This document shows, piece after piece, positions 1 through 64,000 of a stretch of 64,000 bases of DNA (positions are counted from its first letter, which is position 1; every line of letters starts with the position of its first letter). Made by a program: the position numbers and the translations under genes. The stretch is taken from the NCBI RefSeq assembly GCF_001514535.1, contig NZ_BCNO01000003.1, positions 123,344 to 187,343 on the forward strand, read 5' to 3'. Source of the DNA: Thermodesulfovibrio aggregans. Its GTDB lineage: Bacteria > Nitrospirota > Thermodesulfovibrionia > Thermodesulfovibrionales > Thermodesulfovibrionaceae. Below the pieces are notes generated by a model. It made no database searches, had not been told where the DNA came from, and saw nothing but the letters and a program-made list of their open reading frames with translations.

Positions 1-1
1 T

Positions 2-460
2 GAAATCCTTAAAAGATTAGAAAAAATTGACAGAAGACATCTTTATACAATTGGCGCTCTTGGAGCCAGATGGGGACTTTACTCTGAAGAGTCTTTTCGT
101 AATGGACTGAAAGCAATAATTGAAGACTCTTTCGGTGTGGAAGTTATGAGATATGTTGACTACGATCGCGATGGAGAAGTATTCGGGCATCCCGACCAGA
201 TAGAACTTGACTTAATAATCAGAAATGGGATGGTAATTGCCTGTGAAATAAAATCCTCCATAAGCAAATCTGATATGTATTCCTTATGGAGAAAGAAAGA
301 ATTTTATGAGAAAAAACATCAGAGAAAAGTTGATAGAGTTATTGTTATTTCGCCAATGGTTGATCCTCGTGCAAAACCTGTAGCAGAAAAACTTGGAATC
401 GAAATTTACACTCATTCAGATGAATTCATAGAAAATGAACAAAAAAGCTTAAACGATTAG
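2..460 (+). CDS. DUF3782-like PD-(D/E)XK nuclease-fold protein, 3' part
   Basis: The reading frame is open from the window edge and ends at 460, so the N-terminus is missing; about 152 residues remain. An internal ATG at 137 is not the true start, because the upstream codons read as normal protein (GARWGLYSEESFRNG). The C-terminal half has the PD-(D/E)XK nuclease-fold pattern: acidic ELDL, then CEIKSS about 15 residues on, then a strand ending VDRVIVISP. This resembles DUF3782/DUF1626-type proteins, whose role is unknown. A second member with a coiled-coil front lies at 55820-56527. Whether either cuts DNA cannot be told from sequence. Confidence 0.7.
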   Translation, partial: EILKRLEKIDRRHLYTIGALGARWGLYSEESFRNGLKAIIEDSFGVEVMRYVDYDRDGEVFGHPDQIELDLIIRNGMVIACEIKSSISKSDMYSLWRKKEFYEKKHQRKVDRVIVISPMVDPRAKPVAEKLGIEIYTHSDEFIENEQKSLND

Positions 461-543
461 AATTTCATAAAATCATTTAATGCTTCATCTACGAACAACC
501 CTTTTTAATAAATTTTCACTTTTTGTTAAAATACATACCATCT

Positions 544-1374
544 ATGATTACAGGAAAAACAAAAATAATAGGAATATTTGGGGATCCAGTTGAACATACC
601 CTTTCTCCCATAATTCATAATGAAGCCTTTAAGTATCTCGGACTTGACTACTGTTATGTACCATTTCATGTGAAAAAGAAAGATTTAAAAAATGCTATCA
701 TTGCAATCAAAGCCTTAAATATAAAGGGAGTAAATATCACAGTCCCACATAAAGAAGCAGTAATTCAATATCTTGATGAAATTTCAGATGAGGCTAAATA
801 CATTGGAGCAGTTAACACAATTTTAAATAATGAAGGAATCCTGAAAGGTTTCAATACAGATGCACAGGGTTTTATTTTATCCCTTAAAGAAGAAAGTATA
901 TTAATTAAAGAAAAAAACATTTTGATTCTTGGTGCTGGCGGTGCTGCAAAGGCTATTGTTTACGGAATATTAAAAGAGGGTGGTAAAGTTTACATTTACA
1001 ACAGAACCCTATCAAAGGCATTGGAAATAAAAGAAAAATTTGCTAATTTAGGATTTATAGAGGTCATACCACACATTGAGCAATCTATTAATGAAAAAGT
1101 TGATATCATAGTGAATGCTACTTCTCTTGGATTAAAAAAGGATGACCCTTTACCTATCAATCCAGCATTTCTATTGTCAAAGCATATTTACTATGATATT
1201 GTTTATCCTGAGACTCTTTTAATGAATGAAGCAAAAAAAATTGGATGTAAGGTTGTAGGAGGTATTGGAATGCTTCTGTGGCAGGCTGTAGAGGCTTTCA
1301 AAATTTGGACTGAAGTTGAACCTCCAGTTGACGTCATAAAAAAAACTCTAAATAAGGTATTGACAAAATATTAA
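544..1374 (+). CDS. aroE: Shikimate dehydrogenase
   Basis: Predicted to reduce 3-dehydroshikimate to shikimate with NADPH in the cytosolic chorismate pathway. Visible motifs, in order: [10 protein letters not shown] substrate loop near the N-terminus, NITVPHK with the catalytic lysine, GAVNT, FNTDAQG with the substrate-binding aspartate, a Rossmann [10 protein letters not shown] with NRT for NADP, and the C-terminal [10 protein letters not shown]. Length of 276 residues is normal. An in-frame TTG at 523 would add seven residues, but neither start has a clear ribosome site and a TAAAAT box at 527-532 favours ATG 544 with a very short leader. A promoter for the next gene lies within its last codons. 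Confidence 0.93.
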
Positions 1375-1388
1375 TTTTTTAGTATAAA
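1360..1388 (+). promoter_or_regulatory. Sigma-70-type promoter for pilM
   Basis: TTGACA at 1360-1365 and TATAAA at 1383-1388 are separated by 17 bp. The pilM ATG at 1400 is only 11 bp past the -10 box, so transcription would begin a few bases before the start codon. No Shine-Dalgarno is seen there, consistent with a leaderless or near-leaderless message. Confidence 0.65.
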
Positions 1389-1399
1389 ACTAAGAAACA

Positions 1400-2335
1400 A
1401 TGCTTGGGATAGAAATAGAAACTTCCTCTATTAAAGTTGCCTATATAGGTAAAAAGTATGAACTTACTGAATGGGAAATTTTTGAAGTTCCAGAAGGAGC
1501 AATTGGACCTGAAGGCATAATTGATTTCGACAGTGTTATAAATACACTCCTCAAAATTCCTCCAAAATTTAATATGAAAAATCCAAAAGCAGCCTTTGCA
1601 ATCTCAGGCCCAGCCTATACAGCAGTAAGAGTAATTCAAGTTCCTTATATAGATAAAGAAGAAATTGCTTTGAATCTCCCTTTTGAACTTGACAAACATA
1701 TACCTTTTAATGTGAAGGAAGTATACTTCGACTTTCACATTCTGGAAAAATTAAAAAAAGAAAACTCAACAGAAGTCCTTGTAGCAGTTGCAACTAAGCA
1801 AATAATTAATGAATATGTTAACATTTTTGAAAAAGCAGGTATAATTCCTCAGGTGGTAGACGTGGGAGCTTTAGCTCTTTATAACGTCTATGAATTTAAT
1901 TACAAAGAGCCCGAGCCTACATTAATTGTAAATGTGGGAGAGAATTTCATTAACTTTGTCATCGCTCAAGATAATAAACCTCTCTACATAAGAGATAGCA
2001 CAATTGCTTTAAATATAGACATTCAAAAAGCACAAGATGAAGAGATAAGGAATTTTGCAGATGATGTTTCCGCAGAAATTTACAGGCAAATTGAATACGT
2101 TAAATCCTTTTTACCGGAAAAACCCGTAAAAAAAATCTATCTTACAGGTTTTCCAGTAATTTATCCAACTTTTATTTCATCAGTTGAAGAAAGACTTGAC
2201 CAGGAAATATTTATATTTGATCCCTTTAAAAAAATCAAAATAAACAAAAAAATTTCAGCCAAAATGCAAAAATATTTACATATATCTTCCATATCAATTG
2301 GATTAGCTCTAAGGGGAACGGAGAAGATAAAATGA
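1400..2335 (+). CDS. pilM: Type IV pilus assembly ATPase-like protein PilM
   Basis: A cytoplasmic actin-like protein that forms the ring at the base of the pilus alignment complex and binds the PilN tail. It begins MLGIEIETSSIKVA, the phosphate-1 strand of the actin fold, and contains the family-typical ELDKHIPF segment near residue 97 and VDVGALALYNV near 153. At 311 residues it is somewhat shorter than many PilM proteins (about 350). It opens a tightly packed pilMNOPQ operon and its end overlaps pilN by four bases. The identification rests on both sequence and gene order. Confidence 0.93.
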   Translation: MLGIEIETSSIKVAYIGKKYELTEWEIFEVPEGAIGPEGIIDFDSVINTLLKIPPKFNMKNPKAAFAISGPAYTAVRVIQVPYIDKEEIALNLPFELDKHIPFNVKEVYFDFHILEKLKKENSTEVLVAVATKQIINEYVNIFEKAGIIPQVVDVGALALYNVYEFNYKEPEPTLIVNVGENFINFVIAQDNKPLYIRDSTIALNIDIQKAQDEEIRNFADDVSAEIYRQIEYVKSFLPEKPVKKIYLTGFPVIYPTFISSVEERLDQEIFIFDPFKKIKINKKISAKMQKYLHISSISIGLALRGTEKIK

Positions 2336-2886
2336 TAAAAATAAATCTATTACCAGAAAGAAAGGTTAAGAAAGAGAGAAAGAAGGTTGAAATAAAATTA
2401 TCTGGGGAAATCGGTAAAAAACTTGCAATTCCTATAGTTATAACTTTAGTTATTCTCTTAGCTATTTTTGCCTATTGTGAAAGTACAAAATCCTCTCTTG
2501 AAAAACAGATTGATGAACAAAAAAAGAAATTGGAATTGCTTCAGAAAAAAATACAAGAAGTTAAAAAATTTGAAGCAATGAACAAGGATATTGAAGAAAA
2601 AACAAAATTAATTGAAAACCTCAAGAAAATGCAGTCTGCGCCTGTTAGCATTCTTAGTATAGTTGTTAAAAAACTTCCAGATGGAGTATGGCTTACAGGA
2701 CTTAGTTTTAACGATGTAGTTACAGTTGAAGGAATGGGGTTTTCAAACTTGAATGTTGTTCAGTTTGTTGAAAATCTTAAAGCAACTCAGGAGTTACAAG
2801 ATGTTTATCTTGTAGAATCCCAACAAACTGAGTTTGAAAAACAGAATGTTTATAAATTTACTTTAAAATTTAAATTGAAGGTATAA
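2332..2886 (+). CDS. pilN: Type IV pilus inner-membrane protein PilN
   Basis: Bitopic inner-membrane protein linking PilM to PilO. It starts MIKINLLPERK; the INLLP motif is the conserved PilM-binding peptide of the family. One membrane segment lies at about residues 32-48, followed by a long lysine/glutamate-rich coiled coil (about 50-100) and a small periplasmic domain. Length of 184 residues is normal. The ATG overlaps the pilM stop and the stop is one base from pilO, so translation is probably coupled. Confidence 0.92.
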   Translation: MIKINLLPERKVKKERKKVEIKLSGEIGKKLAIPIVITLVILLAIFAYCESTKSSLEKQIDEQKKKLELLQKKIQEVKKFEAMNKDIEEKTKLIENLKKMQSAPVSILSIVVKKLPDGVWLTGLSFNDVVTVEGMGFSNLNVVQFVENLKATQELQDVYLVESQQTEFEKQNVYKFTLKFKLKV

Positions 2887-2887
2887 G

Positions 2888-3475
2888 ATGGATTGGGAAA
2901 AACTTTCAAAAACCAACCGAATTTTATTAATGATTTTACCACCCATTGTTTTAATTGTACTTTTCAGCTCTATATATATGTTGCCAACCCTTGATAATAT
3001 TAAAAAACTAAAAAATGACCAAAAAAATATTCAGGAAGACATAGAAAAAGCAAATATAATTGTCAGTAAATATGAAGACTTAAAGGCTTTAAATGAAAAA
3101 CTGCAGAAAAAAATGGAGTTTTTAAAAACACTGCTTCCTAAAGAAACAGAGGTTACTGATGTTCTAAAAATGGTCTCCCAAATAGGACTCAATAAAGGTC
3201 TTGTCGTGACTTCATGGAAACCAAAGGAAAAAACAGTACATTCATCAAATGAAATTTATGAAATTCCTGTAGAAGTTGGTATGAAAGGTAAATATCATAC
3301 ATTTGGAACATTTTTCGCCGATATTACAAGAATAGAAAGAATCGTTAATATAAAAAAGATGGAAATAAAAAAGGGTGACAAAGATCCAACAATGTTAAAT
3401 GCGAATTTGACTGCTGTTACTTATTCACTGATACCTGAAGAAGAAAAGAAAAAAATACAACAAAAGAAAAAGTAA
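2888..3475 (+). CDS. pilO: Type IV pilus inner-membrane protein PilO
   Basis: Partner of PilN in the periplasmic alignment subcomplex. A membrane segment at about residues 12-32 is followed by a coiled coil (about 35-75) and a ferredoxin-like periplasmic domain containing YHTFGTFFADITRIERIV, a typical PilO stretch. It is 195 residues long, ends in a very lysine-rich tail, and its stop overlaps the ATG of pilP by one base. Position between pilN and pilP supports the call. Confidence 0.92.
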   Translation: MDWEKLSKTNRILLMILPPIVLIVLFSSIYMLPTLDNIKKLKNDQKNIQEDIEKANIIVSKYEDLKALNEKLQKKMEFLKTLLPKETEVTDVLKMVSQIGLNKGLVVTSWKPKEKTVHSSNEIYEIPVEVGMKGKYHTFGTFFADITRIERIVNIKKMEIKKGDKDPTMLNANLTAVTYSLIPEEEKKKIQQKKK

Positions 3476-3954
3476 TGGAAAGAAAGAGAATTTTAATCAT
3501 AGTCGGAGTTTTTTTACTAATTACGCTACTTGTAGTTAGTTACTTTTTACTCAACAAAACAGAGAAACCTCAACAGATACTTACAACCACTCAAAAAAAA
3601 CAACCAGTTCAGGTAGTTGAACCTACCATAGTATTTCCTACATATACCTATGATGCTCAACAAATGAGGGATCCCTTTGTCCCTCTAATTTTAAAAAGAG
3701 ATGAAAGAAAAAAAGGAGTATCACCTCTTGAAAGTTATGAAATAGAAGAATTAAAGCTTACAGGAATTGCGATTGACAAAAAAGGAGCTTTTGCACTTCT
3801 TCAAGCAACAGATGGAAGATTTTATATTGTAAGAGAAAACGATAGAATAGGATATAGCGGAGGCAAGGTAGTGAAAATCTTAAAAGATGGCATCAAAATC
3901 ATAGAAAACAATAAAGTTAAATATTTAAAACTCAGGCCGGAGGAAGAAAAATGA
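3475..3954 (+). CDS. pilP: Type IV pilus protein PilP, membrane-anchored
   Basis: Periplasmic protein that connects PilNO to the PilQ secretin. It has the family signature RDPFVPLI near residue 65 and a beta-domain with LTGIAIDKKGAFALL and YIVRENDRIG. Many PilP proteins are lipoproteins, but here residues 5-27 form an uncleaved-looking membrane segment with no lipobox cysteine, so it is probably anchored by a helix. Length of 159 residues is normal. Its end overlaps pilQ by four bases. Confidence 0.9.
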   Translation: MERKRILIIVGVFLLITLLVVSYFLLNKTEKPQQILTTTQKKQPVQVVEPTIVFPTYTYDAQQMRDPFVPLILKRDERKKGVSPLESYEIEELKLTGIAIDKKGAFALLQATDGRFYIVRENDRIGYSGGKVVKILKDGIKIIENNKVKYLKLRPEEEK

Positions 3955-5903
3955 TAAATATAATTGTTTTTATTTTAATGTTTTTATTTATTTCCGTAAA
4001 TACTGTTTTTGCAGGTGAGGTCATCAACGTAATACCTGAAGGAGATACTTTAAAAATAAAGCTCACAGAAAAAACTGAGTTCACTCTTCTTCCAAGTGAG
4101 GATCCATTTAAAATAAAAATAGAACTTAAAAATACAAAACCTGGAATCTTAGATAAAAAAATATTTTTCAGAGAAGGTATAGTAAGTGAAATCTCAGCTC
4201 AGGCAAAAGACAACAATACAGAACTATTACTCCTTATAAGTGAACCTGCAAAAGCTGAAATAGCAATGGAAAATGGCATAATGACAATTTCCTTTAACTC
4301 TACCCCTGCCAAACCATCTAAAACAGTAAAAATTATTGAAATGGCAATGGATAAAAATGATGAAGGCTTTGAAATATCAATTCAGGCAGATGATGAACTT
4401 CCTGTGCCTTCGGTAAGTAAGATTGACGACTATATAAATGTAAGTTTTCATGGAGTAAGTTTTGAAGCAGAAACTCAGGATATTCCTGTTTCTGTAAAAA
4501 GAGAAGGAGATGAACTCACATTGAGCTTCTTCTTTGGAAAAGATTTTAATGCTGAATCTGTTTATCTTGGTGATGAAGTAATCATTAATGTAAAAAGAGC
4601 TAAAAAACCACAGGTTGTTACATCAGAGGAAAAAAAAGTTACTGAATCCCCCATGCCTAAAATAGATACTGAAAAAACTGTTTCTCTTGACTTACAGGAT
4701 GCTGACATAGTAGGAGTTTTCAGACTTCTTGGAGATATTGGAGGATACAATATTGTCATACATCCTGAGGTAAAAGGTAAAATTACTGTTAAACTTATAA
4801 ATGTTCCCTGGATCCAGGCTCTTGATGTAATATGTAAAACCTTTCAACTTGAAAAAACTTTTGATGGAAACATAATTAGAGTTGCTCCAGTTAAAGTCTT
4901 TCAGGAGGAAAAAAAGCTTGAAGCTGAGACAAAAGATCTTTTCAAAAAGGCAGAAGATGAGCAAATTCGTATCTTTGTTTTAAAATACGCATCGGTGGAT
5001 AAAGTAAAAAGCACCATAGAGTCAGCAAAAATTCTTTCACCAAAAGGTAACATATCAACTGATGAAAGAACCAGAACAGTAATTGTGAGAGATATTCCAT
5101 CAGTACTTAATCAAGTGACTTCTCTTATTCAGGATCTCGACAAACCTACAAGACAAATACTTCTTGAAGCGAGAATTATAGAAATATCAAGTAGTTTTGC
5201 TAAAGCTCTCGGTTTTGAATGGGGTATTGCATGGAGACCTCCTGATACAAGAACAACAATAGGTGGTTCATTAGGAGGCAATGTACCGGGTGGAAGTACT
5301 CCATTGGCAATAAATTTACCTGCATCATCAGGTACACAGGCACCAACAACAGCTTTTACTATTGGTTATCTTAATGCGTCCAGAACTTTTGCTCTTGATT
5401 TAAGAATTTCAGCACTTCAACAATCAGGCAAGGGTAAAGTCATCTCAAATCCAAAGGTTATCACTCTTGATAATCAGAAGGCAAAAATAGTTCAAGGAGC
5501 AAGCATTCCCTATGGAGAAAAAGATGTTCAGAGTGGTCAAATATCAACAAAATTTAAAGATGTTGCTATAACTGTTGAGGCGACACCTCATCTTATTGAT
5601 GATAAATCAATGCTTCTTGATGTAAACATTATAAAAGAGGATCTTGTTGAGTTTGTAAACATTGGCGGTGTCTATGCTCCAAGAACTCAAAAAATAGAGG
5701 GAAATACAAAGGTTTCTCTCAGAGATGGTGAAACTTTAGTTATTGGTGGAATTTACAAAAAAACAGATACAACAACAGAATCTAAGGTTCCAGGGCTTGG
5801 AGATATTCCTCTGGTTGGTGAATTATTCAAAAGTCGTGGTAGAGATGAGAGCCTTTATGAGGTTATGATCTTTATAACACCAAGGATAATGCATTATGAA
5901 TAA
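3951..5903 (+). CDS. pilQ: Type IV pilus secretin PilQ
   Basis: Outer-membrane secretin through which the pilus passes. A signal peptide occupies about residues 1-22. AMIN-like beta domains follow, then an STN/N0 domain (about 243-300, beginning VSLDLQDADIVGVF), an N1 domain (about 335-395, with TVIVRDIPSVL) and the secretin pore (about 400-650, ending with VPGLGDIPLVGELF and EVMIFITPRI). At 650 residues it is a complete, fairly typical PilQ. It ends pilMNOPQ, and its last base is the first base of the response-regulator start codon. Confidence 0.95.
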   Translation: MINIIVFILMFLFISVNTVFAGEVINVIPEGDTLKIKLTEKTEFTLLPSEDPFKIKIELKNTKPGILDKKIFFREGIVSEISAQAKDNNTELLLLISEPAKAEIAMENGIMTISFNSTPAKPSKTVKIIEMAMDKNDEGFEISIQADDELPVPSVSKIDDYINVSFHGVSFEAETQDIPVSVKREGDELTLSFFFGKDFNAESVYLGDEVIINVKRAKKPQVVTSEEKKVTESPMPKIDTEKTVSLDLQDADIVGVFRLLGDIGGYNIVIHPEVKGKITVKLINVPWIQALDVICKTFQLEKTFDGNIIRVAPVKVFQEEKKLEAETKDLFKKAEDEQIRIFVLKYASVDKVKSTIESAKILSPKGNISTDERTRTVIVRDIPSVLNQVTSLIQDLDKPTRQILLEARIIEISSSFAKALGFEWGIAWRPPDTRTTIGGSLGGNVPGGSTPLAINLPASSGTQAPTTAFTIGYLNASRTFALDLRISALQQSGKGKVISNPKVITLDNQKAKIVQGASIPYGEKDVQSGQISTKFKDVAITVEATPHLIDDKSMLLDVNIIKEDLVEFVNIGGVYAPRTQKIEGNTKVSLRDGETLVIGGIYKKTDTTTESKVPGLGDIPLVGELFKSRGRDESLYEVMIFITPRIMHYE

Positions 5904-6547
5904 TGAGGATTTTACTTATAGAAGATGATAGAGTTTTGGGAGAGACACTTAAAGACTATCTCAAGATACATGAGATAGAGACAGTATGGGTTTGGGACGA
6001 AAGACAACTTCCAAAGTTAATTACAAAGTACGAGTTTGATGTATTGGTTATTGATTTAATCCTCAATTTTGTTCCAGGCGAAGAAATAATCGCTAAGTTA
6101 AGACAGGCAGGCATTGAAACCCCAATTTTAGTAATCACTGCTAAGAAAACTTTAGATGACAAAGAAAAATGTTTCTTAAAAGGGGCAGACGATTATCTTA
6201 CAAAACCTTTTGATTTTAAAGAATTTTTATTGAGGGTCAAAGCATTAAGTAGAAGAAAGCACATGTCAACAATTGTCAATATTGGCGATTTAACTGTAAA
6301 CATAGATGCTAAAACAATTTACAGAGGCGGTGAAGAAGTCAAGATTTCAAAAAAAGCATGGCAACTGCTTGAACTTCTTCTAAAAAATAGAGGAGAAATT
6401 GTTAGCCAAGAAACCATTCTCAACTATGTATGGCCCGGGAAAAATGTTGGTGATGAAGTTGTAAGAGCTTATATTAAAGAACTGAGAAAAATACTTCCAC
6501 CTGACAGCATAATAACATATCCAGGAAGGGGATACAGGCTCAGTTGA
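5903..6547 (+). CDS. OmpR/PhoB-family response regulator next to pilQ
   Basis: Two-domain transcription factor. The receiver domain (residues 1-115) has the acidic pair EDD at 8-10, the phospho-acceptor in VLVIDL near 51, VITAKK and the lysine in YLTKPF. The C-terminal winged helix (about 125-214) ends with TYPGRGYRLS, characteristic of the OmpR/PhoB class. It overlaps pilQ by one base and the kinase by four. Its position between the pilus operon and the pilin suggests control of pilin or pilus expression. This is inference; the usual pilin regulator PilR belongs to the sigma-54 NtrC class. Confidence 0.9.
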   Translation: MRILLIEDDRVLGETLKDYLKIHEIETVWVWDERQLPKLITKYEFDVLVIDLILNFVPGEEIIAKLRQAGIETPILVITAKKTLDDKEKCFLKGADDYLTKPFDFKEFLLRVKALSRRKHMSTIVNIGDLTVNIDAKTIYRGGEEVKISKKAWQLLELLLKNRGEIVSQETILNYVWPGKNVGDEVVRAYIKELRKILPPDSIITYPGRGYRLS

Positions 6548-7353
6548 AGTTTCAGATTAAGATAATCATAATTTTTTCTACCGTGTTAGCTTTAATTCTT
6601 TTTTATTTAAACACAGTTGTAATTAGTTTTATGGACTCTCTCAAAGAAGAATATATTTTTTTTAGTAACAAAAGATTTATTGAACAAAAGTTTCAGGAAT
6701 ATGTAAAAGATGTTCTGCTTTGGGAATTCTTGCTTGTTTTGAGTTTAATGCTGATTTTATATAAAATCATAGACAGAATGCTTAAACAGGAAAGAGATTA
6801 CAGAGATTTTTTAGAACTGATTCTTTTGACTATCTCCCACAAATTTGGCAATTTTTTAGCAACGCATAAAGGCAACATAGAGATTTTAAAAATCCGATAT
6901 GATGAGAGAGCTATCCAGAGACTTGAGAAAAGTTATAACTACATTCAGAATGACTTTCAGAAGATTTTAGAAACTATAAGACATTTCAAAGACCTTTCAT
7001 CCAGCAAAGACAGAGTTAATTTAAAAGAAGTTATAGAGAGAAATCTTTCAATGTTTGAAATCAATAATAGAAAGTTGATATTGAATCTTAAGGATGTCTC
7101 TATTTATACAAACAGGCAGATAATAGAAAACATTGTCTATTCACTCATTGAGAATGCAATTAAATATTCCAGTGAAAAAATCCATATAAGGTTGTCCAAA
7201 AATAGTGTGGCAATAATAAACGATATTTCTGAAAAACAAAAAGGCTCTGGTGTTGGATTGAAAATCACAGAAGCACTTGCGAAAAAACAGAGATTTAAAC
7301 TAAAATACAGGGCAAAGGAAAATAGATTTATGGCTCTTTTAAAATTCACATGA
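6544..7353 (+). CDS. Small membrane sensor histidine kinase
   Basis: Partner kinase of the preceding regulator. Two membrane segments (about residues 5-26 and 55-75) enclose a short periplasmic loop of roughly 30 residues, so it lacks a large sensor domain. The H-box is TISHKFGNFL (phospho-acceptor histidine near 98), the N-box ENAIKYS and the G-box GSGVGLKI; the ATPase domain is reduced, with no clear DxGxG box, and the whole protein has only 269 residues. It starts at a TTG that overlaps the regulator's TGA, so translational coupling is likely. Confidence 0.85.
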   Translation: MKFQIKIIIIFSTVLALILFYLNTVVISFMDSLKEEYIFFSNKRFIEQKFQEYVKDVLLWEFLLVLSLMLILYKIIDRMLKQERDYRDFLELILLTISHKFGNFLATHKGNIEILKIRYDERAIQRLEKSYNYIQNDFQKILETIRHFKDLSSSKDRVNLKEVIERNLSMFEINNRKLILNLKDVSIYTNRQIIENIVYSLIENAIKYSSEKIHIRLSKNSVAIINDISEKQKGSGVGLKITEALAKKQRFKLKYRAKENRFMALLKFT

Positions 7354-7381
7354 TTTTCACGCTAATTTATAAATTTTTGTT

Positions 7382-7414
7382 TATAATTTAAACAGAGGTT
7401 TCCTTTGGAAACCT
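7382..7414 (+). promoter_or_regulatory. Possible pilin -10 box and 5'-leader hairpin
   Basis: A perfect TATAAT lies at 7382-7387, without a recognisable -35 hexamer. Downstream, 7396-7414 forms a perfect 8-bp hairpin (AGGTTTCC, loop TTT, GGAAACCT) that ends before the strong AGGAGGT site at 7426-7432. The hairpin would sit at or near the 5' end of the pilin message and might stabilise it. Function is inferred. Confidence 0.4.
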
Positions 7415-7438
7415 GAATAAGTTTTAGGAGGTAAAATT

Positions 7439-7864
7439 ATGAAACTTTTAAGGGAACAGAAAGGATTCACACTGATTGAGCTGCTAATCGTCATTGCAAT
7501 TATTGCAATTCTTGCATCAATCGCAATTCCTCAGTACATGAAGTATCAGCAAAAGGCAAAGGTATCATCCTATGCAGAACCTATGGCGAGAGCATGTATG
7601 ATGGATGCTGTTGCTTATTGTGTTGAAAATCCAGATGGAACAATACCGGTGAATGCAATATCAGTGACATTAAAAAATTGCAGTACAAATACTGATATTA
7701 CAACGCCTGGTGGGACGGTCAGATTAACAGTTGGTACTGATATAATATGTGATTCTACTGGCTCAATTACTTCAGGTGTTGTAACAGGATCTTTAGCTGG
7801 TGTAGATAGCTATACAGCATTCTGCTTTGTTGCTGGCGGTGGATTTAAATGTGAGATTAGGTAA
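7439..7864 (+). CDS. pilA: Type IV major prepilin
   Basis: Structural pilin subunit. The leader MKLLREQKG is followed by the prepilin peptidase site [12 protein letters not shown] (cleavage after residue 9) with the conserved Glu at mature position 5, then the hydrophobic stalk helix. The 141-residue precursor carries six cysteines (53, 61, 81, 104, 129, 138), enough for three disulfides, which is more than the usual single pair. A strong AGGAGGT site precedes the ATG and a terminator-like hairpin follows, so it is probably a separate, highly expressed unit. It follows the pilus two-component system. Confidence 0.92.
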
Positions 7865-7873
7865 CTCTTTTAT

Positions 7874-7896
7874 GGGCAGGTTTTTGCCTGCCCTTT
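7874..7896 (+). terminator. Hairpin terminator after pilin gene
   Basis: A 7-bp GC-rich stem, GGGCAGG (7874-7880) with CCTGCCC (7887-7893), has a 6-base loop and is followed by TTT. The U-tract is short. It lies 10 bp after the pilin stop and suits a strongly expressed single-gene transcript. Confidence 0.6.
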
Positions 7897-7926
7897 CACA
7901 TTTCAATAATTTTTAAAAAATTGTAA

Positions 7927-9822
7927 ATGAATTTTAAAATACTTTCCCTTTTAATTCCTTTACTCTTAATTTCATCAGTTTATGTTTTCTCTCTTCCACC
8001 TGTTCTTTCAACAGGTGATGGAGGAGAACTCATAACAGCCTCTTACGGATTTGGAATTCCCCATCCATCTGGTTATCCCCTTTATGTTCAGATAGGTAAA
8101 CTGTTCAGTTTCTTACCATTTGGAAATATTGGTATCAGAGTTGAGTTAATCTCAGTTTTTTTCTCAATATTTACACTTTCTGTTGTATATTTTATTATTT
8201 TTAAAATTTCAGGTCAAACCCGTGAAGCTCATTTAGCTGCAATTGCTTCAATTGTTTTTCTTGCATTTTCTTATTCATTTTTCGGACAGAGTATTGTTGC
8301 AAAGTTTTATACTTTAAATTCTTTTCTTGTCATGTTTTTATTACTTTTGGGGATAAAAATAATTTTAAATGGATATGACAGAAGAATTCAGTTTCTTACA
8401 TCATTTATTCTGGGACTCACTCTTTCAGCACATCATACAGGATTTATGATGATTGTTCCTCTTGTTCTCGTTGGAATTTTTTATTACAGAGATTTTTTAA
8501 AAAATTTGCCATTGAGTATTGTATTTTTTCTATTAGGTTTCTCATTAAACCTTTATCTTTACATAAGAGGCATTAAGGAGAATCTTTTCAGCATGATACC
8601 TGTTACTGATTGGGATTCTTTTTTGACAGTTTTCTTAAGAAAAAACTATGGAGCAGGCTCGTCTATCGATGTTACATCATCGGGTTTTGTTAATTTTTAC
8701 GGTTATATCTATGCTTTTAAAAACTATCTTTATCTTATTGAAAAAAATTTTACTCTGTTTTCCATACCTTTTTTCATTCTTGGTATTGTCTGGCTTTTTA
8801 AAAAGTCAAAAAAACTTTTTGTATTTATTTTAACATCCTTTTTTATCTACTCTATCTTTCTTGCAAAACTTACATTTTCACTACAAAATCCTGATAACCA
8901 TGAGCTTTATGTTATAGGGCATCAGTATTTTATTCCTTCCTATTCTATTTACTGCACCGTAATAGGCGCAGGATTATACTTTATTTACACCATCTTTGAA
9001 AAATTTGGCTTTTATTTTCTTAAAAGAATTGTGCCAATTATTTTAATTTTTTTCCCTTTATTAATGATTCTTGATAGACTTACTGATCAGCATCAGAGAT
9101 ACAACTATGTTCCCTATTCCCATACAAAGGAAATTTTCACATCTCTACCAGTTTCCTCCATTTATATGACCTATGGAGATAATCATGCCTTTCAGGGATG
9201 GTATTTAAAACTTGTTGGAAAATACAGAGAAGACATATGCCAAATAGTTCTCGACGATTACAAGACAATGCTCTGGGCACTTCAGGGATGTAAACCTTAC
9301 AGACTTTACAAAGGACTTTTCCCTGAGTTTTTTGGTGGAGACTTGATAGAGCTTACTAATAAATATCGATATTACTCAATTCTTGCTTTATCAGAAAAAC
9401 ATCCACTTTACACTGTGGTTGACAGTTATCCTTATTTTAGCTCTTTTATATATATAAGTAAATCAAATAATAAAAAAGAGTTTGATGAATTTTTCATTGA
9501 AAGAATGAAAAAAATCGAGCCCTTTATTAACTATAAAGATTGCCTAACTCACCGAACAGATGATTTATTCACTATCAAATTATGTAATTTTTCTACGATT
9601 GCATATCTTAGCATAGCAAAGGCATTTGAGGAATTATCTAACAACAGAGGAGATTTGACTTTCGATCAAAAAATAACTTACGGAGATATCAAAGCAACGT
9701 TTAGGATGAAAATTAAAATTAATAATGAAAATGAAAGATATATCAACATTTATAATGCTATCAGGAAATATAACAAAGAGGATAAATTTTATCTATCAGG
9801 AAAGGGAAATGAAAAAAATTAG
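7927..9822 (+). CDS. DUF2723-family polytopic glycosyltransferase-like protein
   Basis: A membrane protein of 631 residues with about 11-12 hydrophobic segments in its first two thirds and a soluble C-terminal part. The first periplasmic loop holds the DUF2723 signature (TGDGGELITAS, then PHPSGYPLY), seen in GT-C-fold enzymes that transfer sugars from polyprenyl-phosphate donors to protein or lipid. It lies just after the pilin gene and upstream of glycan genes, so pilin or surface glycosylation is plausible but unproven. It overlaps the next gene by 14 bases. Confidence 0.82.
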   Translation: MNFKILSLLIPLLLISSVYVFSLPPVLSTGDGGELITASYGFGIPHPSGYPLYVQIGKLFSFLPFGNIGIRVELISVFFSIFTLSVVYFIIFKISGQTREAHLAAIASIVFLAFSYSFFGQSIVAKFYTLNSFLVMFLLLLGIKIILNGYDRRIQFLTSFILGLTLSAHHTGFMMIVPLVLVGIFYYRDFLKNLPLSIVFFLLGFSLNLYLYIRGIKENLFSMIPVTDWDSFLTVFLRKNYGAGSSIDVTSSGFVNFYGYIYAFKNYLYLIEKNFTLFSIPFFILGIVWLFKKSKKLFVFILTSFFIYSIFLAKLTFSLQNPDNHELYVIGHQYFIPSYSIYCTVIGAGLYFIYTIFEKFGFYFLKRIVPIILIFFPLLMILDRLTDQHQRYNYVPYSHTKEIFTSLPVSSIYMTYGDNHAFQGWYLKLVGKYREDICQIVLDDYKTMLWALQGCKPYRLYKGLFPEFFGGDLIELTNKYRYYSILALSEKHPLYTVVDSYPYFSSFIYISKSNNKKEFDEFFIERMKKIEPFINYKDCLTHRTDDLFTIKLCNFSTIAYLSIAKAFEELSNNRGDLTFDQKITYGDIKATFRMKIKINNENERYINIYNAIRKYNKEDKFYLSGKGNEKN

Positions 9823-10435
9823 TTTATTCTTCACTACAACAATTTTGATAATGGTTCTACTTTTTTGCCTCAGACTTATTTTGCAGCAGAAAAATTTTAT
9901 TGCAGAAGCAAAGAAAGCTGAAAACCCTATTGAATCAATCAGATATTACGAAAGAGCTATTTTATCATACACGCCTTTAAGTCCCTACAATAAAAAAGCT
10001 ATAGGCGGAATCCTTGAGCAGTGTAAAAAGATTGAAAGTGATGAACAGAGACTTTACTGTTATGAAACATTAAGAAGTTCTCTTTATCAGATAAAAAGTT
10101 TTTATCAGCCATACAAAGAAGAAATTAGAAGAATAGAACCTTTAATTGCAGATCTTAAAGCATCTGAAATGATTAAATGGAAGTATAATAAACTTTCTGA
10201 AAAAGATTATAAAACTTTATATAGTTACCATATGGAAATTTTGAAATATGATGGCTCACCATCTATATTCTGGAGCTTTGTCTCTGTTTTCTCTCTTTTT
10301 GCATGGATTGGCTCGGTTTGTCTGATAATCATAAAAGGACTCAAAGTCCCCTTTGACAGGAAATATTTGATAACAGGTTCTGCAGGCTTCATAATTTTTT
10401 TCAGCCTCTGGGTTATAGGGCTTTATTTTGCATAG
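9809..10435 (+). CDS. Membrane protein of unknown function
   Basis: Not recognised as a named family. The 208-residue product has a membrane segment at about 5-25, a charged, mostly helical middle (about 30-140) with a YYERAILSYTPLSPYN stretch that recalls one TPR-like unit, and two C-terminal membrane segments (about 148-170 and 185-207). ATG 9809 is preceded by AGGAAAGGG and is preferred over upstream in-frame starts lying inside the DUF2723 gene. The four-base gap to the GT9 gene indicates one operon. A helper role for the DUF2723 enzyme is a guess. Confidence 0.6.
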   Translation: MKKISLFFTTTILIMVLLFCLRLILQQKNFIAEAKKAENPIESIRYYERAILSYTPLSPYNKKAIGGILEQCKKIESDEQRLYCYETLRSSLYQIKSFYQPYKEEIRRIEPLIADLKASEMIKWKYNKLSEKDYKTLYSYHMEILKYDGSPSIFWSFVSVFSLFAWIGSVCLIIIKGLKVPFDRKYLITGSAGFIIFFSLWVIGLYFA

Positions 10436-10438
10436 GCT

Positions 10439-11470
10439 ATGAAAGTTCTTATTCTACCTCTTTATGGGATAGGTGATACACTCATGACAACCCCAGCAAT
10501 TGAGGTTCTGAAAAAATCAATTGATTGCTGGATTGTGAATCTCTGCATGTTTAAAACTACCTATGAAGTTCTTAAAAATAATCCTTATATTGATGAACTT
10601 CTTTACTTTCCATTTCTTGAACGAGGTCTTTTAAATTCATTGAAATTTATTTCCTCTTTAGATAAATTTGATATGGCAATAAACTTTTATCCTTCAAATA
10701 GAAAGCAGTATAACATTCTAAGTTTTCTTACAGGAGCAAAATTCAGAATTGGACATAGATATATCAAGAGAGATCTTATTGAACTTAACTTTCTGAAGAA
10801 TAAAACTATAAAGGAAGATCCAAATCTTCATAATGTAGAGGAAAATCTGAGACTTCTTGAAATTCTGGGAATAAAAATAAACAAATATCCTGAAATGAGA
10901 ATCTACCTTCAGGAAGAAGAAATCAGTCAGGGACAGTTATTGGTAGAAAATCTTTCAAAAAGAGCAATCAAGGTTGGCATTCATACAGGGACAAGCAGTT
11001 TTAAAGGACACAGAGAGAGGAGATTGCCAGTACAAAAATTTCTGGAATTGATAAATAGTATGCCAGATATTGATTTTTTCCTCTTTGGCACCGATGAAGA
11101 AAAGCAGGAAAATGAATTTATATCTAAAAATGCAAAATACGGAAATGTAATTCTCATTCAAAATAAACCTATTCGTATGGTTGCATCAATAATTAAACAG
11201 ATGAATGCTTTTGTGTCAAATGACTCAGGACTCATGCATCTTGCAGCAGCTGTAGGCATACCAGTAGTAGCAATTTTCGGTCCTACGAATCCTGTTTGGG
11301 TAAGACCGTGGAAAGTGAAACATAAAATTGTCAGAATCGAACTTCCATGCTCACCCTGTTTTTATTATTCACCAAAACCTCTTAAGTGTGTTGCCGGATT
11401 AGATTTTAAGTGTTTGAAAGATATAGATGTTTCAATGGTTAAAGAGGCATTAATTCAGGTTATGATATAA
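10439..11470 (+). CDS. Glycosyltransferase family 9 (heptosyltransferase-like)
   Basis: GT-B fold enzyme of the ADP-heptose:LPS heptosyltransferase family, expected to act on the cytoplasmic face of the inner membrane. The N-terminus reads ILPLYGIGDTLMTTPA, the family's start motif. The C-terminal donor-binding block is FVSNDSGLMHLAAAVGIP followed by AIFGPTNP, both hallmarks. A cluster of cysteines (CSPCFYY, then KCVAGLDFKC) near the C-terminus is common in these enzymes. Length of 343 residues is normal. The exact sugar and acceptor cannot be deduced. Confidence 0.9.
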   Translation: MKVLILPLYGIGDTLMTTPAIEVLKKSIDCWIVNLCMFKTTYEVLKNNPYIDELLYFPFLERGLLNSLKFISSLDKFDMAINFYPSNRKQYNILSFLTGAKFRIGHRYIKRDLIELNFLKNKTIKEDPNLHNVEENLRLLEILGIKINKYPEMRIYLQEEEISQGQLLVENLSKRAIKVGIHTGTSSFKGHRERRLPVQKFLELINSMPDIDFFLFGTDEEKQENEFISKNAKYGNVILIQNKPIRMVASIIKQMNAFVSNDSGLMHLAAAVGIPVVAIFGPTNPVWVRPWKVKHKIVRIELPCSPCFYYSPKPLKCVAGLDFKCLKDIDVSMVKEALIQVMI

Positions 11471-11498
11471 TTTAAAGCTACTGAATTAGGAGAATTCC

Positions 11499-12230
11499 AT
11501 GAATAAAAGAGGATATCAAAAGTATTTAGAGGAGATTTATGATGGATATGGAATTAAAGGACTATTTACGAAAATAGCAAGAAAACACAAAAAATTGTTT
11601 AAGTTATATCTAAGATTGACTAACATTTCTGTAAAAAAGCTTACTGCAATTGATAATATTAATGAAGATAATTTAAAAGTACTTGATATAGGTTGCGGTA
11701 CAGGAAGCACCTTATTGTATATACATGAGTTTATCAATAAAAATGCTAAATTTTATGGTGTTGATCTTGAGAAAAATCAGTATTTACCAGACTTTGTTAA
11801 ATTTGAAATATGTGATATAGAGAATCAAAATTTACCTTTCGAAGATGAAAGTTTTGACATCGTTTTGTCAAACTTTGTGATAGAGCATTTACGAAAGCCT
11901 GAAAGATTATTTGAAGAAGCAAAAAGAGTCTTAAAAAAAGGAGGCTCTTTTTACTGTTCTACTGAATATTATGTTTCATTATTTACCCCAGATTACTGGA
12001 ATTTCTTTTCAGATCCTACCCATATCAGACCATGGACGAAAAGAGGTTTTTATGCATTAGCAAAAATAACGGGATTTGAAGTCTGTAGAATTGGAGTCAT
12101 AAGATGGTGGGAGTTTCTACCTTTACTACCCTTTTTTCCATTCCTAAATCTTGTTTCAAAATCCAATTTTTCATTTATACCTTACGAAATACCTGGTAGA
12201 ACAGTTTATATTATTGCAAGGAAACCATGA
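11499..12230 (+). CDS. Class I SAM-dependent methyltransferase
   Basis: Rossmann-fold methyltransferase of 243 residues. Motif I is VLDIGCGTGSTLLYI near residues 63-77, the acidic residue after strand two is in GVDLEKNQYL, and the later motif LSNFVIEHL plus RVLKKGGSFYCS completes the Methyltransf_11 pattern. The C-terminal third is hydrophobic and unique. A GGAG site precedes the ATG. The four-base overlap with the GT4 gene places it in the glycan operon, so a methylated sugar is a reasonable but unproven product. Confidence 0.88.
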   Translation: MNKRGYQKYLEEIYDGYGIKGLFTKIARKHKKLFKLYLRLTNISVKKLTAIDNINEDNLKVLDIGCGTGSTLLYIHEFINKNAKFYGVDLEKNQYLPDFVKFEICDIENQNLPFEDESFDIVLSNFVIEHLRKPERLFEEAKRVLKKGGSFYCSTEYYVSLFTPDYWNFFSDPTHIRPWTKRGFYALAKITGFEVCRIGVIRWWEFLPLLPFFPFLNLVSKSNFSFIPYEIPGRTVYIIARKP

Positions 12231-13291
12231 AAATCCTTCATCTTATCTATGACCACATAAACAACCCCTGGGTGGGCGGTGGAGGTGCTGTAAGGACTTA
12301 TGAGATTAATAAGAGGCTTGCAGAAAAAGGGCATGAGATTACCATAGTTTCAGGAAAATATCCAAAAGCAAAGGATTATGAAGAGGGAAATCTCAAATTT
12401 AAATTTGTTGGATATGATAAAAATTATGTTATAAGTGTGTTTTCATACGCATTTAAAGCTGTTAAATTTTTAAAGAAACATGCGAAAGAATACGATATTA
12501 TTATTGAAGATTTTGCACCGTGGAATCCTGTTTTTTCTAATTTTTTTCATAAAAAAGCAATATTACAGATTCATCATAAGGAGGGAATTAATATTTTTAA
12601 AAAATACTTTGTGGCAGGTCTGCCATTTTATTTGATTGAAAGTTTTTATCCTAAAAATTTTTCGTATGTAATTTCTGTATCTGAGGAAACTAAAAACAAA
12701 TTCAGAGTTGATGCAAAAGTTATCCCAAATGGAATCTCAAGTCATCTTCTCCACAAAGAAAGCAAAATATACGACTACATGGCCTTTATTGGAAGAATTG
12801 ATATTTATAACAAAGGATTAGATCTCCTCTTCGAAGCCGTAAGGCAGATAGAAGTTAACTTACTGATAGCTGGTAAAGGTAAAGATGAAAATAAACTTTT
12901 TGAAATTATTAAAGATTTGAATCTCACTAATGTCAAGTACATCGGTTTTTTATCTGAAGAAGAAAAAATACTGTTCATATCCAATGCAAAGTTTCTCATT
13001 ATGCCATCTCGTTTTGAAGGACAAGGCATTGTTGCACTTGAAGTTGCCGCCCTGGGTAAACCTCTTATTGTCAGCGATATCCCAGAACTTCGATATGTTG
13101 TTGAAAATGGCTTCGGAATTAGTTTCCGGTCTGGAGATGTAAAATCATTGAAGCAAGCAATTGAATATATGCTCAGTAATGAGACATTGATCATTGAAAT
13201 GGGCAAAAAGGGAAGGCAGTATGCAAGGCAGTTTACATGGGATAGAATTGCAGAGGAGTATGAAAGGTATTTGACAGAAAATCTGTTATAA
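12227..13291 (+). CDS. Glycosyltransferase family 4 / GT1-like
   Basis: GT-B glycosyltransferase of 354 residues. The N-terminal domain begins MKILHLIYDH and has the glycine-rich GGGGAVRTYEINKRL loop. The C-terminal donor-binding domain has FIGRIDIYNKGLDLLFEA, LLIAGKGKDE and the catalytic EX7E element in SRFEGQGIVALEVAALG. ATG overlaps the methyltransferase stop. Sugar specificity cannot be read from sequence, but the genes on both sides point to surface polysaccharide or glycoconjugate assembly. Confidence 0.88.
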   Translation: MKILHLIYDHINNPWVGGGGAVRTYEINKRLAEKGHEITIVSGKYPKAKDYEEGNLKFKFVGYDKNYVISVFSYAFKAVKFLKKHAKEYDIIIEDFAPWNPVFSNFFHKKAILQIHHKEGINIFKKYFVAGLPFYLIESFYPKNFSYVISVSEETKNKFRVDAKVIPNGISSHLLHKESKIYDYMAFIGRIDIYNKGLDLLFEAVRQIEVNLLIAGKGKDENKLFEIIKDLNLTNVKYIGFLSEEEKILFISNAKFLIMPSRFEGQGIVALEVAALGKPLIVSDIPELRYVVENGFGISFRSGDVKSLKQAIEYMLSNETLIIEMGKKGRQYARQFTWDRIAEEYERYLTENLL

Positions 13292-13297
13292 TTCATT

Positions 13298-13663
13298 ATG
13301 TTTAAATATGAACAAGATTCATTGATTAGGATAACAGAAAAACTAAAAAGAGTTTTATCTCATAGACTTAAAGCTGTTATTGCCTTCGGCTCAAAAGTAA
13401 GAGGAGACTTTAATGGAGAGTCTGATTTTGATGTTTTAGTCATTGTTGATGGTTTAACCATAGATGATGAAGTCAAAATTATTCAAATTTTTAGCAAAGA
13501 AGAGGACTTAACCGGAATTCCTTATGCACCAGTAATAAAATCTCTTGGAGTTTTTGAAAAAGAGAGAGAGTATAATACAGGTTTTTTTAGAAGTATTATG
13601 AGCGAGGGGGTATTTTTATATGACTCTATCAGCAGAGGAAAAGAAAGCACTTGCAGAGTATAG
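13298..13663 (+). CDS. MNT-type nucleotidyltransferase (antitoxin-like), module 1
   Basis: Minimal nucleotidyltransferase of 121 residues with the polymerase-beta motif GSKVRGDFNGESDFD (GS-x10-DxD). In MNT/HEPN systems the nucleotidyltransferase counteracts the HEPN RNase, in studied cases by adding AMP to it. The reading frame runs 44 bases into the following HEPN gene, typical of such pairs. It lies between the GT4 and flippase genes, so the pair looks like a cargo insertion in the glycan operon. That this pair is a functional toxin-antitoxin system is inferred. Confidence 0.82.
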   Translation: MFKYEQDSLIRITEKLKRVLSHRLKAVIAFGSKVRGDFNGESDFDVLVIVDGLTIDDEVKIIQIFSKEEDLTGIPYAPVIKSLGVFEKEREYNTGFFRSIMSEGVFLYDSISRGKESTCRV

Positions 13664-14036
13664 GCTAAAAAAGGCAAAAGATATTTTTGAAGAAGCAAAA
13701 TTCAATTTTGAAAATGATAGATATGGTACGTCTGTCAATAGGAGTTATTATGCAGTTCTTAATGCAGCAAGAGCCCTTTTGATTCTTAAAGGAGTTGACC
13801 CTGTAAGTCATAGTGGTTGCAAAACAATGCTTTCTCTTCACTTTGTAAAACCAGGGTTTATTGATGAGAAATTCATTGAGTATTTCAAAATTTTACTATC
13901 CAGACGAACTGATGTAGATTACGGAGACTTTGAAGAGATTAATAAAGATAAAGCTAAAGATTCCCTGGAAAAATCTTACGAATTTTTAACCATGGCTGAA
14001 AAACTGGTAAATGAGTTTATATCTCAACTAATATAA
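13620..14036 (+). CDS. HEPN-domain protein, module 1
   Basis: All-helical HEPN domain protein of 138 residues, partner of the preceding nucleotidyltransferase. It shows the long first helices (AEYRLKKAKDIFEEA), SVNRSYYAVLNAARALL and the RRTDVDYGDF element near residue 100, as in the PF05168-like HEPN group rather than the HepT/DUF86 group of modules 2 and 3. ATG 13620 has a GAGGGGG ribosome site. A strict RX4-6H motif is not obvious, so RNase activity is uncertain. The flippase ATG follows its stop directly. Confidence 0.78.
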   Translation: MTLSAEEKKALAEYRLKKAKDIFEEAKFNFENDRYGTSVNRSYYAVLNAARALLILKGVDPVSHSGCKTMLSLHFVKPGFIDEKFIEYFKILLSRRTDVDYGDFEEINKDKAKDSLEKSYEFLTMAEKLVNEFISQLI

Positions 14037-15209
14037 ATGCTTAAAGACATCTCCTCTGTTACACTTGCCTTTGTTTATGTGAATATTCTTGGCTATGTTT
14101 TTCATTCTGTTGTAAGCAGAAGTCTTGGACCTGCCGGTTATGGAGAGTTTATGGTTTTCTATTCATTTTTATTAACAATTGGCAATGTTACTGTTCTTCT
14201 TACAACTGTAAGTATAAAAACCATAATTGAAAACTATGAACGAAAGTATGATTTTTTAAGATCTCTGAGATTAGTTGCCATAGTTACTGGTGCATTGGTT
14301 GCTTTAGGTGTCTGCGCTTTTTCAAATTTTCTTAAAGATTTTTTGAATGTAACAAATTATTCTTACTTTTTTATTATTGCCCTGGCATGGTTTTTTATGT
14401 CTTTGCTCGCTGTGGAAAGAGGCTTTCTTCAGGCAACTGGCAGATTTCCAATTTTCGCCTTCTCTGGAGCATTGGAGCTAACAGTTAGATTAATTGCAGC
14501 ATTGGTGGCAATTTATGCTGGATTCAAAGTAGGAGGAATTATCTTTTCTACGGTTATTGGAGCACTCGTTGTATTAGTGATTCTTCTTAAGATTAATAAA
14601 AACATTATTGGTGAGAAAGCCCGATTAAATATAAAAAAAATGCTAACAATAGCTCTATATGCTTCTCCAACAGGTTTTTTTCTCTACGCTGATACAATTT
14701 TTGTAAAGAGAATCTTTGATGAACAAACTGCAGGACTTTATTCGGCAGTATCAATTGTAGGAAAAGTGCTTTTATGGTTTGTTCTGACAATTCTCGGGGT
14801 TTATTTCCCAAAATTTGTCCATTCAAAAAAAACAGAGTCTTTTAAAAAATTTGTATTGCAAATGTTTGGCATAGTAATCATATCTCAAGTAGCAGCTCAG
14901 ATAATCTGTTTTTTAATTGGTGAGCCTTTATTTTTGATGCTTTTTGGATCAAAGTTTGAACCTGCTTTAAAATTTCTCCCCATCTACTTTATCTCTCTTT
15001 TACCTCTTCTCTTTAATATGGTTTTTATAAGTATTGCTATTGCTTTAGAACGAGGGTTTCATATAATCTATGCACATCTTTTATTTTTTTATTCTGGATT
15101 TTTAGTATTACCTTTAAAAAACATCTCTGACTACTTAGCTTATATTTTTGGCATAAATGGAATTTTTGTTTTATTATATTTCTTGAATTTTAAGAAAGAA
15201 TTGAAATGA
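14037..15209 (+). CDS. Polysaccharide/lipid-linked oligosaccharide flippase (MOP superfamily)
   Basis: Polytopic inner-membrane protein of 390 residues with about 11-12 hydrophobic helices, including VVSRSLGPAGYGEFM in the first loop, a typical start for Wzx/MATE-like flippases. Such proteins move undecaprenyl-linked glycans to the periplasmic face. It ends in FKKELK. A diverged second copy of its last codons exists at 16177-16239 just before the next glycan gene, suggesting that it was originally adjacent to that gene. Confidence 0.82.
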   Translation: MLKDISSVTLAFVYVNILGYVFHSVVSRSLGPAGYGEFMVFYSFLLTIGNVTVLLTTVSIKTIIENYERKYDFLRSLRLVAIVTGALVALGVCAFSNFLKDFLNVTNYSYFFIIALAWFFMSLLAVERGFLQATGRFPIFAFSGALELTVRLIAALVAIYAGFKVGGIIFSTVIGALVVLVILLKINKNIIGEKARLNIKKMLTIALYASPTGFFLYADTIFVKRIFDEQTAGLYSAVSIVGKVLLWFVLTILGVYFPKFVHSKKTESFKKFVLQMFGIVIISQVAAQIICFLIGEPLFLMLFGSKFEPALKFLPIYFISLLPLLFNMVFISIAIALERGFHIIYAHLLFFYSGFLVLPLKNISDYLAYIFGINGIFVLLYFLNFKKELK

Positions 15210-15228
15210 ATGCCGTTGTAATCTTTAT
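15145..15228 (+). repeat. Left copy of ungapped direct repeat flanking MNT/HepT module 2
   Basis: This segment covers the flippase C-terminus plus a decayed start of the next glycosyltransferase. It aligns without gaps, at exactly 1032 bp offset, with 16177-16260 and differs at roughly a dozen positions by eye. From ATG 15206 it translates MNAVVIF then soon stops, paralleling MSALVIL of the intact GT2 gene. It is best read as one side of a duplicated junction created when the module arrived. Confidence 0.75.
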
Positions 15229-15252
15229 CAACTTAAGTACATGAGCAGGACG

Positions 15253-15675
15253 TTAATTATTGTTTTTAATAATTGAAAGAAAATGATTTTTGATTTTCTC
15301 TATATCTTTTAAATTTTTCTTCAAAATACCATAAATGATATTATCGTCAATTTTGTCATAGCTGTGAACAATGATATTTCTCAACCCAATCATCTTGTCA
15401 ATTATTTTTAAAAAATCTGAGGGAAATAAATTATTTTCATGGAGTATCTCAAAAACTTCTCTATTTGTTGATGGCTCTTTAAGTTTTTTCCTGGATATCA
15501 AAATCTAAGCTATATCAATTATAGCTTCAATTATTTTATGCAGATTCCTCTCTACTATGTCTTTAGCTCTCCATGAGGATTTATATTGTTTTAAATTACT
15601 GATCTCTGAGTTAATTTCTCTTAATCTTTTTAAAGATTCTTCTATAAGTTCAATCTTTTTAATATATAATTCCAT
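15253..15675 (-). pseudogene. hepT (DUF86) interrupted by an in-frame amber stop, module 2
   Basis: Two open frames in the same phase join into one HepT-like protein of about 140 residues. The first part (15675-15505) starts MELYIKKIELIEES and ends EAIIDIA at TAG 15505-15507. The second (15504-15253) continues with PSTNREVFEILHENN and carries the RX4HxY active site in GLRNIIVHSYDKID. A single change, for example CAG to TAG, explains the break. A TTG at 15499-15501 could allow reinitiation, but no ribosome site is seen. The first part overlaps the antitoxin gene by 17 bases. Probably a disabled toxin. Confidence 0.78.
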
Positions 15676-16108
15676 ATTTTTCAGCTCTAAATTTTTTAAG
15701 GAATGGTTTAAAATCTGAATACTCACGTATCACGAAGTTTTTGAATTCAAAATGTTCAACTTCTGACTTTTCATATATGCACACACCATTCAAAATTATA
15801 TTATGAAGAAGTTCTATAGAGACATATTTACTTCGCATATTTAAAACGCTTACCTCATTTGAAATTCCAAATTTTTTAAAAATTTTTGTGAATACGGATT
15901 CAATCTTTGAGATAAGTTCAAGAGCTTTCATTTCATCAACCCTGTGATTGGGAAGTATTGCTATGTCTATGTCACTTTCAGTTCTCAATTTGCCTTTCAG
16001 TATAGAACCATATAAATATATTGCCTCTATTTCAGTAGGAATATCATTAGGGGCTAATTCAGCAGGAATTTTTTCAATAATTTCCTCTAACACTATCATT
16101 TTTTTCAT
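15659..16108 (-). CDS. MntA-type nucleotidyltransferase antitoxin, module 2
   Basis: A 149-residue nucleotidyltransferase with the signature GSILKGKLRTESDIDIAI (GS-x10-DxD) near residues 34-51. It is the intact partner of the broken hepT downstream, which it overlaps by 17 bases. It lies on the strand opposite the surrounding glycan genes and within the region bounded by direct repeats, consistent with acquisition as a unit. In characterised MntA/HepT pairs the antitoxin AMPylates the tyrosine of the RX4HxY motif. Confidence 0.83.
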   Translation of the reverse strand: MKKMIVLEEIIEKIPAELAPNDIPTEIEAIYLYGSILKGKLRTESDIDIAILPNHRVDEMKALELISKIESVFTKIFKKFGISNEVSVLNMRSKYVSIELLHNIILNGVCIYEKSEVEHFEFKNFVIREYSDFKPFLKKFRAEKYGIIY

Positions 16109-16176
16109 ATTTTAATTATAGCAAAATTATTGAATTTGACTTTCAAATCAATTTCTTTTTTATGCTTTATCTCGTG

Positions 16177-16260
16177 TTTTTGGCATAAATGGAGTTTTTG
16201 TTTTATTATATTTCTTAAGTTTTAAAAAGGAGTTTAGATGAGTGCTCTTGTAATTTTGCC
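16177..16260 (+). repeat. Right copy of ungapped direct repeat flanking MNT/HepT module 2
   Basis: Partner of the repeat at 15145-15228. Before ATG 16238 it translates as the flippase tail FGINGVFVLLYFLSFKKEFR followed by a stop, nearly the same as the real flippase end. This shows that a second flippase terminus sits here without its gene body. After the ATG it forms the start of the functional GT2 gene. A good AAGGAG site lies within it. Confidence 0.75.
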
Positions 16261-16939
16261 GACTTACAATGAAGCAGAAAATGTAGAAAAGATAATTCCG
16301 AAACTGCTTAAACACGATGTGGACATACTCTTTATTGACGATGCCTCTCAGGATAAAACAGCAGAAAAAATACGAAACTGGATGAATCAGTCTGAAAGAA
16401 TTAACTTAATAGAGAGACCCAAAAAACTAGGGCTTGGTACAGCCTATGTAACAGGCTTTAAATGGGCTTTGAAAAGGCATTATGAGTATATCTTTGAGAT
16501 GGATGCAGACCTCAGTCATGACCCTGCCGAAATCCCGAATTTCATAAAAAAATGCAATGAAGGATATGATCTTGTAATTGGCTCAAGATATACTCGAGGA
16601 ACAATAAGCGTTGTTGGATGGGATTTTAAGAGACTACTGCTTTCAAAATTGGCAAATAAGTATGCAACCACTATACTTGGACTTGGATTTCTTACTGACG
16701 TAACAAGCGGATATAGATGCTACAGGAAAGGAGTACTTGAATCAATAGACCTTGATAATATAAAGTCAAATGGATATGCCTTCCAGATAGAGATGGTTTA
16801 CAGAGCCTACAAAATGGGATTTAAAATTACTGAAATTCCTATAATTTTTTACGAAAGAAACAGCGGCTCATCAAAGATGAGCAAAAAGATTATCAGAGAA
16901 GCAGCAATCATGGTCTGGAGATTAAGATTGGGTAAATAG
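16238..16939 (+). CDS. GT2 polyprenol-phosphate sugar (mannose) synthase-like
   Basis: Family 2 glycosyltransferase of the dolichol-phosphate mannosyltransferase type, expected to make polyprenyl-phosphate-hexose in the cytosol. Motifs are VILPTYNEAENVEKII, FIDDASQDKT, the catalytic MDADLSHDP, IGSRYTRG and a QIEMVYRAYKMGF helix. At 233 residues it is the compact form without C-terminal membrane segments. Its product is the kind of donor used by GT-C proteins such as the DUF2723 enzyme at 7927, which may explain the clustering. A GGAG site precedes the ATG. Confidence 0.9.
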   Translation: MSALVILPTYNEAENVEKIIPKLLKHDVDILFIDDASQDKTAEKIRNWMNQSERINLIERPKKLGLGTAYVTGFKWALKRHYEYIFEMDADLSHDPAEIPNFIKKCNEGYDLVIGSRYTRGTISVVGWDFKRLLLSKLANKYATTILGLGFLTDVTSGYRCYRKGVLESIDLDNIKSNGYAFQIEMVYRAYKMGFKITEIPIIFYERNSGSSKMSKKIIREAAIMVWRLRLGK

Positions 16940-16941
16940 AG

Positions 16942-17388
16942 ATGAGCAAGCTTTTAATTGATGGATATAATCTTATCGGAATTTTTCACAAAAATTTAAA
17001 GAAAGCAAGGCAGGAACTTATACAGCAACTTATTGAATATCGAAATAAAAAAGGACATGATATCACCGTTGTTTTTGATGGATACAAAGAAGGACCTGGA
17101 AAAGAAACAATTGATTTTCAGGGCGGAATAAGGATAATCTACTCTGGAGCAAATGAAAAAGCTGATGATATAATAAAGAGAATACTTAAAACTGAAAAAA
17201 GCTTCTGGATTGTGATATCCTCTGACAGAGAAATAGAAAGAGCAGCGTGGGAAGAAAACTGTGTTAGTGTTGATTCGTCAATTTTTTTTGATATTCTTAA
17301 TGGAGAAGAGTTTTACTTTGAACAAAAAAAAGGTATGACTCTGTCAAAAAAACAAAAAGCAATTCTCAGGGCAATATCAAAACTCTAA
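16942..17388 (+). CDS. NYN/YacP-like PIN-fold RNase domain protein
   Basis: Single-domain protein of 148 residues. It begins LLIDGYNLIG and contains VVFDGYKEG, SGANEKADDII and IVISSDREIERAA, the acidic residues that line the metal site of NYN (PIN-like) nucleases of the YacP group. Bacillus YacP-type proteins are RNA-processing enzymes; the substrate here is unknown. It sits two bases after the GT2 stop and its stop overlaps the ATG of the PAP2 gene, so it is cotranscribed by layout only. Confidence 0.82.
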   Translation: MSKLLIDGYNLIGIFHKNLKKARQELIQQLIEYRNKKGHDITVVFDGYKEGPGKETIDFQGGIRIIYSGANEKADDIIKRILKTEKSFWIVISSDREIERAAWEENCVSVDSSIFFDILNGEEFYFEQKKGMTLSKKQKAILRAISKL

Positions 17389-18275
17389 TGCTAAAGAGAC
17401 TTTTTAGTATTCAGCCAGCATTTCAGTTAAATATTATTTTTTTTGCAGTTATGAGCGCTGTTGTGTTTATTTTTTCCGATAAAATTTATTATTTTTCTAA
17501 TTTTTTCGTACTTTACATCTCTATGGTTATCTTCCAGTTCTTTCTAATTAGAGTTCCCGAAAATGCTCTCACCTCTTTTATAAAAAACATTGGATTCCCT
17601 GTTCTTTCTGTATTGATAGCCTTTGATACAGTTGGTGAGCTTATACCTTACATTAATCCAGAAGATATAGATATGGTCCTACTAAAGATAGATTATTCAA
17701 TTCTGGGATTTTACCCCTATCTCTACTTTGACAAAATAGCCAACCCTTTATTAACTGAAATCATGCAAATCTCATACTGTTTTTATTATTTTCTTCCATT
17801 TATAATTGGCATCTATCTCATTAAAAATGGTGACAGAAAAGAATTTTACAGAGCTCTCTTTATCGTTCTCTTATGTTATTACCTTTCATACATTGGTTAT
17901 ATACTTTTTCCAGCACTTGGTCCAAGATACAGCATTGCTCATGTATTTAAAAACGAATTAAATGGTTTGTTTTTAGCAGACAAAATCAGAGATTTTTTAA
18001 ACTCTCTTGAAGGAATAAAAAGAGACGCCTTCCCAAGTGGACATGTAGCAATATCCTTAGTTGTTCTATTTTTAATGTGGAAATATAGTAAAAAACTTTT
18101 TTTATTGTGCAGTATTCCGGTATTGTTTTTAATAATTTCCACAATTTACTGTAGATATCACTATTTTGCGGATGTTCTGTCTGGAATTTTTCTATCTGTT
18201 GTAACTTTTATTGCAGGTAATTTATACTATAATTTTTGGTTATCAAAAAATGGAAATACCTTTATCAAAAGATAG
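17388..18275 (+). CDS. PAP2-superfamily membrane phosphatase
   Basis: Integral membrane protein of 295 residues with about seven hydrophobic segments. The phosphatase signature is split as in the family: FPSGHVAIS with a catalytic histidine, then CRYHYFADVLSG with R, H and D. This arrangement resembles the inositolphosphotransferase-like PAP2_3 subgroup. Possible roles include dephosphorylating polyprenyl or lipid phosphates or transferring a head group. The C-terminal 26 bases overlap the DUF167 gene. Confidence 0.82.
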   Translation: MLKRLFSIQPAFQLNIIFFAVMSAVVFIFSDKIYYFSNFFVLYISMVIFQFFLIRVPENALTSFIKNIGFPVLSVLIAFDTVGELIPYINPEDIDMVLLKIDYSILGFYPYLYFDKIANPLLTEIMQISYCFYYFLPFIIGIYLIKNGDRKEFYRALFIVLLCYYLSYIGYILFPALGPRYSIAHVFKNELNGLFLADKIRDFLNSLEGIKRDAFPSGHVAISLVVLFLMWKYSKKLFLLCSIPVLFLIISTIYCRYHYFADVLSGIFLSVVTFIAGNLYYNFWLSKNGNTFIKR

Positions 18276-18513
18276 AGATGGATTTTTATTGAAAGTAAAT
18301 GTTAAAACTGGAGCAAAAAACTCTGGTGCTGAAGGAGTTGAAGGAGATGTATTAAAATTAAAACTTAAGGCTCAACCACACAATGGATTGGCAAATAAAG
18401 AGCTTATTGAGATACTTTCTGAGATACTGAATGTACCAAAATCAAAAATTGAGATAATAAAAGGTAAAACTTCAAGAAATAAACTTATCAAAATAAAAGG
18501 AGAATTAGATTGA
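18250..18513 (+). CDS. DUF167 (YggU-like) family protein
   Basis: Small conserved protein of 87 residues. It contains the family's LKVNVKTGAKNSGAEGV and KAQPHNGLANKELIEILS segments and ends with IIKGKTSRNKLIKI, all DUF167 hallmarks. Function is unknown. ATG 18250 lies within the end of the PAP2 gene; an upstream in-frame ATG at 18211 would add a hydrophobic, non-family segment and is disfavoured. It overlaps yicC by four bases. Confidence 0.88.
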   Translation: MEIPLSKDRDGFLLKVNVKTGAKNSGAEGVEGDVLKLKLKAQPHNGLANKELIEILSEILNVPKSKIEIIKGKTSRNKLIKIKGELD

Positions 18514-19361
18514 TAGAAAGCCTTACTGGTTATGGATATTCTGAAAAAGGAATATTTAGAGTTGAGGCAAAATCTCTAAATCACCGATTTCTTGAGATAA
18601 ATCTTAAATTACCCCAAATACTTTCAAAATATGAAATTGAGATAAGAAACCTCATAAGAGAAAAATTCCTTAGAGGCAAAATAGATATTACCGTAACGAT
18701 TAATTATAGAGCAAAAACTGGTAAAATCTATCTAAATAAAAATCTTGCTAAACAACTTTATGAAGCTTTTATTGATTTAAAAAAAGAGTTAAGTATTCTT
18801 GGCTCTATTGATATTTCTATGTTTGCAAACTTTAGAGAAATCTTTGTATATGAAGAAGAGGAACCTGATTTAAATACCCTTATGCTTGCTCTGACAGAAG
18901 CTCTTGACTCACTCCATGAGATGAGAAAAAGAGAAGGAGAATTGATAAAACAAACTCTAACAGAAATTAGCGACAATCTTGAACAGGATTTGGCAAATTT
19001 AGAAACTTTGGTTGATATAAGTTATAATAATTATATTAATTCTTTGAAAAATAGAGTAAAACAGTTAATAACAGAAAATAATCTTGATGAAAAACGAATT
19101 TTTGAACAGATTTTTCTTTATGCACAGAAAGTAGATATAAAAGAGGAAGTTGATAGACTTCGTAGCCATATCATACAGTTTAAAGAAAGTATTTTAAAAG
19201 GTGGAGCAATGGGAAAAAAGCTGGATTTTTTACTTCAGGAGATGAATAGAGAGATTAATACAGTTCTGTCAAAAACAGAGGATTTTCAAGTTAAAACTCT
19301 GGGCATTGAAATAAAAACAAAAATTGAAAGACTAAAAGAACAGATTCAGAATATTCAATGA
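18510..19361 (+). CDS. yicC: YicC-family endoribonuclease-like protein
   Basis: Member of the YicC/YloC family, of which some are endoribonucleases. It begins [13 protein letters not shown] and contains SLNHRFLEI, the conserved N-terminal pair of motifs. The C-terminus holds the DUF1732 region, [24 protein letters not shown] and [13 protein letters not shown], just before the end. Length of 283 residues is normal. It overlaps the RemA-like gene by four bases, the standard yicC-remA-gmk-rpoZ-coaBC order. Confidence 0.92.
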
Positions 19362-19618
19362 GTTTCATAAATATAGGTTTTGGCAATATAGTATCTCTAT
19401 CAAGAATTGTTGCAGTAGTAAATCCTGGGTCTTCTCCTATGAAAAGAATAAAGGATGAAGCAAAAAAACGAGGAAAACTCATTGATGTGACTGAAGGGAG
19501 AAAAACACGTTCAATTATAATTACTGACAGTGACCATGTAATACTGAGCGCATTACAGGTTGAAACAATTTTGCAGAGAATTAATGAGACAAACAGGACA
19601 GAAGATGAATCTCTATAA
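19358..19618 (+). CDS. RemA-like (DUF370) regulatory protein
   Basis: An 86-residue protein with the DUF370 sequence [38 protein letters not shown] and [15 protein letters not shown]. In Bacillus RemA is a DNA-binding regulator of matrix genes; in other phyla the role is unclear. It precedes gmk, with which it overlaps by 14 bases. No gene symbol is assigned because the function outside Firmicutes is uncertain. Confidence 0.88.
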
Positions 19619-20219
19619 AAGAGGAAATATTTTTGTTATTTCTGCTCCTTCTGGCTCTGGTAAAACAACATTGTGCAATAAACTAATTAAAGCATTACCT
19701 GATTTAAAGATGAGCATTTCGCATACGACAAGAAAGCCTAGAGCTGGTGAAATAGAGGGTGTAGATTATTTTTTTGTAGATAAAGAGACTTTTGAAAAAA
19801 TGATATCTAATAACGAATTTATTGAATGGGCAGAAGTTTACGGAAACTTCTATGGAACTTCCAAAAGTGTTTTACAGCAGTTGATGGAAAAAGGATATGA
19901 TATATTACTTGATATTGACACAGAGGGCGCAAAAAATATGAAAAAACTCTATCCTGAAAGTATCTTAATTTTTATTCTTCCACCTTCTTTAGAAGAACTC
20001 GAGAGAAGACTTTTAAATAGAAATGAAGATAAAGATATAATAAAAAAAAGATTGAGCAAAGCAAACGAAGAAATTTCTAACTATAAATTTTATGACTATG
20101 TTGTAATAAATGATAACCTTGAAAAAGCTTTTAATGAGTTGCTTTGCATTGTTTGCGCTGAAAGACTTAAAACAAAAAAAATAAAAGACGATGAAATAGA
20201 AAAAATCTTTAAAAAATAA
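19605..20219 (+). CDS. gmk: Guanylate kinase
   Basis: Phosphorylates GMP to GDP with ATP in nucleotide metabolism. The P-loop is [13 protein letters not shown]; the GMP-binding region has [23 protein letters not shown] and [23 protein letters not shown] is the Walker B-like segment. ATG 19605 gives 204 residues, normal for the family; an upstream ATG at 19560 is inside the RemA-like gene. The ribosome site is weak and translation is probably coupled to the gene before it. Confidence 0.95.
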
Positions 20220-20232
20220 GGAGGAAAAAGAA

Positions 20233-20649
20233 ATGGAAAAAAAAGATCAAATTTTTGATATTATTTCTCTGCCAATAGAGATTGACAGGACAAAAATTGA
20301 TTCCAGATATCGCCTTGCACTTATAGCAGCTCAAAGGGCTGCTGAACTTTCTCTTGGCGCTACACCAAAAATGGAAAAAAAAGTAAAAAAAGTTACAACC
20401 CTGAGTTTACTTGAGGTCTTATCAAATAAAATAGAATACATTACCGGTGAAGAAGCCTTAAAGGCTAAAGAAAAAATTGAACATATTAATGTTAAAAAAC
20501 TTCTTGAAGAAAAAAGAAGAGCAATTCCTGATCTAAGCGAGCTTGAGAAAGATCTAAAGGTTTACCTGAATGAGAAGGAATCCGCTGAAAAAATGCTTGA
20601 AGAACTGTTTTCAGACCATTCAGAACAACAATCTGATGAGCAAGAATAA
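20233..20649 (+). CDS. rpoZ: DNA-directed RNA polymerase omega subunit
   Basis: Small subunit that assists assembly of beta-prime into RNA polymerase. The central conserved part is DSRYRLALIAAQRAAEL, followed by TLSLLEVLSNKIEYI. At 138 residues it is longer than the E. coli protein because of a charged C-terminal tail rich in Glu and Gln. A strong AAGGAGG site precedes the ATG. Its position between gmk and coaBC matches many bacteria. Confidence 0.9.
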   Translation: MEKKDQIFDIISLPIEIDRTKIDSRYRLALIAAQRAAELSLGATPKMEKKVKKVTTLSLLEVLSNKIEYITGEEALKAKEKIEHINVKKLLEEKRRAIPDLSELEKDLKVYLNEKESAEKMLEELFSDHSEQQSDEQE

Positions 20650-20655
20650 ACAAAG

Positions 20656-21855
20656 GTGAAACAACTCTTAAAAGATAAAAAGATTCTACTGGGCATAACT
20701 GGCAGTATTGCAGCCTATAAAGTATACGATATAATTAAGCTCTTGAGAGATGCTGGTGCAGATATTTTCCCTGTGATGACTCAAAAGGCAACTTATTTTG
20801 TTACCCCTCTCAGTATTGAAATATCCTGTGGAAATAGAGTTCTAATTGATATGTTTCAAGAACCTCTCTCTCACATTGAACTTGCAAAAAAGTGCGATGT
20901 CTTTTTAATTTCACCGGCAACAGCAAATTTAATCAATAAATATGCCTGTGGAATTGCCGATGACCTTCTTACTACTACTCTTCTTGCGTTTCGTGGTCCT
21001 GTAATTATAGCTCCTGCTATGAACTGGAGAATGTATGAAACTCCACAACTAAAAAAAAGCATCGAGTTTCTGAAAAGCATTGGAGTTGAGTTTGTAGGAC
21101 CTGAACAGGGCTTGCTTGCATGTGGAGAAGAAGGTACCGGTAGACTTTCCAGAGCAGAGAAAATTTTTGAAGCTGTTTTGTCAGTTTTAACTGAAAAAGA
21201 TTTAGAAAAAGAACATATATTGGTAACTGCAGGACCTACTCGGGAACACCTTGACGCAATAAGATTTATAACAAATAAATCTTCCGGGAAAATGGGATAT
21301 GCCCTTGCAAGAATTGCAAAAAGAAGAGGTGCAAAAGTAACCCTGATAAGCGGACCTTCAAATATTGAACCTCCAGAGGTGGATAAATTTATCAGAATTG
21401 AGACAACTGAAGAAATGCTTGATAAAGTCATGGAAAATATAAATTCTGCCACAATTCTTCTAATGGCATCGGCACCACTTGATTTTAAGCCCGCGAAACT
21501 TTTTAATACAAAAATCGATAAGAAACTATTAAAATCAATACCGCTTAAGCTGTGTCCTGACATACTTAAAGAAGTTTCAAAACTCAAAAGAAAGCCATTT
21601 ACTGTAGGATTTTCTGCTGAAGCAGGGCTCAATATAGAAAGAGCAAAAGTAAAGCTCAAAGAGAAAGCTCTTGATATGATTGTTCTCAATGATATTATGC
21701 AAAAAAATACAGGAATGCAATCAGATACTAATCAGGTAATAATGATTTACAAAAAAGGGAAAAAATTTTTTGAAGAAAAAACTGAATTGCTTCCAAAAGA
21801 AGACATAGCAGGTTTGATTCTTTCTAAAGTTAAGGAGTTAAAATTTGGCAAATAG
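20656..21855 (+). CDS. coaBC: Bifunctional phosphopantothenoylcysteine decarboxylase/synthetase
   Basis: Catalyses two steps of coenzyme A synthesis: joining 4'-phosphopantothenate to cysteine (CoaB) and decarboxylating the product (CoaC). The CoaC half (about 1-185) starts GITGSIAAYK and has AMNWRMYETP with the PAMN motif; the CoaB half (about 190-399) has VTAGPTREHLDAIRFITNKSSG and the nucleotide-binding KKLLKSIPLKLCPDIL. GTG 20656 is the start. Length is normal. It overlaps the next gene by 11 bases. Confidence 0.95.
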   Translation: MKQLLKDKKILLGITGSIAAYKVYDIIKLLRDAGADIFPVMTQKATYFVTPLSIEISCGNRVLIDMFQEPLSHIELAKKCDVFLISPATANLINKYACGIADDLLTTTLLAFRGPVIIAPAMNWRMYETPQLKKSIEFLKSIGVEFVGPEQGLLACGEEGTGRLSRAEKIFEAVLSVLTEKDLEKEHILVTAGPTREHLDAIRFITNKSSGKMGYALARIAKRRGAKVTLISGPSNIEPPEVDKFIRIETTEEMLDKVMENINSATILLMASAPLDFKPAKLFNTKIDKKLLKSIPLKLCPDILKEVSKLKRKPFTVGFSAEAGLNIERAKVKLKEKALDMIVLNDIMQKNTGMQSDTNQVIMIYKKGKKFFEEKTELLPKEDIAGLILSKVKELKFGK

Positions 21856-22909
21856 ATATGAAGAGAGAATCAATAAGGTTTTTGATAAAATCAATTCAAC
21901 TTCTGAGGCTTTATTAGTAACCAATCTTAAAAATATTAGATATTTAACTGGCTTTAAGGGCTCTTTTGCCGTAGGTATTTTAACTTATAAAGGACTTTAT
22001 CTTCTTGTTGACTTTCGTTATTTTGAACAGGCAAGAAAAGAAGCCCTTGCTGAAATTGTACTTTTTAAAGATTCCTGGATTAATGCCTTAATGAAATTTA
22101 TTGATGAGTTGAAAATAAAAAAACTATCCTTTGAAGTTACCTGTACTGTTGATATTTTTTTAAAACTTAGCAGTAATAAAAATATCGAGCTTGTTCCACA
22201 ATACTATGTTATTGAGCAACTCAGAGCAATAAAGGAAGAAGAAGAGATTGAAAAAATAAAGGTAGCTGTAAAAATTGCTGAAGAATCTTTTTTAAAGATT
22301 AAACCTATTATAAAGGAAGGAATTACAGAAAAAACTATAGCAACGGCTCTTGAAAATGAAATAAAAAAGCAGAGTGATACTCTACCCTTCCCTGTAATTG
22401 TAGCATCTGGCTCAAATTCTTCAATGCCCCATTGGCGAAACTCTAATAAAAAACTAAATCGTGGTGATTTTGTTATAATTGATTGGGGCGCAGAGTATGA
22501 AGGTTACTTTTCTGATATGACAAGGACCTTTATAATAGGAGAAATTAATAATAAAAAGAAAGAAATTTATGACATCGTAAATGAAGCAAGAAGACAGGCA
22601 ATTTTGAGTTGTAAAGCTGATGTTCCTGCAAAAGATATTGACCTATCAGCAAGAAATTTGATAAAACAATCAGGTTATGAAGAATATTTTGGACATGCCA
22701 CAGGACATGGAGTAGGACTTGATGTGCATGAATTTCCAAAGATAAATCATAACTCTGAAGATGTAATTAAACCAGGTATGGTTTTTACTGTAGAGCCTGG
22801 AATTTATATTGAAGGCCTGGGTGGAGTGAGAATAGAAGACATGGTTGTTGTAAGAGAAAATACAGTGGAGACTTTAACAACGCTTTCAAGAGATTTAGAA
22901 ATTTTATAG
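21845..22909 (+). CDS. Xaa-Pro aminopeptidase-like M24 metallopeptidase
   Basis: Pita-bread-fold peptidase of 354 residues. The N-terminal creatinase-like domain (about 1-125) precedes the catalytic domain with all five metal ligands visible: D in VIIDWGAEY, D in FSDMTRTF, H in GHATGHGVGLDVHE, E in VEPGIYIEG and E in RIEDMVVV. It should remove N-terminal residues preceding proline. Start TTG 21845 gives MANRYEERINK. The efp gene follows closely, a common pairing. Confidence 0.92.
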   Translation: MANRYEERINKVFDKINSTSEALLVTNLKNIRYLTGFKGSFAVGILTYKGLYLLVDFRYFEQARKEALAEIVLFKDSWINALMKFIDELKIKKLSFEVTCTVDIFLKLSSNKNIELVPQYYVIEQLRAIKEEEEIEKIKVAVKIAEESFLKIKPIIKEGITEKTIATALENEIKKQSDTLPFPVIVASGSNSSMPHWRNSNKKLNRGDFVIIDWGAEYEGYFSDMTRTFIIGEINNKKKEIYDIVNEARRQAILSCKADVPAKDIDLSARNLIKQSGYEEYFGHATGHGVGLDVHEFPKINHNSEDVIKPGMVFTVEPGIYIEGLGGVRIEDMVVVRENTVETLTTLSRDLEIL

Positions 22910-22919
22910 GAGGTGGAAT

Positions 22920-23483
22920 ATGATTTCTACATCAGAATTTAAAAAAGGCTTAAAAATTGAATACAAAGGAGAACCATACGAAATAATTGATTTTCAACAT
23001 GTAAAAATGCAGCAAAGGGCACCAATTGTAAGAACAAAAATAAAAAATCTAAAAACTGGAAGAGTTCTTGAAGAGAATTTTCCTGCAGGAGAAAAATTTG
23101 AAAAACCAGAACTTGAAGAAAAACAGATGCAGTATCTTTACTCTCAGGGAGACTCATATGTCTTTATGGATATGGAAAGTTATGAACAGATTGCCATACC
23201 TGCTGAAAAAATTGGAGATGCCCTTTACTATATAAAAGAGGAAATGATTGTAGATGTAATTTACTACAAAGGTGAACCTCTCTTGATTCAACCTCCAATG
23301 TTTGTTGAACTAAGAGTTGTTGAAACCGAACCAGCTTTTAAGGGTGATACAGCCTCTGGAGGAACAAAACCGGCAAAACTTGAAACAGGTCTCACAGTAA
23401 AAGTTCCTTTTCATATTCAGACAGGTGATTTATTAAAAATTGATACAAGAACAGGTGAGTACATTGAAAAGGTAAAGGAGTAA
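22920..23483 (+). CDS. efp: Translation elongation factor P
   Basis: Relieves ribosome stalling at polyproline. The N-terminal KOW-like domain reads EFKKGLKIEYKGEPYEIIDFQHVKMQ; the tip usually carries a modified Lys or Arg, here in the VKMQQRAP region. The C-terminal OB domains end with GGTKPAKLETGLTVKVPFHI and IDTRTGEYIEKV. Length of 187 residues is normal. AGGAGGTGG precedes the ATG. Aminopeptidase, efp, accB and accC follow one another here as in many bacteria. Confidence 0.96.
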   Translation: MISTSEFKKGLKIEYKGEPYEIIDFQHVKMQQRAPIVRTKIKNLKTGRVLEENFPAGEKFEKPELEEKQMQYLYSQGDSYVFMDMESYEQIAIPAEKIGDALYYIKEEMIVDVIYYKGEPLLIQPPMFVELRVVETEPAFKGDTASGGTKPAKLETGLTVKVPFHIQTGDLLKIDTRTGEYIEKVKE

Positions 23484-23486
23484 ATA

Positions 23487-23933
23487 ATGGAACTTGAAGA
23501 AATAAAAGAAATAATATCTTTTTTAAAAGATACTGATGTAACCGAATTAAACATTGAAAAAGAAGGATTTAAAATCAGAATTAAAAGAGGTTATGTTTAT
23601 GCACCTGTAGAAATAACTAAAACAGTTAAAACATCTGTTGAGCCTTCACAACCTTCTTATCAGAAAGAAGTTTTAAAGGAAGAAGAGACTCTTCACACAA
23701 TTACTTCTCCACTGGTTGGAACATTTTATAGAGCATCCTCTCCGGATGCTCCACCATTTGTTGAGGTTGGCTCACAGGTAAAAAAGGGACAGGTTTTATG
23801 CATAATTGAGGCAATGAAAATTATGAATGAGATTGAAAGTGATGTTTCAGGTATTGTGAGAAAGATACTCGTTGAAAATGGTCAACCAGTAGAATATGGA
23901 GAACCTCTATTTTTAATTGAGGTAACTGAGTGA
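23487..23933 (+). CDS. accB: Acetyl-CoA carboxylase biotin carboxyl carrier protein
   Basis: Carries biotin between the carboxylase and transferase parts of acetyl-CoA carboxylase for fatty acid synthesis. The C-terminal biotinyl domain has the target lysine in [13 protein letters not shown] near residue 113, preceded by [19 protein letters not shown] with the thumb region typical of AccB. An N-terminal helix and a flexible linker precede it. Length of 148 residues is normal. The stop overlaps accC. Confidence 0.96.
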
Positions 23934-25282
23934 TGGAGTTATTTAAGAAAATTCTTATTGCAAATAGAGGGGAAATAGCTGTAAGAATAATTCGTGCCTG
24001 TAGAGAGCTTGGCATAAAAACCGTTGCTGTTTATTCTGAAGCTGATAAAGATTCTTTACATGTAAAACTGGCAGATGAAGCAGTTTGCATTGGTCCTGCA
24101 AATCCTGCACAGAGTTATCTAAACATTACATCAATTCTCTCTGCAGCAGAAATAACAGATGCTGAAGCGATCCATCCAGGATATGGATTTTTATCCGAAA
24201 ACGCGCAATTTGCAGAGGCTTGCATCAACTCTGGAATAGTGTTTATTGGTCCTACTCCTGAAAATATCAGAGTTGGAGGAGATAAAGCAAAAGCAAGACA
24301 GATACTTAAAAGGAAAGGTATTCCTGTAGTACCAGGAAGTGACGGACCTGTAAAAGATGAAGACTCCTGTATGAAAGTAATCAAAAAAATAGGACTGCCA
24401 GTAATATTTAAAGCTTCTGCAGGCGGTGGTGGAAGAGGGATGAGAATAGTAAATGACGAAAAAGAAATTGAACAAGCTTTTTTTATAGCTCAAAGAGAAG
24501 CTATTGCAGCTTTTGGTAATGGTGATCTCTATATTGAAAAATACTTTCCGAAAATAAGACATATAGAAGTGCAAATACTTGCTGATAAAAATGGTAATAT
24601 TATTCATCTTGGGGAGAGAGACTGTACTATACAGCGCAGACATCAGAAACTGCTTGAAGAAGCTCCTTCTCCAGTTTTAAACGAAAAATTAAGAAAAAGG
24701 ATATGTGAGTATGCTGTAAAAGCAGCAAAGGCTTTAAAATACAGAAATATAGGCACCTTTGAGTTCATTGTTGATGAAGAGTTAAATCCCTTCTTTATTG
24801 AAATAAATACAAGAGTTCAGGTAGAACACCCAGTGACAGAGGAAATCACCAACATTGATATCATTAAGGAGCAGATAAAAGTTGCTAAAGGTTATCCTTT
24901 ATCTCTTAAACAATCTCAACTTAAGTTTTATGGACATGCTATAGAATGTAGAATTAACGCAGAAGATCCTGAAAAGTTTATTCCGTCTCCGGGTATTATA
25001 GAATTTTTACATCTTCCGAGCGGACCAGGCATAAGGGTTGATAGCTATCTTTATCAGGGATGTAAAGTATCTCCCTATTATGATTCCCTGGTAGCTAAAA
25101 TTATTGCAAAAGGAGCAAATAGACAGGAAGCAATAAGTAGAATGAAAAGAGCTCTTCAGGAAACAGCAATAAAGGGAATTCAAACAAATATACCTTTATT
25201 TTTAAATATTTTTGAGCATCCCGATTTTATTAAGGGCAAATTCTTTACAAATTTTATCCAGTTGATGCAAAATAATACCTAA
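23933..25282 (+). CDS. accC: Biotin carboxylase subunit of acetyl-CoA carboxylase
   Basis: ATP-grasp enzyme that carboxylates the biotin of AccB. It has ILIANRGEIAVRIIRACRE at the start, the glycine-rich ATP loop KASAGGGGRGMRIV, ERDCTIQRRHQKLLEEAPSP, FIEINTRVQVEHPVTE with catalytic residues and GHAIECRINAEDP. ATG 23933, which shares its A with the accB stop, is preferred over the GTG at 23930. The length of 449 residues is normal. Confidence 0.97.
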   Translation: MELFKKILIANRGEIAVRIIRACRELGIKTVAVYSEADKDSLHVKLADEAVCIGPANPAQSYLNITSILSAAEITDAEAIHPGYGFLSENAQFAEACINSGIVFIGPTPENIRVGGDKAKARQILKRKGIPVVPGSDGPVKDEDSCMKVIKKIGLPVIFKASAGGGGRGMRIVNDEKEIEQAFFIAQREAIAAFGNGDLYIEKYFPKIRHIEVQILADKNGNIIHLGERDCTIQRRHQKLLEEAPSPVLNEKLRKRICEYAVKAAKALKYRNIGTFEFIVDEELNPFFIEINTRVQVEHPVTEEITNIDIIKEQIKVAKGYPLSLKQSQLKFYGHAIECRINAEDPEKFIPSPGIIEFLHLPSGPGIRVDSYLYQGCKVSPYYDSLVAKIIAKGANRQEAISRMKRALQETAIKGIQTNIPLFLNIFEHPDFIKGKFFTNFIQLMQNNT

Positions 25283-25305
25283 AAATTAAATCTCTTGGTA
25301 GGGTC

Positions 25306-25335
25306 TTGATATGAATAATTACTATTTGCTATTCT
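25306..25335 (+). promoter_or_regulatory. Possible promoter of chemosensory operon
   Basis: TTGATA at 25306-25311 and TATTCT at 25330-25335 are 18 bp apart, upstream of the ATG at 25349. The match is partial. It is the only candidate in the 66-bp gap after accC, where a new functional unit begins. Confidence 0.3.
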
Positions 25336-25348
25336 TTTATAAAGTCTT

Positions 25349-25903
25349 ATGAAAAAAAATCTTGCAGATGTTGTGGACAGTCTATTTAAAGCAAAAAGTA
25401 CAGGTTTGCTTACTATCAGTTTTTCTTCAGAAAAAAACCTCCTTAAATTTTATCTAAGAAATGGAGAAATATACCACATATCTTTTGGATTTAAAAAAGG
25501 TATAGAATGTCTAAATGAAATAGCTTTAAGACAGCCAGTTTCATATAATTTTATTTCTCAAATTTCAATCGACATTACAAGTAATGATATTCCCTCAACT
25601 GAAGATATAATAAAAAATTTAAAAGGTATGAATAAATTTGTCACTTCCTCAGACTCTTCTATTATTCAATCTTCAGATTTTCAGAAGATAAAAGAAGGCA
25701 TTAAGACAGCTTTAATAAGACAAATTGGTCCTATAGGAGGAAAAATTACTGAAAAATATATTACTGAAAAATGGATTCCTTCCGAGCCTCCATCAAAAGA
25801 AGATTTTCTCAGATTGGTTGATATGTTAAAGGATGAAATAGAAGATCCTCAATCAAAAAAAGAGTTTTTACAGGAAGTAAATAAAATTTTAGGAGGTATA
25901 TAA
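25349..25903 (+). CDS. DUF4388-like protein, start of chemosensory operon
   Basis: A soluble 184-residue protein. The N-terminal half (DVVDSLFKAKSTGLLTISF, then LLKFYLRNGEIYHISFGF) resembles the DUF4388 domain found in PatA/PixG-type regulators, where it is linked with response regulators and pilus-based behaviour. The C-terminal half (about 95-184) is helical and reads like an output or oligomerisation region with GPIGGKITEKYI. It directly precedes the Cache-HAMP gene. The DUF4388 assignment is by pattern only. Confidence 0.6.
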   Translation: MKKNLADVVDSLFKAKSTGLLTISFSSEKNLLKFYLRNGEIYHISFGFKKGIECLNEIALRQPVSYNFISQISIDITSNDIPSTEDIIKNLKGMNKFVTSSDSSIIQSSDFQKIKEGIKTALIRQIGPIGGKITEKYITEKWIPSEPPSKEDFLRLVDMLKDEIEDPQSKKEFLQEVNKILGGI

Positions 25904-27034
25904 ATGAGAATAGAACTTGGATTAAGAGCAGGAATAGCACTGCCACTTTTGGCAACTTTGATAGCAGGAATGAGTGTTTTAATTGTTTTTAATTATTTTA
26001 TGCAAGTAAGTACTCTGAAGGATGAAGAAAATCGTAGTATTGAAGCATCTGTAAACACCGCTCAAGTTTTGCTTGAAACAGCAACAATTCATTATCAACA
26101 GATGGCACATTTGGTTGCAAATATGCCAGATGTTCAGGAAGCTGTTAGTAAAAAAGATAGAAATCGCCTACTTGATAAATTTCTGCCAGTTTTTAATTCT
26201 TTAAAAGAAAATTTTGGTATTGCTCAATTTCACTTTCATGTCCCTCCTGCAGTCTCTCTTGTAAGACTTCATGATCCTGTTCATTTTGGTGATGATATTT
26301 CAAAAGAACGTAAGACTGTTGTTCAGGTAGAAGCAACCAAAAAAGGTGTAAGAGGTATTGAGATTGGATTAGGCGGAGTTGGCTTAAGAGGAGTTGAACC
26401 AATTTTTTATAAAGGTAATTATGTAGGAAGTATTGATTTTGGTGGGGGTATAAAATCTGAGATAGATCAAATTAAAAAAGCAATATTTGCTGATGTTGGA
26501 ATTGCTATTTATAAAGATTTACTTTCTGGTTGGCAAGGCTTAAAGGATGTAAAATATGTCTTTGGGCAATGGGTTTCTCTTTATTTCACACAGCAAGATC
26601 CTAAGTTATTCATCTCTGAAGCATCTTTAAAAAGAGCTGCTCAATCCAAAAATACTTATTATACTGAAATTGTATCTTATGCAGGTAAAGAATATATTGT
26701 AATCTACACTCCTGTTAAAGATTTCTCAGGCAAAGTAATTGGTTTTATCTATATTGTTAAAGAAAGGATTCTTAGCCCCTATAAAGTTTTTACAATTCTT
26801 GGAATAAATATTTTAGTTTACATTGTAATGCTCATAGTTATAGCTCTTTTAATAGGATATGGTATGAATAAATATGTAATAAATCCAATAATAGCTCTTA
26901 CAAAGGTTACTGATGAAATATCTATGGGGAAAACATCACAAAAAGTAGAAATTAAAGATGCTCGTGGAGAGATAGCTATTCTGGCAAAGGCAATTGAAAG
27001 AATGCGTATAACGATGAAAAAACTTCTTGAGTAA
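25904..27034 (+). CDS. Cache-HAMP sensor protein lacking a signalling domain
   Basis: Membrane sensor of 376 residues. Membrane segment 1 (about 10-32) and segment 2 (about 296-320) enclose a large extracytoplasmic Cache-type domain with FHFHVPPAVSLVRLHDP and GLRGVEPIFYKGNYVGSIDF, as in chemoreceptor sensor halves. A HAMP domain (about 321-376, with DEISMGKTSQKVEIKDARGE) follows and the protein ends there. The methyl-accepting signalling helix bundle expected after HAMP is absent. AGGAGG precedes the ATG. It is probably the input of this chemosensory locus. Confidence 0.78.
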   Translation: MRIELGLRAGIALPLLATLIAGMSVLIVFNYFMQVSTLKDEENRSIEASVNTAQVLLETATIHYQQMAHLVANMPDVQEAVSKKDRNRLLDKFLPVFNSLKENFGIAQFHFHVPPAVSLVRLHDPVHFGDDISKERKTVVQVEATKKGVRGIEIGLGGVGLRGVEPIFYKGNYVGSIDFGGGIKSEIDQIKKAIFADVGIAIYKDLLSGWQGLKDVKYVFGQWVSLYFTQQDPKLFISEASLKRAAQSKNTYYTEIVSYAGKEYIVIYTPVKDFSGKVIGFIYIVKERILSPYKVFTILGINILVYIVMLIVIALLIGYGMNKYVINPIIALTKVTDEISMGKTSQKVEIKDARGEIAILAKAIERMRITMKKLLE

Positions 27035-27048
27035 GGAAGGAGTAAACA

Positions 27049-28314
27049 ATGTCTAAAGGAAAAATTTTAGTATTGGATGATAGTCCTCTTGTAAGAAAAC
27101 TTGCAGAAGTCTCTCTACAGGAAGCAGGATATGACGTTTATACGGCAGGTGATGGAGAAGAAGGACTGAAAATTGCTGAGGAAGTTAAACCCGATTTAAT
27201 TTTAGTTGACTTTATAATGCCCAAGATGACAGGTGCTCAAGTATGTAAACTTATAAGGGAAAATGAGGTTCTTAAGGAAATTCCTATTATTTTGATTACT
27301 GGAAAAGGTGAAACAGTTGGAAAGACATTTATTGAAAAATACGGAGTTCTTGATTATTTCATAAAACCCTTCAAATCAGAAGAATTGGTAGGTAAAATTA
27401 ATCAAGTTCTTGGAAAAATTCCCCAGATTAAAGAAACTACTGAGGAAATCCCTGCTTTTAGTTTTGAACCTTCAGGAATAGAACTAAAAAGTGAGGAAGA
27501 AACAGAATCTTTCGAACTATCTGAGAGTGAATTACAAGAGTCTATTTCACTACCTGAAACTGAAGAAATATCATTGTCAGAAGAAAAAGAAATTAATTTA
27601 ACAGAAAAAATTGAATTAGAAGAAATTGAATTAAAAAAAGATACCCTTGAACAATTAGAGCCATCTCTTCCAGTAGAGGATCTGATTGAACCTGGAGAGT
27701 TGGAAATATTAGAAAAATCAGAAAGTTTTGAAATAGAAGAATTAAAAGTACAAGATATTAAGCCTGCTGAGGACTTAATTGAAGAATCAACAAAAACAGA
27801 GATTGAAGAAACAAAACTTGCCTTCGATTTAACTGCTCTTGAAAAAATAATAGATAATAAATTAGATAACTTTTATGAAAAAATAACCTCTCTATTTGAT
27901 AGCACAGTTGAAGCAACACTAAAAAAATATGGATTGATAAAAGATTATTCTGTTATTTTATCGGGAAGTTTAAATTTCTTCAGAATTTCTGAAATTTTTG
28001 ATTTAATCAATTCTAAAAACCTAAATGGTATATTCTATGCTTTTGGTAATGGGGTTGCTTACGAATTTTTATTTATAAATGGAAAAGTTATATATGGAAT
28101 CTCAAATTTACAAAAACAAAAAATTGGTTCCAAACTATTAAAAGAACTCTCTGATGAGGAAATAAAGAATTTTACTGTGGAAACTTTAAGTTACTTGAAA
28201 AATATTACGAACGGAAGTTTTATTTTTGAAAAAAAAGATTTTTCAGAAGCATGGTTGTTGAATAAACCAGGTTATACACCTTTAGAACTTTTTAGTGAAA
28301 ATATTATAAAATGA
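27049..28314 (+). CDS. Receiver - acidic linker - DUF4388-like protein (PatA/PixG-like)
   Basis: A 421-residue regulator. Residues 1-120 form a receiver domain with the acidic pair DD, the phospho-acceptor in LILVDFIMPKM near 54, ITGKG and the conserved lysine in FIKPF. Residues about 130-260 are an exceptionally glutamate-rich, low-complexity linker. The C-terminus (about 300-410) resembles DUF4388, with SVILSGSLNFFRISEIFDL and EFLFINGKVIYGIS. This REC plus DUF4388 combination recalls PatA/PixG of cyanobacteria (domain order differs), where it couples chemosensory signalling to type IV pili. Confidence 0.72.
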   Translation: MSKGKILVLDDSPLVRKLAEVSLQEAGYDVYTAGDGEEGLKIAEEVKPDLILVDFIMPKMTGAQVCKLIRENEVLKEIPIILITGKGETVGKTFIEKYGVLDYFIKPFKSEELVGKINQVLGKIPQIKETTEEIPAFSFEPSGIELKSEEETESFELSESELQESISLPETEEISLSEEKEINLTEKIELEEIELKKDTLEQLEPSLPVEDLIEPGELEILEKSESFEIEELKVQDIKPAEDLIEESTKTEIEETKLAFDLTALEKIIDNKLDNFYEKITSLFDSTVEATLKKYGLIKDYSVILSGSLNFFRISEIFDLINSKNLNGIFYAFGNGVAYEFLFINGKVIYGISNLQKQKIGSKLLKELSDEEIKNFTVETLSYLKNITNGSFIFEKKDFSEAWLLNKPGYTPLELFSENIIK

Positions 28315-28338
28315 TATAATATAATCAAAGGAGAGAAA

Positions 28339-28704
28339 ATGTATAAAGTTCTTGTTGCAGAAGATTCAAATGTAGATGCTAAATATATAGAGTCTATCCT
28401 CAAAGAAGGAGGATATGAACTTTTTTTTGCAAAAGATGGAGAAGAAGCTGAAGAATTGATAAAACGAGAAAATTTTGATTTAGTTATTTTAGATGTTGTC
28501 ATGCCTAAAAAAAACGGTTTTCAAATATGCAGAGAAATGAAAAAAAATGAAAAAACAAAAAATATACCTGTAATTATTGTTACTTCCAAAAAAGAGGAAG
28601 CTGATAAATACTGGGGTAAGATGCAAGGAGCTGATGAATATATTACAAAACCTTTTGAACCAATTGATCTTTTGGTAGCGGTGAAGAAATGTCTGAAGAA
28701 ATAA
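28339..28704 (+). CDS. CheY-like single-domain response regulator
   Basis: Stand-alone receiver of 121 residues. It has AEDSNVDAKYIE with the acidic residues, the phospho-acceptor in LVILDVVMPKKNG near residue 53, IIVTSKK with the conserved Thr/Ser and EYITKPF with the lysine. There is no output domain. It overlaps the CheW gene by 16 bases. In Pil-Chp or Pix systems such PilG/PilH or PixH proteins carry phosphate to pilus motors; that role here is inferred. Confidence 0.88.
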   Translation: MYKVLVAEDSNVDAKYIESILKEGGYELFFAKDGEEAEELIKRENFDLVILDVVMPKKNGFQICREMKKNEKTKNIPVIIVTSKKEEADKYWGKMQGADEYITKPFEPIDLLVAVKKCLKK

Positions 28705-29096
28705 AAGCTGAAAAATCATATTTTGTTTTAGGAGTAGGCGAGAGAGAGTTTATTGTTCCCAAAGAATATGTTGTTCAGGTTTTGGATGTTACAAGAATAT
28801 TTCCAATTCCAGGGTCTCCTGACTACATTATTGGAGTTATACCTGTAAGAGGAAAAATTATACCAGCAGTAGACTTAGCAAAAGTTTACAATATTGAAAG
28901 ATTAAACTATTCTGATAACAAATTGTTGGTTATTGAAGTAAAAGGTGAAAAAATAGGAATCTTGTCCGATATAGCACCTTTCCCTGTTAATTTTGATCCT
29001 GATATAGAGGTAGAAGATTTAATTGATCCTGAAAAGTTATTTGAACAACTGAAAGTAAGCGCTCAAAAACCTGTTGATACTAAGGCTGATGGATAA
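28689..29096 (+). CDS. CheW-like adaptor
   Basis: A 135-residue scaffold that should link receptors to the CheA kinase. The core reads YFVLGVGEREFIVPKEYVVQVLDV, then FPIPGSPDYIIGVIPVRGKIIPAVDLAK, matching the CheW consensus (YVVGVINLRGKIIPVIDL type). It is followed by a short acidic tail. It overlaps both the CheY gene upstream and the CheA gene downstream, so the three are tightly coupled. Confidence 0.9.
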   Translation: MSEEIKAEKSYFVLGVGEREFIVPKEYVVQVLDVTRIFPIPGSPDYIIGVIPVRGKIIPAVDLAKVYNIERLNYSDNKLLVIEVKGEKIGILSDIAPFPVNFDPDIEVEDLIDPEKLFEQLKVSAQKPVDTKADG

Positions 29097-31329
29097 ATCC
29101 GAGCTAATAAGATATTTTTTACTTGAAGCAGAAGAACATATAAATACTTTAATTGAAGGGATAGAGGAGCTTGAAACTAAGGGATACGACAAAGAAACCA
29201 TAGAAAGTCTTTTCAGAACAACTCACACTTTAAAAGGTTCTGCTTCTCTTTTTAATTTCAACAAAACAGCCACAATTTCTCATCGCCTTGAAGATTTTTT
29301 TGAATCTATCTTGAATGAAGAAATAAATTATAACGATTCTTTTCTCTACTGGATAAAAAAAGCCATTGATGCAATACTCTTATTAGTAAATGAAGTACGC
29401 GAAACAGGGGAAGAAAAAAGTGAGATTGATGAGGAAGTCATAAAATCAATTGACAATATCATACATAAAAAGCAAATTCTTTCCATTGAACAATACAAAA
29501 CTTCTGTTTTTAAAACCTCTCCTATGATTAATACTGTTAGAGTAGAAATTGAGGCAATTGATAGTATTATTGCGTCTTTGGGAGAAACTCTCGTTCACAA
29601 AAATACAATTTTAGACAAGGAAAAAGAATTATTTAACATTATAGAGGAAATACAAAATAGTGGTAAAAGACTTATAAAAGAAATAACTGATTTTTCAGAT
29701 AGATATTGGTTATCCACACAAAATAAAAATGAAAAAGTATTTGATAGCTTCTTTACAGATTTCAGTGATCTTGAATTTGACCGATATGATGAATACCATA
29801 TTTTTTTAAGGAAGATTCAGGAAATAACTAATGATATAACGGAGGGTATAAATTCGCTATTCATTTTTTCTGAACATCTCTCATCCAATTTAAAATCTCT
29901 AAACAGAGAGATCAACCATTTAAAAAACAGCCTAATTGAAATAAGAATGCTACCGATTGGAAAACTTCTACATAGACTTTCTGAAGCTATAAAAAACATA
30001 GCAAAAACCCATGGGAAAATTATTGAAATAGAGATTAAAGGAGCGGAAGTTAAAATTGACAAGCCTATTTTTGATGCACTATATGAACCAATGCTTCATA
30101 TTCTTAGAAATTCTATTAAACATGGGATTGAATACCCTGAAGAAAGAATAATAAAAGGTAAAGAACAAACAGGTCATATAAAAATCTATGTAAGAAAAGA
30201 AGGTAAACATATAATTATAACCATCCAAGACGATGGTAAAGGGATAGATATTGATAAAGTAAAAGAGATCGCTATACAGAAAAATTTCATTACTCCTGAG
30301 CACGCTTCATTCATTTCAAAGGAAGAAATTCTTTCCTATATCTTTGCCCCTGGTTTTTCCACATCAGAAGAAATAGATTTCCAAAGTGGTAGAGGTATGG
30401 GGCTCACTATTGTTAAAACAACCATTTCAAAACTTAAAGGAACAATTGAAGTGTTTTCAAAACCAGATAAAGAGACTTCTTTTATAATAAAAATCCCTCA
30501 ATCATTGTCTATAAGCAATCTTTTGACTTTCAATGCTCACAATTTAAATTTTGCCATACCCATTAACTATGTTGAAGAAATCTTAACTTTAGAAGACTTT
30601 CCTCAAGCTATAACAGAAAGAAATATCAACCATAAAAATAGAACTATCCCTGTTAAAGTTTTTTCAGAAATTTTATTCTCTACGAATGGCAAAAAAATTG
30701 AAAAGGGGTATGTCATTGTCTTTAATTTTTCAGGTATAAGAAAAGGACTTATTGTTGATGAAATTTCAGGTTATGAGGAAGCAACAGTTCACAGTTTCGG
30801 AAAATTTCTTGAAGGATTAACTCAATATCTTGGTTATTTTATATCTGGTAAAGGTATTCCAATATATGTCATTGATCCTTTAAAGTTATTTGAAGAAGAG
30901 TTTATGTTCATAACCATTTCGCCCAAAATTTCAGAATCTTTTACATATAAGGGTTCTGTCCTTGTCGTTGATGACTCTATAAGTGTAAGAAAGACTCTAC
31001 AGAGTGTACTTGAAAATAAAAAACTAAAAGTATATACTGCAAAAGATGGAGTTGAAGCATTAAATTTACTTGAAAATAACAAAGTTGATCTTATAGTAAC
31101 AGATCTTGAAATGCCTGTAATGCATGGTTATGAATTCATAAGTAGAGTCAGAAAAGATCCAAGATTCAAAAATTTACCAATAGTAGTTCTTACCTCAAGA
31201 GGGACAAAAAAACACGAAGAAAAGGCTATTGCAGCAGGAGCAGATGGATTTATTGTCAAGCCCTTTGATGAAAAATCCATAGAAGAACAGATTATTAATC
31301 GCCTATCACAGCCAGAACTTCATTATTAA
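29089..31329 (+). CDS. Hybrid CheA histidine kinase with C-terminal receiver
   Basis: Chemosensory kinase of 746 residues. An N-terminal HPt domain carries the phospho-histidine (H46) in [15 protein letters not shown] long helical region follows, then dimerisation and ATPase domains with [15 protein letters not shown] (N-box), [11 protein letters not shown] and [10 protein letters not shown], a CheW-like domain (about 475-610), and a receiver with [16 protein letters not shown] and GFIVKPFD. There is only one HPt. ATG 29089 is inside the cheW end; TTG 29074 is disfavoured. Its stop overlaps the convergent MCP stop. The architecture resembles PixL/ChpA-like kinases. Confidence 0.9.
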
Positions 31330-32750
31330 ACTTTAAATCTTTCAGTTACATTAACAAATTCCTTTGAAGTATTGGATAGAGAATCAGAGATATCTGTAAG
31401 CTGTTTAGTTATTTCGTAAACATTCTCAGTTATTTCTTTTACTGTTTGAGCTGAATTTACCTGTTTATCTGTTATTTCTTTCTGTTTCAAGGTATACTCA
31501 TTAATGTCACTTATAACCTCTCCTATTTTCTTTATAATTAAATCAATCTTGTCAAATATTTGAGTTGTTTGATTTACCATGTCGGTTCCTATTTCAACAT
31601 AATTAGTTTCTTCTTCAAGATTTTTTGTAACAACAGTTGCTTCCTCCTGAATTGCTGCAATAATCTCACCTATATTTTTAGATGATTTAGCTGTTTTTTC
31701 AGACAAACCTCTTATTTCTTCAGCGATAACAACAAATCCTTTTCCTTCCTCACCTGCTCTAGCTGCTTCAATTGAAGCATTGAGAGCAAGAAGATTTGTT
31801 CTGTTTGCAATATCACTGATTATTGTAGAAATTGTTCCAATCTCCATCAATTTTTCTGAAAGAAGTTTCATTCTTCTGTTTATTCCCTGAACAGCTGTTC
31901 TAATTAATTGCATACTATTAAATGTTTCTGACACAATCTCATTCCCTTTAACTATTGCATCAATGGCTTCTTTTGAAACATCTGTTGCAGTGGCAGTTTT
32001 TTCTTTTGTACGCAAAGCAATTTCAGAAGCATTTTCAATAAGAGATACTATTTTTTCAATTTCCTGTTTTTGTATTTCAGCACCTGACTGTAATTTTTGA
32101 ATTATTTCATTAAGAATATTACTGTGCTGTCCCACATCCTCTGCTCTAATCTTTACTTCTCTAACAAGTTCGCTCAATCCATCAATCATGAGATTAAATG
32201 CATCAGCCAAGGAACCAAAAATATCTGGAGTTACTTCTGCTTTCTGAGTAAGGTCTCCTTCAGAGGCCTGAGTCATAATCTGTAAGAATTTTATAATGTT
32301 TTTTTGCATCTCTTTCCTCTCTTCTTCTGTCTGAATTAGCGTAGAAAGCTTATCCATCATTTGATTAAAGGCATCAGCAATTTTTTCAAATTCATCACCT
32401 GTGCTTAACTTTATTCTCTTTTCAAAATTACCTTTTCTTATAGCTTCTACTGCTTCTTCAATTAATGAAAGAGGGACTATGATCTGCTTTCTAAACCAAA
32501 AAACATTCGCTGTTGATATGGCAATTAAAGCTAAAGCAAATATTCCAAGAATAGGAGAAAATTTTAAAAATGTGTTTAAAATTCCCATTTTTTTCATGAT
32601 AAATTCTTCACCATAAATTTCATATCCGGTAATAATAAGTCCTGCAAGAAGAATAATAGTTGAAAGAATAATTGACACATTGAATACAATAAGAAACTTT
32701 TTATAAAGACCTGCTGGTTTTTTAATTTTGGGTTTGGAAATTTCTGGCAT
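31326..32750 (-). CDS. Methyl-accepting chemotaxis protein without periplasmic sensor domain
   Basis: A 474-residue chemoreceptor. Two membrane segments (about 19-43 and 60-85) are separated by only about 17 residues, so there is no room for a ligand domain. A HAMP domain follows ([20 protein letters not shown]), then a second HAMP-like element ([21 protein letters not shown]), and the signalling tip [20 protein letters not shown]. It converges with the CheA gene, sharing stop bases. With the separate Cache-HAMP gene at 25904 it suggests a two-piece receptor. No cheR or cheB lies nearby. Confidence 0.9.
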
Positions 32751-32788
32751 GTAAATCCCCTCCTTTTTATAAAATTAAACTTATAAAG

Positions 32789-32816
32789 TATGTAGAAAAA
32801 ATATAGTAATTGTCAA
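32789..32816 (-). promoter_or_regulatory. Sigma-70-type promoter of the MCP gene
   Basis: On the minus strand TTGACA (32816-32811) and TACATA (32794-32789) are 16 bp apart, about 40 bp before the ATG at 32750. A GGAGGGG ribosome site lies between. The MCP therefore has its own promoter, separate from the cheW-cheA operon. Confidence 0.5.
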
Positions 32817-32877
32817 TAGCAGAGTAGGAGGAAAGGATAAGACCCAAATTCATAGTTAAAATTTATTTTCTTAATAA

Positions 32878-34647
32878 CTATATTCCGATTATCTTACCAC
32901 TCTTTAAATCAATATCTATTCTCCTAAAATTCGGATCTGAGGCAGTTCCTGGCATTAGATTTATCTGTCCTACTACAGGAACAATGAGTTTTGCTCCTGT
33001 AAAAACTAAAATATCTCTTATAAATAACTGCCATCCTTTAGGAACTCCTCTTAATTCTGGATTGTCCGACAGACTCAAATGGGTTTTTGCCATACAGATT
33101 GAAAAATCAGAAAAATCAGTATTTGAGTTAATATTTTTAAGTTTTTCTAAAGCCAAAGGAGAAAATTCAATGGAGTCTGCTCCATATATTTCTCTTGCTA
33201 TTAACTCTATCTTTGAGATATGAGGAAGATTAATATCATAAAGAAATTTAAATTGTGATTTATTTCTGCAGACATCTATAATTATGTCAACAAGTTCAAG
33301 TGCTCCCTCACCTCCTTTCTCATAGTGATCAGCAACTGCCGCAGGAATTCCAACCTCTTTACAAGTTTTTTTAACAAATTCCAATTCATCAATGTCATCT
33401 ATTTGGAATTTATTTACACAAACAACAGGATTTATACCAGCTTTTCTAACAATTTTTACATGATGAAATAAGTTTTCAAGTCCCTTTTCAAGCCATTTAA
33501 AATTTTTTAAGACATATTCTTCTGGAAGAGGATTACCTGGAATGATCTTCGGAGCATCTCTATCAGCTCCATGATATTTTAATGCTCTTAAAGTAACTAC
33601 AATAACTGCTGCGTCTGGTTTCAATCCCGAAATCCTGCATTTTATGTTCCAGAATTTTTCAAAACCAATATCTGCTCCAAATCCACTTTCTGTGATGTGA
33701 TATTCACTGAGTTTAAGTCCTATTCTGTCTGCAATAATTGAGGATTGACCTATCGCTATATTAGCAAAAGGAGCTGCATGAACAAATACGGGCTGTCCTT
33801 CAATTGTCTGAATTAAATTGGGATTTATTGCTGAAACCATAAATGCTGTCATAGCTCCAGCAACTTCAAGGTCTTCTGTTGTTATAGGATTTCCTGATTT
33901 CGAGTATGCTACAACAATTTTACCAATTCGCTCTCTCAGGTCTTTTAAATCCTTTACCAGTGACAGTATAGCCATTAATTCTGAAGAAGTGGCTATATCA
34001 AATCTTGATTCCATTGGTATTCCGTCTTTTTTACCGCCAATTCCAATGATAACTTTTCTCAATGCCTGAGCACAGAAGTCAATCACCCAGCCCATCTGTA
34101 CTCTTTTTGGATCAATATCAAGCCTTTTCAATCCTTTTTTACAGAGGATCTCATCTGAATAGTTAGATTCATGAAACATTCTGGCAGTCAAGGCAACCAT
34201 TGCAAGATTATGAGCATTCATTACTGCATTTATATCACCTGTGAAACCAAGTGAAAATTCTGTTCTTGGAATGCATTGAGAAAGCCCTCCACCTGCTGCA
34301 CTCCCTTTTACATTCATTAATGGACCTGCAGAAGGCTGTCTTATTGCACAACTGACTTTCTTGCCTCTTTTACCAAATCCTTGAGTTAATCCTATGGTTG
34401 TTGTTGATTTTCCCTCACCAAAGGGGGTAGGAGTTACTGCTGTGACAACAATGTATTTGCCATTGTTATTATTCTTAATTCTTGAGTAAAGCTTTTGATA
34501 ATCCACTTTTGCCATATAATAGCCATATGGAATTATTTCATCCTTTGCAATGCCAAGCTCGTCGGCAAGCTGAAATATCGTTTTCATTCTTTTTTCAGCT
34601 TCTTGAGCAATTACCCAATCTGGACAGGATACAGTCCCTGCAAGCAT
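32878..34647 (-). CDS. fhs: Formate-tetrahydrofolate ligase (divergent)
   Basis: Makes 10-formyl-tetrahydrofolate from formate, THF and ATP in one-carbon metabolism or the Wood-Ljungdahl methyl branch. The P-loop is TPTPFGEGKSTTTIGL and the segment KGSAAGGGLSQ followed by GFTGDINAVMNAHNLAMVAL matches the family. Some positions differ from the usual consensus (RQPSAGP for RQPSLGP, GSAAGG for GGAAGG, PVVGQINLMPG near the end). The 589 residues are slightly longer than most. GAGGAGAG precedes the ATG. Formate dehydrogenases, often selenoproteins, could supply its substrate. Confidence 0.88.
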   Translation of the reverse strand: MLAGTVSCPDWVIAQEAEKRMKTIFQLADELGIAKDEIIPYGYYMAKVDYQKLYSRIKNNNNGKYIVVTAVTPTPFGEGKSTTTIGLTQGFGKRGKKVSCAIRQPSAGPLMNVKGSAAGGGLSQCIPRTEFSLGFTGDINAVMNAHNLAMVALTARMFHESNYSDEILCKKGLKRLDIDPKRVQMGWVIDFCAQALRKVIIGIGGKKDGIPMESRFDIATSSELMAILSLVKDLKDLRERIGKIVVAYSKSGNPITTEDLEVAGAMTAFMVSAINPNLIQTIEGQPVFVHAAPFANIAIGQSSIIADRIGLKLSEYHITESGFGADIGFEKFWNIKCRISGLKPDAAVIVVTLRALKYHGADRDAPKIIPGNPLPEEYVLKNFKWLEKGLENLFHHVKIVRKAGINPVVCVNKFQIDDIDELEFVKKTCKEVGIPAAVADHYEKGGEGALELVDIIIDVCRNKSQFKFLYDINLPHISKIELIAREIYGADSIEFSPLALEKLKNINSNTDFSDFSICMAKTHLSLSDNPELRGVPKGWQLFIRDILVFTGAKLIVPVVGQINLMPGTASDPNFRRIDIDLKSGKIIGI

Positions 34648-34678
34648 AAACTCTCCTCGGATTGTTAATTTTTTTATT

Positions 34679-34861
34679 TTACTCTGATGGATTTTCTATA
34701 TCTGCAAGATAATCTTTAAGTTTTTCTAATAATGAATCAGGTAAGACTTCATCATAAAGTAAAGCATTCATCTCTTCTACAGTCAACTGTTCTTTGATAT
34801 CTCTTGGAAGCATCTTTACTATAGCAATCCTTTCCTGCAAAGGTTTTTTCTTTTCATCCAT
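34679..34861 (-). CDS. Small acidic protein of unknown function
   Basis: A 60-residue charged, probably helical protein with LPRDIKEQLTVEEMNALLYD in its middle. I do not recognise a family. A good AAAGGAGAG ribosome site 6 bp before the ATG and tight spacing to the genes on both sides (14 bp from the Mth938-like stop, 31 bp to fhs) support translation. It has no cysteines or membrane segment. Confidence 0.6.
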   Translation of the reverse strand: MDEKKKPLQERIAIVKMLPRDIKEQLTVEEMNALLYDEVLPDSLLEKLKDYLADIENPSE

Positions 34862-34875
34862 TTTTTCTCTCCTTT

Positions 34876-35220
34876 CTAACAGGTTAAATGAAAAGCACCG
34901 GCAACAGCTTTGCCCTCAGATAAAAGCTGATTAAATAATGCTACGGCTTTTTCTGTAGCACTTACAATAGTTTCAATTCCCCTTTGTTTGAGCTCTTCTA
35001 TTAAACTCTGGGGCACCTGCATTCTTTCATAAGCTCCTGTCCCAACAACAAGTATTTTGATATCCTTTGTAAATACTTCATTAAGATCCTCAATACACAA
35101 GGAATGCCCCTCTTTTCTCCACCATGATGGAATAACAGCGTCTGGGAATACTATGAGATCTTTAGTATATTCTGTCCCATCAACAACAATTTTTCCAAAT
35201 GAATAATGAGTGATTTTCAT
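34876..35220 (-). CDS. Mth938-like (DUF498) domain protein
   Basis: A single-domain protein of 114 residues with the Mth938 fold: IVVDGTEYTKDLIVFPD, PSWWRKEGHSL, ILVVGTGAYERMQVP and ETIVSATEKAVALFNQLL. Members occur alone or in mitochondrial complex I assembly factors; the bacterial role is unknown. ATG 35220 follows a GGGGG ribosome site. A longer frame to 35271 would run into the tRNA-Sec gene and is rejected. Confidence 0.82.
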   Translation of the reverse strand: MKITHYSFGKIVVDGTEYTKDLIVFPDAVIPSWWRKEGHSLCIEDLNEVFTKDIKILVVGTGAYERMQVPQSLIEELKQRGIETIVSATEKAVALFNQLLSEGKAVAGAFHLTC

Positions 35221-35242
35221 ACTTATACCCCCAAATAAAAGA

Positions 35243-35340
35243 TGGCGGGAGTGTGTGGGAATCGAACCCACCTTGCCCGCTCCTCACAGGCAACACTGGA
35301 TTTGAAGTCCAGGGGGGACACCAGAGCCCCATACACTCCC
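35243..35340 (-). tRNA. selC: tRNA-Sec (anticodon TCA)
   Basis: A 98-nt tRNA including encoded CCA. The acceptor stem is 8 bp (GGGAGTGT with ACACTCCC), the anticodon arm is CTGGA/TCCAG with loop CTTCAAA giving anticodon TCA at 35305-35303, the extra arm is long (TTGCCTG with CGGGCAA) and the T arm is GTGGG/CCCAC with TTCGATT. The 8+5 acceptor/T geometry and UCA anticodon identify selenocysteine tRNA, which reads UGA. The discriminator is G. The organism should therefore make selenoproteins; selA, selB and selD are not in the window. Confidence 0.95.
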
Positions 35341-35352
35341 AATGAACATGTT

Positions 35353-35961
35353 TTAAAATAAAAATTTATCTCGTAAATATTTAAGTATATCATCATATAC
35401 GGAGGGAACAACAAGAAAAATTTCAATATCTTTTGCTAAAGAAAGTTTAATTCTGTCTTGATCTCTTAAAATTAAAACTGCTGACTCTCCCTCCTTTAGG
35501 GTATCTGAAATTTTATTGCTTATTTCCATTATTCTTCTCTCTGTAGCTTTACTGAAATAATCAAAAACTCTCTGCATTACAGAACTTGTTTTAACAACTC
35601 TTAAACAATTTCCCCAATCAATAAATTCCCCAAAAACTGCAGGATCTTCAATCCCTATAACAATTGCTCCTTCAGATACTTTTTTCTCTATGAAAGGATA
35701 TAAGTAAGGATTGGTCTCTCTTATTACATTAACTGCTTCTTCGCCTTCAATAAATATTGTTTCAACAAATATTTTAGTAACAAAACCTAACTTTTCAAGT
35801 TTTTCTACATGAACAATCGCCTCTTCCCAATATTTCTCAACCAACTCTTTCAGTTTTTCATCTTCTTCATCGGCAACAAAAATATTGGGAATACAAAAAA
35901 GTCTCCTTTTGCCTTTGAATTCTTCTACGCTAAGTCGCTGTATTTTACCTAATTCAGCCAT
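35353..35961 (-). CDS. Conserved-looking soluble protein of unknown function
   Basis: A 202-residue, cytosolic-looking alpha/beta protein that I cannot assign. It opens with RLSVEEFKGKRRLFCIPNIF, has an acidic helix about residues 30-60 and a segment GAIVIGIEDPAVFGEFIDWG, and ends with VPSVYDDILKYLRDKFLF. There are two cysteines. It starts two bases after the trpD stop, so it is translated with the trp genes, and it directly precedes tRNA-Sec. No membrane, metal or nucleotide motif is evident. Confidence 0.6.
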   Translation of the reverse strand: MAELGKIQRLSVEEFKGKRRLFCIPNIFVADEEDEKLKELVEKYWEEAIVHVEKLEKLGFVTKIFVETIFIEGEEAVNVIRETNPYLYPFIEKKVSEGAIVIGIEDPAVFGEFIDWGNCLRVVKTSSVMQRVFDYFSKATERRIMEISNKISDTLKEGESAVLILRDQDRIKLSLAKDIEIFLVVPSVYDDILKYLRDKFLF

Positions 35962-35963
35962 GA

Positions 35964-36974
35964 TTAATTTAAATTTGAAAAGGCTTTAAACTCTTCAAAT
36001 TTCCTGTAAGCCCTGCCACTGTAAATAGATTCCTTTGCTATCTCAATTCCTTCCTTAAAATCTCTAGCAATTCCTGCAACCTGAAGTGCTCCAGAAGCAT
36101 TCATTAAAACCATATCCAAACAGGGAGTTTTCTCCCCTTTAAGAACACTCAAAAATATTTCTGCACTATTTTTTCTGTCAACACTCTTAATATCTTTCAA
36201 TAATGCTCTTTTAATCCCCAGATCTTCTGGACAAATAAAGGTTGAGCTGACCTCACTATCTTTTGCTCTTACAATATGTGTTTTTTCAGTAACTGTAATC
36301 TCATCAAGTCCGTCTTCACTATGGACAACCATTATATCCTCTGAACCAAGTTTCATCAAAACTTTAGCAATTGTATCCATATATTGTTTTGAAAAAACAC
36401 CTAAAAGCTGACGTTTAACCTGAGCAGGATTAAGCATCGGACCAAGAATATTAAACATTGTTCTTATTTTTAGCTCTTTTCTGACAGGAGCTACCCTCTT
36501 CATGGCAGGATGATAAAGGGGTGCAAAAAGAACTGTAACTCCGCATTCAAAAAGAGCTTTCTCAGCCCTCTCAGGCGTCATATTAACATTTATTCCAAGC
36601 TCTTCCAAAACATCAATGCATCCACATTGACTTGAAGCAGAGCGATTTCCATGTTTTGCCACAGGAACTCCTGCTGCAGCAACAACAAAAGTTGTGGCAG
36701 TTGATACATTAAATGTTCCAGAGTGATCTCCACCTGTTCCTACTATATCAATGGCATTCTCAGGAGCTCTTATCTTTATTGCATACTCTCTAAAAAGCCT
36801 TACTGATTCAAGAATCTCCTCTTCTGTCTCCCCTTTCATGGAAAGTCCCATAAGAAAAGCTGCAATCTGAGCCTCTGATGCTCTGCCTTCAATAATATCA
36901 ATAAAACTCTTCCTCAGAAGTTCTGCTGATAAATCTTCTTTTTTACTCAGTTTAATTATTGCTTCAGTTATCAT
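35964..36974 (-). CDS. trpD: Anthranilate phosphoribosyltransferase
   Basis: Second step of tryptophan synthesis, attaching phosphoribose to anthranilate. Signatures include [19 protein letters not shown] for PRPP binding, [12 protein letters not shown], and LGPMLNPA; the N-terminal helical domain has [20 protein letters not shown]. Length of 336 residues is normal. It overlaps trpG by four bases, and the unknown 202-residue gene follows. Other trp genes (trpC, F, B, A) are not seen in the window. Confidence 0.95.
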
Positions 36975-37534
36975 AGTTTTAAAAAATTTTTCAGTAAATC
37001 CTTCCCAACTTTTGTTAATATGCTTTCAGGATGAAACTGAACACCTTCGATTATGTATTCTTTATGTCTTATACCCATAATTATACCATTTGAAGTCCAT
37101 GCTGTGACAGTCAGACAATCGGGTAAACTTTCTTTATCAATAATAAGAGAGTGATACCTTGTTGCCTCAAAAGGATTTGGAAGGTCTCTAAAAATTGTTT
37201 TACCATCATGGTAAATAAGAGACGTTTTACCATGCATTATCTCTGGACAGCGAACTATTTTTGCACCAAAAGCTGCACCAATTGCTTGATGACCGAGACA
37301 CACTCCAAGAATTGGTACTTTTCCTGCAAAATGCATTATCACATTACATGAAACTCCAGCTTCTTTTGGAGTGCATGGACCTGGCGAAATTATTATCCTT
37401 TCAGGATTGAGCTTCTCAATCTCTTCTATAGTAATCTGATCATTTCTGTAAACAACAATATCTGGATTAATCTCTCCAATGTATTGATAAAGATTGTAAG
37501 TGAATGAGTCATAGTTGTCAATTAAGAGAATCAT
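36971..37534 (-). CDS. trpG: Anthranilate/aminodeoxychorismate synthase glutamine amidotransferase
   Basis: Class I glutaminase that supplies ammonia to TrpE and possibly PabB. The catalytic triad is visible: Cys in [10 protein letters not shown], His and Glu in [10 protein letters not shown]. It starts [21 protein letters not shown], the family's typical beginning. Length of 187 residues is normal. It overlaps trpE and trpD by four bases each, so the three are translationally coupled. Confidence 0.95.
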
Positions 37535-39021
37535 TTCTGCTCCTTTGACTCTAAAAAGCTCACTGCTTTTAGCATGGCAGTTGCCTTATTGACTGTTTCA
37601 AGATACTCTCTTTCAGGAACTGAGTCTGCCACTACTCCCGCTCCTGCCTGAACATATACTTTTTTATCCTTTATAACAAGCATCCTTATACCAATGCACA
37701 TATCCATATTCCCACTAAAACCGAAATACCCTATTGCTCCTGCATATGGACCTCTACGGGTTGGTTCAAGTTCTTCAATAATCTGCATTGCCCTTACTTT
37801 TGGAGCTCCGGTAACTGTTCCAGCAGGAAAACAGGACATAAATACATCAAAAATATCAAGCCCTCGCCTGAGTCTACCTTCAACATTACTTACAATATGC
37901 ATTACATGACTGTATCTTTCAATTGTCATAAGCTCTGTAACATTGACTGAACCTATTTCTGCCACTCTACCCACATCGTTTCTCCCAAGATCAACAAGCA
38001 TAATGTGTTCAGCTATTTCTTTCTCATCGCTAAGTAAATCTCTCTCAAGTGCGATATCTTCCTCTTCAGTTTTTCCCCTTGGACGGGTTCCAGCAATTGG
38101 TCTTAGGGTAATTTTTTCATCTTCAACTCTTACAAGAATTTCAGGAGATGAGCCAACAATATGCCCTTCACCTATATCAATATAAAACATATATGGTGAG
38201 GGATTTATTATTCTTAGTGCTCTATAAATATCAAATGGATGGACATCTGAAGTTGTTTCAAATCTCTGAGAAATAACCACCTGAACAATATCACCGGAAA
38301 AAACATAATCTCTTGCTTTTTTTACAGCATTGATAAAATCTTCTTTTTTAAAATTTGAGACAAACCCATGTAATGGTTCTTTATCGCTGTTTTTTGTAAC
38401 ATATAAATAGGATCTGAATCTTTCATCCTTGTGGTTTTTCAGTTCTTTAATTATTGTCTCTATCTTATCCTGAGCTTTTTCATAAATCTCTTTAGCATTC
38501 CCTGAGTTTAGAAAAGCATTGTAAACAATCTTTATTGACTGTTTGAGATTGTCAAATATTAAAACTGTTTCTGGAATCATGAGAAATATATCAGGCATGT
38601 CAATGGATGGCTTTTCAAGATCAGGAACCTTTTCAAAAAGTTTTACAGTATCGTAAGATATGTAGCCAACCATGCCTCCGAAAAATCTTGGAAGCCCGGG
38701 CTCTAAATAGGCTTTGAATTTTTTGAAAAAATTCTTTAGAAAATCAAATGGATTTGCATTATCAAAACTGTTTTGCTCCAAACCATTTAAAACTATATTT
38801 CTACCTTTTGATTTTATTATAAAAGCAGGATCAAATCCAATAAAAGAATACCTTCCCCATTTTTCACCACCGACAACGCTTTCAAGAAGAAAAGAGGGCT
38901 TTTTATTAAGCTTTAAAAAAGCACCAACAGGAGTATCAAGATCAGCAATTATCTCCCTGTAAAGTGGAATAACATTGTATTTCTCGGATAAAGATAGAAA
39001 GTCCTTTTCACTTAGATTCAT
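37531..39021 (-). CDS. trpE: Anthranilate synthase component I
   Basis: Makes anthranilate from chorismate with ammonia from TrpG. Conserved segments are [66 protein letters not shown] and [15 protein letters not shown]. An N-terminal LLES motif is present, the usual tryptophan-feedback site. Length of 496 residues is normal. It follows nrdD by 46 bp, so it may be read from the metE-nrdD transcript or its own promoter. No leader peptide rich in Trp is seen. Confidence 0.95.
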
Positions 39022-39067
39022 AGAATAGTTTAAATAATCAGTTTTAAAAAAGGCAAACCAAAGCTTT

Positions 39068-42000
39068 TTAATTCTTCATCTGTAAGTATTTTCTATCTTT
39101 GAATTCCTCTTTTTTACCTTCATTCCAGTTATCAACAGGTCTAAGATAACCGACCACACGAGAATAAACTTCTGTTGTTCTTCCACATTTTGGACAACTC
39201 TGATGTTCTCCTTCTATGTATCCACATTCAGGGCAGATGCTGAATGTCGGAGTAATGCTTATGTAAGGGAGTCTATATTTTTCAAAAACTGCCTTTATAA
39301 AGTTTTTCAGCCTCTCAGGCTCTGGCTGTTCTCCTAAAAATAGATGAATAACTGTTCCACCAGTATATTTACTTTGAAGTTCATCCTGATGATCAAGAAT
39401 ATAAGTTATTGACTCTGTAAAGTTTACGGGTAACCATGTTGAGTTTGTGTAATAGGGATTTTCCCTGCCCTGTGTAATTATATCAGGATACTTCTGTTTA
39501 TCAATCTTTGCAAGTCTATAACTTGTCCCTTCTGCAGGTGTTGCCTCAAGATTGTATAAATTGCCTGTCTCTTTTTGATATTCCATAAGTTTTTCACGCA
39601 TGAAATCCATTACCTTCAATGCAAATGCTTTTCCTTCCTCTGTCCATATTCCTTTTGAACTTAACCATCTTGCGTTCGCAATTGCTTCATTCATTCCAAT
39701 TATACCTATTGTTGAAAAGTGATTGCACCAGTATGCCCCTGTTCTTTCCTTTACAGAGCTGAGATAATGCTTTGAATACGGATACAGTCCTGCATCTGTA
39801 AATCTTTCAAGAACCTTGCGTTTAATCTCAAGGGAAGTTTTTGCAATATCCATAAGTCTTGTAAGATATGTAAAGAATTCTTCCTCTGATTTGCTTAAAT
39901 ATCCAATTCTTGGCAGGTTCAATGTAACAACGCCAATGCTATTACCGCACCAAGTTGATTTTCCTTTTCTTCTGACCATTATTATATGATTATGAACTTC
40001 TACACAATATACTTTTCCTTTATAATATTCTTTTCTTATATTATGCTTTCTGAATCTATAATCCTTAGACTTTTGTATACTTATTTCCCAGACCCCATTT
40101 GAATGAATTTGTCTTCCTTTTATTTTTGATGTTTTTTTAATCTTCTTAATAGTTGAAATATATCCTAATTTAAGCACTATTTCCTGAAAATCTTCAGCTA
40201 ATTTATCAGATGCTGTCCAGTATATTATTTGTCCAGTTGATTTTCTTATATATCCATCTCCTTTGATCATCCAATCAAAAAGTAATTTTAGTTGTCTTTT
40301 ACTTAAGTTTTTGATTTCTTTTGGGATGTATTTGGTATATTTGTCACCAAATTGGCGTAAATAACTCCAAAGTTGTTTATTACAAATTACAAAATTTGAG
40401 CCCTCTTCATAATAGTTAAATGGCAAAGAAGTTAATAGTTCTTTAATTTCTTTTCTTATTTTTTTATTTTTTTGAGTTATAGTTACTCTATATCCATGGG
40501 AAGGAGCAATATTTTCATTATCTGTTGAACCTTCTGCTAACCATATTCCAAAAAATTTTAACCAATCATCCATTTTTATTTTTAAATGCTGAGTTTCATA
40601 TCTTAATCTTACTCTTTTTCTATTACCATAATTTTCCCTAGTGCATATGTTATGAATAGTTACTGAGTTACAATCAAATTCATTGGCTATTTGATAAATT
40701 GTTTTCCCTTCTTTTTTTAAATTTCTGATTTCTTCAATTTCAAAGTCAGAAAATTTTGTTTCTGGACCTGTACCAGACATTATGGGGACTGAAGGCAAAA
40801 TAAAATATTCTTTTTCTTCTTCCTCCCATATACTTTGTTTAGGAATTCTGTCTCTGTTAGGATCAAAATCTTTAGCTTCTACAAATTTATAAACCCATTT
40901 TTTCCCATCCCATCTTTTAACAAACATCCTGTGATTTGGTGTTACTAACAAATCAAAAGATTTATGGTGAAATCTTATCAATTCTCCATCCCAATCATAT
41001 TCAAAAATTCTAATTGGTTTATGTATTTCTATTTTTCCATCCATTGTACGAGTAAAGAGTTCATCATCTAGAGTTAATTCACTAAATTTTTTCCATCCAG
41101 ATAGAGTCAAAACCTCAGTTTCTTCATCATAGCAACCAGTTAAAGGGTTTGAACCAAAAAGTCCACCACCACGGTGTTTAAGCTCTCTTGTCTCAAGCCT
41201 GAGCCTGCAACACATACTTCTTGCATCCTCAGGTTTTAGGTCAGAGTTTACATAGTTTGCAAAATAGGGAATTCCGTATTTTGCCGTTGCCTGCATGATT
41301 AAGTCAACAACAGGGCTCTGCCAGTCAAAATCTTTTGTAATGTTTATTGTAGGAATGGGAAAAGTGAAAACCCTTCCCTTTGCATCTCCTTCTGTGAGAA
41401 CCTCAAAAAGTGCCCTGTTGAACATATCCATCTCTTTCTGAAATTCACCGTATGTAGCTTCCTGAGTTTTTCCTCCAATAATTACAGCCTGCGATGCAAG
41501 ATGTTCAGGCACCTTCAAGTCAAGGGTAATGTTACTGAAGGGAGTGTTTCCTGTTATAAAAACCTGTCCATTTCTTCTTGCAATAACTGTCTCGTTTTCA
41601 GTGTGAACACTCCAGATAACACCTGTATAGTCAATTTTTTCTATTTTGCTTATATGATCATTTTTCGTCTCAGTAAGGGTAATTATGTATTGAATTTTCC
41701 TGGAGATCCCTCCTGCTTTTCTCTCTTTAACATTAAAGTTATATCCTGCAAGAACTGCCATGGCAGTGATGAAATCAACAGAATTTTTATCGGTGACAGT
41801 GATTCTTTTTCTAAACTTTTCATGCCAGCCATCACCTTTAATGTAGGTTTCCAGAAAAAGTCTTGCCTGAGGCTTGCTTAGTCTGTAAAGATATTCAGGG
41901 AATTTTTTAATTTTTGCTCCCATAAGTGTGTGAACTTTTTTACTTGATGAAGGAGAAAGTCTGATATGGGCACATAAACCGAGAGATTTCTGCTCTTTCA

Positions 42001-43291
42001 CGGTGTATTCAAATCCGAGTTTTTCAAGAAGTTCTATAATCTCATTATAATTTTCAAAGTGACAGTAGGGAGACTGATAGATGCTAACTCTATGACTTCC
42101 ATTGTTCTCTATGCTTCCTTCAGACATAATCCATGCAAGAAGCTTTATTTCTTCATCTGAGATTGGATAATCGGGATTTTTATTTTCTCCTGTTACAGGT
42201 ATCACTACAGGAGAGTTTAATTTTAATATATCCTCAATGGGTTCAAGAGTGTTTTTTTTCGTATTGAAAATTTTTCTTACCACTCTGTGTCCTGGCGATA
42301 TGAGCTGTTGTTGACTTCTATTTTTCAGGCAATACATGTATCCAGAGTATTCAGCCCTGAAAACATAGGTAACAGGTTTTGTCTCAATTTCTGAAGTATC
42401 TAAATTAAAAGTGTAGATTAAATCTCCGATCTCTACTTCGTTGTACTTCTTCCAACCTTCGGGTGTTAAAATTTCCGTATCCTGAGAAAGACATTGAAAC
42501 CCCACCCTTGTAGGCACATTCAGGTTAAAAACCCACTCCTGCAAAGCCTGCTTTACCTGTTTATAATTAAGTTCATCATATGCTATGAATGGTGCAAGAA
42601 GGGTGTCAACATTGCTAAATGCCTGCGCACCTGCTGCCTCTCCCTGAAGTGTGAAAAGAAAGTTTACAATCTGTCCAAGTGCGCTTCTAAAATGTTTTGC
42701 AGGCTTTGATTCCACTTTTCCTGCCACTCCACCAAATCCACGAATTAACAAATCCATTAAATCCCAGCCCACACAATAGGGAGCAAGCACATTCAGATCG
42801 TGGATATGCAGACTCCCATCTATATGAGCTTTTCTTACCTCTGGTGGATAAATCTTATGAAGCCAGTAGCTTTTACTTATCTCACTTGATATGTAGTTGT
42901 TTAATCCCTGAAGGCTGAAGCTCATGTTGGAGTTTTCTCTTACCCGCCAGTCAACTTTGCTTAGGTAGTTGTCAATCAGCTCAAGCCCGCCCTGACGGGC
43001 AATCTCACGCATACGAGCGTGCTGATCACGATAAATAATGTAGGCTTTTGCGGTTTTACGATAGGGACTGCTTAAGAGTATCTCCTCAACAATGTCCTGA
43101 ATCTCTTCCACATGGGGGTCACGGTCACGAATCAATTCCTCAGCAAGAAGTAAAACCTTAATTGTAAGCCTCTTTGCAGTTTCATAGTCAAACTCTCCTG
43201 TTGCCTTACCTGCCTTTGATATGGCTATGGTGATTTTTTCAGGGTCAAATGCAACCCGACGACCATCACGCTTTATTATGTTTTTAAACAT
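39068..43291 (-). CDS. nrdD: Anaerobic (class III) ribonucleoside-triphosphate reductase with two inteins
   Basis: Oxygen-sensitive glycyl-radical enzyme making dNTPs from NTPs. The 1407-residue precursor starts with an ATP-cone (IIKRDGRRVAFDPEKI). Two inteins interrupt it at residues 267-582 and 720-1117, leaving a 693-residue enzyme of normal size. The C-terminus has the zinc site CPECGY with CPKCGR and the glycyl-radical motif RVVGYLRPVDNWN (Gly 1381 of the precursor). ATG 43291 has an AAGGAGG site inside the metE end and overlaps that gene by eight bases. The activase NrdG was not found nearby. Confidence 0.96.
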   Translation of the reverse strand: MFKNIIKRDGRRVAFDPEKITIAISKAGKATGEFDYETAKRLTIKVLLLAEELIRDRDPHVEEIQDIVEEILLSSPYRKTAKAYIIYRDQHARMREIARQGGLELIDNYLSKVDWRVRENSNMSFSLQGLNNYISSEISKSYWLHKIYPPEVRKAHIDGSLHIHDLNVLAPYCVGWDLMDLLIRGFGGVAGKVESKPAKHFRSALGQIVNFLFTLQGEAAGAQAFSNVDTLLAPFIAYDELNYKQVKQALQEWVFNLNVPTRVGFQCLSQDTEILTPEGWKKYNEVEIGDLIYTFNLDTSEIETKPVTYVFRAEYSGYMYCLKNRSQQQLISPGHRVVRKIFNTKKNTLEPIEDILKLNSPVVIPVTGENKNPDYPISDEEIKLLAWIMSEGSIENNGSHRVSIYQSPYCHFENYNEIIELLEKLGFEYTVKEQKSLGLCAHIRLSPSSSKKVHTLMGAKIKKFPEYLYRLSKPQARLFLETYIKGDGWHEKFRKRITVTDKNSVDFITAMAVLAGYNFNVKERKAGGISRKIQYIITLTETKNDHISKIEKIDYTGVIWSVHTENETVIARRNGQVFITGNTPFSNITLDLKVPEHLASQAVIIGGKTQEATYGEFQKEMDMFNRALFEVLTEGDAKGRVFTFPIPTINITKDFDWQSPVVDLIMQATAKYGIPYFANYVNSDLKPEDARSMCCRLRLETRELKHRGGGLFGSNPLTGCYDEETEVLTLSGWKKFSELTLDDELFTRTMDGKIEIHKPIRIFEYDWDGELIRFHHKSFDLLVTPNHRMFVKRWDGKKWVYKFVEAKDFDPNRDRIPKQSIWEEEEKEYFILPSVPIMSGTGPETKFSDFEIEEIRNLKKEGKTIYQIANEFDCNSVTIHNICTRENYGNRKRVRLRYETQHLKIKMDDWLKFFGIWLAEGSTDNENIAPSHGYRVTITQKNKKIRKEIKELLTSLPFNYYEEGSNFVICNKQLWSYLRQFGDKYTKYIPKEIKNLSKRQLKLLFDWMIKGDGYIRKSTGQIIYWTASDKLAEDFQEIVLKLGYISTIKKIKKTSKIKGRQIHSNGVWEISIQKSKDYRFRKHNIRKEYYKGKVYCVEVHNHIIMVRRKGKSTWCGNSIGVVTLNLPRIGYLSKSEEEFFTYLTRLMDIAKTSLEIKRKVLERFTDAGLYPYSKHYLSSVKERTGAYWCNHFSTIGIIGMNEAIANARWLSSKGIWTEEGKAFALKVMDFMREKLMEYQKETGNLYNLEATPAEGTSYRLAKIDKQKYPDIITQGRENPYYTNSTWLPVNFTESITYILDHQDELQSKYTGGTVIHLFLGEQPEPERLKNFIKAVFEKYRLPYISITPTFSICPECGYIEGEHQSCPKCGRTTEVYSRVVGYLRPVDNWNEGKKEEFKDRKYLQMKN
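39941..41134 (-). other. Intein 2 of NrdD (LAGLIDADG type, with HTH insert)
   Basis: A 398-residue in-frame intervening protein. It begins CYDEETEVLT after NPLTG, has block-B VTPNHRM, two LAGLIDADG-like motifs (FFGIWLAEGS near intein residue 198; LLFDWMIKGDG near 289) and ends KSTWCGN before the extein serine of SIGVVTL. A helix-turn-helix-like stretch (about 132-163, GKTIYQIANEFDCNSVTI) lies between the splicing and endonuclease parts. The residue before the terminal Asn is Gly rather than the usual His. Boundaries are set by the flanking NrdD sequence. Confidence 0.93.
41546..42493 (-). other. Intein 1 of NrdD (LAGLIDADG type)
   Basis: A 316-residue in-frame intein. It starts CLSQDTEILTPEGW after the extein RVGFQ, has block-B ISPGHRVV (His near 69), LAGLIDADG-like motifs LLAWIMSEGS (about 118) and LETYIKGDGW (about 215), and ends NGQVFITGN before the extein threonine of TPFSN. 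The penultimate residue is Gly rather than His. The first residue is Cys and the +1 residue Thr, so class 1 splicing is expected. Intact DOD motifs suggest possible homing activity. Confidence 0.93.
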
Positions 43292-45515
43292 CCTTTGCCT
43301 CCTTACGCATTATCTCTGCAACTTTAACCATGTTTTTAAGCGAGGAAATTGTTTCCTGCCATCCTCTTGTTTTAAGTCCGCAATCAGGGTTTATCCAGAA
43401 AAGTCTTTTGTCAATAAGCTTTATTGAGCGTTTTACTATCTCAAGCATTTCTTCCACTGTTGGCACTCTTGGAGAGTGAATATCATATACTCCAATTCCA
43501 ATGCCTCTGTCATATTTAAATTTTTCAAAGGCTTTGAGAATCTCTCCTTTGCTCCTTGATGCTTCAATTGATATCACATCAGCATCCATTGCATAGATTT
43601 TTTCAATTATATCATTAAACTCAGAGTAGCACATGTGGGTATGAATCTGAGTCTCAGGTTTTACAGCTCCTGTAACAATTTTAAAGCTTTTTATAGCCCA
43701 GTCAAAATACTCATCAACCTTTGCTTTTTTAAGTGGCATTCCCTCTCTCAGGGCAGGCTCATCAATCTGAATGATTTTTATACCCGCTCTCTCAAGCTCC
43801 ATTACTTCTTCCTTGAGAGCAAGAGCAATCTGATAGGCAACTTCTTTTTTTGAGATATCCTTTCTTGGATAGGACCACTGAAGAATTGTAACAGGTCCTG
43901 TAAGAATTCCTTTCACTGGCTTTTCAGTGAGAGACTGGGCATAAAGCGTTTCTTTAAAAATCAGAGGGTTTTCCCTCCATACATCGCCATAGATTATTGG
44001 TGGTCTTACACATCTTGAGCCATATGACTGAACCCATCCATTTTTTGTGACAGCAAACCCTTGAAGGCGCTCTGCAAAAAACTCAACCATATCAGTTCTT
44101 TCAAACTCTCCATGAACCAGGACATCAAGCCCTATCTGTTCCTGAATCTCTATTGCCTTTTTTATCTCCTGATTGATAAACTCTTCATACTGCTCAAGGG
44201 AAATTTTACCAGCCTTAAAGTCTGCTCTTACTTTCCTTAATTCAGCAGTCTGAGGAAAGCTTCCTATTGTGGTGGTTGGAAAAAGAGGAAGTCTGAGGAT
44301 TTCCATCTGTTTTTCATATCGTTCACTGAAGTCCTGTTTTCTATCAAGGGCATTTTCATCAATTTGAGAGATCTTTTTCCTGACCTCAGGATTGGTAAAT
44401 TTTATGGATAAATTCTGCTCTGGAGGCTCTTTCCCTTCATTTATTGCTGTTTTAAGCAGTGTAAGTTCTTCAAGCCTTTCATTGGCAAAGCTTAAAAGGC
44501 GCAGAATTTCCTCAGGTATGGATTCATTTTTCACAGTCACTGGAAGATGCATGAGAGGACAGGAGTTTGAAAGAATTATGTTTTTCGTAAACTTTGTGAG
44601 AGTTTCAATAAGTTTCAATGTTTCAGTAAAATCTGTCTTCCACGGATCTCTTCCTGAGACAACTCCTGCAATTAGGATTTTATCGTTGGGAAAACCGAAT
44701 TTTGAGATACTGTCAAGATTTTCTCTTCCATCAACAAAATCAAATCCAATACCATTAACTGGCAGTTCATAAACTATTTTTTCATAGTGTGACAGGCTTT
44801 CATAGTAAGTTTGAATGTAAACCTTTATTTTGCTGAGCCCGGCAGTGATTTTCCTGTAACAATCAATGATTGCCTGAACAGTATTATTCTCTAAATCAAG
44901 AACCATTGCAGGCTCATCAATCTGAACTTCTTCAACATCAGATTCTTCAAGCTCTTTAAGAAGCCTCATGTAAACAGAAGCTATCCTGTCAAGAAAATAT
45001 GCATAGTCCTTTACTTTGGCACAGTAAAGATAGGTAAAAGGACCTGTAAGCACAGGCTTTGTTTTAAGATTAAGGCTATTTTTAAGAAGTTCATACTCTT
45101 TCAATGGTTTATTCTCTTTGAGTTCAAACCCGGTTGTTTTTTCAATCTCAGGAACAATGTAATGATAGTTTGTGTTAAACCACTTTGTCATCTCTGAAGC
45201 AGGTGCATCTGCTGTACCTCTTGCTATTGCAAAGTATCTTTCCATTGGGTTTGAGATATTTTGAAATCTCTCCGGGATAACATTAAACATAATTGAGAGA
45301 TCAAGAATAAAATCATAAAGAGAGAATTCATTTGATGGAACAATGTCAATTCCATGCTGGACAATGGTTTTTGCATTGTTGATAATTAATTTCTCAGCTT
45401 CTTGGGCAAGCTCCTTTTGAGAGATTTTTCCACTCCAGTAGGATTCAAGGGCTTTTTTTAGCTGTCTCTGAGGACCAATTTTGGGATAGCCAAAGACAGT
45501 TGTTTTAACGGTCAT
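43284..45515 (-). CDS. metE: Cobalamin-independent methionine synthase
   Basis: Transfers a methyl group from methyltetrahydrofolate-triglutamate to homocysteine without B12. The 743-residue length and two-barrel layout are typical. The zinc ligands appear in HTHMCYSEF and WINPDCGLKTRGW, and LPLFPTTTIGSFPQTAELR marks the start of the catalytic barrel. It lies immediately downstream of a cobalamin riboswitch and overlaps nrdD by eight bases, forming a B12-sparing operon with another B12-independent enzyme. Confidence 0.96.
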   Translation of the reverse strand: MTVKTTVFGYPKIGPQRQLKKALESYWSGKISQKELAQEAEKLIINNAKTIVQHGIDIVPSNEFSLYDFILDLSIMFNVIPERFQNISNPMERYFAIARGTADAPASEMTKWFNTNYHYIVPEIEKTTGFELKENKPLKEYELLKNSLNLKTKPVLTGPFTYLYCAKVKDYAYFLDRIASVYMRLLKELEESDVEEVQIDEPAMVLDLENNTVQAIIDCYRKITAGLSKIKVYIQTYYESLSHYEKIVYELPVNGIGFDFVDGRENLDSISKFGFPNDKILIAGVVSGRDPWKTDFTETLKLIETLTKFTKNIILSNSCPLMHLPVTVKNESIPEEILRLLSFANERLEELTLLKTAINEGKEPPEQNLSIKFTNPEVRKKISQIDENALDRKQDFSERYEKQMEILRLPLFPTTTIGSFPQTAELRKVRADFKAGKISLEQYEEFINQEIKKAIEIQEQIGLDVLVHGEFERTDMVEFFAERLQGFAVTKNGWVQSYGSRCVRPPIIYGDVWRENPLIFKETLYAQSLTEKPVKGILTGPVTILQWSYPRKDISKKEVAYQIALALKEEVMELERAGIKIIQIDEPALREGMPLKKAKVDEYFDWAIKSFKIVTGAVKPETQIHTHMCYSEFNDIIEKIYAMDADVISIEASRSKGEILKAFEKFKYDRGIGIGVYDIHSPRVPTVEEMLEIVKRSIKLIDKRLFWINPDCGLKTRGWQETISSLKNMVKVAEIMRKEAKDV

Positions 45516-45710
45516 TTAATTCCTCCCGCGAGGTATTCTGAAAGCCAAAGGCTTTCAGGCTGGATAGGTCTTCCGGCTCTGGGCTCAGTGCCTACTTGCC
45601 CGCCTTCCCAGAGATTTCTCTCCAGTGGCTTACTGGGCTTTCGTTCCCAACACGGCTGCGGGGCAGCGGGGGATTCTCACCCCTCTTCCCTTACATCCAG
45701 CAATTTTGAA
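45516..45710 (-). promoter_or_regulatory. Cobalamin riboswitch upstream of metE
   Basis: Read on the minus strand, the aptamer spans about 45701-45559 and is closed by a perfect 7-bp P1 (GCTGGAT with ATCCAGC). It holds the conserved core TGAGAATCCCCC, CTGCCCCGCAGCC and the B12-box AAGCCACTGG. Downstream is a 9-bp hairpin (45558-45538) and then CCTC-GCGG-GAGG, in which the metE ribosome site is paired. This suggests translational OFF control by B12, with the first hairpin possibly part of the switch. The class is recognised by its motifs; the exact pairing in the bound state was not computed. Confidence 0.93.
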
Positions 45711-45738
45711 AATACATTAAGTAGAAAATTTTTGTCAA
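45711..45738 (-). promoter_or_regulatory. Promoter for riboswitch-metE-nrdD
   Basis: On the minus strand TTGACA (45738-45733) and TGTATT (45716-45711) are 16 bp apart. The -10 box lies about 10 bp before the riboswitch aptamer, which places the transcription start just ahead of the aptamer. Confidence 0.55.
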
Positions 45739-45766
45739 ATCAGACAATAAGAATGTTTATTTTCTC

Positions 45767-45794
45767 TTGACAAATTCCTTCAATCTTTTATAAA
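45767..45794 (+). promoter_or_regulatory. Promoter for TetR-RND efflux operon
   Basis: TTGACA at 45767-45772 and TATAAA at 45789-45794, 16 bp apart, form a strong consensus promoter. Transcription should begin within the operator pair immediately downstream. It is divergent from the metE promoter. Confidence 0.7.
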
Positions 45795-45795
45795 C

Positions 45796-45825
45796 TGAAC
45801 ATCAGTTCACATGAACAGGCGTTCA
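45796..45825 (+). promoter_or_regulatory. Tandem TetR operator, two copies of TGAAC-N4-GTTCA
   Basis: Two palindromes with identical arms, TGAAC-ATCA-GTTCA (45796-45809) and TGAAC-AGGC-GTTCA (45812-45825), have centres 16 bp apart. The first sits just after the -10 box and the second overlaps the TetR start codon. Occupancy would block transcription start and elongation, so autorepression of the efflux operon is the natural inference. Confidence 0.7.
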
Positions 45826-46392
45826 GGACATGAGTCAAGAAAGAGAATAGTAGATGCTGCTGTGAAGTTATTTTCGCAGAGTGGCTTCAATGGCACGACA
45901 ATGAGAATGATTGCAAAGGAAGCAGGAATAAGCGTTGGAGGGCTTTATCTTTATTTCAAAAACAAGGAAGAGCTATCACTTTATTTAATAAAAGAAAAGC
46001 TTAACGAATTTTATAGCAAAGTTTTGCTACCCCTTAAAGAGATTCCCAGTCCCTCTCAGGCATTGAAGGAATATTTCACAAAAGCACTGGAATTTGCAAA
46101 GGAAAACAGAGAACTCATCATTATTCATGCAAAGCAACAGGGTTTTACTTTTGGAATTGAGATAAAAAAAGAGTTTTTTAAAAAAGAAAGAGAGATACTT
46201 AAAGAGATAATTACCAGAGGTATTGAATCTCGTGAATTTAAAGAGTGTGAGCCTGAAGAAGTGGCGAAACTACTCATGAATATCATAGGAGGTTATGTTC
46301 TTTCAGTTGTTGTTGAGCCTGAAAATCTTTTTAAGCCAGAAGTCTGTATTGATATCCTATTAAAAGGCTTATTGAAAAGGAGTAATTTATGA
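45811..46392 (+). CDS. TetR/AcrR-family repressor of the RND operon
   Basis: A 193-residue transcription factor. The N-terminal helix-turn-helix is RKRIVDAAVKLFSQSGFNG with TTMRMIAKEAGISVGGLYLY, the AcrR consensus. The C-terminal ligand-binding domain is divergent, as usual. It heads the efflux operon and overlaps the adaptor gene by four bases. The tandem palindromes at its promoter are probably its own binding sites. ATG 45811 is embedded in the second operator; no strong ribosome site is visible, so a somewhat later start remains possible. Confidence 0.9.
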   Translation: MNRRSGHESRKRIVDAAVKLFSQSGFNGTTMRMIAKEAGISVGGLYLYFKNKEELSLYLIKEKLNEFYSKVLLPLKEIPSPSQALKEYFTKALEFAKENRELIIIHAKQQGFTFGIEIKKEFFKKEREILKEIITRGIESREFKECEPEEVAKLLMNIIGGYVLSVVVEPENLFKPEVCIDILLKGLLKRSNL

Positions 46393-47519
46393 TTGCTAAA
46401 TTTAAAGCCATTTGTCTTTTATCTGTCATGTTTTTTATTCTTACAGCATGCGGTAAAAAACAGCCTCCAGCCCAAATTCCTGAAGTATCAGTAATAACTG
46501 TTCAAACACAGGAAGTTCTTCTTACAACTGAGCTTCCAGGAAGAACCAATCCCTACAGGATAGCTGAGATAAGACCACAGGTAAGCGGAATAATTCTTAA
46601 AAGATATTTCACAGAAGGAAGCAATGTAAAAGCAGGAGACCTCCTTTATCAGATTGATCCAGCACCTTATAAAGCAGCCTATGACAATGCTGTGGCAGCA
46701 TTGAAAAGAGCTGAGGCAACACTTCAATCAGTAAAAGCAAGATATGAGAGATATCAAGAGCTTATAAAGGTTAATGCAATAAGCAAGCAGGAGTTTGACG
46801 ATGTGAAAGCTCAGTATGAGCAGACTCTCTCAGAGATTGAGGCATTAAAGGCACAGGTAAGGAATGCTCAGATTAATCTTGGATATACGAAAATAACAGC
46901 GCCAATTTCAGGCAGAATTGGTAAATCAAATGTAACAGAAGGTGCGCTTGTTACTGCCTATCAGCCGATGGAGCTTACAAGAATTCAGCAACTTGACCCT
47001 ATATATGTTGACATTCCTCAGTCAACAAAGGAATTAAGAGAGCTTGAAAGAAGACTTGCTGAGGGAAGGCTTAAATATGCCGGTAAAGAGCAGAACAAAG
47101 TAAAAATAATTCTTGAAGATGGAACAGTCTATCCAGTTGAAGGGACACTTCAGTTTAAGGATGTAACAGTTGATCCAACAACAGGCTCGGTTACATTGAG
47201 GGTTATAGTTCCAAATCCAAAGGGAGTGCTTTTACCGGGAATGTTTGTTAGAGCAATAGTTAAAGAGGGAATAAACAGGCATGCAATTCTTCTTCCCCAG
47301 CAGGCAGTGTTTCGTGATCCAAAAGGAAATCCTTTTGTCTATATAGTTGATAATGAAAACAAGGTTCAGATAAGACCAGTTAAGGTTGACCGTGCCATAG
47401 AGGATAAATGGCTTGTTTCAGAGGGAGTTTCAGAGGGACAGCAGGTTATAGTTGAAGGAGTTCAGAAAATTATGCCCGGAATGCCTGTAAAGCCTGTGCC
47501 TTATGGAAATAAGCAATGA
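46389..47519 (+). CDS. RND efflux periplasmic adaptor lipoprotein (AcrA/MexA-like)
   Basis: Membrane fusion protein of 376 residues linking an RND pump to the outer-membrane channel. A lipobox FILTACGKK places the lipidated cysteine near residue 21. The lipoyl/barrel-sandwich (about 55-85 and 165-190, ITAPISGRIGKSNVTEGALV), an alpha-helical hairpin (about 95-155) and beta-barrel with PGMFVRAIV follow. It overlaps the repressor and the pump by four bases each. Confidence 0.93.
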   Translation: MIAKFKAICLLSVMFFILTACGKKQPPAQIPEVSVITVQTQEVLLTTELPGRTNPYRIAEIRPQVSGIILKRYFTEGSNVKAGDLLYQIDPAPYKAAYDNAVAALKRAEATLQSVKARYERYQELIKVNAISKQEFDDVKAQYEQTLSEIEALKAQVRNAQINLGYTKITAPISGRIGKSNVTEGALVTAYQPMELTRIQQLDPIYVDIPQSTKELRELERRLAEGRLKYAGKEQNKVKIILEDGTVYPVEGTLQFKDVTVDPTTGSVTLRVIVPNPKGVLLPGMFVRAIVKEGINRHAILLPQQAVFRDPKGNPFVYIVDNENKVQIRPVKVDRAIEDKWLVSEGVSEGQQVIVEGVQKIMPGMPVKPVPYGNKQ

Positions 47520-50500
47520 TATACAGATTTTTTCTTGACAGACCGGTTTTTGCATGGGTTATTGCTATTGTTATAATGGGAGCAGGCTGTCTTGCCATAT
47601 ACAGCCTCCCGGTGGCACAGTATCCTTCACTTGCTCCTCCATCAATTTACATTCAGGCGTTTTATCCGGGTGCTTCTGCTGAGACAGTTGAAAACAGTGT
47701 TACCCAGATTATTGAAGAGAAGATGACAGGACTTGACAGAATGATTTACATGTCTGCATACAGTGACTCATCTGGCAGCTCCCGCATTGAGCTTACCTTT
47801 GAGCCAGGAACAGACCCTGACCTTGCATGGGCAAAGGTTCAGAACAAGCTTCAGCTTGCAATGCCAAGTCTGCCCGAGGCTGTTCAGAGAACAGGAATAA
47901 AAGTTGGTAAAGCAACAAAAAACTATCTCATGGTAGTTGCTCTGATTTCAGAAGACGGTCGTCTTGATGCAAATGATTTAAGAGATTATATGCAGTCAAA
48001 CCTTGAAAAGGTTCTTGCAAGAATAGAGGGGGTTGGAGAAGTTGAGACCTTTGGTTTTCCCTATGCAATGCGCATATGGGTTGAACCTCACAAGCTCGTA
48101 AGTTATGGATTGACAATTGATGATGTAATTGCTGCAATAAAAAGCTACAATGTGGAGGTATCTGGTGGACAGCTTGGAGGCGCACCGGCAAAGCCTGGTC
48201 AGCGGCTAAATGCACCGATAATTGTTCAGAGCATGCTTAAAGAGCCAGAGGAGTTTAGTTCAATTCCTGTAAGAGTAAATCCTGATGGCTCAACTGTAAA
48301 GATAAAGGATGTGGCAAGGGTTGAGCTTGGAACAGACTACTACGATATAAATGCCTACTATCAGGGAAAGCCTGCTGCAGCACTTGCAATAAGACCTCTT
48401 CCCGGAGCAAATGCACTTCAGGTGGCAAAAAAAGTTAAAGATAAAATGGATGAGCTCAGCAAGCACTTTCCATCAGGTGTAAAGGTTGTTTATCCCTATG
48501 ACACAACTCCTTTTACAAAAGTTGCAATAAATGAAGTTGTAAAAACCCTTGTTGAGGCAATAATTCTTGTGTTCTTCATAATGTGGCTATTTATGGGCAG
48601 CCTTCGTGCAACTTTTATTCCCACAATTACTGTTCCTGTTGTTTTACTTGGCACATTTGCTGTTCTGGGAATTGCTGGTTACTCAATAAATATGCTCACA
48701 ATGTTTGCGATGGTGCTTGCAATAGGGCTTCTGGTTGATGACGCAATTGTTGTGGTAGAAAATGTGGAAAGAATAATGCGGGAAGAAGGTCTTCCAGTAA
48801 AAGAAGCTGTAATAAAATCAATGGAGCAGATTACATCAGCTCTCATAGGCATCGGACTTGTTCTATCCGCTGTATTTGCTCCAATGGCATTTTTTAAGGG
48901 CTCAACAGGCATTATTTACAGACAGTTTGCAGTAACAATAATTTCAGCCATGTTACTTTCGGTTTTTGTTGCCTTGAGTCTTGCTCCTGTTTTATGTGTA
49001 ATGTTTCTAAGACCACATAAAGCTTCAGAGGCGAAAAAAGGAATTCTTCACTGGTTTAACCTGATTTATGAGAAGTTTTACAGCATATTTTTTAAATCAA
49101 GGCATTTCTATACCAAAGCTGTTGAAAACTCCTTCAGAAAAGCTCCACTTTATATTTTGATTTATGTGATAATCATTGCAGCATTGGGCTTTATTTTAAT
49201 GAAGCTTCCAACAGCCTATCTTCCAGATGAAGATCAGGGAATTCTTCTTGCCCAGGTAATACTTCCATCTGGCTCTACCCTTGAACAGACAGAGGAAGTT
49301 TTAAAAGAAGTTCAGAATTATTTTTTAACAAAAGAAAAAGATGCTGTGGATACTGTAATGACAGTCTCGGGAATAAGCTTTGCTGGAAGAACTCAGTCAA
49401 ATGGAATGGCATTCATAAAGCTAAAAGACTGGCATTTAAGGGACAGGGCAGAATTAAGAGTTAAGGCAATTCAGGATAGGGCTATGAGATACTTCCTTCC
49501 GAATAAAAAAGCCATGATATTTGTTTTCCCGCCTCCATCAATTATAGAACTTGGGAATGCAACAGGCTTTGACCTTCAGCTAATGGATATAGGAGGTCTT
49601 GGGCATCAGAAGCTCATGGAAGCAAGAAATAAGCTTCTTTATATGGCAAATCAGGATCCGAGACTTAAAAATGTAAGACCAAATGGAATGGATGACATAC
49701 CAGAATACAAAGTTGATGTGGACTGGGAAAAAGCAGGCGCACTGGGAGTTCCGATTACATCAATTAATAATACAATTTCAGCAGCTTTTGGAAGTGCCTA
49801 TGTAAATGACTTCATAAAAGGTGGTAGGGTAAAAAGAGTTTTTGTTCAGGCAGACATTCCATACAGAATGCTTCCTGAGGATATGAACAGGCTCTATGTG
49901 AGAAACAATGAAGGCAAGATGGTTCCATTTTCATCCGTTGCTTCAGGCAGATGGATTTATGGCTCACCAAAGCTTGAGCGTTACAATGCCTTTCCTTCAA
50001 TGAACATCTGGGGAGAGCCTGCAAAGGGATACAGCTCAGGTGATGCAATGAAAGCAATGGAGGAAATCATCTCAAAGCTTGGTAAAGGAATAGGTTACGC
50101 ATGGACAGGATTAAGTTATCAGGAAAAGCTGGCAACAGGGCAGGCTCCAATTCTTTATGCCTTCTCTGTTTTTGTCATATTTCTATGTCTTGCAGCACTT
50201 TATGAGTCCTGGACAATTCCAATTACAAATTTAGTATTACTTCCTCTTGGGATATTTGGTGCAGCTGTGGCAACATGGATAATGGGACTTCATAATGATG
50301 TTTACTTCCAGATTGGATTTCTTGTAACAATGGGACTTTCATCAAAGAATGCAATACTTATAATTCAGTTTGCAAGAGACAGAATAAGGCAGGGTGGAGA
50401 GCTTCATAAGGCAACAGTTGAGGCTGCAAGAATAAGATACAGACCCGTTATCATGACTTCTCTGGCGCTCTTCTTCGGAGTTCTTCCTCTTGCTATTTCA

Positions 50501-50644
50501 AAGGGAGCCGGTTCTGGAGCAATGAATGCAATCGGCGTTGCCATTGAAGGTGGAGTTATAGCAGGGACATTTATAAACATTCTGTTTGTGCCACTGTTTT
50601 TTGTGTTGATTTTGAAATTTTTCAAAGTCAGGGAAGTAAAATGA
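47516..50644 (+). CDS. HAE1-type RND multidrug efflux pump (AcrB/MexB-like)
   Basis: Proton-driven inner-membrane transporter of 1042 residues, expected to act as a trimer. The N-terminus MIYRFFLDRPVFAWVIAI starts the first of 12 membrane helices. The proton-relay pair is in LLVDDAIVVVENVERIM of helix 4, and GFLVTMGLSSKNAILI in the second half corresponds to the lysine-bearing helix 10. Two large periplasmic loops include PATAYLPDEDQG-like KLPTAYLPDEDQGILL. Substrate is unknown; HAE1 members export hydrophobic drugs. The pump, adaptor and channel genes overlap by four bases. Confidence 0.95.
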   Translation: MIYRFFLDRPVFAWVIAIVIMGAGCLAIYSLPVAQYPSLAPPSIYIQAFYPGASAETVENSVTQIIEEKMTGLDRMIYMSAYSDSSGSSRIELTFEPGTDPDLAWAKVQNKLQLAMPSLPEAVQRTGIKVGKATKNYLMVVALISEDGRLDANDLRDYMQSNLEKVLARIEGVGEVETFGFPYAMRIWVEPHKLVSYGLTIDDVIAAIKSYNVEVSGGQLGGAPAKPGQRLNAPIIVQSMLKEPEEFSSIPVRVNPDGSTVKIKDVARVELGTDYYDINAYYQGKPAAALAIRPLPGANALQVAKKVKDKMDELSKHFPSGVKVVYPYDTTPFTKVAINEVVKTLVEAIILVFFIMWLFMGSLRATFIPTITVPVVLLGTFAVLGIAGYSINMLTMFAMVLAIGLLVDDAIVVVENVERIMREEGLPVKEAVIKSMEQITSALIGIGLVLSAVFAPMAFFKGSTGIIYRQFAVTIISAMLLSVFVALSLAPVLCVMFLRPHKASEAKKGILHWFNLIYEKFYSIFFKSRHFYTKAVENSFRKAPLYILIYVIIIAALGFILMKLPTAYLPDEDQGILLAQVILPSGSTLEQTEEVLKEVQNYFLTKEKDAVDTVMTVSGISFAGRTQSNGMAFIKLKDWHLRDRAELRVKAIQDRAMRYFLPNKKAMIFVFPPPSIIELGNATGFDLQLMDIGGLGHQKLMEARNKLLYMANQDPRLKNVRPNGMDDIPEYKVDVDWEKAGALGVPITSINNTISAAFGSAYVNDFIKGGRVKRVFVQADIPYRMLPEDMNRLYVRNNEGKMVPFSSVASGRWIYGSPKLERYNAFPSMNIWGEPAKGYSSGDAMKAMEEIISKLGKGIGYAWTGLSYQEKLATGQAPILYAFSVFVIFLCLAALYESWTIPITNLVLLPLGIFGAAVATWIMGLHNDVYFQIGFLVTMGLSSKNAILIIQFARDRIRQGGELHKATVEAARIRYRPVIMTSLALFFGVLPLAISKGAGSGAMNAIGVAIEGGVIAGTFINILFVPLFFVLILKFFKVREVK

Positions 50645-52035
50645 GGAAGCTGATTATTCCCCTGATTCTTCTACTGCTTACATCCTGCACGATGATACCT
50701 GAGTATAAGAGACCTGAAGCACCAATCCCCAGGGAATGGCCTAAGGGTGAAGCCTACAGTTCATTAAAATACGAAGAACTTCCAAAATCTACACTCCTTA
50801 AATGGAATGATTTTCTCGTAGATGAAAAATTGCAGGAGATTGTTAAAAAAGCCCTTTCAAATAATCGTGACCTGAGGCTTGCAGCATTAAATGTTGAGAG
50901 AGCAAGGGCATACTATGGAATTCAAAGAGCAGAACTTATTCCGGCAGTTGATGCAATTTCCTCTGGATTAAGGCAGAGAGTTCCAGCAGAACTGTCAAAC
51001 ACGGCAAAAGCAGAGACTTTATCTCAATACAGTGTTACCTTTGGAATCACATCATGGGAGATTGATCTTTTTGGAAGACTTCAGAGTTTAAAGGAGATGG
51101 CTTTAGAGCAATACCTTGCACAGGAAGCCACGTACAGGGCTGTGAGACTTTCTTTTATTTCAACAGTTGCTATTGCCTATTATACTTATGCCATAGATAA
51201 AGAAAATCTGAATCTTGCAAAGCAAACTCTCAAAACTCAGCAAGAAAACTACGAATTAATTAAGAAAAGATATGAAGTGGGAGTTGCCTCAGAGATAGAC
51301 CTTCACAGAGCAAAAACACAGGTTGACACAGCAAGAGAAGCGGTTGCAAGATATACGCAGGTTTTAGCTCAGGATAGAAACACACTGGAACTCATATCAG
51401 GTGAGCCTCTTAAAGATGAACTTTTACCTGAAGGATTGAGCAATATTAAACCACCTAAAGACATATCTCCTGGACTTTCCTCTGAAGTATTGCTAAATCG
51501 TCCTGATATCATTGCAGCAGAGCATACACTTAAAGCATACAATGCTCAGATAGGTGCTGCAAGGGCAGCATTTTTCCCGAGAATATCCCTTACAACACTT
51601 ATTGGCACAGCATCCAGTGAGCTTTCAGGACTCTTTGAAGCAGGCTCAAAAACATGGACATTTCAACCGCAGGCAGTAATGCCCCTGTTTGATGCAAGAG
51701 TATGGGCTGCCCATGAGGCTGCAAAAGTTGAAAGAGAAATTGCTGTTACAAACTATGAAAAAACAATACAGACAGCTTTTAAAGAAGTTGCTGATGCACT
51801 GGCAGTAAAAGGAACAATTGACGAGCAGATAGATGCATTGAGCAGTCTTGTTAACTCTTTAAGAGAAACATATAAACTTGCAAAGATAAGATATGAAAGA
51901 GGAGTTGACAGTTACTTGAGTGTTCTTGATGCTCAGAGAGCACTTTTTCAGGCAGAACAGCAGCTCAACACCCTCATACTTTCAAAATATGCAAATTTAT
52001 CAACACTTTATAAAGTCCTTGGAGGCGGGGAATAA
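50641..52035 (+). CDS. Outer-membrane efflux lipoprotein (OprM/NodT-like)
   Basis: TolC-family channel of 464 residues. A lipobox LLLTSCTMIPEYKRP (Cys near 16) indicates lipidation. Two repeats of the outer-membrane efflux domain follow, with conserved NRDLRLAALNVERARAYYG and ARAAFFPRISLT, and EVADALAVKGT near the end of the second repeat. It completes a tripartite system with the adaptor and pump. The universal stress gene begins two bases after its stop. Confidence 0.94.
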   Translation: MRKLIIPLILLLLTSCTMIPEYKRPEAPIPREWPKGEAYSSLKYEELPKSTLLKWNDFLVDEKLQEIVKKALSNNRDLRLAALNVERARAYYGIQRAELIPAVDAISSGLRQRVPAELSNTAKAETLSQYSVTFGITSWEIDLFGRLQSLKEMALEQYLAQEATYRAVRLSFISTVAIAYYTYAIDKENLNLAKQTLKTQQENYELIKKRYEVGVASEIDLHRAKTQVDTAREAVARYTQVLAQDRNTLELISGEPLKDELLPEGLSNIKPPKDISPGLSSEVLLNRPDIIAAEHTLKAYNAQIGAARAAFFPRISLTTLIGTASSELSGLFEAGSKTWTFQPQAVMPLFDARVWAAHEAAKVEREIAVTNYEKTIQTAFKEVADALAVKGTIDEQIDALSSLVNSLRETYKLAKIRYERGVDSYLSVLDAQRALFQAEQQLNTLILSKYANLSTLYKVLGGGE

Positions 52036-52036
52036 A

Positions 52037-52978
52037 ATGAAAGAAAATCCTTTTGAGAAAGTTTTAATGCCTGTTGACAGAAGTGAGCATTCAAAAAGAG
52101 CGGTTAATTTTGCCGGTTTAATGCTTTCAAATTGTGAAACATTGCCTGTAGTAACTCTTTTTTATGTGATGACTGGTAAACATTTAAGCGATTTTCTTAA
52201 AAACATTCATCTGAAAGAAAGAGATTTAAAGGATTATGAATTTTTGAAAAAGAGCAAAGAAAAACACATTAGGGAATTTATAGAACCTTTTTTGAATGAG
52301 TATGAAAACATACTGAAAGATGCTGGATTCAGGGGAGAAATAAACAAAAAGATAGAAGATGGAGATCCCGGTAGCAAAATAATTAAAGTTGCAGAGGATG
52401 AGAATTTTTCTACAGTAATTATGGCAAGAAGAGGCATGTCAGAACTTAAAAGTATTCTGCTTGGAAGTGTTTCAAGCAAAGTGATATACGGATTAAAAAA
52501 TAAAAATATATATATCGTGGGACAAAAACTTGATATGGAAAATCAATGCCCGATTCCATATGCCCTCATTCCTGTTGATGGCTCAGTGTATTCTATGAAA
52601 GCATTAGAGCATGGTGTATTTCTTGCAAAGTTTGTTAAGGGAATTAAAAAATTCACGATTTTAAGAGTAATCAATATTTCTTTATATCTTGAAAGAATTA
52701 GACAGGGCATAGATCCTGAAGAGGAAGCCAATGAAATTCTTATGAAAGCTAAAAATAGCTTTTTAAAAGCAGGCATTCAAGACAGCTTAATTGAGACAAA
52801 AATTCGTGTGGGAGTTCCAGCAGAAGAAATAGTCAAAGACATAGAAGAAAATAATTACAATCTTGTAATCATGGGAAGAAAAGGTCGCTCTGCATTGAAA
52901 GACCTTGTTCTTGGAGGTGTGAGCTATACAGTAATAAATAGATGTTTTGAACCTGTAGTAGCAATTATAAATATTTGA
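52037..52978 (+). CDS. Tandem universal stress protein
   Basis: Two Usp domains fused in 313 residues. Domain one (about 5-160) starts VLMPVDRSEHSKRAVNFA and has ARRGMSELKSILLGSVS; domain two (about 172-313) has YALIPVDGSVYSMKALEHG and GRKGRSALKDLVLGGVSYT, the GxxG-x9-G nucleotide-binding element. Such proteins bind ATP or act as stress chaperones. ATG 52037 follows the channel stop; the upstream in-frame ATG at 51920 is inside that gene. It may share the RND operon message. Confidence 0.9.
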   Translation: MKENPFEKVLMPVDRSEHSKRAVNFAGLMLSNCETLPVVTLFYVMTGKHLSDFLKNIHLKERDLKDYEFLKKSKEKHIREFIEPFLNEYENILKDAGFRGEINKKIEDGDPGSKIIKVAEDENFSTVIMARRGMSELKSILLGSVSSKVIYGLKNKNIYIVGQKLDMENQCPIPYALIPVDGSVYSMKALEHGVFLAKFVKGIKKFTILRVINISLYLERIRQGIDPEEEANEILMKAKNSFLKAGIQDSLIETKIRVGVPAEEIVKDIEENNYNLVIMGRKGRSALKDLVLGGVSYTVINRCFEPVVAIINI

Positions 52979-53071
52979 GGTTGTTCAATGAAAAAGATAC
53001 TTACAGCTTCTTGATTTTTTAAGAATTGTGAGTTTTTTAAAAGTCTCAATAGAATGAAAAGGAGGTTAGCT

Positions 53072-53515
53072 ATGGAGATTAAAAAATGTATTGATTTTGC
53101 TAACAAGATTAAAATTTGCTTTGTAGCTACCTGTGACGGTGAGCAACCCAGGGTTAGGCCACTATTGATGTGGTTTGCTGATGAGACAGGTTTTTACTTT
53201 CAGACTCAAACAGTAAAAAATTTTTATAAACAACTACTTAAAAGTCCGAAAATTGAGCTCTGTTTCTGGGATCCAGACGAGGGAAAGACCTTAAGAGTCA
53301 CAGGAGAAGTGGAATTTTTGGAAGATTTTGAACTTAAAAAAAGATGCCTTAAAGAAAGACCTTTTTTATATGAGATTGGCATTAGAGACGAAAAAGATCC
53401 GATTCTTGCGTTATTCCGAGTATCTCAAGGGGAAGCATTCTTCTGGACAAGAGCTGATAGCATGAAAGAAGACCAGATCCAAAAAATTAAGTTCGAATTA
53501 ACAAAACAGACATGA
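53072..53515 (+). CDS. Pyridoxamine 5'-phosphate oxidase-family flavin-binding protein
   Basis: A 147-residue split-barrel protein. KICFVATCDGEQPRVRPLLM is the typical first strands of the Putative_PNPOx/DUF447-like fold, followed by GFYFQTQTVKNFYKQLLKSP and CFWDPDEGKTLRVTGEVEF. It most likely binds FMN or F420-like cofactors; the substrate is unknown. AAGGAGG lies just before ATG 53072, which is chosen over ATG 53054 for that reason. It overlaps the next gene by four bases. Confidence 0.85.
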   Translation: MEIKKCIDFANKIKICFVATCDGEQPRVRPLLMWFADETGFYFQTQTVKNFYKQLLKSPKIELCFWDPDEGKTLRVTGEVEFLEDFELKKRCLKERPFLYEIGIRDEKDPILALFRVSQGEAFFWTRADSMKEDQIQKIKFELTKQT

Positions 53516-54051
53516 ATAAAATAATCTTAATTGGCTTAATAGGTAAGGAAGGTTCAGGGAGAGCATTAGTAGCTGATTATCTTGTTATAAAGCACGGCTT
53601 TGTAAAATGTTCTTTTGAGAACTTTATTAAACACATCTTACTTATGGCAAAAATGTGTAATGTCAATGAATTATTTGTTGAAAAAACTTTCTATTCAAGA
53701 TGGCTTATATTGAAATTGAGAGAAATATTAAGAGAATATATTGATAAAAATTATCTTGTAAGAAAAATGCTGGCTAAAATTGGTGAACTGTTATCGCATG
53801 GTTATAAAAAAATTGTTATTGAAGATATTAGATTTGAAAATGAAGCAGAATTAATCAAACTATTTAATGGTAAACTCGTAAAAATTATCAGAACCTTTCC
53901 TTTTCCTTCAACAACACATTTCAGTTCTGTGGAAAAATTTATTGATACTCTTCCGTATGATTATATCTTGGAAAATAGGCCAAAATTAGAAGACTTATGT
54001 ATGCAAATAGAAGATCTATTACTTTCTATCTATTCAGGAGGTATAAAATGA
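53512..54051 (+). CDS. P-loop kinase-like protein with altered Walker A
   Basis: A 179-residue protein resembling deoxynucleoside monophosphate or dephospho-CoA kinases. The N-terminus, ILIGLIGKEGSGRALVADYL, aligns with the family's GxAGSGKDTVADYL loop, but Arg replaces the phosphate-binding lysine and Ala follows it. Later VIEDIRFENEAELIKLF matches the family's VIxDVRFxNEA segment well. It overlaps the oxidase gene and the PagL gene by four bases. Loss of the lysine suggests weak or no kinase activity, or an unusual phosphate contact by GK at the loop start. Confidence 0.65.
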   Translation: MNKIILIGLIGKEGSGRALVADYLVIKHGFVKCSFENFIKHILLMAKMCNVNELFVEKTFYSRWLILKLREILREYIDKNYLVRKMLAKIGELLSHGYKKIVIEDIRFENEAELIKLFNGKLVKIIRTFPFPSTTHFSSVEKFIDTLPYDYILENRPKLEDLCMQIEDLLLSIYSGGIK

Positions 54052-54572
54052 GAGGCAGAGTTTATTTATTTGCTATTTTTTTGTTTATCTTATTTTTCCC
54101 TTCTTATTCTCATTCACAGGAAAATAATTTTGAACTGGGAGTTGGTTATGGAAGAAATCTTTTTGAAAGTCTATCCACGAATCAGCTTCTTATTGCTCCA
54201 GCAGTAAACTTTAAAATCCCTGATATGAAAAATCTGTGGTTACACATTGAAGGTGATGTTGAAATAATAAATGATGATAAAACCACTGTGGTTGCAGGAG
54301 TAGCACCAATGCTCAGACAGTTTCTTTCAGATAGCATTACTTTAAAGCCATTTATTGAAGCAGGAGCAGGAGCAAACATTACGAGCCGAAATGGAGTTGA
54401 AAATAGAAGATTCGGTGGAGCTTTTATATTCAGCGTAATGGCTGGTTTTGGAGTGGAATTTAAATCAGGAATGAAAATCTCATACAGATTCAGACATCTT
54501 TCAAATGCAGGACTTTATTCTCCAAATGAAGGACTAAACTCACATTATCTGATGTTTTCAATTGGTTTCTGA
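54048..54572 (+). CDS. Lipid A 3-O-deacylase, PagL-like
   Basis: An outer-membrane beta-barrel of 174 residues. A signal peptide (about 1-24, ending SHSQE) precedes amphipathic strands. The C-terminal motif RFRHLSNAGLYSPNEGLN contains the catalytic His and Ser (H-x-S-N) and the Glu of the PagL triad, and the protein ends in a terminal aromatic-rich strand with Phe last. It would remove the 3-O acyl chain from lipid A at the outer membrane. AGGAGG precedes ATG 54048. Confidence 0.87.
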   Translation: MRGRVYLFAIFLFILFFPSYSHSQENNFELGVGYGRNLFESLSTNQLLIAPAVNFKIPDMKNLWLHIEGDVEIINDDKTTVVAGVAPMLRQFLSDSITLKPFIEAGAGANITSRNGVENRRFGGAFIFSVMAGFGVEFKSGMKISYRFRHLSNAGLYSPNEGLNSHYLMFSIGF

Positions 54573-54576
54573 TTTT

Positions 54577-55704
54577 CTACTTTGCAAAGATTTTTCTAAA
54601 CCGGTAAACTGAAAAGCTGAACAGCATCCCGCCAAGAACCATTATTCCAAGAATATCATCCCAGACATACTTTATTCCATTACCTTTAAAAAGAACGCTG
54701 TAACCAAAGTCAATAAAATACCGCATTGGAGAGATAAGACTTAAATAGCGCATCAAAGGCTGCATTGACTCAGGTGGTGTCCATGCACCTGAGAGAAAAA
54801 GCATAGGAATCAGAATTACAAGCATAAGCATCATTGATTGAGCGAGATTTCTTGCAACTGTTGATATGGCAAGACCGAGAGAGGATATTGTAAAGGCATA
54901 AAAGAGCATGACAGGATAAAAAAGAAGAATGCTACCTCTTAATGGAACATTAAATACTCCTTTCAATACTCCATATATGCTTATTAGTGAGAGTAAAGCT
55001 ATTGCAAAAATTGTTGGTATGATTTTGGCAATAAATATCTCCCATGTTCTCACAGGAGTAACAAGTAACTGCTCAATTGTTCCGTGTTCTTTTTCCCTTA
55101 CCATTGCAGCAGCGGTTACGAGCAAAGAAACCATTGTAATCATGTTGAAATACTCAAGCATACTCATGAACCATGAACTCAAAGTATTGGGATTAAATTC
55201 AACTCTTGTTCTTTCTTCAATGACAGGAAGGCTTTTAAAAAAGCTATTTAATGTTCCCATTTTTCTTTCAAGAATCTCTATGGCATAATCATAGGTTATC
55301 TCCGAAACATAGGCAACTGCCACTGTTGCAGACATAGACATTGTTCCATCAATTATGACCTGTATTTTTGCACTACTTTTATCCATCTTTCTTTTAAAAT
55401 CTGGCGGGATAATCACAGCCATTGAGGCTTTTCCGCTGTCAAGCCATTGAAGTAATTCCTGTTCACTTTCAATGTAAGATATGATTTTGAAATAGGGCTT
55501 TTGAAATCTGCTTACAAGTTCTCTGCTTTCTCTGGTTTTGCTCATGTCATAGATTATGGTTGGGAAATCTATAACCTCCATTGTAAACCCGCTTCCTGAA
55601 GTATAGACAGCACCTGTAAATGCCCAGAGAAGTATGAAAATTAAAGCCTTATCTCTTATAAGATGAAGAATTTCTTTTTTTATTAGAGTGATAATTCTCA
55701 TCAT
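54577..55704 (-). CDS. ABC-2 type permease, distal gene of export operon
   Basis: Inner-membrane subunit of 375 residues with one N-terminal membrane helix, a large extracytoplasmic domain (about 50-175) and five C-terminal helices. VREKEHGTIEQLLVTPVRTWEIFIAKI is the ABC-2 signature, and PPDFKRKM matches the YhhJ/YbhR-type group. It pairs with the permease at 56529-57659 and the double ATPase at 58570. The two permease genes are separated by the opposite-strand DUF3782 gene. Confidence 0.9.
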   Translation of the reverse strand: MMRIITLIKKEILHLIRDKALIFILLWAFTGAVYTSGSGFTMEVIDFPTIIYDMSKTRESRELVSRFQKPYFKIISYIESEQELLQWLDSGKASMAVIIPPDFKRKMDKSSAKIQVIIDGTMSMSATVAVAYVSEITYDYAIEILERKMGTLNSFFKSLPVIEERTRVEFNPNTLSSWFMSMLEYFNMITMVSLLVTAAAMVREKEHGTIEQLLVTPVRTWEIFIAKIIPTIFAIALLSLISIYGVLKGVFNVPLRGSILLFYPVMLFYAFTISSLGLAISTVARNLAQSMMLMLVILIPMLFLSGAWTPPESMQPLMRYLSLISPMRYFIDFGYSVLFKGNGIKYVWDDILGIMVLGGMLFSFSVYRFRKIFAK

Positions 55705-55819
55705 CCTATACTACTTCCTTTTTAACTTACAGAGCAAGATTGATCGTAAGTAGTTGTAAATTTAGCCTATTTGGTAATATCATAAAGATAAGAAAAATTT
55801 CGTAGGAGGTAAATTAAAC

Positions 55820-56527
55820 ATGCATGAAGCTCTATTAGAGAAAAGAATTGACCAACTTGAACAGGCTTTAATGGAGCTTGTCTATCAATCTCGTAAAACT
55901 GAAATGGCTATTGAAAAACTTGCTGAAGAAAATAGAAAACTTGCTCTGGAAATGAAAGAGTTTAAGGATGAAATGAGAGAGTTCAAAAATGAAATGAGAG
56001 AGTTTAAAAATGAAATGAGAGAATTCAAAGATGAAATGAAAGAGTTCAAAGATGAAATGCTCAATTTCAAGAGAGAGCAGCAGGAAGAGAATAAGAGAAA
56101 GAATAAAGAGTGGAGCAATCTTGCAAAGAAAATGGGCACCATAGTTGAAGACCTAATTGCTCCTGCTTTGAGACCTGTTTTAAGCAAATATTTCAATTGC
56201 GAAGTTGAAATGATAGGGCAGAGAATACTAAAGAGAATAAAAGGCGAAGACTATGAAGTAGATGCAGTTGCTGCCTGTGAAGATCTTGTTTTTATGATAG
56301 AAGTAAAGTCAACTCCCTATGCCAGAGATGTGGAAGATATAAAGAAAAAATCAAAAAGATTTTTTGAGTTTTTCCCTGAATTTAAAAACAAACAATTGAT
56401 AGTAATATTTGCCAGCATCACCTTCCCCGAACAAATTGTAAAAAAGGCAAGCAAAAACAAGATTTATGTTATGGCGTGGAGAGAGTGGGAATACATGGAT
56501 ATCTTAAATTTTGACGATATAAAATAA
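55820..56527 (+). CDS. Coiled-coil DUF3782-like PD-(D/E)XK protein
   Basis: A 235-residue protein in two parts. Residues 1-95 are a long coiled coil containing five seven-residue repeats of the EFKDEMR type. Residues about 105-235 form a nuclease-fold domain with EVDAVAACEDLVFMIEVKS (D then E-x-K), and VDxx-like VAxxEDLV. The family's function is unknown. TAGGAGGT precedes the ATG. It sits between two ABC permease genes on the opposite strand, its stop within two bases of the next stop. It is related in fold to the fragment at 2-460. Confidence 0.75.
   Translation: MHEALLEKRIDQLEQALMELVYQSRKTEMAIEKLAEENRKLALEMKEFKDEMREFKNEMREFKNEMREFKDEMKEFKDEMLNFKREQQEENKRKNKEWSNLAKKMGTIVEDLIAPALRPVLSKYFNCEVEMIGQRILKRIKGEDYEVDAVAACEDLVFMIEVKSTPYARDVEDIKKKSKRFFEFFPEFKNKQLIVIFASITFPEQIVKKASKNKIYVMAWREWEYMDILNFDDIK
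55958..56062 (+). repeat. Five tandem 21-bp repeats coding coiled-coil heptads
   Basis: Five consecutive 21-bp units (55958, 55979, 56000, 56021, 56042), each near GAGTTCAAAGATGAAATGAG, differ at a few positions. They encode heptads EFK(D/N)EM(R/K). In-frame repeat number could change by slippage without breaking the protein. Confidence 0.9.
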
Positions 56528-56528
56528 T

Positions 56529-57659
56529 TTAACCAATCCTTTTTCGGAAAGATAGTATTGCAAGACTATAAACCACTGTTGCATATATGAGCAACGATAA
56601 AAGCTCAGAGGTAAAGCTCTCAGCACCTATTCCCTTGAGATAAACTCCTCTTACAATGCCCATAAAATAGGATGCGGGTATTGTTTTACTTATTAACTGC
56701 CCTGACTGAGACATGCTTGTTATAGGTGAAAAATATCCTGAATAGATGAATGACGGAATAATTGTTCCAAGAAAAGCAATAAGCATTGCTGTTATCTGAG
56801 TTTTTGCAAGCATTGAAATGAGAACACCCACTCCCACTGTGCAGAAAAGATATATAATTGTTGAAAAGGTAAGGAAAATAAAGCTTCCTGTAAACTTTGT
56901 TTGAAACAAACCCACTGTAAGCAGAAAAATGATTAAGTAAGTTACAAATGAAACTGTAACATAGGGAATTGCTTTTCCAAATACCACTTCCCAGGCTCTT
57001 ACAGGACTACAGTAAAGATTGAAAATACTGCCTGATTCCTTTTCTCTTACAACAATTAAAGAGGCAAGTAATACAGAATAAAACATAAGTGTGGTAACAA
57101 GTTCACCGGGAAGAATAAAGTTTTTACTCTCAAGTGCAGGGTTATACCATGCCCTTGTCTCAACTGATATGGGAAAGTTTATCTGGGATATGCCTCTTTG
57201 CTCTATAAAATCTTTAAGAAGTTTCTGGTTAAACTGCATATTTATTGCTGAAACATATCCTTTCATAACCTCTGCCCTCATGGGGAAAGAACCATCAATC
57301 AGAACCTGAACCTGTGCTGGCTTACCTGAATAAAGTTTTCTTGAAAAATCAGGTGGGATTACAATTACAATCCGGCATTCTCCAGATTTAATGAGTTCTT
57401 CAGCATCTCTGTAAGATTCTATAAGATTGAAAAACTTAAAATATTCAGAGTTTGTAAATGAGTATCTATATTCTCTGCTTAATTGAGTTCTATCATAATC
57501 AATAAAAGAGACAGGAATGTTTTTTACATCAAGAATCAATCCATAACCCATAAGAATAATAATCACCACCGGAACGATAAAAGCAAAGGTTAGATAAAGA
57601 GGATCCCTGAGCAGTTCCCTGAATTCTTTTTTAAGTATGGCAAAAAGTCGTTTAGACAT
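56529..57659 (-). CDS. ABC-2 type permease, proximal gene of export operon
   Basis: Inner-membrane subunit of 376 residues. One N-terminal helix with LTFAFIVPVVIIILMGYG, an extracytoplasmic domain with VVIPPDFSRKLYSGKPAQVQ, and five C-terminal helices including VREKESGSIFNLYCSPVRAW form the YhhJ/YbhS-type fold. With the HlyD-like protein, the double ATPase and the second permease it should form a drug or lipid exporter. A short gap and the MNT/HepT module separate it from the ATPase gene. Confidence 0.9.
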   Translation of the reverse strand: MSKRLFAILKKEFRELLRDPLYLTFAFIVPVVIIILMGYGLILDVKNIPVSFIDYDRTQLSREYRYSFTNSEYFKFFNLIESYRDAEELIKSGECRIVIVIPPDFSRKLYSGKPAQVQVLIDGSFPMRAEVMKGYVSAINMQFNQKLLKDFIEQRGISQINFPISVETRAWYNPALESKNFILPGELVTTLMFYSVLLASLIVVREKESGSIFNLYCSPVRAWEVVFGKAIPYVTVSFVTYLIIFLLTVGLFQTKFTGSFIFLTFSTIIYLFCTVGVGVLISMLAKTQITAMLIAFLGTIIPSFIYSGYFSPITSMSQSGQLISKTIPASYFMGIVRGVYLKGIGAESFTSELLSLLIYATVVYSLAILSFRKRIG

Positions 57660-57756
57660 TTATATCTGTTCCCTTTAGCTTTTTAGTTTATTCTAACAAA
57701 TTCCTTTGCTGTTATATGAGAAAAAAAATTTGTAAAATTCTGTGATATACTTAAAT

Positions 57757-58161
57757 ATGTTGAATGAATTAAAAAATGATGAAAAATTTGAAGAAATTGC
57801 TAAAAAGTTTGGTATATGTTTTATTCTTCTTTTTGGTTCAAAGGCAGAAGGAGTTGATACGTCTGAAAGTGATACAGATATTGCAGTTTATGCTGATCAT
57901 GTTCTTTCTGAAGAAGAAAAAATTAGTTTAGCCTTTGAACTATCTCTGATTTTAGAGACTGAAAATATTGATCTTGTTGATATAAAAATAGCTCCGCCTA
58001 TGCTGAAGAGAAAAATTTTTGAAAATTACAAAATTCTTTATTTAAAGGAATCTTCTATTCTATATCAGATTGAACTTTCAACTTTAAAGGAATATGAAGA
58101 AGTAAAAATTCTTTACGAGATAAGAGATGAAAGAATTAAGGAGTTTTTGATTGATAGATAA
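57757..58161 (+). CDS. MntA-type nucleotidyltransferase antitoxin, module 3
   Basis: A 134-residue nucleotidyltransferase with GSKAEGVDTSESDTDIAVYAD (GS-x10-DxD) near residue 26. ATG 57757 is preferred; a GTG five codons upstream (57742) is in frame. It overlaps the HepT gene by 11 bases. The pair sits on the plus strand between two minus-strand export genes, suggesting insertion. Activity as an antitoxin is inferred from the family. Confidence 0.83.
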   Translation: MLNELKNDEKFEEIAKKFGICFILLFGSKAEGVDTSESDTDIAVYADHVLSEEEKISLAFELSLILETENIDLVDIKIAPPMLKRKIFENYKILYLKESSILYQIELSTLKEYEEVKILYEIRDERIKEFLIDR

Positions 58162-58573
58162 GGAATTTATTAAATCAAAAATTTTTTTTATAAAATCCTA
58201 CTACGATGAACTTGAGCAAATACTTTCATTTTCAGACCTTGAAATAAAAAAAGACTTTATAAAGCTGAGAGCAATTGAAAGAATTATCCAGTTGATAGTT
58301 GATGAAATTATTGATATCAATAATCATATAATTCGATACGGCTCTTTAAAAATTCCCGAAAGCTTTCAAAGTACCTTCATTGTTCTTGCAGAAAACAATA
58401 TTTTACCTGAAAACTTTGCAAAAAAAATTGCTCCTGTTGTCGGACTTAGAAATAGACTTGTCCATAGATACGAGAAAATAGATTTAGATTTATTACTCAG
58501 TTTAGTGCGAAAAAATAAAGAGGATTTTATTGAGTATTTAAAATATATTTTTGACTTCATTGAGAAAAGTTAA
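58151..58573 (+). CDS. HepT (DUF86) RNase toxin, module 3
   Basis: A 140-residue HEPN protein with the complete RX4HxY active site in GLRNRLVHRYEKID near residue 105, the motif absent from the first half of the broken module 2 copy. The front region reads AIERIIQLIVDEIIDINNHII, matching DUF86. Its start overlaps the antitoxin gene and its stop overlaps the minus-strand ATPase stop by four bases. This copy looks intact. Confidence 0.85.
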   Translation: MIDKEFIKSKIFFIKSYYDELEQILSFSDLEIKKDFIKLRAIERIIQLIVDEIIDINNHIIRYGSLKIPESFQSTFIVLAENNILPENFAKKIAPVVGLRNRLVHRYEKIDLDLLLSLVRKNKEDFIEYLKYIFDFIEKS

Positions 58574-60303
58574 TTATCTTCACTTTCCCTTATGTAGTCA
58601 ACGAAGGCTTCCTGAAGAGGAACTGTAACTTCTATTATTTCATATTCTCTGATTTGAGCATTTTTAAGTAATTCTTCTATTTTCCTAATTGTTGTCTCCG
58701 GTTCAAAACTTCTTATGAATATTTTACTTCCATAGATGCTTATGTTTTGAATTTCTTTAATAATTAAATCATAGACCTGATGAAACTGTTTGCTTTTGAG
58801 CTGAATGAGGGTGCCTGAAATTTTTTCAGAGCCTTTTTTGATTTCCTCTGGACTTCCCATTGCAATGAGTCTTCCATGATGCATGAGGCAGAGTCTGTCA
58901 CAGTTTTCTGCTTCATCCATGTAATGGGTTGATACAATTACTGTTACTCCCCTTTTTCTTGAAAGCTCAAATATTATCTTCCAGAAACTTCTTCTTGCAA
59001 TTGGATCAACCCCGCTTGTTGGTTCATCAAGGAATAAAACTGGTGGTTCATGCAAAAGTGCGCAGGCAAGAGCAACTCTCTGCCTTATTCCAAGAGGAAG
59101 GTCCTTGGTAGTTCTGTTTTCCAGCCCTTTAAGTCCAAGTAGCTCAATTATGCCTCTGAAATCACCTTTTTTAACACTGTAAAGCCCTGCATATAGTTTC
59201 ATGTTTTCCATTACTGTAAGATCTCTGTAAAGGGAAAATCTCTGTGACATATATCCTATTGTTGACCATATTTTTTTCTTTTCTTTTCGCACATCAAAGC
59301 CATTTATACTGATACTTCCCCCTGATGGTTCAAGAAGTCCGCACATCATTTTTATAAGAGTTGTTTTACCGGCACCATTGGGACCAAGAAGACCTAAAAT
59401 CTCTCCTCTTTTTACATCAAATGTAACAGAATCAACAGCTTTAAATTTTCCAAATATTTTTGTAACGGATTTACACGAGATAATGTGAGATTCCTCGCTT
59501 CGCTCGGAACGACAAAAAAAGGACTCGGAATGAGAAAATGGAACTTCTTTTAAATGAGAAGATGAGACTTTTTGAGAGGATGATACTTTTTCTATAAAAA
59601 CTTCCTCTAAATTTCCAAGTTCATCAGGGCTTCCCTGAAGAAGAATTCTTCCTTCATGCATGAGTGCAACTCTATGACACCTTTCTGCTTCATCCATATA
59701 AGATGTGGTAAGTAAGACAGTTACCCCTCTTTCTCTAACAAGTCCGTGAATGATGTTCCAGAAATCCTGCCTTGAAAGAGGGTCAACACCTGTGGTTGGC
59801 TCATCAAGAAGAATAATGTCTGGAAGATGAAGTAGCGTGCAAACAAGAGCAAGCTTCTGTCTCATTCCACCAGAAAGAGCTCTTGCTTGCCTTTTAAGAA
59901 AAGGTGTAAGTCGTGTTATCTCAAGAAGTGTTTTTTTATTTTTTTCAAAAATCTCATCTGGAATAAGCCTTAATCCTCTGAAAAATTCAATATTTTCCTC
60001 AATTGAAAGAGAGTCATAAAGATTAAGCCCAAGACCCTGAGGCATATAGCCAATGATTGCCTTTGCTTTTTCAGGGTTTTTGGTAACATCAATATCATTT
60101 ATGAATGCTTTACCTTCATCTGCCTTAAGCACACCTGCAAGTATCTGTATTATTGATGTTTTTCCAGCACCATCCGGCCCAATAAGACCAAATACCTCGC
60201 CTTTGTTTACAGAAAATGAAACTTGGTTTACTGCTTTGATTTTTTTATAGCTTTTGCAGAGACTTTCAACTTTTATAACAGGTATTAACGTGGTTTTATC
60301 CAA
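58570..60303 (-). CDS. Double ABC ATPase of exporter, with repeat-derived linker
   Basis: A 577-residue protein with two nucleotide-binding domains. Domain one has GPDGAGKTSI, LSGGMRQKLALVC and ILLDEPTTGVDP; domain two has GPNGAGKTTLI, LPLGIRQRVALACAL and LFLDEPTSGVDP. In domain two the LSGGQ-like position reads LPLGIRQ, a common variation in YbhF-type proteins. The linker (about 240-275) contains low-complexity SSSQKVSSSHLK and FCRSERSEESH, encoded by an interspersed DNA repeat. It overlaps the HlyD gene by 19 bases. Confidence 0.9.
   Translation of the reverse strand: MDKTTLIPVIKVESLCKSYKKIKAVNQVSFSVNKGEVFGLIGPDGAGKTSIIQILAGVLKADEGKAFINDIDVTKNPEKAKAIIGYMPQGLGLNLYDSLSIEENIEFFRGLRLIPDEIFEKNKKTLLEITRLTPFLKRQARALSGGMRQKLALVCTLLHLPDIILLDEPTTGVDPLSRQDFWNIIHGLVRERGVTVLLTTSYMDEAERCHRVALMHEGRILLQGSPDELGNLEEVFIEKVSSSQKVSSSHLKEVPFSHSESFFCRSERSEESHIISCKSVTKIFGKFKAVDSVTFDVKRGEILGLLGPNGAGKTTLIKMMCGLLEPSGGSISINGFDVRKEKKKIWSTIGYMSQRFSLYRDLTVMENMKLYAGLYSVKKGDFRGIIELLGLKGLENRTTKDLPLGIRQRVALACALLHEPPVLFLDEPTSGVDPIARRSFWKIIFELSRKRGVTVIVSTHYMDEAENCDRLCLMHHGRLIAMGSPEEIKKGSEKISGTLIQLKSKQFHQVYDLIIKEIQNISIYGSKIFIRSFEPETTIRKIEELLKNAQIREYEIIEVTVPLQEAFVDYIRESEDN
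59487..59534 (-). repeat. Interspersed repeat element inside ABC ATPase linker
   Basis: On the minus strand the segment reads GTCGTTCCGAGCGAAGCG followed by AGGAATCTC, with a second partial copy CTCATTCCGAGTCC just before it. This closely matches a widespread short imperfect palindrome found scattered in many bacterial genomes (recognised from memory). It is translated in frame as FCRSERSEESH, so it was captured within a coding linker without breaking the gene. Confidence 0.7.
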
Positions 60304-61235
60304 GGTGCTTCATCTTTCCATTTTATTACAACATCAGCAGGCATTCCTGGTTTGAGAACTCCATCAGGATTGTCAACAGAGACTTCCACACCAAATACAA
60401 GTTTAACTCGCTCTTCTTTAGTTTCCACGTTCTTTGGTGTAAACTCTGCCTGCTCATAGATTTTTGTAATTCTGCCGTTGAAAAACCTGTCAGGGTAGGC
60501 ATCAATGTAAACTCTTGCAGGAAGACCAAGCTTTATCTTCCCAATATCAGGCTCGGGGACATAAACTTTTACATAAAGTCTGTTTAAATCAACTACTACA
60601 TAAAGAACTGTTCCGGGATTTACAACCTCTCCTGTTTCAACTGGTCTGCTTAAAATCACTCCATTAACAGGAGAGTAAATTTTTGTTTCATTTAAATCTG
60701 CCAGAGTTTCCTTGAGCCTTTGCTGTGCAGCTCTATAGCTTGCCTCTGCCTGTGCTACAGCCTTAGAAGTTGCCTCAAGTTCAGCTTTTGCTGAACTGTA
60801 CTGTGATTTTACTCTGTCAAACTCGCTTTTTGATACAAGTTCTTCCTTAAGCAGGCTACTGTAACGTTCAAAGTCATTTTTTGCTCTTTCATAGTAGGCA
60901 TTAGCTTTCATAAAATTTGCCTTTGCCTGAGCAATTGCAGAATAGGAAGCTTCAGCTGTTTCATATGCAGCTTTATATCTTGCATTCAGTTGCTCAGAAT
61001 CTATTTCGCATAAAAGTTCTCCAGCTTTAACTTTATCTCCTTCATCTTTGTAAAGCTTTAATATTCTTCCCTGAATTTTAGGTGAAATATTGGTTTCTCT
61101 TCCTTCAATCCTTCCACTGAGTAAAAGCAATCCATGAGGAATCTTCTGTTGTTTTGTGAGTAAATTATAAGATATCAATACAAAAATAACAAAAATTATG
61201 GAGAAAACTATAGCTTTCTTCCACTTAAGCTTCAT
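60285..61235 (-). CDS. HlyD/YbhG-like membrane fusion protein
   Basis: Periplasmic adaptor of 316 residues with an N-terminal membrane anchor (about 9-25). The barrel-sandwich segments are ISPKIQGRILKLYKDEGDKV and YSPVNGVILSRPVETGEVV, flanking a long alpha-helical hairpin (about 75-175, alanine-rich). PGMPADVVI lies near the C-terminus. It heads the ABC exporter operon and overlaps the ATPase gene by 19 bases. YbhGFSR-like systems export drugs or cations. Confidence 0.9.
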   Translation of the reverse strand: MKLKWKKAIVFSIIFVIFVLISYNLLTKQQKIPHGLLLLSGRIEGRETNISPKIQGRILKLYKDEGDKVKAGELLCEIDSEQLNARYKAAYETAEASYSAIAQAKANFMKANAYYERAKNDFERYSSLLKEELVSKSEFDRVKSQYSSAKAELEATSKAVAQAEASYRAAQQRLKETLADLNETKIYSPVNGVILSRPVETGEVVNPGTVLYVVVDLNRLYVKVYVPEPDIGKIKLGLPARVYIDAYPDRFFNGRITKIYEQAEFTPKNVETKEERVKLVFGVEVSVDNPDGVLKPGMPADVVIKWKDEAPWIKPR

Positions 61236-61253
61236 AAATGATATTGTAACATA

Positions 61254-63119
61254 CTACTGAAAAGATTTAATCTTACCCTTCCCCTCTTCTTTAGCCAAAT
61301 ATGTATAATGATCAGCCTCTTTTATTACTGTCTCCATATTTTTTGTTCCATCAATAGTTGTTATTCCTATACTTACAGAAAGATTGATTACTTGTCCACC
61401 AAAATCCAATTTTATATTCTTAATGGACGAAAAAATTCTTTCAGCAACTGCTTTTGCTCCTTCAATATCTCCTTTTAATAAAACGATAAATTCATCTCCT
61501 CCCCATCTTGCTGCAATATCGCTTTCTCTAATATTATTTTTAATTGCCTTTGAAACAGCTCTTATTGCATTATCTCCTGATAGATGTCCAAAACTGTCAT
61601 TGATCTTCTTTAAATCGTCCATGTCAATAAAAAGTAAAGAATAAATCTCTCCTCTTTTAGCTGATCCTATTGCTCTTTTTAATGCATCTTCAATGAAATT
61701 TCTGTTGTAAAGAGAAGTTAAAGGATCTCTGATAGCAATCTCAAAAATTTTATCCCTTTCTCTTTTGTATAAAGTTACATCATGTGCAATGAAAAGCATT
61801 GTCCCTTTAGTCCTATCAATAGGAATTATCCACGCACTCAAACAGGTTCCATCTGGCAATTTTATCTCCTTCCATGATGTAGTTTCCTCATCTTTCTGAC
61901 TAAGAAAGTCTTTCATAAAAGATTTCACTTTTTCATTAGAGATAGTGAAACTTTCATTACCCAGATAATCAATTGCCTTTGGATTTGCGTAAATTATATC
62001 GCCTGACTTACTGAAAAAAACTATTATTTCCTCAGATCTTTCAGCTATTGTTTGATAAATTTTACTGTCCTCCTCAATTTGAGAAATATGTTTTTGTAAG
62101 GTTTTTGTGTATTGGTCTATTACTCTTTGAAGATAATCTATCTCATCATATAAAGGTTTTGCAGTATAGCCTCTGTCTTGCTCTACTTCTTGTAGTTTTG
62201 ATGTAAGCTTTAAAATTCTCTTTATTATACTTTTTTTAACAGTAAAATAAAGAACTACTCCTGATAAAATCCAAATCATTAAATTTATGAGCACTAAAAT
62301 TTCTATATTTTGAACTGTAAATAAAAATTTTTTCGATGAATTAAAAGAGATAAGAACTTTCTTTTCTCCAAAAAAATCGTTGTTAACAATGCTTACTTCA
62401 TAATCTTTTCCAAATTCCTTAATTAATGGAAAACTACCTGACAAAAATTCCTGTTGTTTTGTTTTAGATAAACTATCAAGATTTTGCACTCTAAAACTAT
62501 TTAAACTCAAAATTTCCTTTATAACCCTTTCCTTTTCCTGATTTATAAGTCGTCCCATGATCAAATAACCTACTATTGGACCAATATAACTACTTTTCAT
62601 TACAGGAAAAACAGCTAAAATCAAAGGAATTTCTTTTTGAAATGTAATACCTGTATAACCAGATGTCTGCTGAGTTGCTTTATATCTTGAGAAAATCTTC
62701 TTAATTAATTCTTCTTCACACTGATTTAGTTTGTTTATTTTTTCATCATAACAACCTGAAAATTTTACATTACCTTCCATATCAATGTATGAAAGCAGAT
62801 AAAGTTTATTATTTATCCATGTCTCAACAGTTAAATTATTAGAGACAAAGGCAGGATTTTTATCTTGCAAATACAACCATGCCTCATTCCAAGCTGCCCA
62901 GTCTTTTGTCATATTTAGAAGATTCTCTTCTTCCAGGGCTAAAATTTTTTTCAATCTATTCACTGACTCTATTATATTTTGCTTTTCAAATTCATTCAGA
63001 ATTTTTTTTATGTATCCAGAGTAAATAATCAGATTTAACACAATAAAGATGCCAATACAAATAGAGTAAACCAGAATGATTTTCTTTCTAATAGACATAG
63101 GAATAAAAAATTTTAACAT
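61254..63119 (-). CDS. CHASE4-PAS-GGDEF diguanylate cyclase
   Basis: A 621-residue membrane enzyme predicted to make cyclic di-GMP. A membrane helix (about 13-33) precedes a CHASE4 sensor with KDWAAWNEAWLYL, a second helix (about 270-290), a PAS domain (about 340-440, containing GDIIYANPKAIDYLG) and a GGDEF domain. The active site is WGGDEFIVLL; the inhibitory I-site RESD lies exactly five residues before it. Cyclic di-GMP commonly influences pilus-based motility, so a link with the pil and chemosensory genes is possible but unproven. Confidence 0.93.
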   Translation of the reverse strand: MLKFFIPMSIRKKIILVYSICIGIFIVLNLIIYSGYIKKILNEFEKQNIIESVNRLKKILALEEENLLNMTKDWAAWNEAWLYLQDKNPAFVSNNLTVETWINNKLYLLSYIDMEGNVKFSGCYDEKINKLNQCEEELIKKIFSRYKATQQTSGYTGITFQKEIPLILAVFPVMKSSYIGPIVGYLIMGRLINQEKERVIKEILSLNSFRVQNLDSLSKTKQQEFLSGSFPLIKEFGKDYEVSIVNNDFFGEKKVLISFNSSKKFLFTVQNIEILVLINLMIWILSGVVLYFTVKKSIIKRILKLTSKLQEVEQDRGYTAKPLYDEIDYLQRVIDQYTKTLQKHISQIEEDSKIYQTIAERSEEIIVFFSKSGDIIYANPKAIDYLGNESFTISNEKVKSFMKDFLSQKDEETTSWKEIKLPDGTCLSAWIIPIDRTKGTMLFIAHDVTLYKRERDKIFEIAIRDPLTSLYNRNFIEDALKRAIGSAKRGEIYSLLFIDMDDLKKINDSFGHLSGDNAIRAVSKAIKNNIRESDIAARWGGDEFIVLLKGDIEGAKAVAERIFSSIKNIKLDFGGQVINLSVSIGITTIDGTKNMETVIKEADHYTYLAKEEGKGKIKSFQ

Positions 63120-63135
63120 AAGTGAAGAATAAAAT

Positions 63136-63163
63136 TTGACATTTTTGGAATCTTTTCTAACAT
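63136..63163 (+). promoter_or_regulatory. Promoter for DUF1992 gene, near-leaderless
   Basis: TTGACA (63136-63141) and TAACAT (63158-63163) are 16 bp apart, and the ATG at 63174 is only 11 bp beyond the -10 box. No ribosome site is visible. The geometry resembles the pilM promoter at 1360-1388. Confidence 0.45.
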
Positions 63164-63173
63164 CATAGAATTA

Positions 63174-63542
63174 ATGGACATATTTGAAAAAATTGCTGAA
63201 GAAAGAATCAGGGAAGCAATTGAACAGGGGCTTTTTGATGACCTTCCTAATAAGGGGAAGCCTTTAAAAATAGAAGATTATAGCTGGGTTCCTGAAGATT
63301 TAAGACTGGCTTATAAAATTTTGAAAAATGCAGGCTGTATTCCTCCTGAGATGGAAATAAGAAAGGAAATCATAGATTTAAAAGAACTTCTAAAAACAAT
63401 AGATGACGATGAAGAAAGAATAAAGAAAATTAGAGAACTTAATTTTAAACTTCTTAAATTCAATATTGGAAGAAAACGCCCCTTTTATCCTGAAGACTTT
63501 CCTGAATACGAAGAAAAAATTATAAAAAAATTTATTGAATAA
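63174..63542 (+). CDS. DUF1992 (DnaJC28-like) domain protein
   Basis: A 122-residue protein with the DUF1992 sequence FEKIAEERIREAIEQGLFDD, LPNKGKPLKIED, LRLAYKILKNAGCIPPE. The domain occurs alone in bacteria and as the DnaJ homologue subfamily C member 28 domain in eukaryotes; its function is unknown. It is the only gene between the GGDEF gene and tRNA-Ser. It starts at ATG 63174. Confidence 0.88.
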   Translation: MDIFEKIAEERIREAIEQGLFDDLPNKGKPLKIEDYSWVPEDLRLAYKILKNAGCIPPEMEIRKEIIDLKELLKTIDDDEERIKKIRELNFKLLKFNIGRKRPFYPEDFPEYEEKIIKKFIE

Positions 63543-63629
63543 CGGAGAGGGAGGGATTCGAACCCCCGGTGGGAGTGACCCCACAGCGGTTTTCGAGACC
63601 GCCCCAATCGTCCACTCTGGCACCTCTCC
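63543..63629 (-). tRNA. tRNA-Ser (anticodon CGA)
   Basis: An 87-nt class II tRNA. Acceptor GGAGAGG pairs with CCTCTCC, the anticodon arm GCGGT/ACCGC with loop CTCGAAA gives anticodon CGA (63595-63593) for UCG codons, and a long extra arm identifies the serine type. The T arm contains GGGGGTTCGAATCCC-type sequence. The discriminator is G and CCA is not encoded. Confidence 0.94.
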
Positions 63630-63660
63630 AAAAGTTTATAATAAATTATATCATGTAGAG

Positions 63661-64000
63661 ATGGAAAAAGTAGTCGTTGCAATGAGCGGTGGTGTTGACT
63701 CATCTGTGACAGCCTATTTGCTTATGAAAAAAGAAATGGCTGTTGAAGGAGTATTTTTTATTCTCTTTGACAATCCTCCAAACATAGAACTTGCAAAGAA
63801 AACAGCTAATTTTCTCGGAATAAAGCTTCATATTGAGGACCTAAGAGATAATTTTAAAAAATATGTAATTGAGCCTTTTTTTGATGGATACAGAAGAGGG
63901 ATTACCCCTAATCCATGTATTCTCTGCAATAGCTACATTAAATTCCCAACACTAAAAAAAATCGCTGATAAAATAGGGGCAAACTATTTTTCCACAGGTC
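63661..64000 (+). CDS. mnmA: tRNA 2-thiouridylase MnmA, 5' part
   Basis: The frame starts at ATG 63661 and continues past the window edge; 113 residues are visible. The PP-loop AMSGGVDSSVTAYLL near the N-terminus and TPNPCILCNSYIKF with the catalytic Cys identify the enzyme that thiolates U34 of tRNAs for Lys, Glu and Gln. The Cys motif lies at about residue 97-100. A TATAAT box at 63637-63642 may be its -10. Its C-terminal half is beyond the window. Confidence 0.92.
   Translation, partial: MEKVVVAMSGGVDSSVTAYLLMKKEMAVEGVFFILFDNPPNIELAKKTANFLGIKLHIEDLRDNFKKYVIEPFFDGYRRGITPNPCILCNSYIKFPTLKKIADKIGANYFSTG

Follow-up and report, generated by a model that had tools for sequence, protein, structure and literature searches.

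How did a toxin–antitoxin pair come to lie between two copies of one and the same gene junction? Arrival and fixation of chromosomal toxin–antitoxin pairs are an open question, and the scar of a doubled junction in Thermodesulfovibrio aggregans addresses it. It was found in a stretch of 64,000 nt from contig NZ_BCNO01000003.1 (hereafter the window; the genome is labelled G000), where an MNT/HepT pair (module 2) is flanked on both sides by the end of a flippase gene joined to the start of a GT2 glycosyltransferase gene (Table 1).

Table 1. Features of the doubled flippase–GT2 junction and of module 2, in window coordinates
Feature	Position	Strand	Remarks
Flippase (Polysacc_synt, PF01943)	14037-15209	+	Intact, 390 aa; end within left repeat
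Left junction copy	15135-15235	+	Supplies the working flippase end; its GT2 start is dead (frameshift, Shine-Dalgarno lost)
Decayed GT2-start remnant	15206-15235	+	ATGAATGCC...; no homology detectable past about 15235
HepT2 toxin gene (PF01934)	15253-15675	-	In-frame TAG at 15505-15507, ahead of RX4HXY motif (RNIIVHSY)
MNT2 antitoxin, nucleotidyltransferase (PF18765/PF01909; Polbeta/NTP_transf_2)	15659-16108	-	Open; GSX10DXD (GSILKGKLRTESDID)
Right junction copy	16167-16266	+	Drifting flippase tail; Shine-Dalgarno AAGGAG kept; working GT2 start
Promoter-like TTGGCA-18-TATTAT	16180-16209	+	In right copy; matching site in left copy, 15148-15177
GT2 glycosyltransferase (PF00535)	16238-16939	+	Intact, 233 aa

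The initial annotation had aligned 15145-15228 with 16177-16260 at a constant offset of 1032 bp. A repeat search with ungapped alignment confirmed this offset for 15135-15225 and 16167-16257, which agree at 75 of 91 positions; the repeat is thus real, but its true start lies about 10 bp before 15145. BLASTN, with one indel, aligned 15145-15235 to 16177-16266 at 83.5% identity and 94 bits, compared to a top score of 36.5 bits in 40 dinucleotide-shuffled windows, so that the identity also holds above chance in the exact alignment that had been proposed as a check. Within the 64-kb window, this is the top-scoring direct repeat with a spacing below 6 kb (E 3e-19), and the shuffles together with the window-wide ranking exclude chance similarity of the copies. 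Past about 15235 and 5' of 16167, anchored extensions scored no higher than shuffled sequence, and hidden flippase or GT2 remnants beyond the repeat ends were therefore rejected. As the initial annotation had recognized, the right copy translates as the tail of the flippase (about 23 codons, followed by the true start of GT2) and the left copy contains a decayed, frameshifted start of GT2. The junction is indeed present twice, once on each side of module 2.

The insert itself (15236-16166) holds only MNT2 and HepT2, both antisense to flippase and GT2. It encodes no transposase or integrase, and the repeat search revealed no inverted repeat that pairs its two ends. With a PF01934 protein and a nucleotidyltransferase, module 2 matches the HepT/MntA (HEPN/MNT) class I family, and of the motifs defined for this family (PMC7641770) GSX10DXD is present in MNT2 and RX4HXY is encoded in HepT2. 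Unlike in the family, the HepT2 frame is not intact, as a stop codon precedes RX4HXY, whereas an intact HepT relative in the same genome (C1:11773-12132) reads through this position. Because of this premature in-frame TAG, module 2 should be inactive, a toxin–antitoxin pair with a broken toxin. A second such pair, module 1 (window 13298-14036; MNT plus PF05168 HEPN), has both genes open here.

The flippase aligns over its full length with the orthologue in genome G010 (74% identity), and GT2 shares 85% identity with its counterparts in G010 and G013; no nearer GT2 relative was obtained when GT2 was searched against genome and viral contigs. A tree built from CoaBC and the PAP2 protein places G010 and G013 as the sisters of the window genome. 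The initial annotation had suggested comparison with the empty site in related genomes, and both sisters provide it: in each, flippase and GT2 meet at one contiguous junction, where stop and start overlap as ATGA, and no module lies in between. Adjacency of flippase and GT2 was observed in these three genomes only.

Relatives of module 2 were found at other places of the same glycan locus. In G006, one directly follows GT2 (MNT2 67%, HepT frameshifted) in the order GT9-GT2-module 2-MT-...-GT4-flippase, with the module in the same orientation and its HepT side towards GT2. G004 retains module 2-MT-GT4-flippase remnants (MNT2 58-72%). Both have other neighbour genes and lack a spanning repeat, so module 2 is not always accompanied by a detectable duplication; relatives with the module and without the doubled junction, which the initial annotation had regarded as evidence against its reading, are thus found in part. 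Given this distribution within the locus, module 2 may have resided there for a long time and been rearranged later, instead of being a newcomer, and the divergence of MNT2 (67%) is similar to that of the linked genes. One alternative is a history in which a larger block GT2-module 2-MT-GT4-flippase, as in G006, was tandemly duplicated and its middle then deleted save for the module and two junctions. Tandem duplication of the block creates flippase–GT2 junctions by itself and predicts a GT2 remnant on the HepT side and a flippase remnant on the MNT side, which the window fits; the gene orders of G006 and G004, where module 2 is retained with MT, GT4, and flippase, and the MNT2 divergence expected of an old resident also agree with it. 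We nevertheless consider it unlikely, as several deletions would have had to stop within roughly 20 and 60 bp of the module. Neither the middle or end of GT2 nor MT, GT4, or the body of the flippase has left a remnant beside it, and the cases in G008 and G001 described below would be left unexplained.

The glycan locus is generally rich in toxin–antitoxin remnants. Relatives of module 1 are decayed in G010 and G013, where they occupy a different junction (GT2/NYN), and a module-1 remnant follows GT2 in G008. The latter genome also has a RelB-like/ParE-type pair between GT4 and flippase (L058:12302-12765), so that several junctions of the locus carry a toxin–antitoxin pair in some species. In G004, an IS21-type element (IstA/IstB; L059:7694-9981) splits the MNT2 relative, and the adjoining flippase is decayed as well.

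The substitutions in the two copies reveal what happened to them after they arose. Left and right copy differ at 16 of 91 positions, compared to 17 between the left copy and G010 and 19 between the right copy and G010. With G010 and G013 as outgroup, six changes are derived in the left and eight in the right copy; G008 offered too few sites to root the split between the copies. In the flippase frame, the left copy has acquired one nonsynonymous and three synonymous changes. The latter three all lie within the Shine-Dalgarno region of GT2, where the anti-Shine-Dalgarno duplex amounts to -0.2 kcal/mol versus -7.5 for the corresponding site of the right copy and of G010 and G013. Conversely, five of the six derived changes in the flippase frame of the right copy are nonsynonymous, including Y to R; to call the differences mostly conservative at the protein level, as had been done initially, is unfair to this copy. 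A comparison of substitution patterns with homologous junctions had also been proposed, and relative to G010 and G013 it yields a picture of reciprocal decay. This supports the view that each copy retains only the half still in use, the flippase end on the left and the GT2 start on the right, although the nonsynonymous/synonymous contrast between the copies has small counts (Fisher p 0.19) and the decay pattern is accordingly support, not proof.

One part of the right copy is nearly unchanged: its counterpart of the core 15145-15184 shows no derived change at 40 sites, in contrast to six at the 31 sites outside. Might the repeats then serve in site-specific attachment or in regulation and be no duplication scar at all? 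The nearly unchanged core does hold promoter-like hexamers, but a promoter-like pair is equally frequent in shuffled sequence and thus offers a mere hint. Moreover, the repeat is flippase coding sequence that is conserved in G010, G013, and G008, the insert has neither a recombinase gene nor terminal inverted repeats, and no further copies of the repeat exist in the genus, which makes this explanation highly improbable.

That the left copy lost its Shine-Dalgarno sequence while the right copy drifted at nonsynonymous sites points to relaxation after duplication, and thus favours an old duplication in place. The same observations bear on homologous integration, in which a related strain's module 2, on a circle or fragment together with that strain's own flippase–GT2 junction, would have recombined at the resident junction. 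Such integration would yield exactly the observed anatomy with copies that were diverged from the outset, the left-right distance resembles a between-species distance, and donor-target homology has been proposed for the flanking repeats of transposed Arabidopsis genes (PMC2869330). However, if each junction had worked in its own strain, the differences between them should lie mostly at silent sites that preserve the Shine-Dalgarno sequence, whereas here the Shine-Dalgarno sequence is affected in one copy and the coding constraint in the other, as after a duplication; furthermore, none of the 16 congeners provides a donor with the order flippase-module 2-GT2. We therefore think that integration of this kind probably did not take place. 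Of the two options left by the initial annotation, old duplication is favoured, and recombination with a related strain is kept as the less favoured possibility.

On balance, it thus seems somewhat probable that module 2 lodged at an ancestral flippase–GT2 junction, that about 100 bp of the junction were copied across, and that reciprocal decay followed. In the common ancestor of the window lineage, G010, and G013, flippase and GT2 would have been contiguous with the ATGA overlap. A segment of approximately 0.94 kb with the antisense MNT/HepT pair would then have entered this junction in the window lineage, and about 100 bp of the junction would have been duplicated onto the other side of the module, presumably in one single event with its arrival. 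From then on the left copy would have ended the flippase, and the right copy would have supplied the Shine-Dalgarno sequence and start of GT2; as both halves of the junction were duplicated, the insertion could be tolerated in this tightly overlapping (4-bp) gene pair. Each copy would subsequently have lost the half it did not need, and HepT2 would later have been broken by the stop codon. While the structure was young, addiction, i.e., the harm caused by losing an active pair, might have guarded it against collapse by recombination between the direct repeats.

Does this history have parallels? A survey of about 70 toxin–antitoxin loci of the genus and 386 control positions (cut-off for spanning repeats E below 0.01) identified clear junction duplications at three loci, those of the window, G008, and G001. 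In G008 (L058), an antisense PIN/MazE-type (VapBC-type) pair at 8341-9011 separates two copies of a GT2-end/module-1-start junction, which is contiguous in G010 and G013; the copies at 8257-8281 and 9337-9360 agree at 24 of 25 nt, and the repeat spans about 25-45 bp. In G001 (L296), an antisense VapBC at 2411-3096 lies between 1948-2182 and 3226-3460. These copies of 235 bp are 94.9% identical and comprise the last part of the small gene next to the pair plus its terminator; no syntenic relative was found that could serve as empty site. In all three cases, the pair runs antisense to the gene that was duplicated, and the repeats are separated by about 0.94-1.04 kb. Although the pairs of G008 and G001 are related (VapC 71%), the two inserts have nothing in common beyond the gene pair and its promoter side. 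Since the outer parts differ, there is no sign of shared mobile-element ends, which is what one expects if no transposon was involved. The terminator loop in G001 is inverted between the copies (L296:2140-2182 vs 3418-3460; AAGGTTGTTTTT vs its reverse complement), with no change in the stem.

The approximately 67 remaining toxin–antitoxin loci (at least 64) displayed no clear flanking junction duplication. A general signature of MNT/HepT modules was rejected as well, as spanning repeats were absent at 20 other HepT loci. Among the controls, seven of 386 had a spanning repeat; two of these, in the windows at 27900 and 59400, resemble repeats of paralogous coding sequence, and the others are 19-22 bp matches that are exact or nearly so. 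Without the two repeats of paralogue type and three short (19-22 bp) sites, none of the 386 remains. Fisher tests of loci against controls gave p 0.003 for the three cases together, 0.02 once the window's own case was removed, and 0.15 without the first two, an enrichment that leans on cases found by looking; recurrence across toxin–antitoxin loci is consequently suggestive and not a rule.

Three further loci were left out of the clear cases. L303 has a candidate repeat of 30 nt at 83%. In L291 (G002), a VapBC beside an IS110-like gene has non-coding flanking direct repeats of about 78% (2113-2269 and 3310-3477); these are partly REP-like and could represent either a further target duplication or a REP-like element. 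L289 (G005) contains dispersed repeats centred on the palindrome GTTGAAATAATTTCAAC between neighbouring toxin–antitoxin pairs (86-206, 2251-2411, 3108-3173, and 3872-3942). In the window, paralogous coding sequence appears to account for a 234-bp direct repeat of 69% (58870-59100 / 59647-59877), which lies just to the right of another HepT gene (about 58190-58549).

That two related species show this pattern as well suggests that pairs of this kind can settle in chromosomes by duplicating a stretch of their target. More generally, and only tentatively, small toxin–antitoxin pairs without transposase might move as units into gene junctions with a long, variable target duplication, and addiction might hold the insertion until the repeats have diverged. 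If so, the direct repeats would make a fresh insertion liable to precise loss, and addiction would retain it in the meantime. A scar that recurs and can be dated, being young in G001, of intermediate age in G008, and old in the window, would allow insertion, retention, and decay to be traced within one genus, and the reciprocal decay of a doubled gene junction offers a concrete mark for spotting old insertions inside operons.

Target-site duplications of insertion sequences and transposons are short (2-14 bp) and come with a transposase or terminal inverted repeats. With about 100 bp duplicated and neither of these features, such an origin is rejected for module 2. A chromosomal toxin–antitoxin pair between long direct repeats is known from Microcystis aeruginosa PCC 7806, where a ParDE-like pair beside MaOC1 is flanked by 152-bp direct repeats (PMC7935541). 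In contrast to those of the window, the Microcystis repeats are identical and contain inverted repeats, and they were neither described as pieces of neighbouring genes nor accompanied by an empty site (PMC7935541). A closer likeness exists to the restriction-modification genes of Helicobacter pylori 26695 and J99, which inserted with long target duplication (Nobusato et al., 2000, as cited in PMC1643837, PMC3874152, and PMC3031569). According to these citing accounts, such insertions have variable direct repeats of around 100 bp and no transposase, and a relative with the empty site has just one copy. Similarly, a small addiction-type unit lies between target repeats (91-101 bp, 82-84%) in the window, G010 and G013 have one uninterrupted copy of the target, and the insert lacks a transposase. 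Unlike in the H. pylori case as recounted there, the repeats are old (82%), the module is dead, and species were compared instead of strains. As the unit is a toxin–antitoxin pair and not a restriction-modification system, it resembles the published process but falls outside the published set. By analogy, module 2 would thus work like an insertion with long target duplication, here with a toxin–antitoxin pair as the inserted unit.

Follow-up and report, generated by a model that had tools for sequence, protein, structure and literature searches.

The stretch of DNA analysed here (64,000 nt of Thermodesulfovibrio aggregans, hereafter the window) belongs to contig C3; the genome comprises 1,997,652 bases in three contigs. 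ARAGORN identifies two tRNA genes in it, a tRNA-Ser(CGA) at 63542–63630 and a selenocysteine tRNA (tRNA-Sec, gene selC). The latter raises the questions of whether this organism makes selenoproteins and of whether the genes beside selC have any part in it.

An ordinary selenocysteine tRNA gene beside fhs

The ARAGORN call, a tRNA-SeC with anticodon TCA, covers exactly positions 35243–35340 (minus strand) and places the UCA anticodon at 35303–35305. The Rfam family RF01852 matches 35247–35340 over its full model (1–91 of 91); the score of 77.4 bits (E = 3.6e-14) lies above the gathering score, which is 47. As read from the sequence, the acceptor stem has eight pairs (GGGAGTGT/ACACTCCC) and the T stem five (GTGGG/CCCAC), the variable arm is long, position 73 is a G and the CCA end is encoded. 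The anticodon, G73, the 8-bp acceptor, the long variable arm and a score over gathering place the gene in RF01852, so the complete tRNA-Sec that a sequence-only reading had recognised here stands. A search of 16 genomes, all of a single genus, found a UCA tRNA-Sec in 15 of them (72.6–77.4 bits with RF01852), and column identity averages 97% in the alignment of the genus. In the remaining genome (G006, 72% complete) no RF01852 match exceeded 52.1 bits, and the match with this score is a tRNA-Ser. On its own, the tRNA-Sec of the window is ordinary and only confirms the use of selenium.

The gene is flanked by fhs and trp genes, as had also been noted from the sequence, and all of these lie on the minus strand: fhs (formate–tetrahydrofolate ligase, 32878–34647; NF010032, 1029 bits) on one side, and trpD, trpG and trpE (35964–39021; TIGR01245, TIGR00566 and TIGR00564, over their cut-offs) on the other. 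A DUF498 gene (PF04430; 34876–35220, minus strand) sits between tRNA-Sec and fhs, just downstream of the former. The PF04430 match (96.8 bits, residues 20–128) was obtained with a longer, GTG-started ORF (34876–35271); since this ORF overruns tRNA-Sec, we placed the start, by reading the sequence, at the ATG at 35218–35220. Upstream of tRNA-Sec, between it and trpD, there is an ORF of 202 aa (35353–35961, minus strand) that had no match in Pfam or NCBIfam and that adjoins tRNA-Sec in nine of the 15 loci of the genus, its own locus counted.

The proximity of fhs had been taken as suggestive of a formate dehydrogenase selenoprotein, and this argument fails on comparison. In flanks that reach at most 1.5 kb and in places stop at a contig end, fhs adjoins tRNA-Sec in all 15 loci of the genus versus none of 22 loci outside the genus but within the class, so that the neighbourhood looks like gene order inherited within one genus and not like a sign of function. 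An fdhA-like gene adjoins tRNA-Sec in one of these 22 loci (L313), and the fdhA gene of the window genome sits on contig C1, not on C3.

Selenocysteine genes and candidate selenoproteins of the genome

A tRNA-Sec is charged with serine by SerRS, and SelA converts this serine to selenocysteine using selenophosphate supplied by SelD; SelB then places selenocysteine at UGA codons that have a stem-loop downstream. The tRNA-Sec of the window would work by this textbook route. The sequence-only reading had concluded that the genome makes selenoproteins, and named selA, selB, selD and a SECIS-bearing fdh gene as the genes to look for, with absence of the first three counting against it. All three are present over their curated cut-offs, with a single match each (SelA, 627 bits; SelB, 387.6 bits; SelD, 379.3 bits). 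SelD contains one in-frame TGA (...KAAG-U-AAKIGPGDL), and so does one of the four molybdopterin oxidoreductases of the genome. Read through its TGA (...HQARI-U-HSPTVAALAESFGRGAMTN), the latter scores 1490 bits as formate dehydrogenase-N alpha (cut-off, 814.2), and is designated FdhA; the gene that follows fdhA codes for a beta-like subunit (TIGR01582, 206.5 bits, below the model cut-off of 334.7). In fdhA, the 50 bases running from the TGA form a stem-loop (−23.7 kcal/mol, z −3.2, equalled by 1 of 200 shuffles), and in selD the corresponding bases form a weak one (−9.2 kcal/mol, z −1.6, equalled by 19 of 200 shuffles). The in-frame UGA codons of both genes are at the usual selenocysteine sites.

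The machinery and these UGA codons support the production of selenoproteins as a prediction from sequence, the likely users of selenocysteine that we found being selD and the FDH-N-type formate dehydrogenase, and both genes need annotation through the UGA. The set as a whole (an 8/5 UCA tRNA, SelA, SelB and SelD, and selD and fdhA with in-frame UGA) resembles the bacterial Sec-decoding trait and shows no notable difference from it, the position of tRNA-Sec beside fhs being seen only in this genus among the loci compared. The other three molybdopterin enzymes of the genome contain no TGA and, judged by eye, did not resemble an FdhA with cysteine in place of selenocysteine. A gene for a selenium metabolism-associated LysR protein (LysR_Sec_metab, NF040786, 328.9 bits) lies some 6 kb past fdhA.

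A scan of the window for TGA read-through with a loose criterion gave 37 places, of which the one at 28312 and the one at 54049, with the two ORFs around it, were looked up; no convincing selenoprotein was seen. The TGA at 28312 (plus strand) is the only place joining two long ORFs, and is flanked by two complete response-regulator domains. In the region 27049–28704 (plus strand), a response regulator–DUF4388 gene and one of CheY type share a frame and are split by this TGA and 24 bases; since both receiver domains are complete, these are probably two genes. Two TGA joints in the selA region were also rejected, as each joins separate genes: a MamQ-like match and an ORF of no family in one, and phosphatidylglycerophosphatase A and RNA 2′,3′-cyclic phosphodiesterase in the other.

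A second, Sec-like tRNA with cysteine identity

Outside the window, the same genome carries on contig C1 a further tRNA with a Sec-like body (139341–139429, minus strand; RF01852, 59.9 bits), which ARAGORN calls as a tRNA-Cys(GCA) of 93 nt and which we designate the star tRNA. Its body resembles that of tRNA-Sec in the eight-pair acceptor, the long variable arm and the D arm; within the genus, both tRNAs have the same T stem and nearly the same T loop. Its identity elements, the GCA anticodon and U73, are those of cysteine. Besides the star tRNA there are a canonical tRNA-Cys (C1:1101394) and one CysRS over cut-off; a second CysRS, sought in this genome only, was not found. From these elements we infer that the star tRNA would be charged with cysteine. 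Since GCA cannot read UGA, its target codon must differ from that of tRNA-Sec, and should be UGU/UGC.

The fold of the star tRNA is well kept in the genus: in six sequences, the copy of the window genome and those of five relatives, which all pair as 8/5, 97.1% of the cells are paired, and two-sided changes occur in 11 of the 29 pairs (shuffle mean, 3.0; slid controls, 0–2). Among 23 loci of the class read in the 8/5 frame, the five T-stem pairs form in 22 and all eight acceptor pairs in 18, with the 5′ end misplaced for a few loci (L107 and L124 with certainty). U73 and the encoded CCA are kept in 22 of the 23; the anticodon loop was set by the search pattern and hence is uninformative on conservation. 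With the split left free, 9/4 is the better fit for two loci from Nitrospirota (L157 and L172), and some loci outside this phylum match 8/4.

A tRNA-Cys of this kind, selC*, was reportedly described by Mukai et al. (2017). The review PMC7609411 gives it an 8/4 structure with one A bulged out, a GCA or UCA anticodon and U73, and counts Nitrospirae among its carriers. The copy of the window genome shares with selC* the tRNA-Sec-like body, the long variable arm, GCA, U73 and the occurrence in Nitrospirae. It differs in being 8/5 instead of 8/4 and in having no unpaired A at 51a, so that we file it as selC*-like, and in that star tRNAs of this class are linked to yedF and LysR_Se.

Distribution of the star tRNA

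The pattern used for the searches, which asks for a GCA anticodon and a long variable arm, can find GCA forms only, not UCA. It matched 47 of 295 sampled Nitrospirota genomes, of which 37, all in the class of the window, were taken as genuine on reading the matched letters. These include G238 (L119), although its star tRNA looks degenerate; the other ten were dropped because the matched letters were spurious or doubtful (G053, G102, G184, G255, G147, G124, G156, G119, G212 and G048). A scan of named genomes gave at least 80 loci (at least 119 stretches). Among those listed, 43 were judged genuine, 39 with a tRNA-Cys call by ARAGORN and four by fold alone, and 37 spurious; the genuine ones include loci from Nitrospirota, Bacillota, Thermodesulfobacteriota, Actinomycetota and Chloroflexota.

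Within the genus, the star tRNA is present in six of the 11 genomes that are at least 94% complete. The other five seem to be without it, yet keep SelA and YedF; the best second RF01852 match is a tRNA-Ser in four of them and, in the fifth (G013), lies at a contig end with no ARAGORN call. Co-occurrence with SelA said nothing about the star tRNA, as a SelA match was found in 36 of 37 star-positive versus 40 of 43 star-negative genomes. YedF, sought over whole genomes, is commoner with the star tRNA (31/37 versus 21/43; Fisher 0.002, among genomes that are related). One genome, G148, contains both tRNA-Sec and the star tRNA and gave no match to SelA, SelB or YedF, perhaps because of an assembly gap.

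Selenium genes beside the star tRNA

Comparison of the ORFs around 24 star loci revealed two recurrent neighbours, YedF (TIGR03527) and LysR_Sec_metab (NF040786); the NCBIfam names were checked on nine proteins, eight encoded beside star tRNAs and one from the window genome. PMC5322559 gives YedF and LysR_Se as candidate selenium genes by comparative genomics, and proposes LysR_Se as a selenophosphate sensor. The profiles used to test for yedF and LysR_Se were made from neighbours of star tRNAs, and those for selA, selB and selD from the window genome. In the class, 12 of 23 star tRNA loci have yedF, LysR_Se or selB at a distance of about 1.5 kb or less, versus none of 22 tRNA-Sec loci (Fisher 7e-5, the P values being too small since the test genes were picked after being seen beside star tRNAs and the genomes are related), and none of the three was found near the star tRNA in the remaining 11 loci. 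The 22 are what remains after leaving L327 out of the tRNA-Sec set, because the best RF01852 match of G047 is its star tRNA; G266 and G029 had no tRNA-Sec match at the strict threshold, among the candidates scored (at most 111 per genome). When both tRNAs were tested in the same genome (17 genomes), the star tRNA alone had a selenium gene nearby in nine, and tRNA-Sec alone in none. Around the other tRNAs of the window genome, none of 30 partly overlapping loci has yedF, LysR_Se or selB. In the class of the window it is, then, the star tRNA rather than tRNA-Sec that often sits among selenium genes.

Of 31 genomes with both yedF and the star tRNA, 16, from nine families, have them within 4 kb of each other; in three they are on the same contig at a distance of at least 39 kb, and in 12 on different contigs. 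Six of the 16 linked genomes fall among the 14 outside the set of 20 genomes in which the link was found. In six genomes (G126, G132, G175, G254, G266 and G292) yedF comes 43–102 bases after the star tRNA, on the same strand, and loci L144, L171 and L187 have the order LysR_Se–star tRNA–yedF on one strand. Among the named-genome loci listed, a selenium gene lies at 1 kb or less in 19 of the 43 genuine versus none of the 37 spurious ones, a count that is not independent of the 12 of 23 above since several named contigs are identical to contigs of sampled genomes. In the window genome the star tRNA is 39 kb from yedF (2.8 kb in G015, of the same genus) and the sole SelB is located elsewhere, so the link is seen in relatives and not in this genome. 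A search of the literature gave no paper linking the star tRNA to yedF or LysR_Se; such a link may stand in the primary selC* papers.

Additional SelB genes adjoin star tRNAs in one family

SelB was found in 39 of 41 genomes searched, 37 with the star tRNA and four without. Four of the 41 have additional copies, five in all (two SelB each in G172, G185 and G286, and three in G288), and each additional copy is directly beside a star tRNA. These four genomes belong to one family, which is not that of the window; in the window genome, a second SelB beside the star tRNA was not found. Two of the extra SelB, along with two star tRNAs, are in G288; one of these SelB (G288:C142) is truncated (524 aa) and without the RNA-binding end. 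In a tree of 42 SelB, the five extra copies group as one clade (100/100) nested among their family's SelB and separate from those beside star tRNAs in other phyla. This nested position suggests that the pairing of SelB with the star tRNA arose there on its own. Pairs of selC* and SelB* have been reported from Syntrophobacterales and Desulfobacterales (PMC7609411). The pairs seen here, which occur in four relatives and not in the window genome, likewise place a SelB copy immediately next to the star tRNA; they differ in their separate origin inside one Nitrospirota family and in the GCA anticodon, to which our pattern was limited.

We scored the conservation of the four full-length extra copies over the columns that do not vary among seven ordinary SelB from the family, using approximate block limits of our own. 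The fractions kept in the GTPase domain, domain II and domain III are 0.92, 0.89 and 0.82, and those in the next four blocks 0.68, 0.83, 0.68 and 0.63; the corresponding values for SelB of other families are 0.93, 0.88 and 0.80, and then 0.73, 0.75, 0.74 and 0.86. The excess loss in the last block (0.63 versus 0.86) was reached in none of 20,000 column permutations, with the same result for three copies. The last domain of SelB binds an mRNA hairpin. By this comparison, the extra SelB keep their GTPase and amino-acid-binding domains about as other SelB do and are most changed at the RNA-binding end, which points to a possible set of mRNAs of their own.

Some further genes adjoin these pairs of star tRNA and SelB*. 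In G288 (contig C62), the extra SelB is directly followed by a gene for a TonB-dependent receptor of the CU-motif type (L149:4378–6426), with TGC-TGA (Cys-Sec) at codons 476–477. A double-cubane reductase and its activase adjoin the pair in G286 and G288 (L146:9860–11895 and L157:48–2089), the families being assigned in L146, and by size and look only in L157. PMC5322559 names genes that look alike, for a 2-hydroxyglutaryl-CoA dehydratase subunit and a CoA enzyme activase, among those linked to selenium.

Possible roles of the star tRNA

We are highly confident of the general picture, an ordinary tRNA-Sec with a complete set of Sec genes and, in addition, a Sec-shaped tRNA-Cys that in this class is linked to selenium genes and in relatives has an extra SelB. 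A tRNA-Cys of the selC* kind is as such already known. As to the role of the star tRNA, we prefer, tentatively and with slightly less than even confidence, that the single CysRS would load it with cysteine and that SelB-type factors, in place of EF-Tu or alongside it, would handle at least some of its delivery, this channel forming part of how the cell handles its selenium status. The objection is that it is hard to see what a cell would gain from a SelB that brings ordinary cysteine to ordinary cysteine codons. It is possible, if unlikely, that the star tRNA and SelB or SelB* make up a second, mRNA-directed channel, in which hairpins bound by the changed RNA-binding end of SelB* would select the UGU/UGC codons that receive cysteine or selenocysteine, tied to selenium through LysR_Se and YedF. 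Recoding of UGA as cysteine, reportedly described by Vargas-Rodriguez et al. in 2018, likewise combines a non-canonical tRNA-Cys with SelB, but the GCA anticodon found here cannot pair with UGA.

Several simpler or different roles have to be weighed against SelB-type delivery of cysteine. The star tRNA could be an extra tRNA-Cys for ordinary translation with EF-Tu, copied from tRNA-Sec and standing at an old selC site. GCA and U73 are plain cysteine identity, the T stem is common to the star tRNA and the tRNA-Sec of the genus, and the apparent absence from five near-complete genomes of the genus suggests that it is dispensable. However, none of the 22 tRNA-Sec genes of the class stands among sel genes today, the linkage to yedF recurs in nine families, and in one family the star tRNA gained a neighbouring SelB copy whose RNA-binding end has diverged more than that of other SelB; we consider this role rather unlikely. 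The order LysR_Se–star tRNA–yedF on one strand and the Sec-like body would also suit a regulator or decoy that, under control of LysR_Se, binds SelA or SelB and adjusts how much of them is free to the selenium supply; selenophosphate sensing has been proposed for LysR_Se (PMC5322559). Such a decoy would not need U73 and an encoded CCA, which nearly all loci of the class keep (22/23), and appears quite improbable. The role that we find hardest to credit is charging with serine through the long variable arm, followed by conversion by SelA, so that selenocysteine would be placed at UGU/UGC codons. It agrees with the long variable arm and the tRNA-Sec body, with a domain II that is kept in SelB* as in other SelB (0.89 versus 0.88), and with tRNA-Sec of sense anticodons reported by Mukai et al. 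(2016, as cited in PMC7609411), but U73 is a mark of cysteine, whereas tRNA-Sec here and the three tRNA-Ser checked have a G.

A Sec-like tRNA-Cys that should read sense codons, with selenium linkage across families and a gain of SelB separate from that described in other groups, suggests that delivery by SelB-type factors may go beyond stop codons. There would then be a hidden, context-dependent decoding of cysteine codons, invisible to gene finders. The genomes and proteins given above are concrete material for testing this.

Other features of the window

Gene nrdD (39068–43291, minus strand) codes for a class III ribonucleotide reductase of 1407 aa. Its match to the family profile is split into three stretches by intein-like sequence, with TIGR01445 at aa 267–335 and a LAGLIDADG match at aa 1009–1055, corresponding to one or two inteins. 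A cobalamin riboswitch (45546–45736, minus strand) is situated upstream of nrdD and of the gene for a B12-independent methionine synthase (43284–45515).
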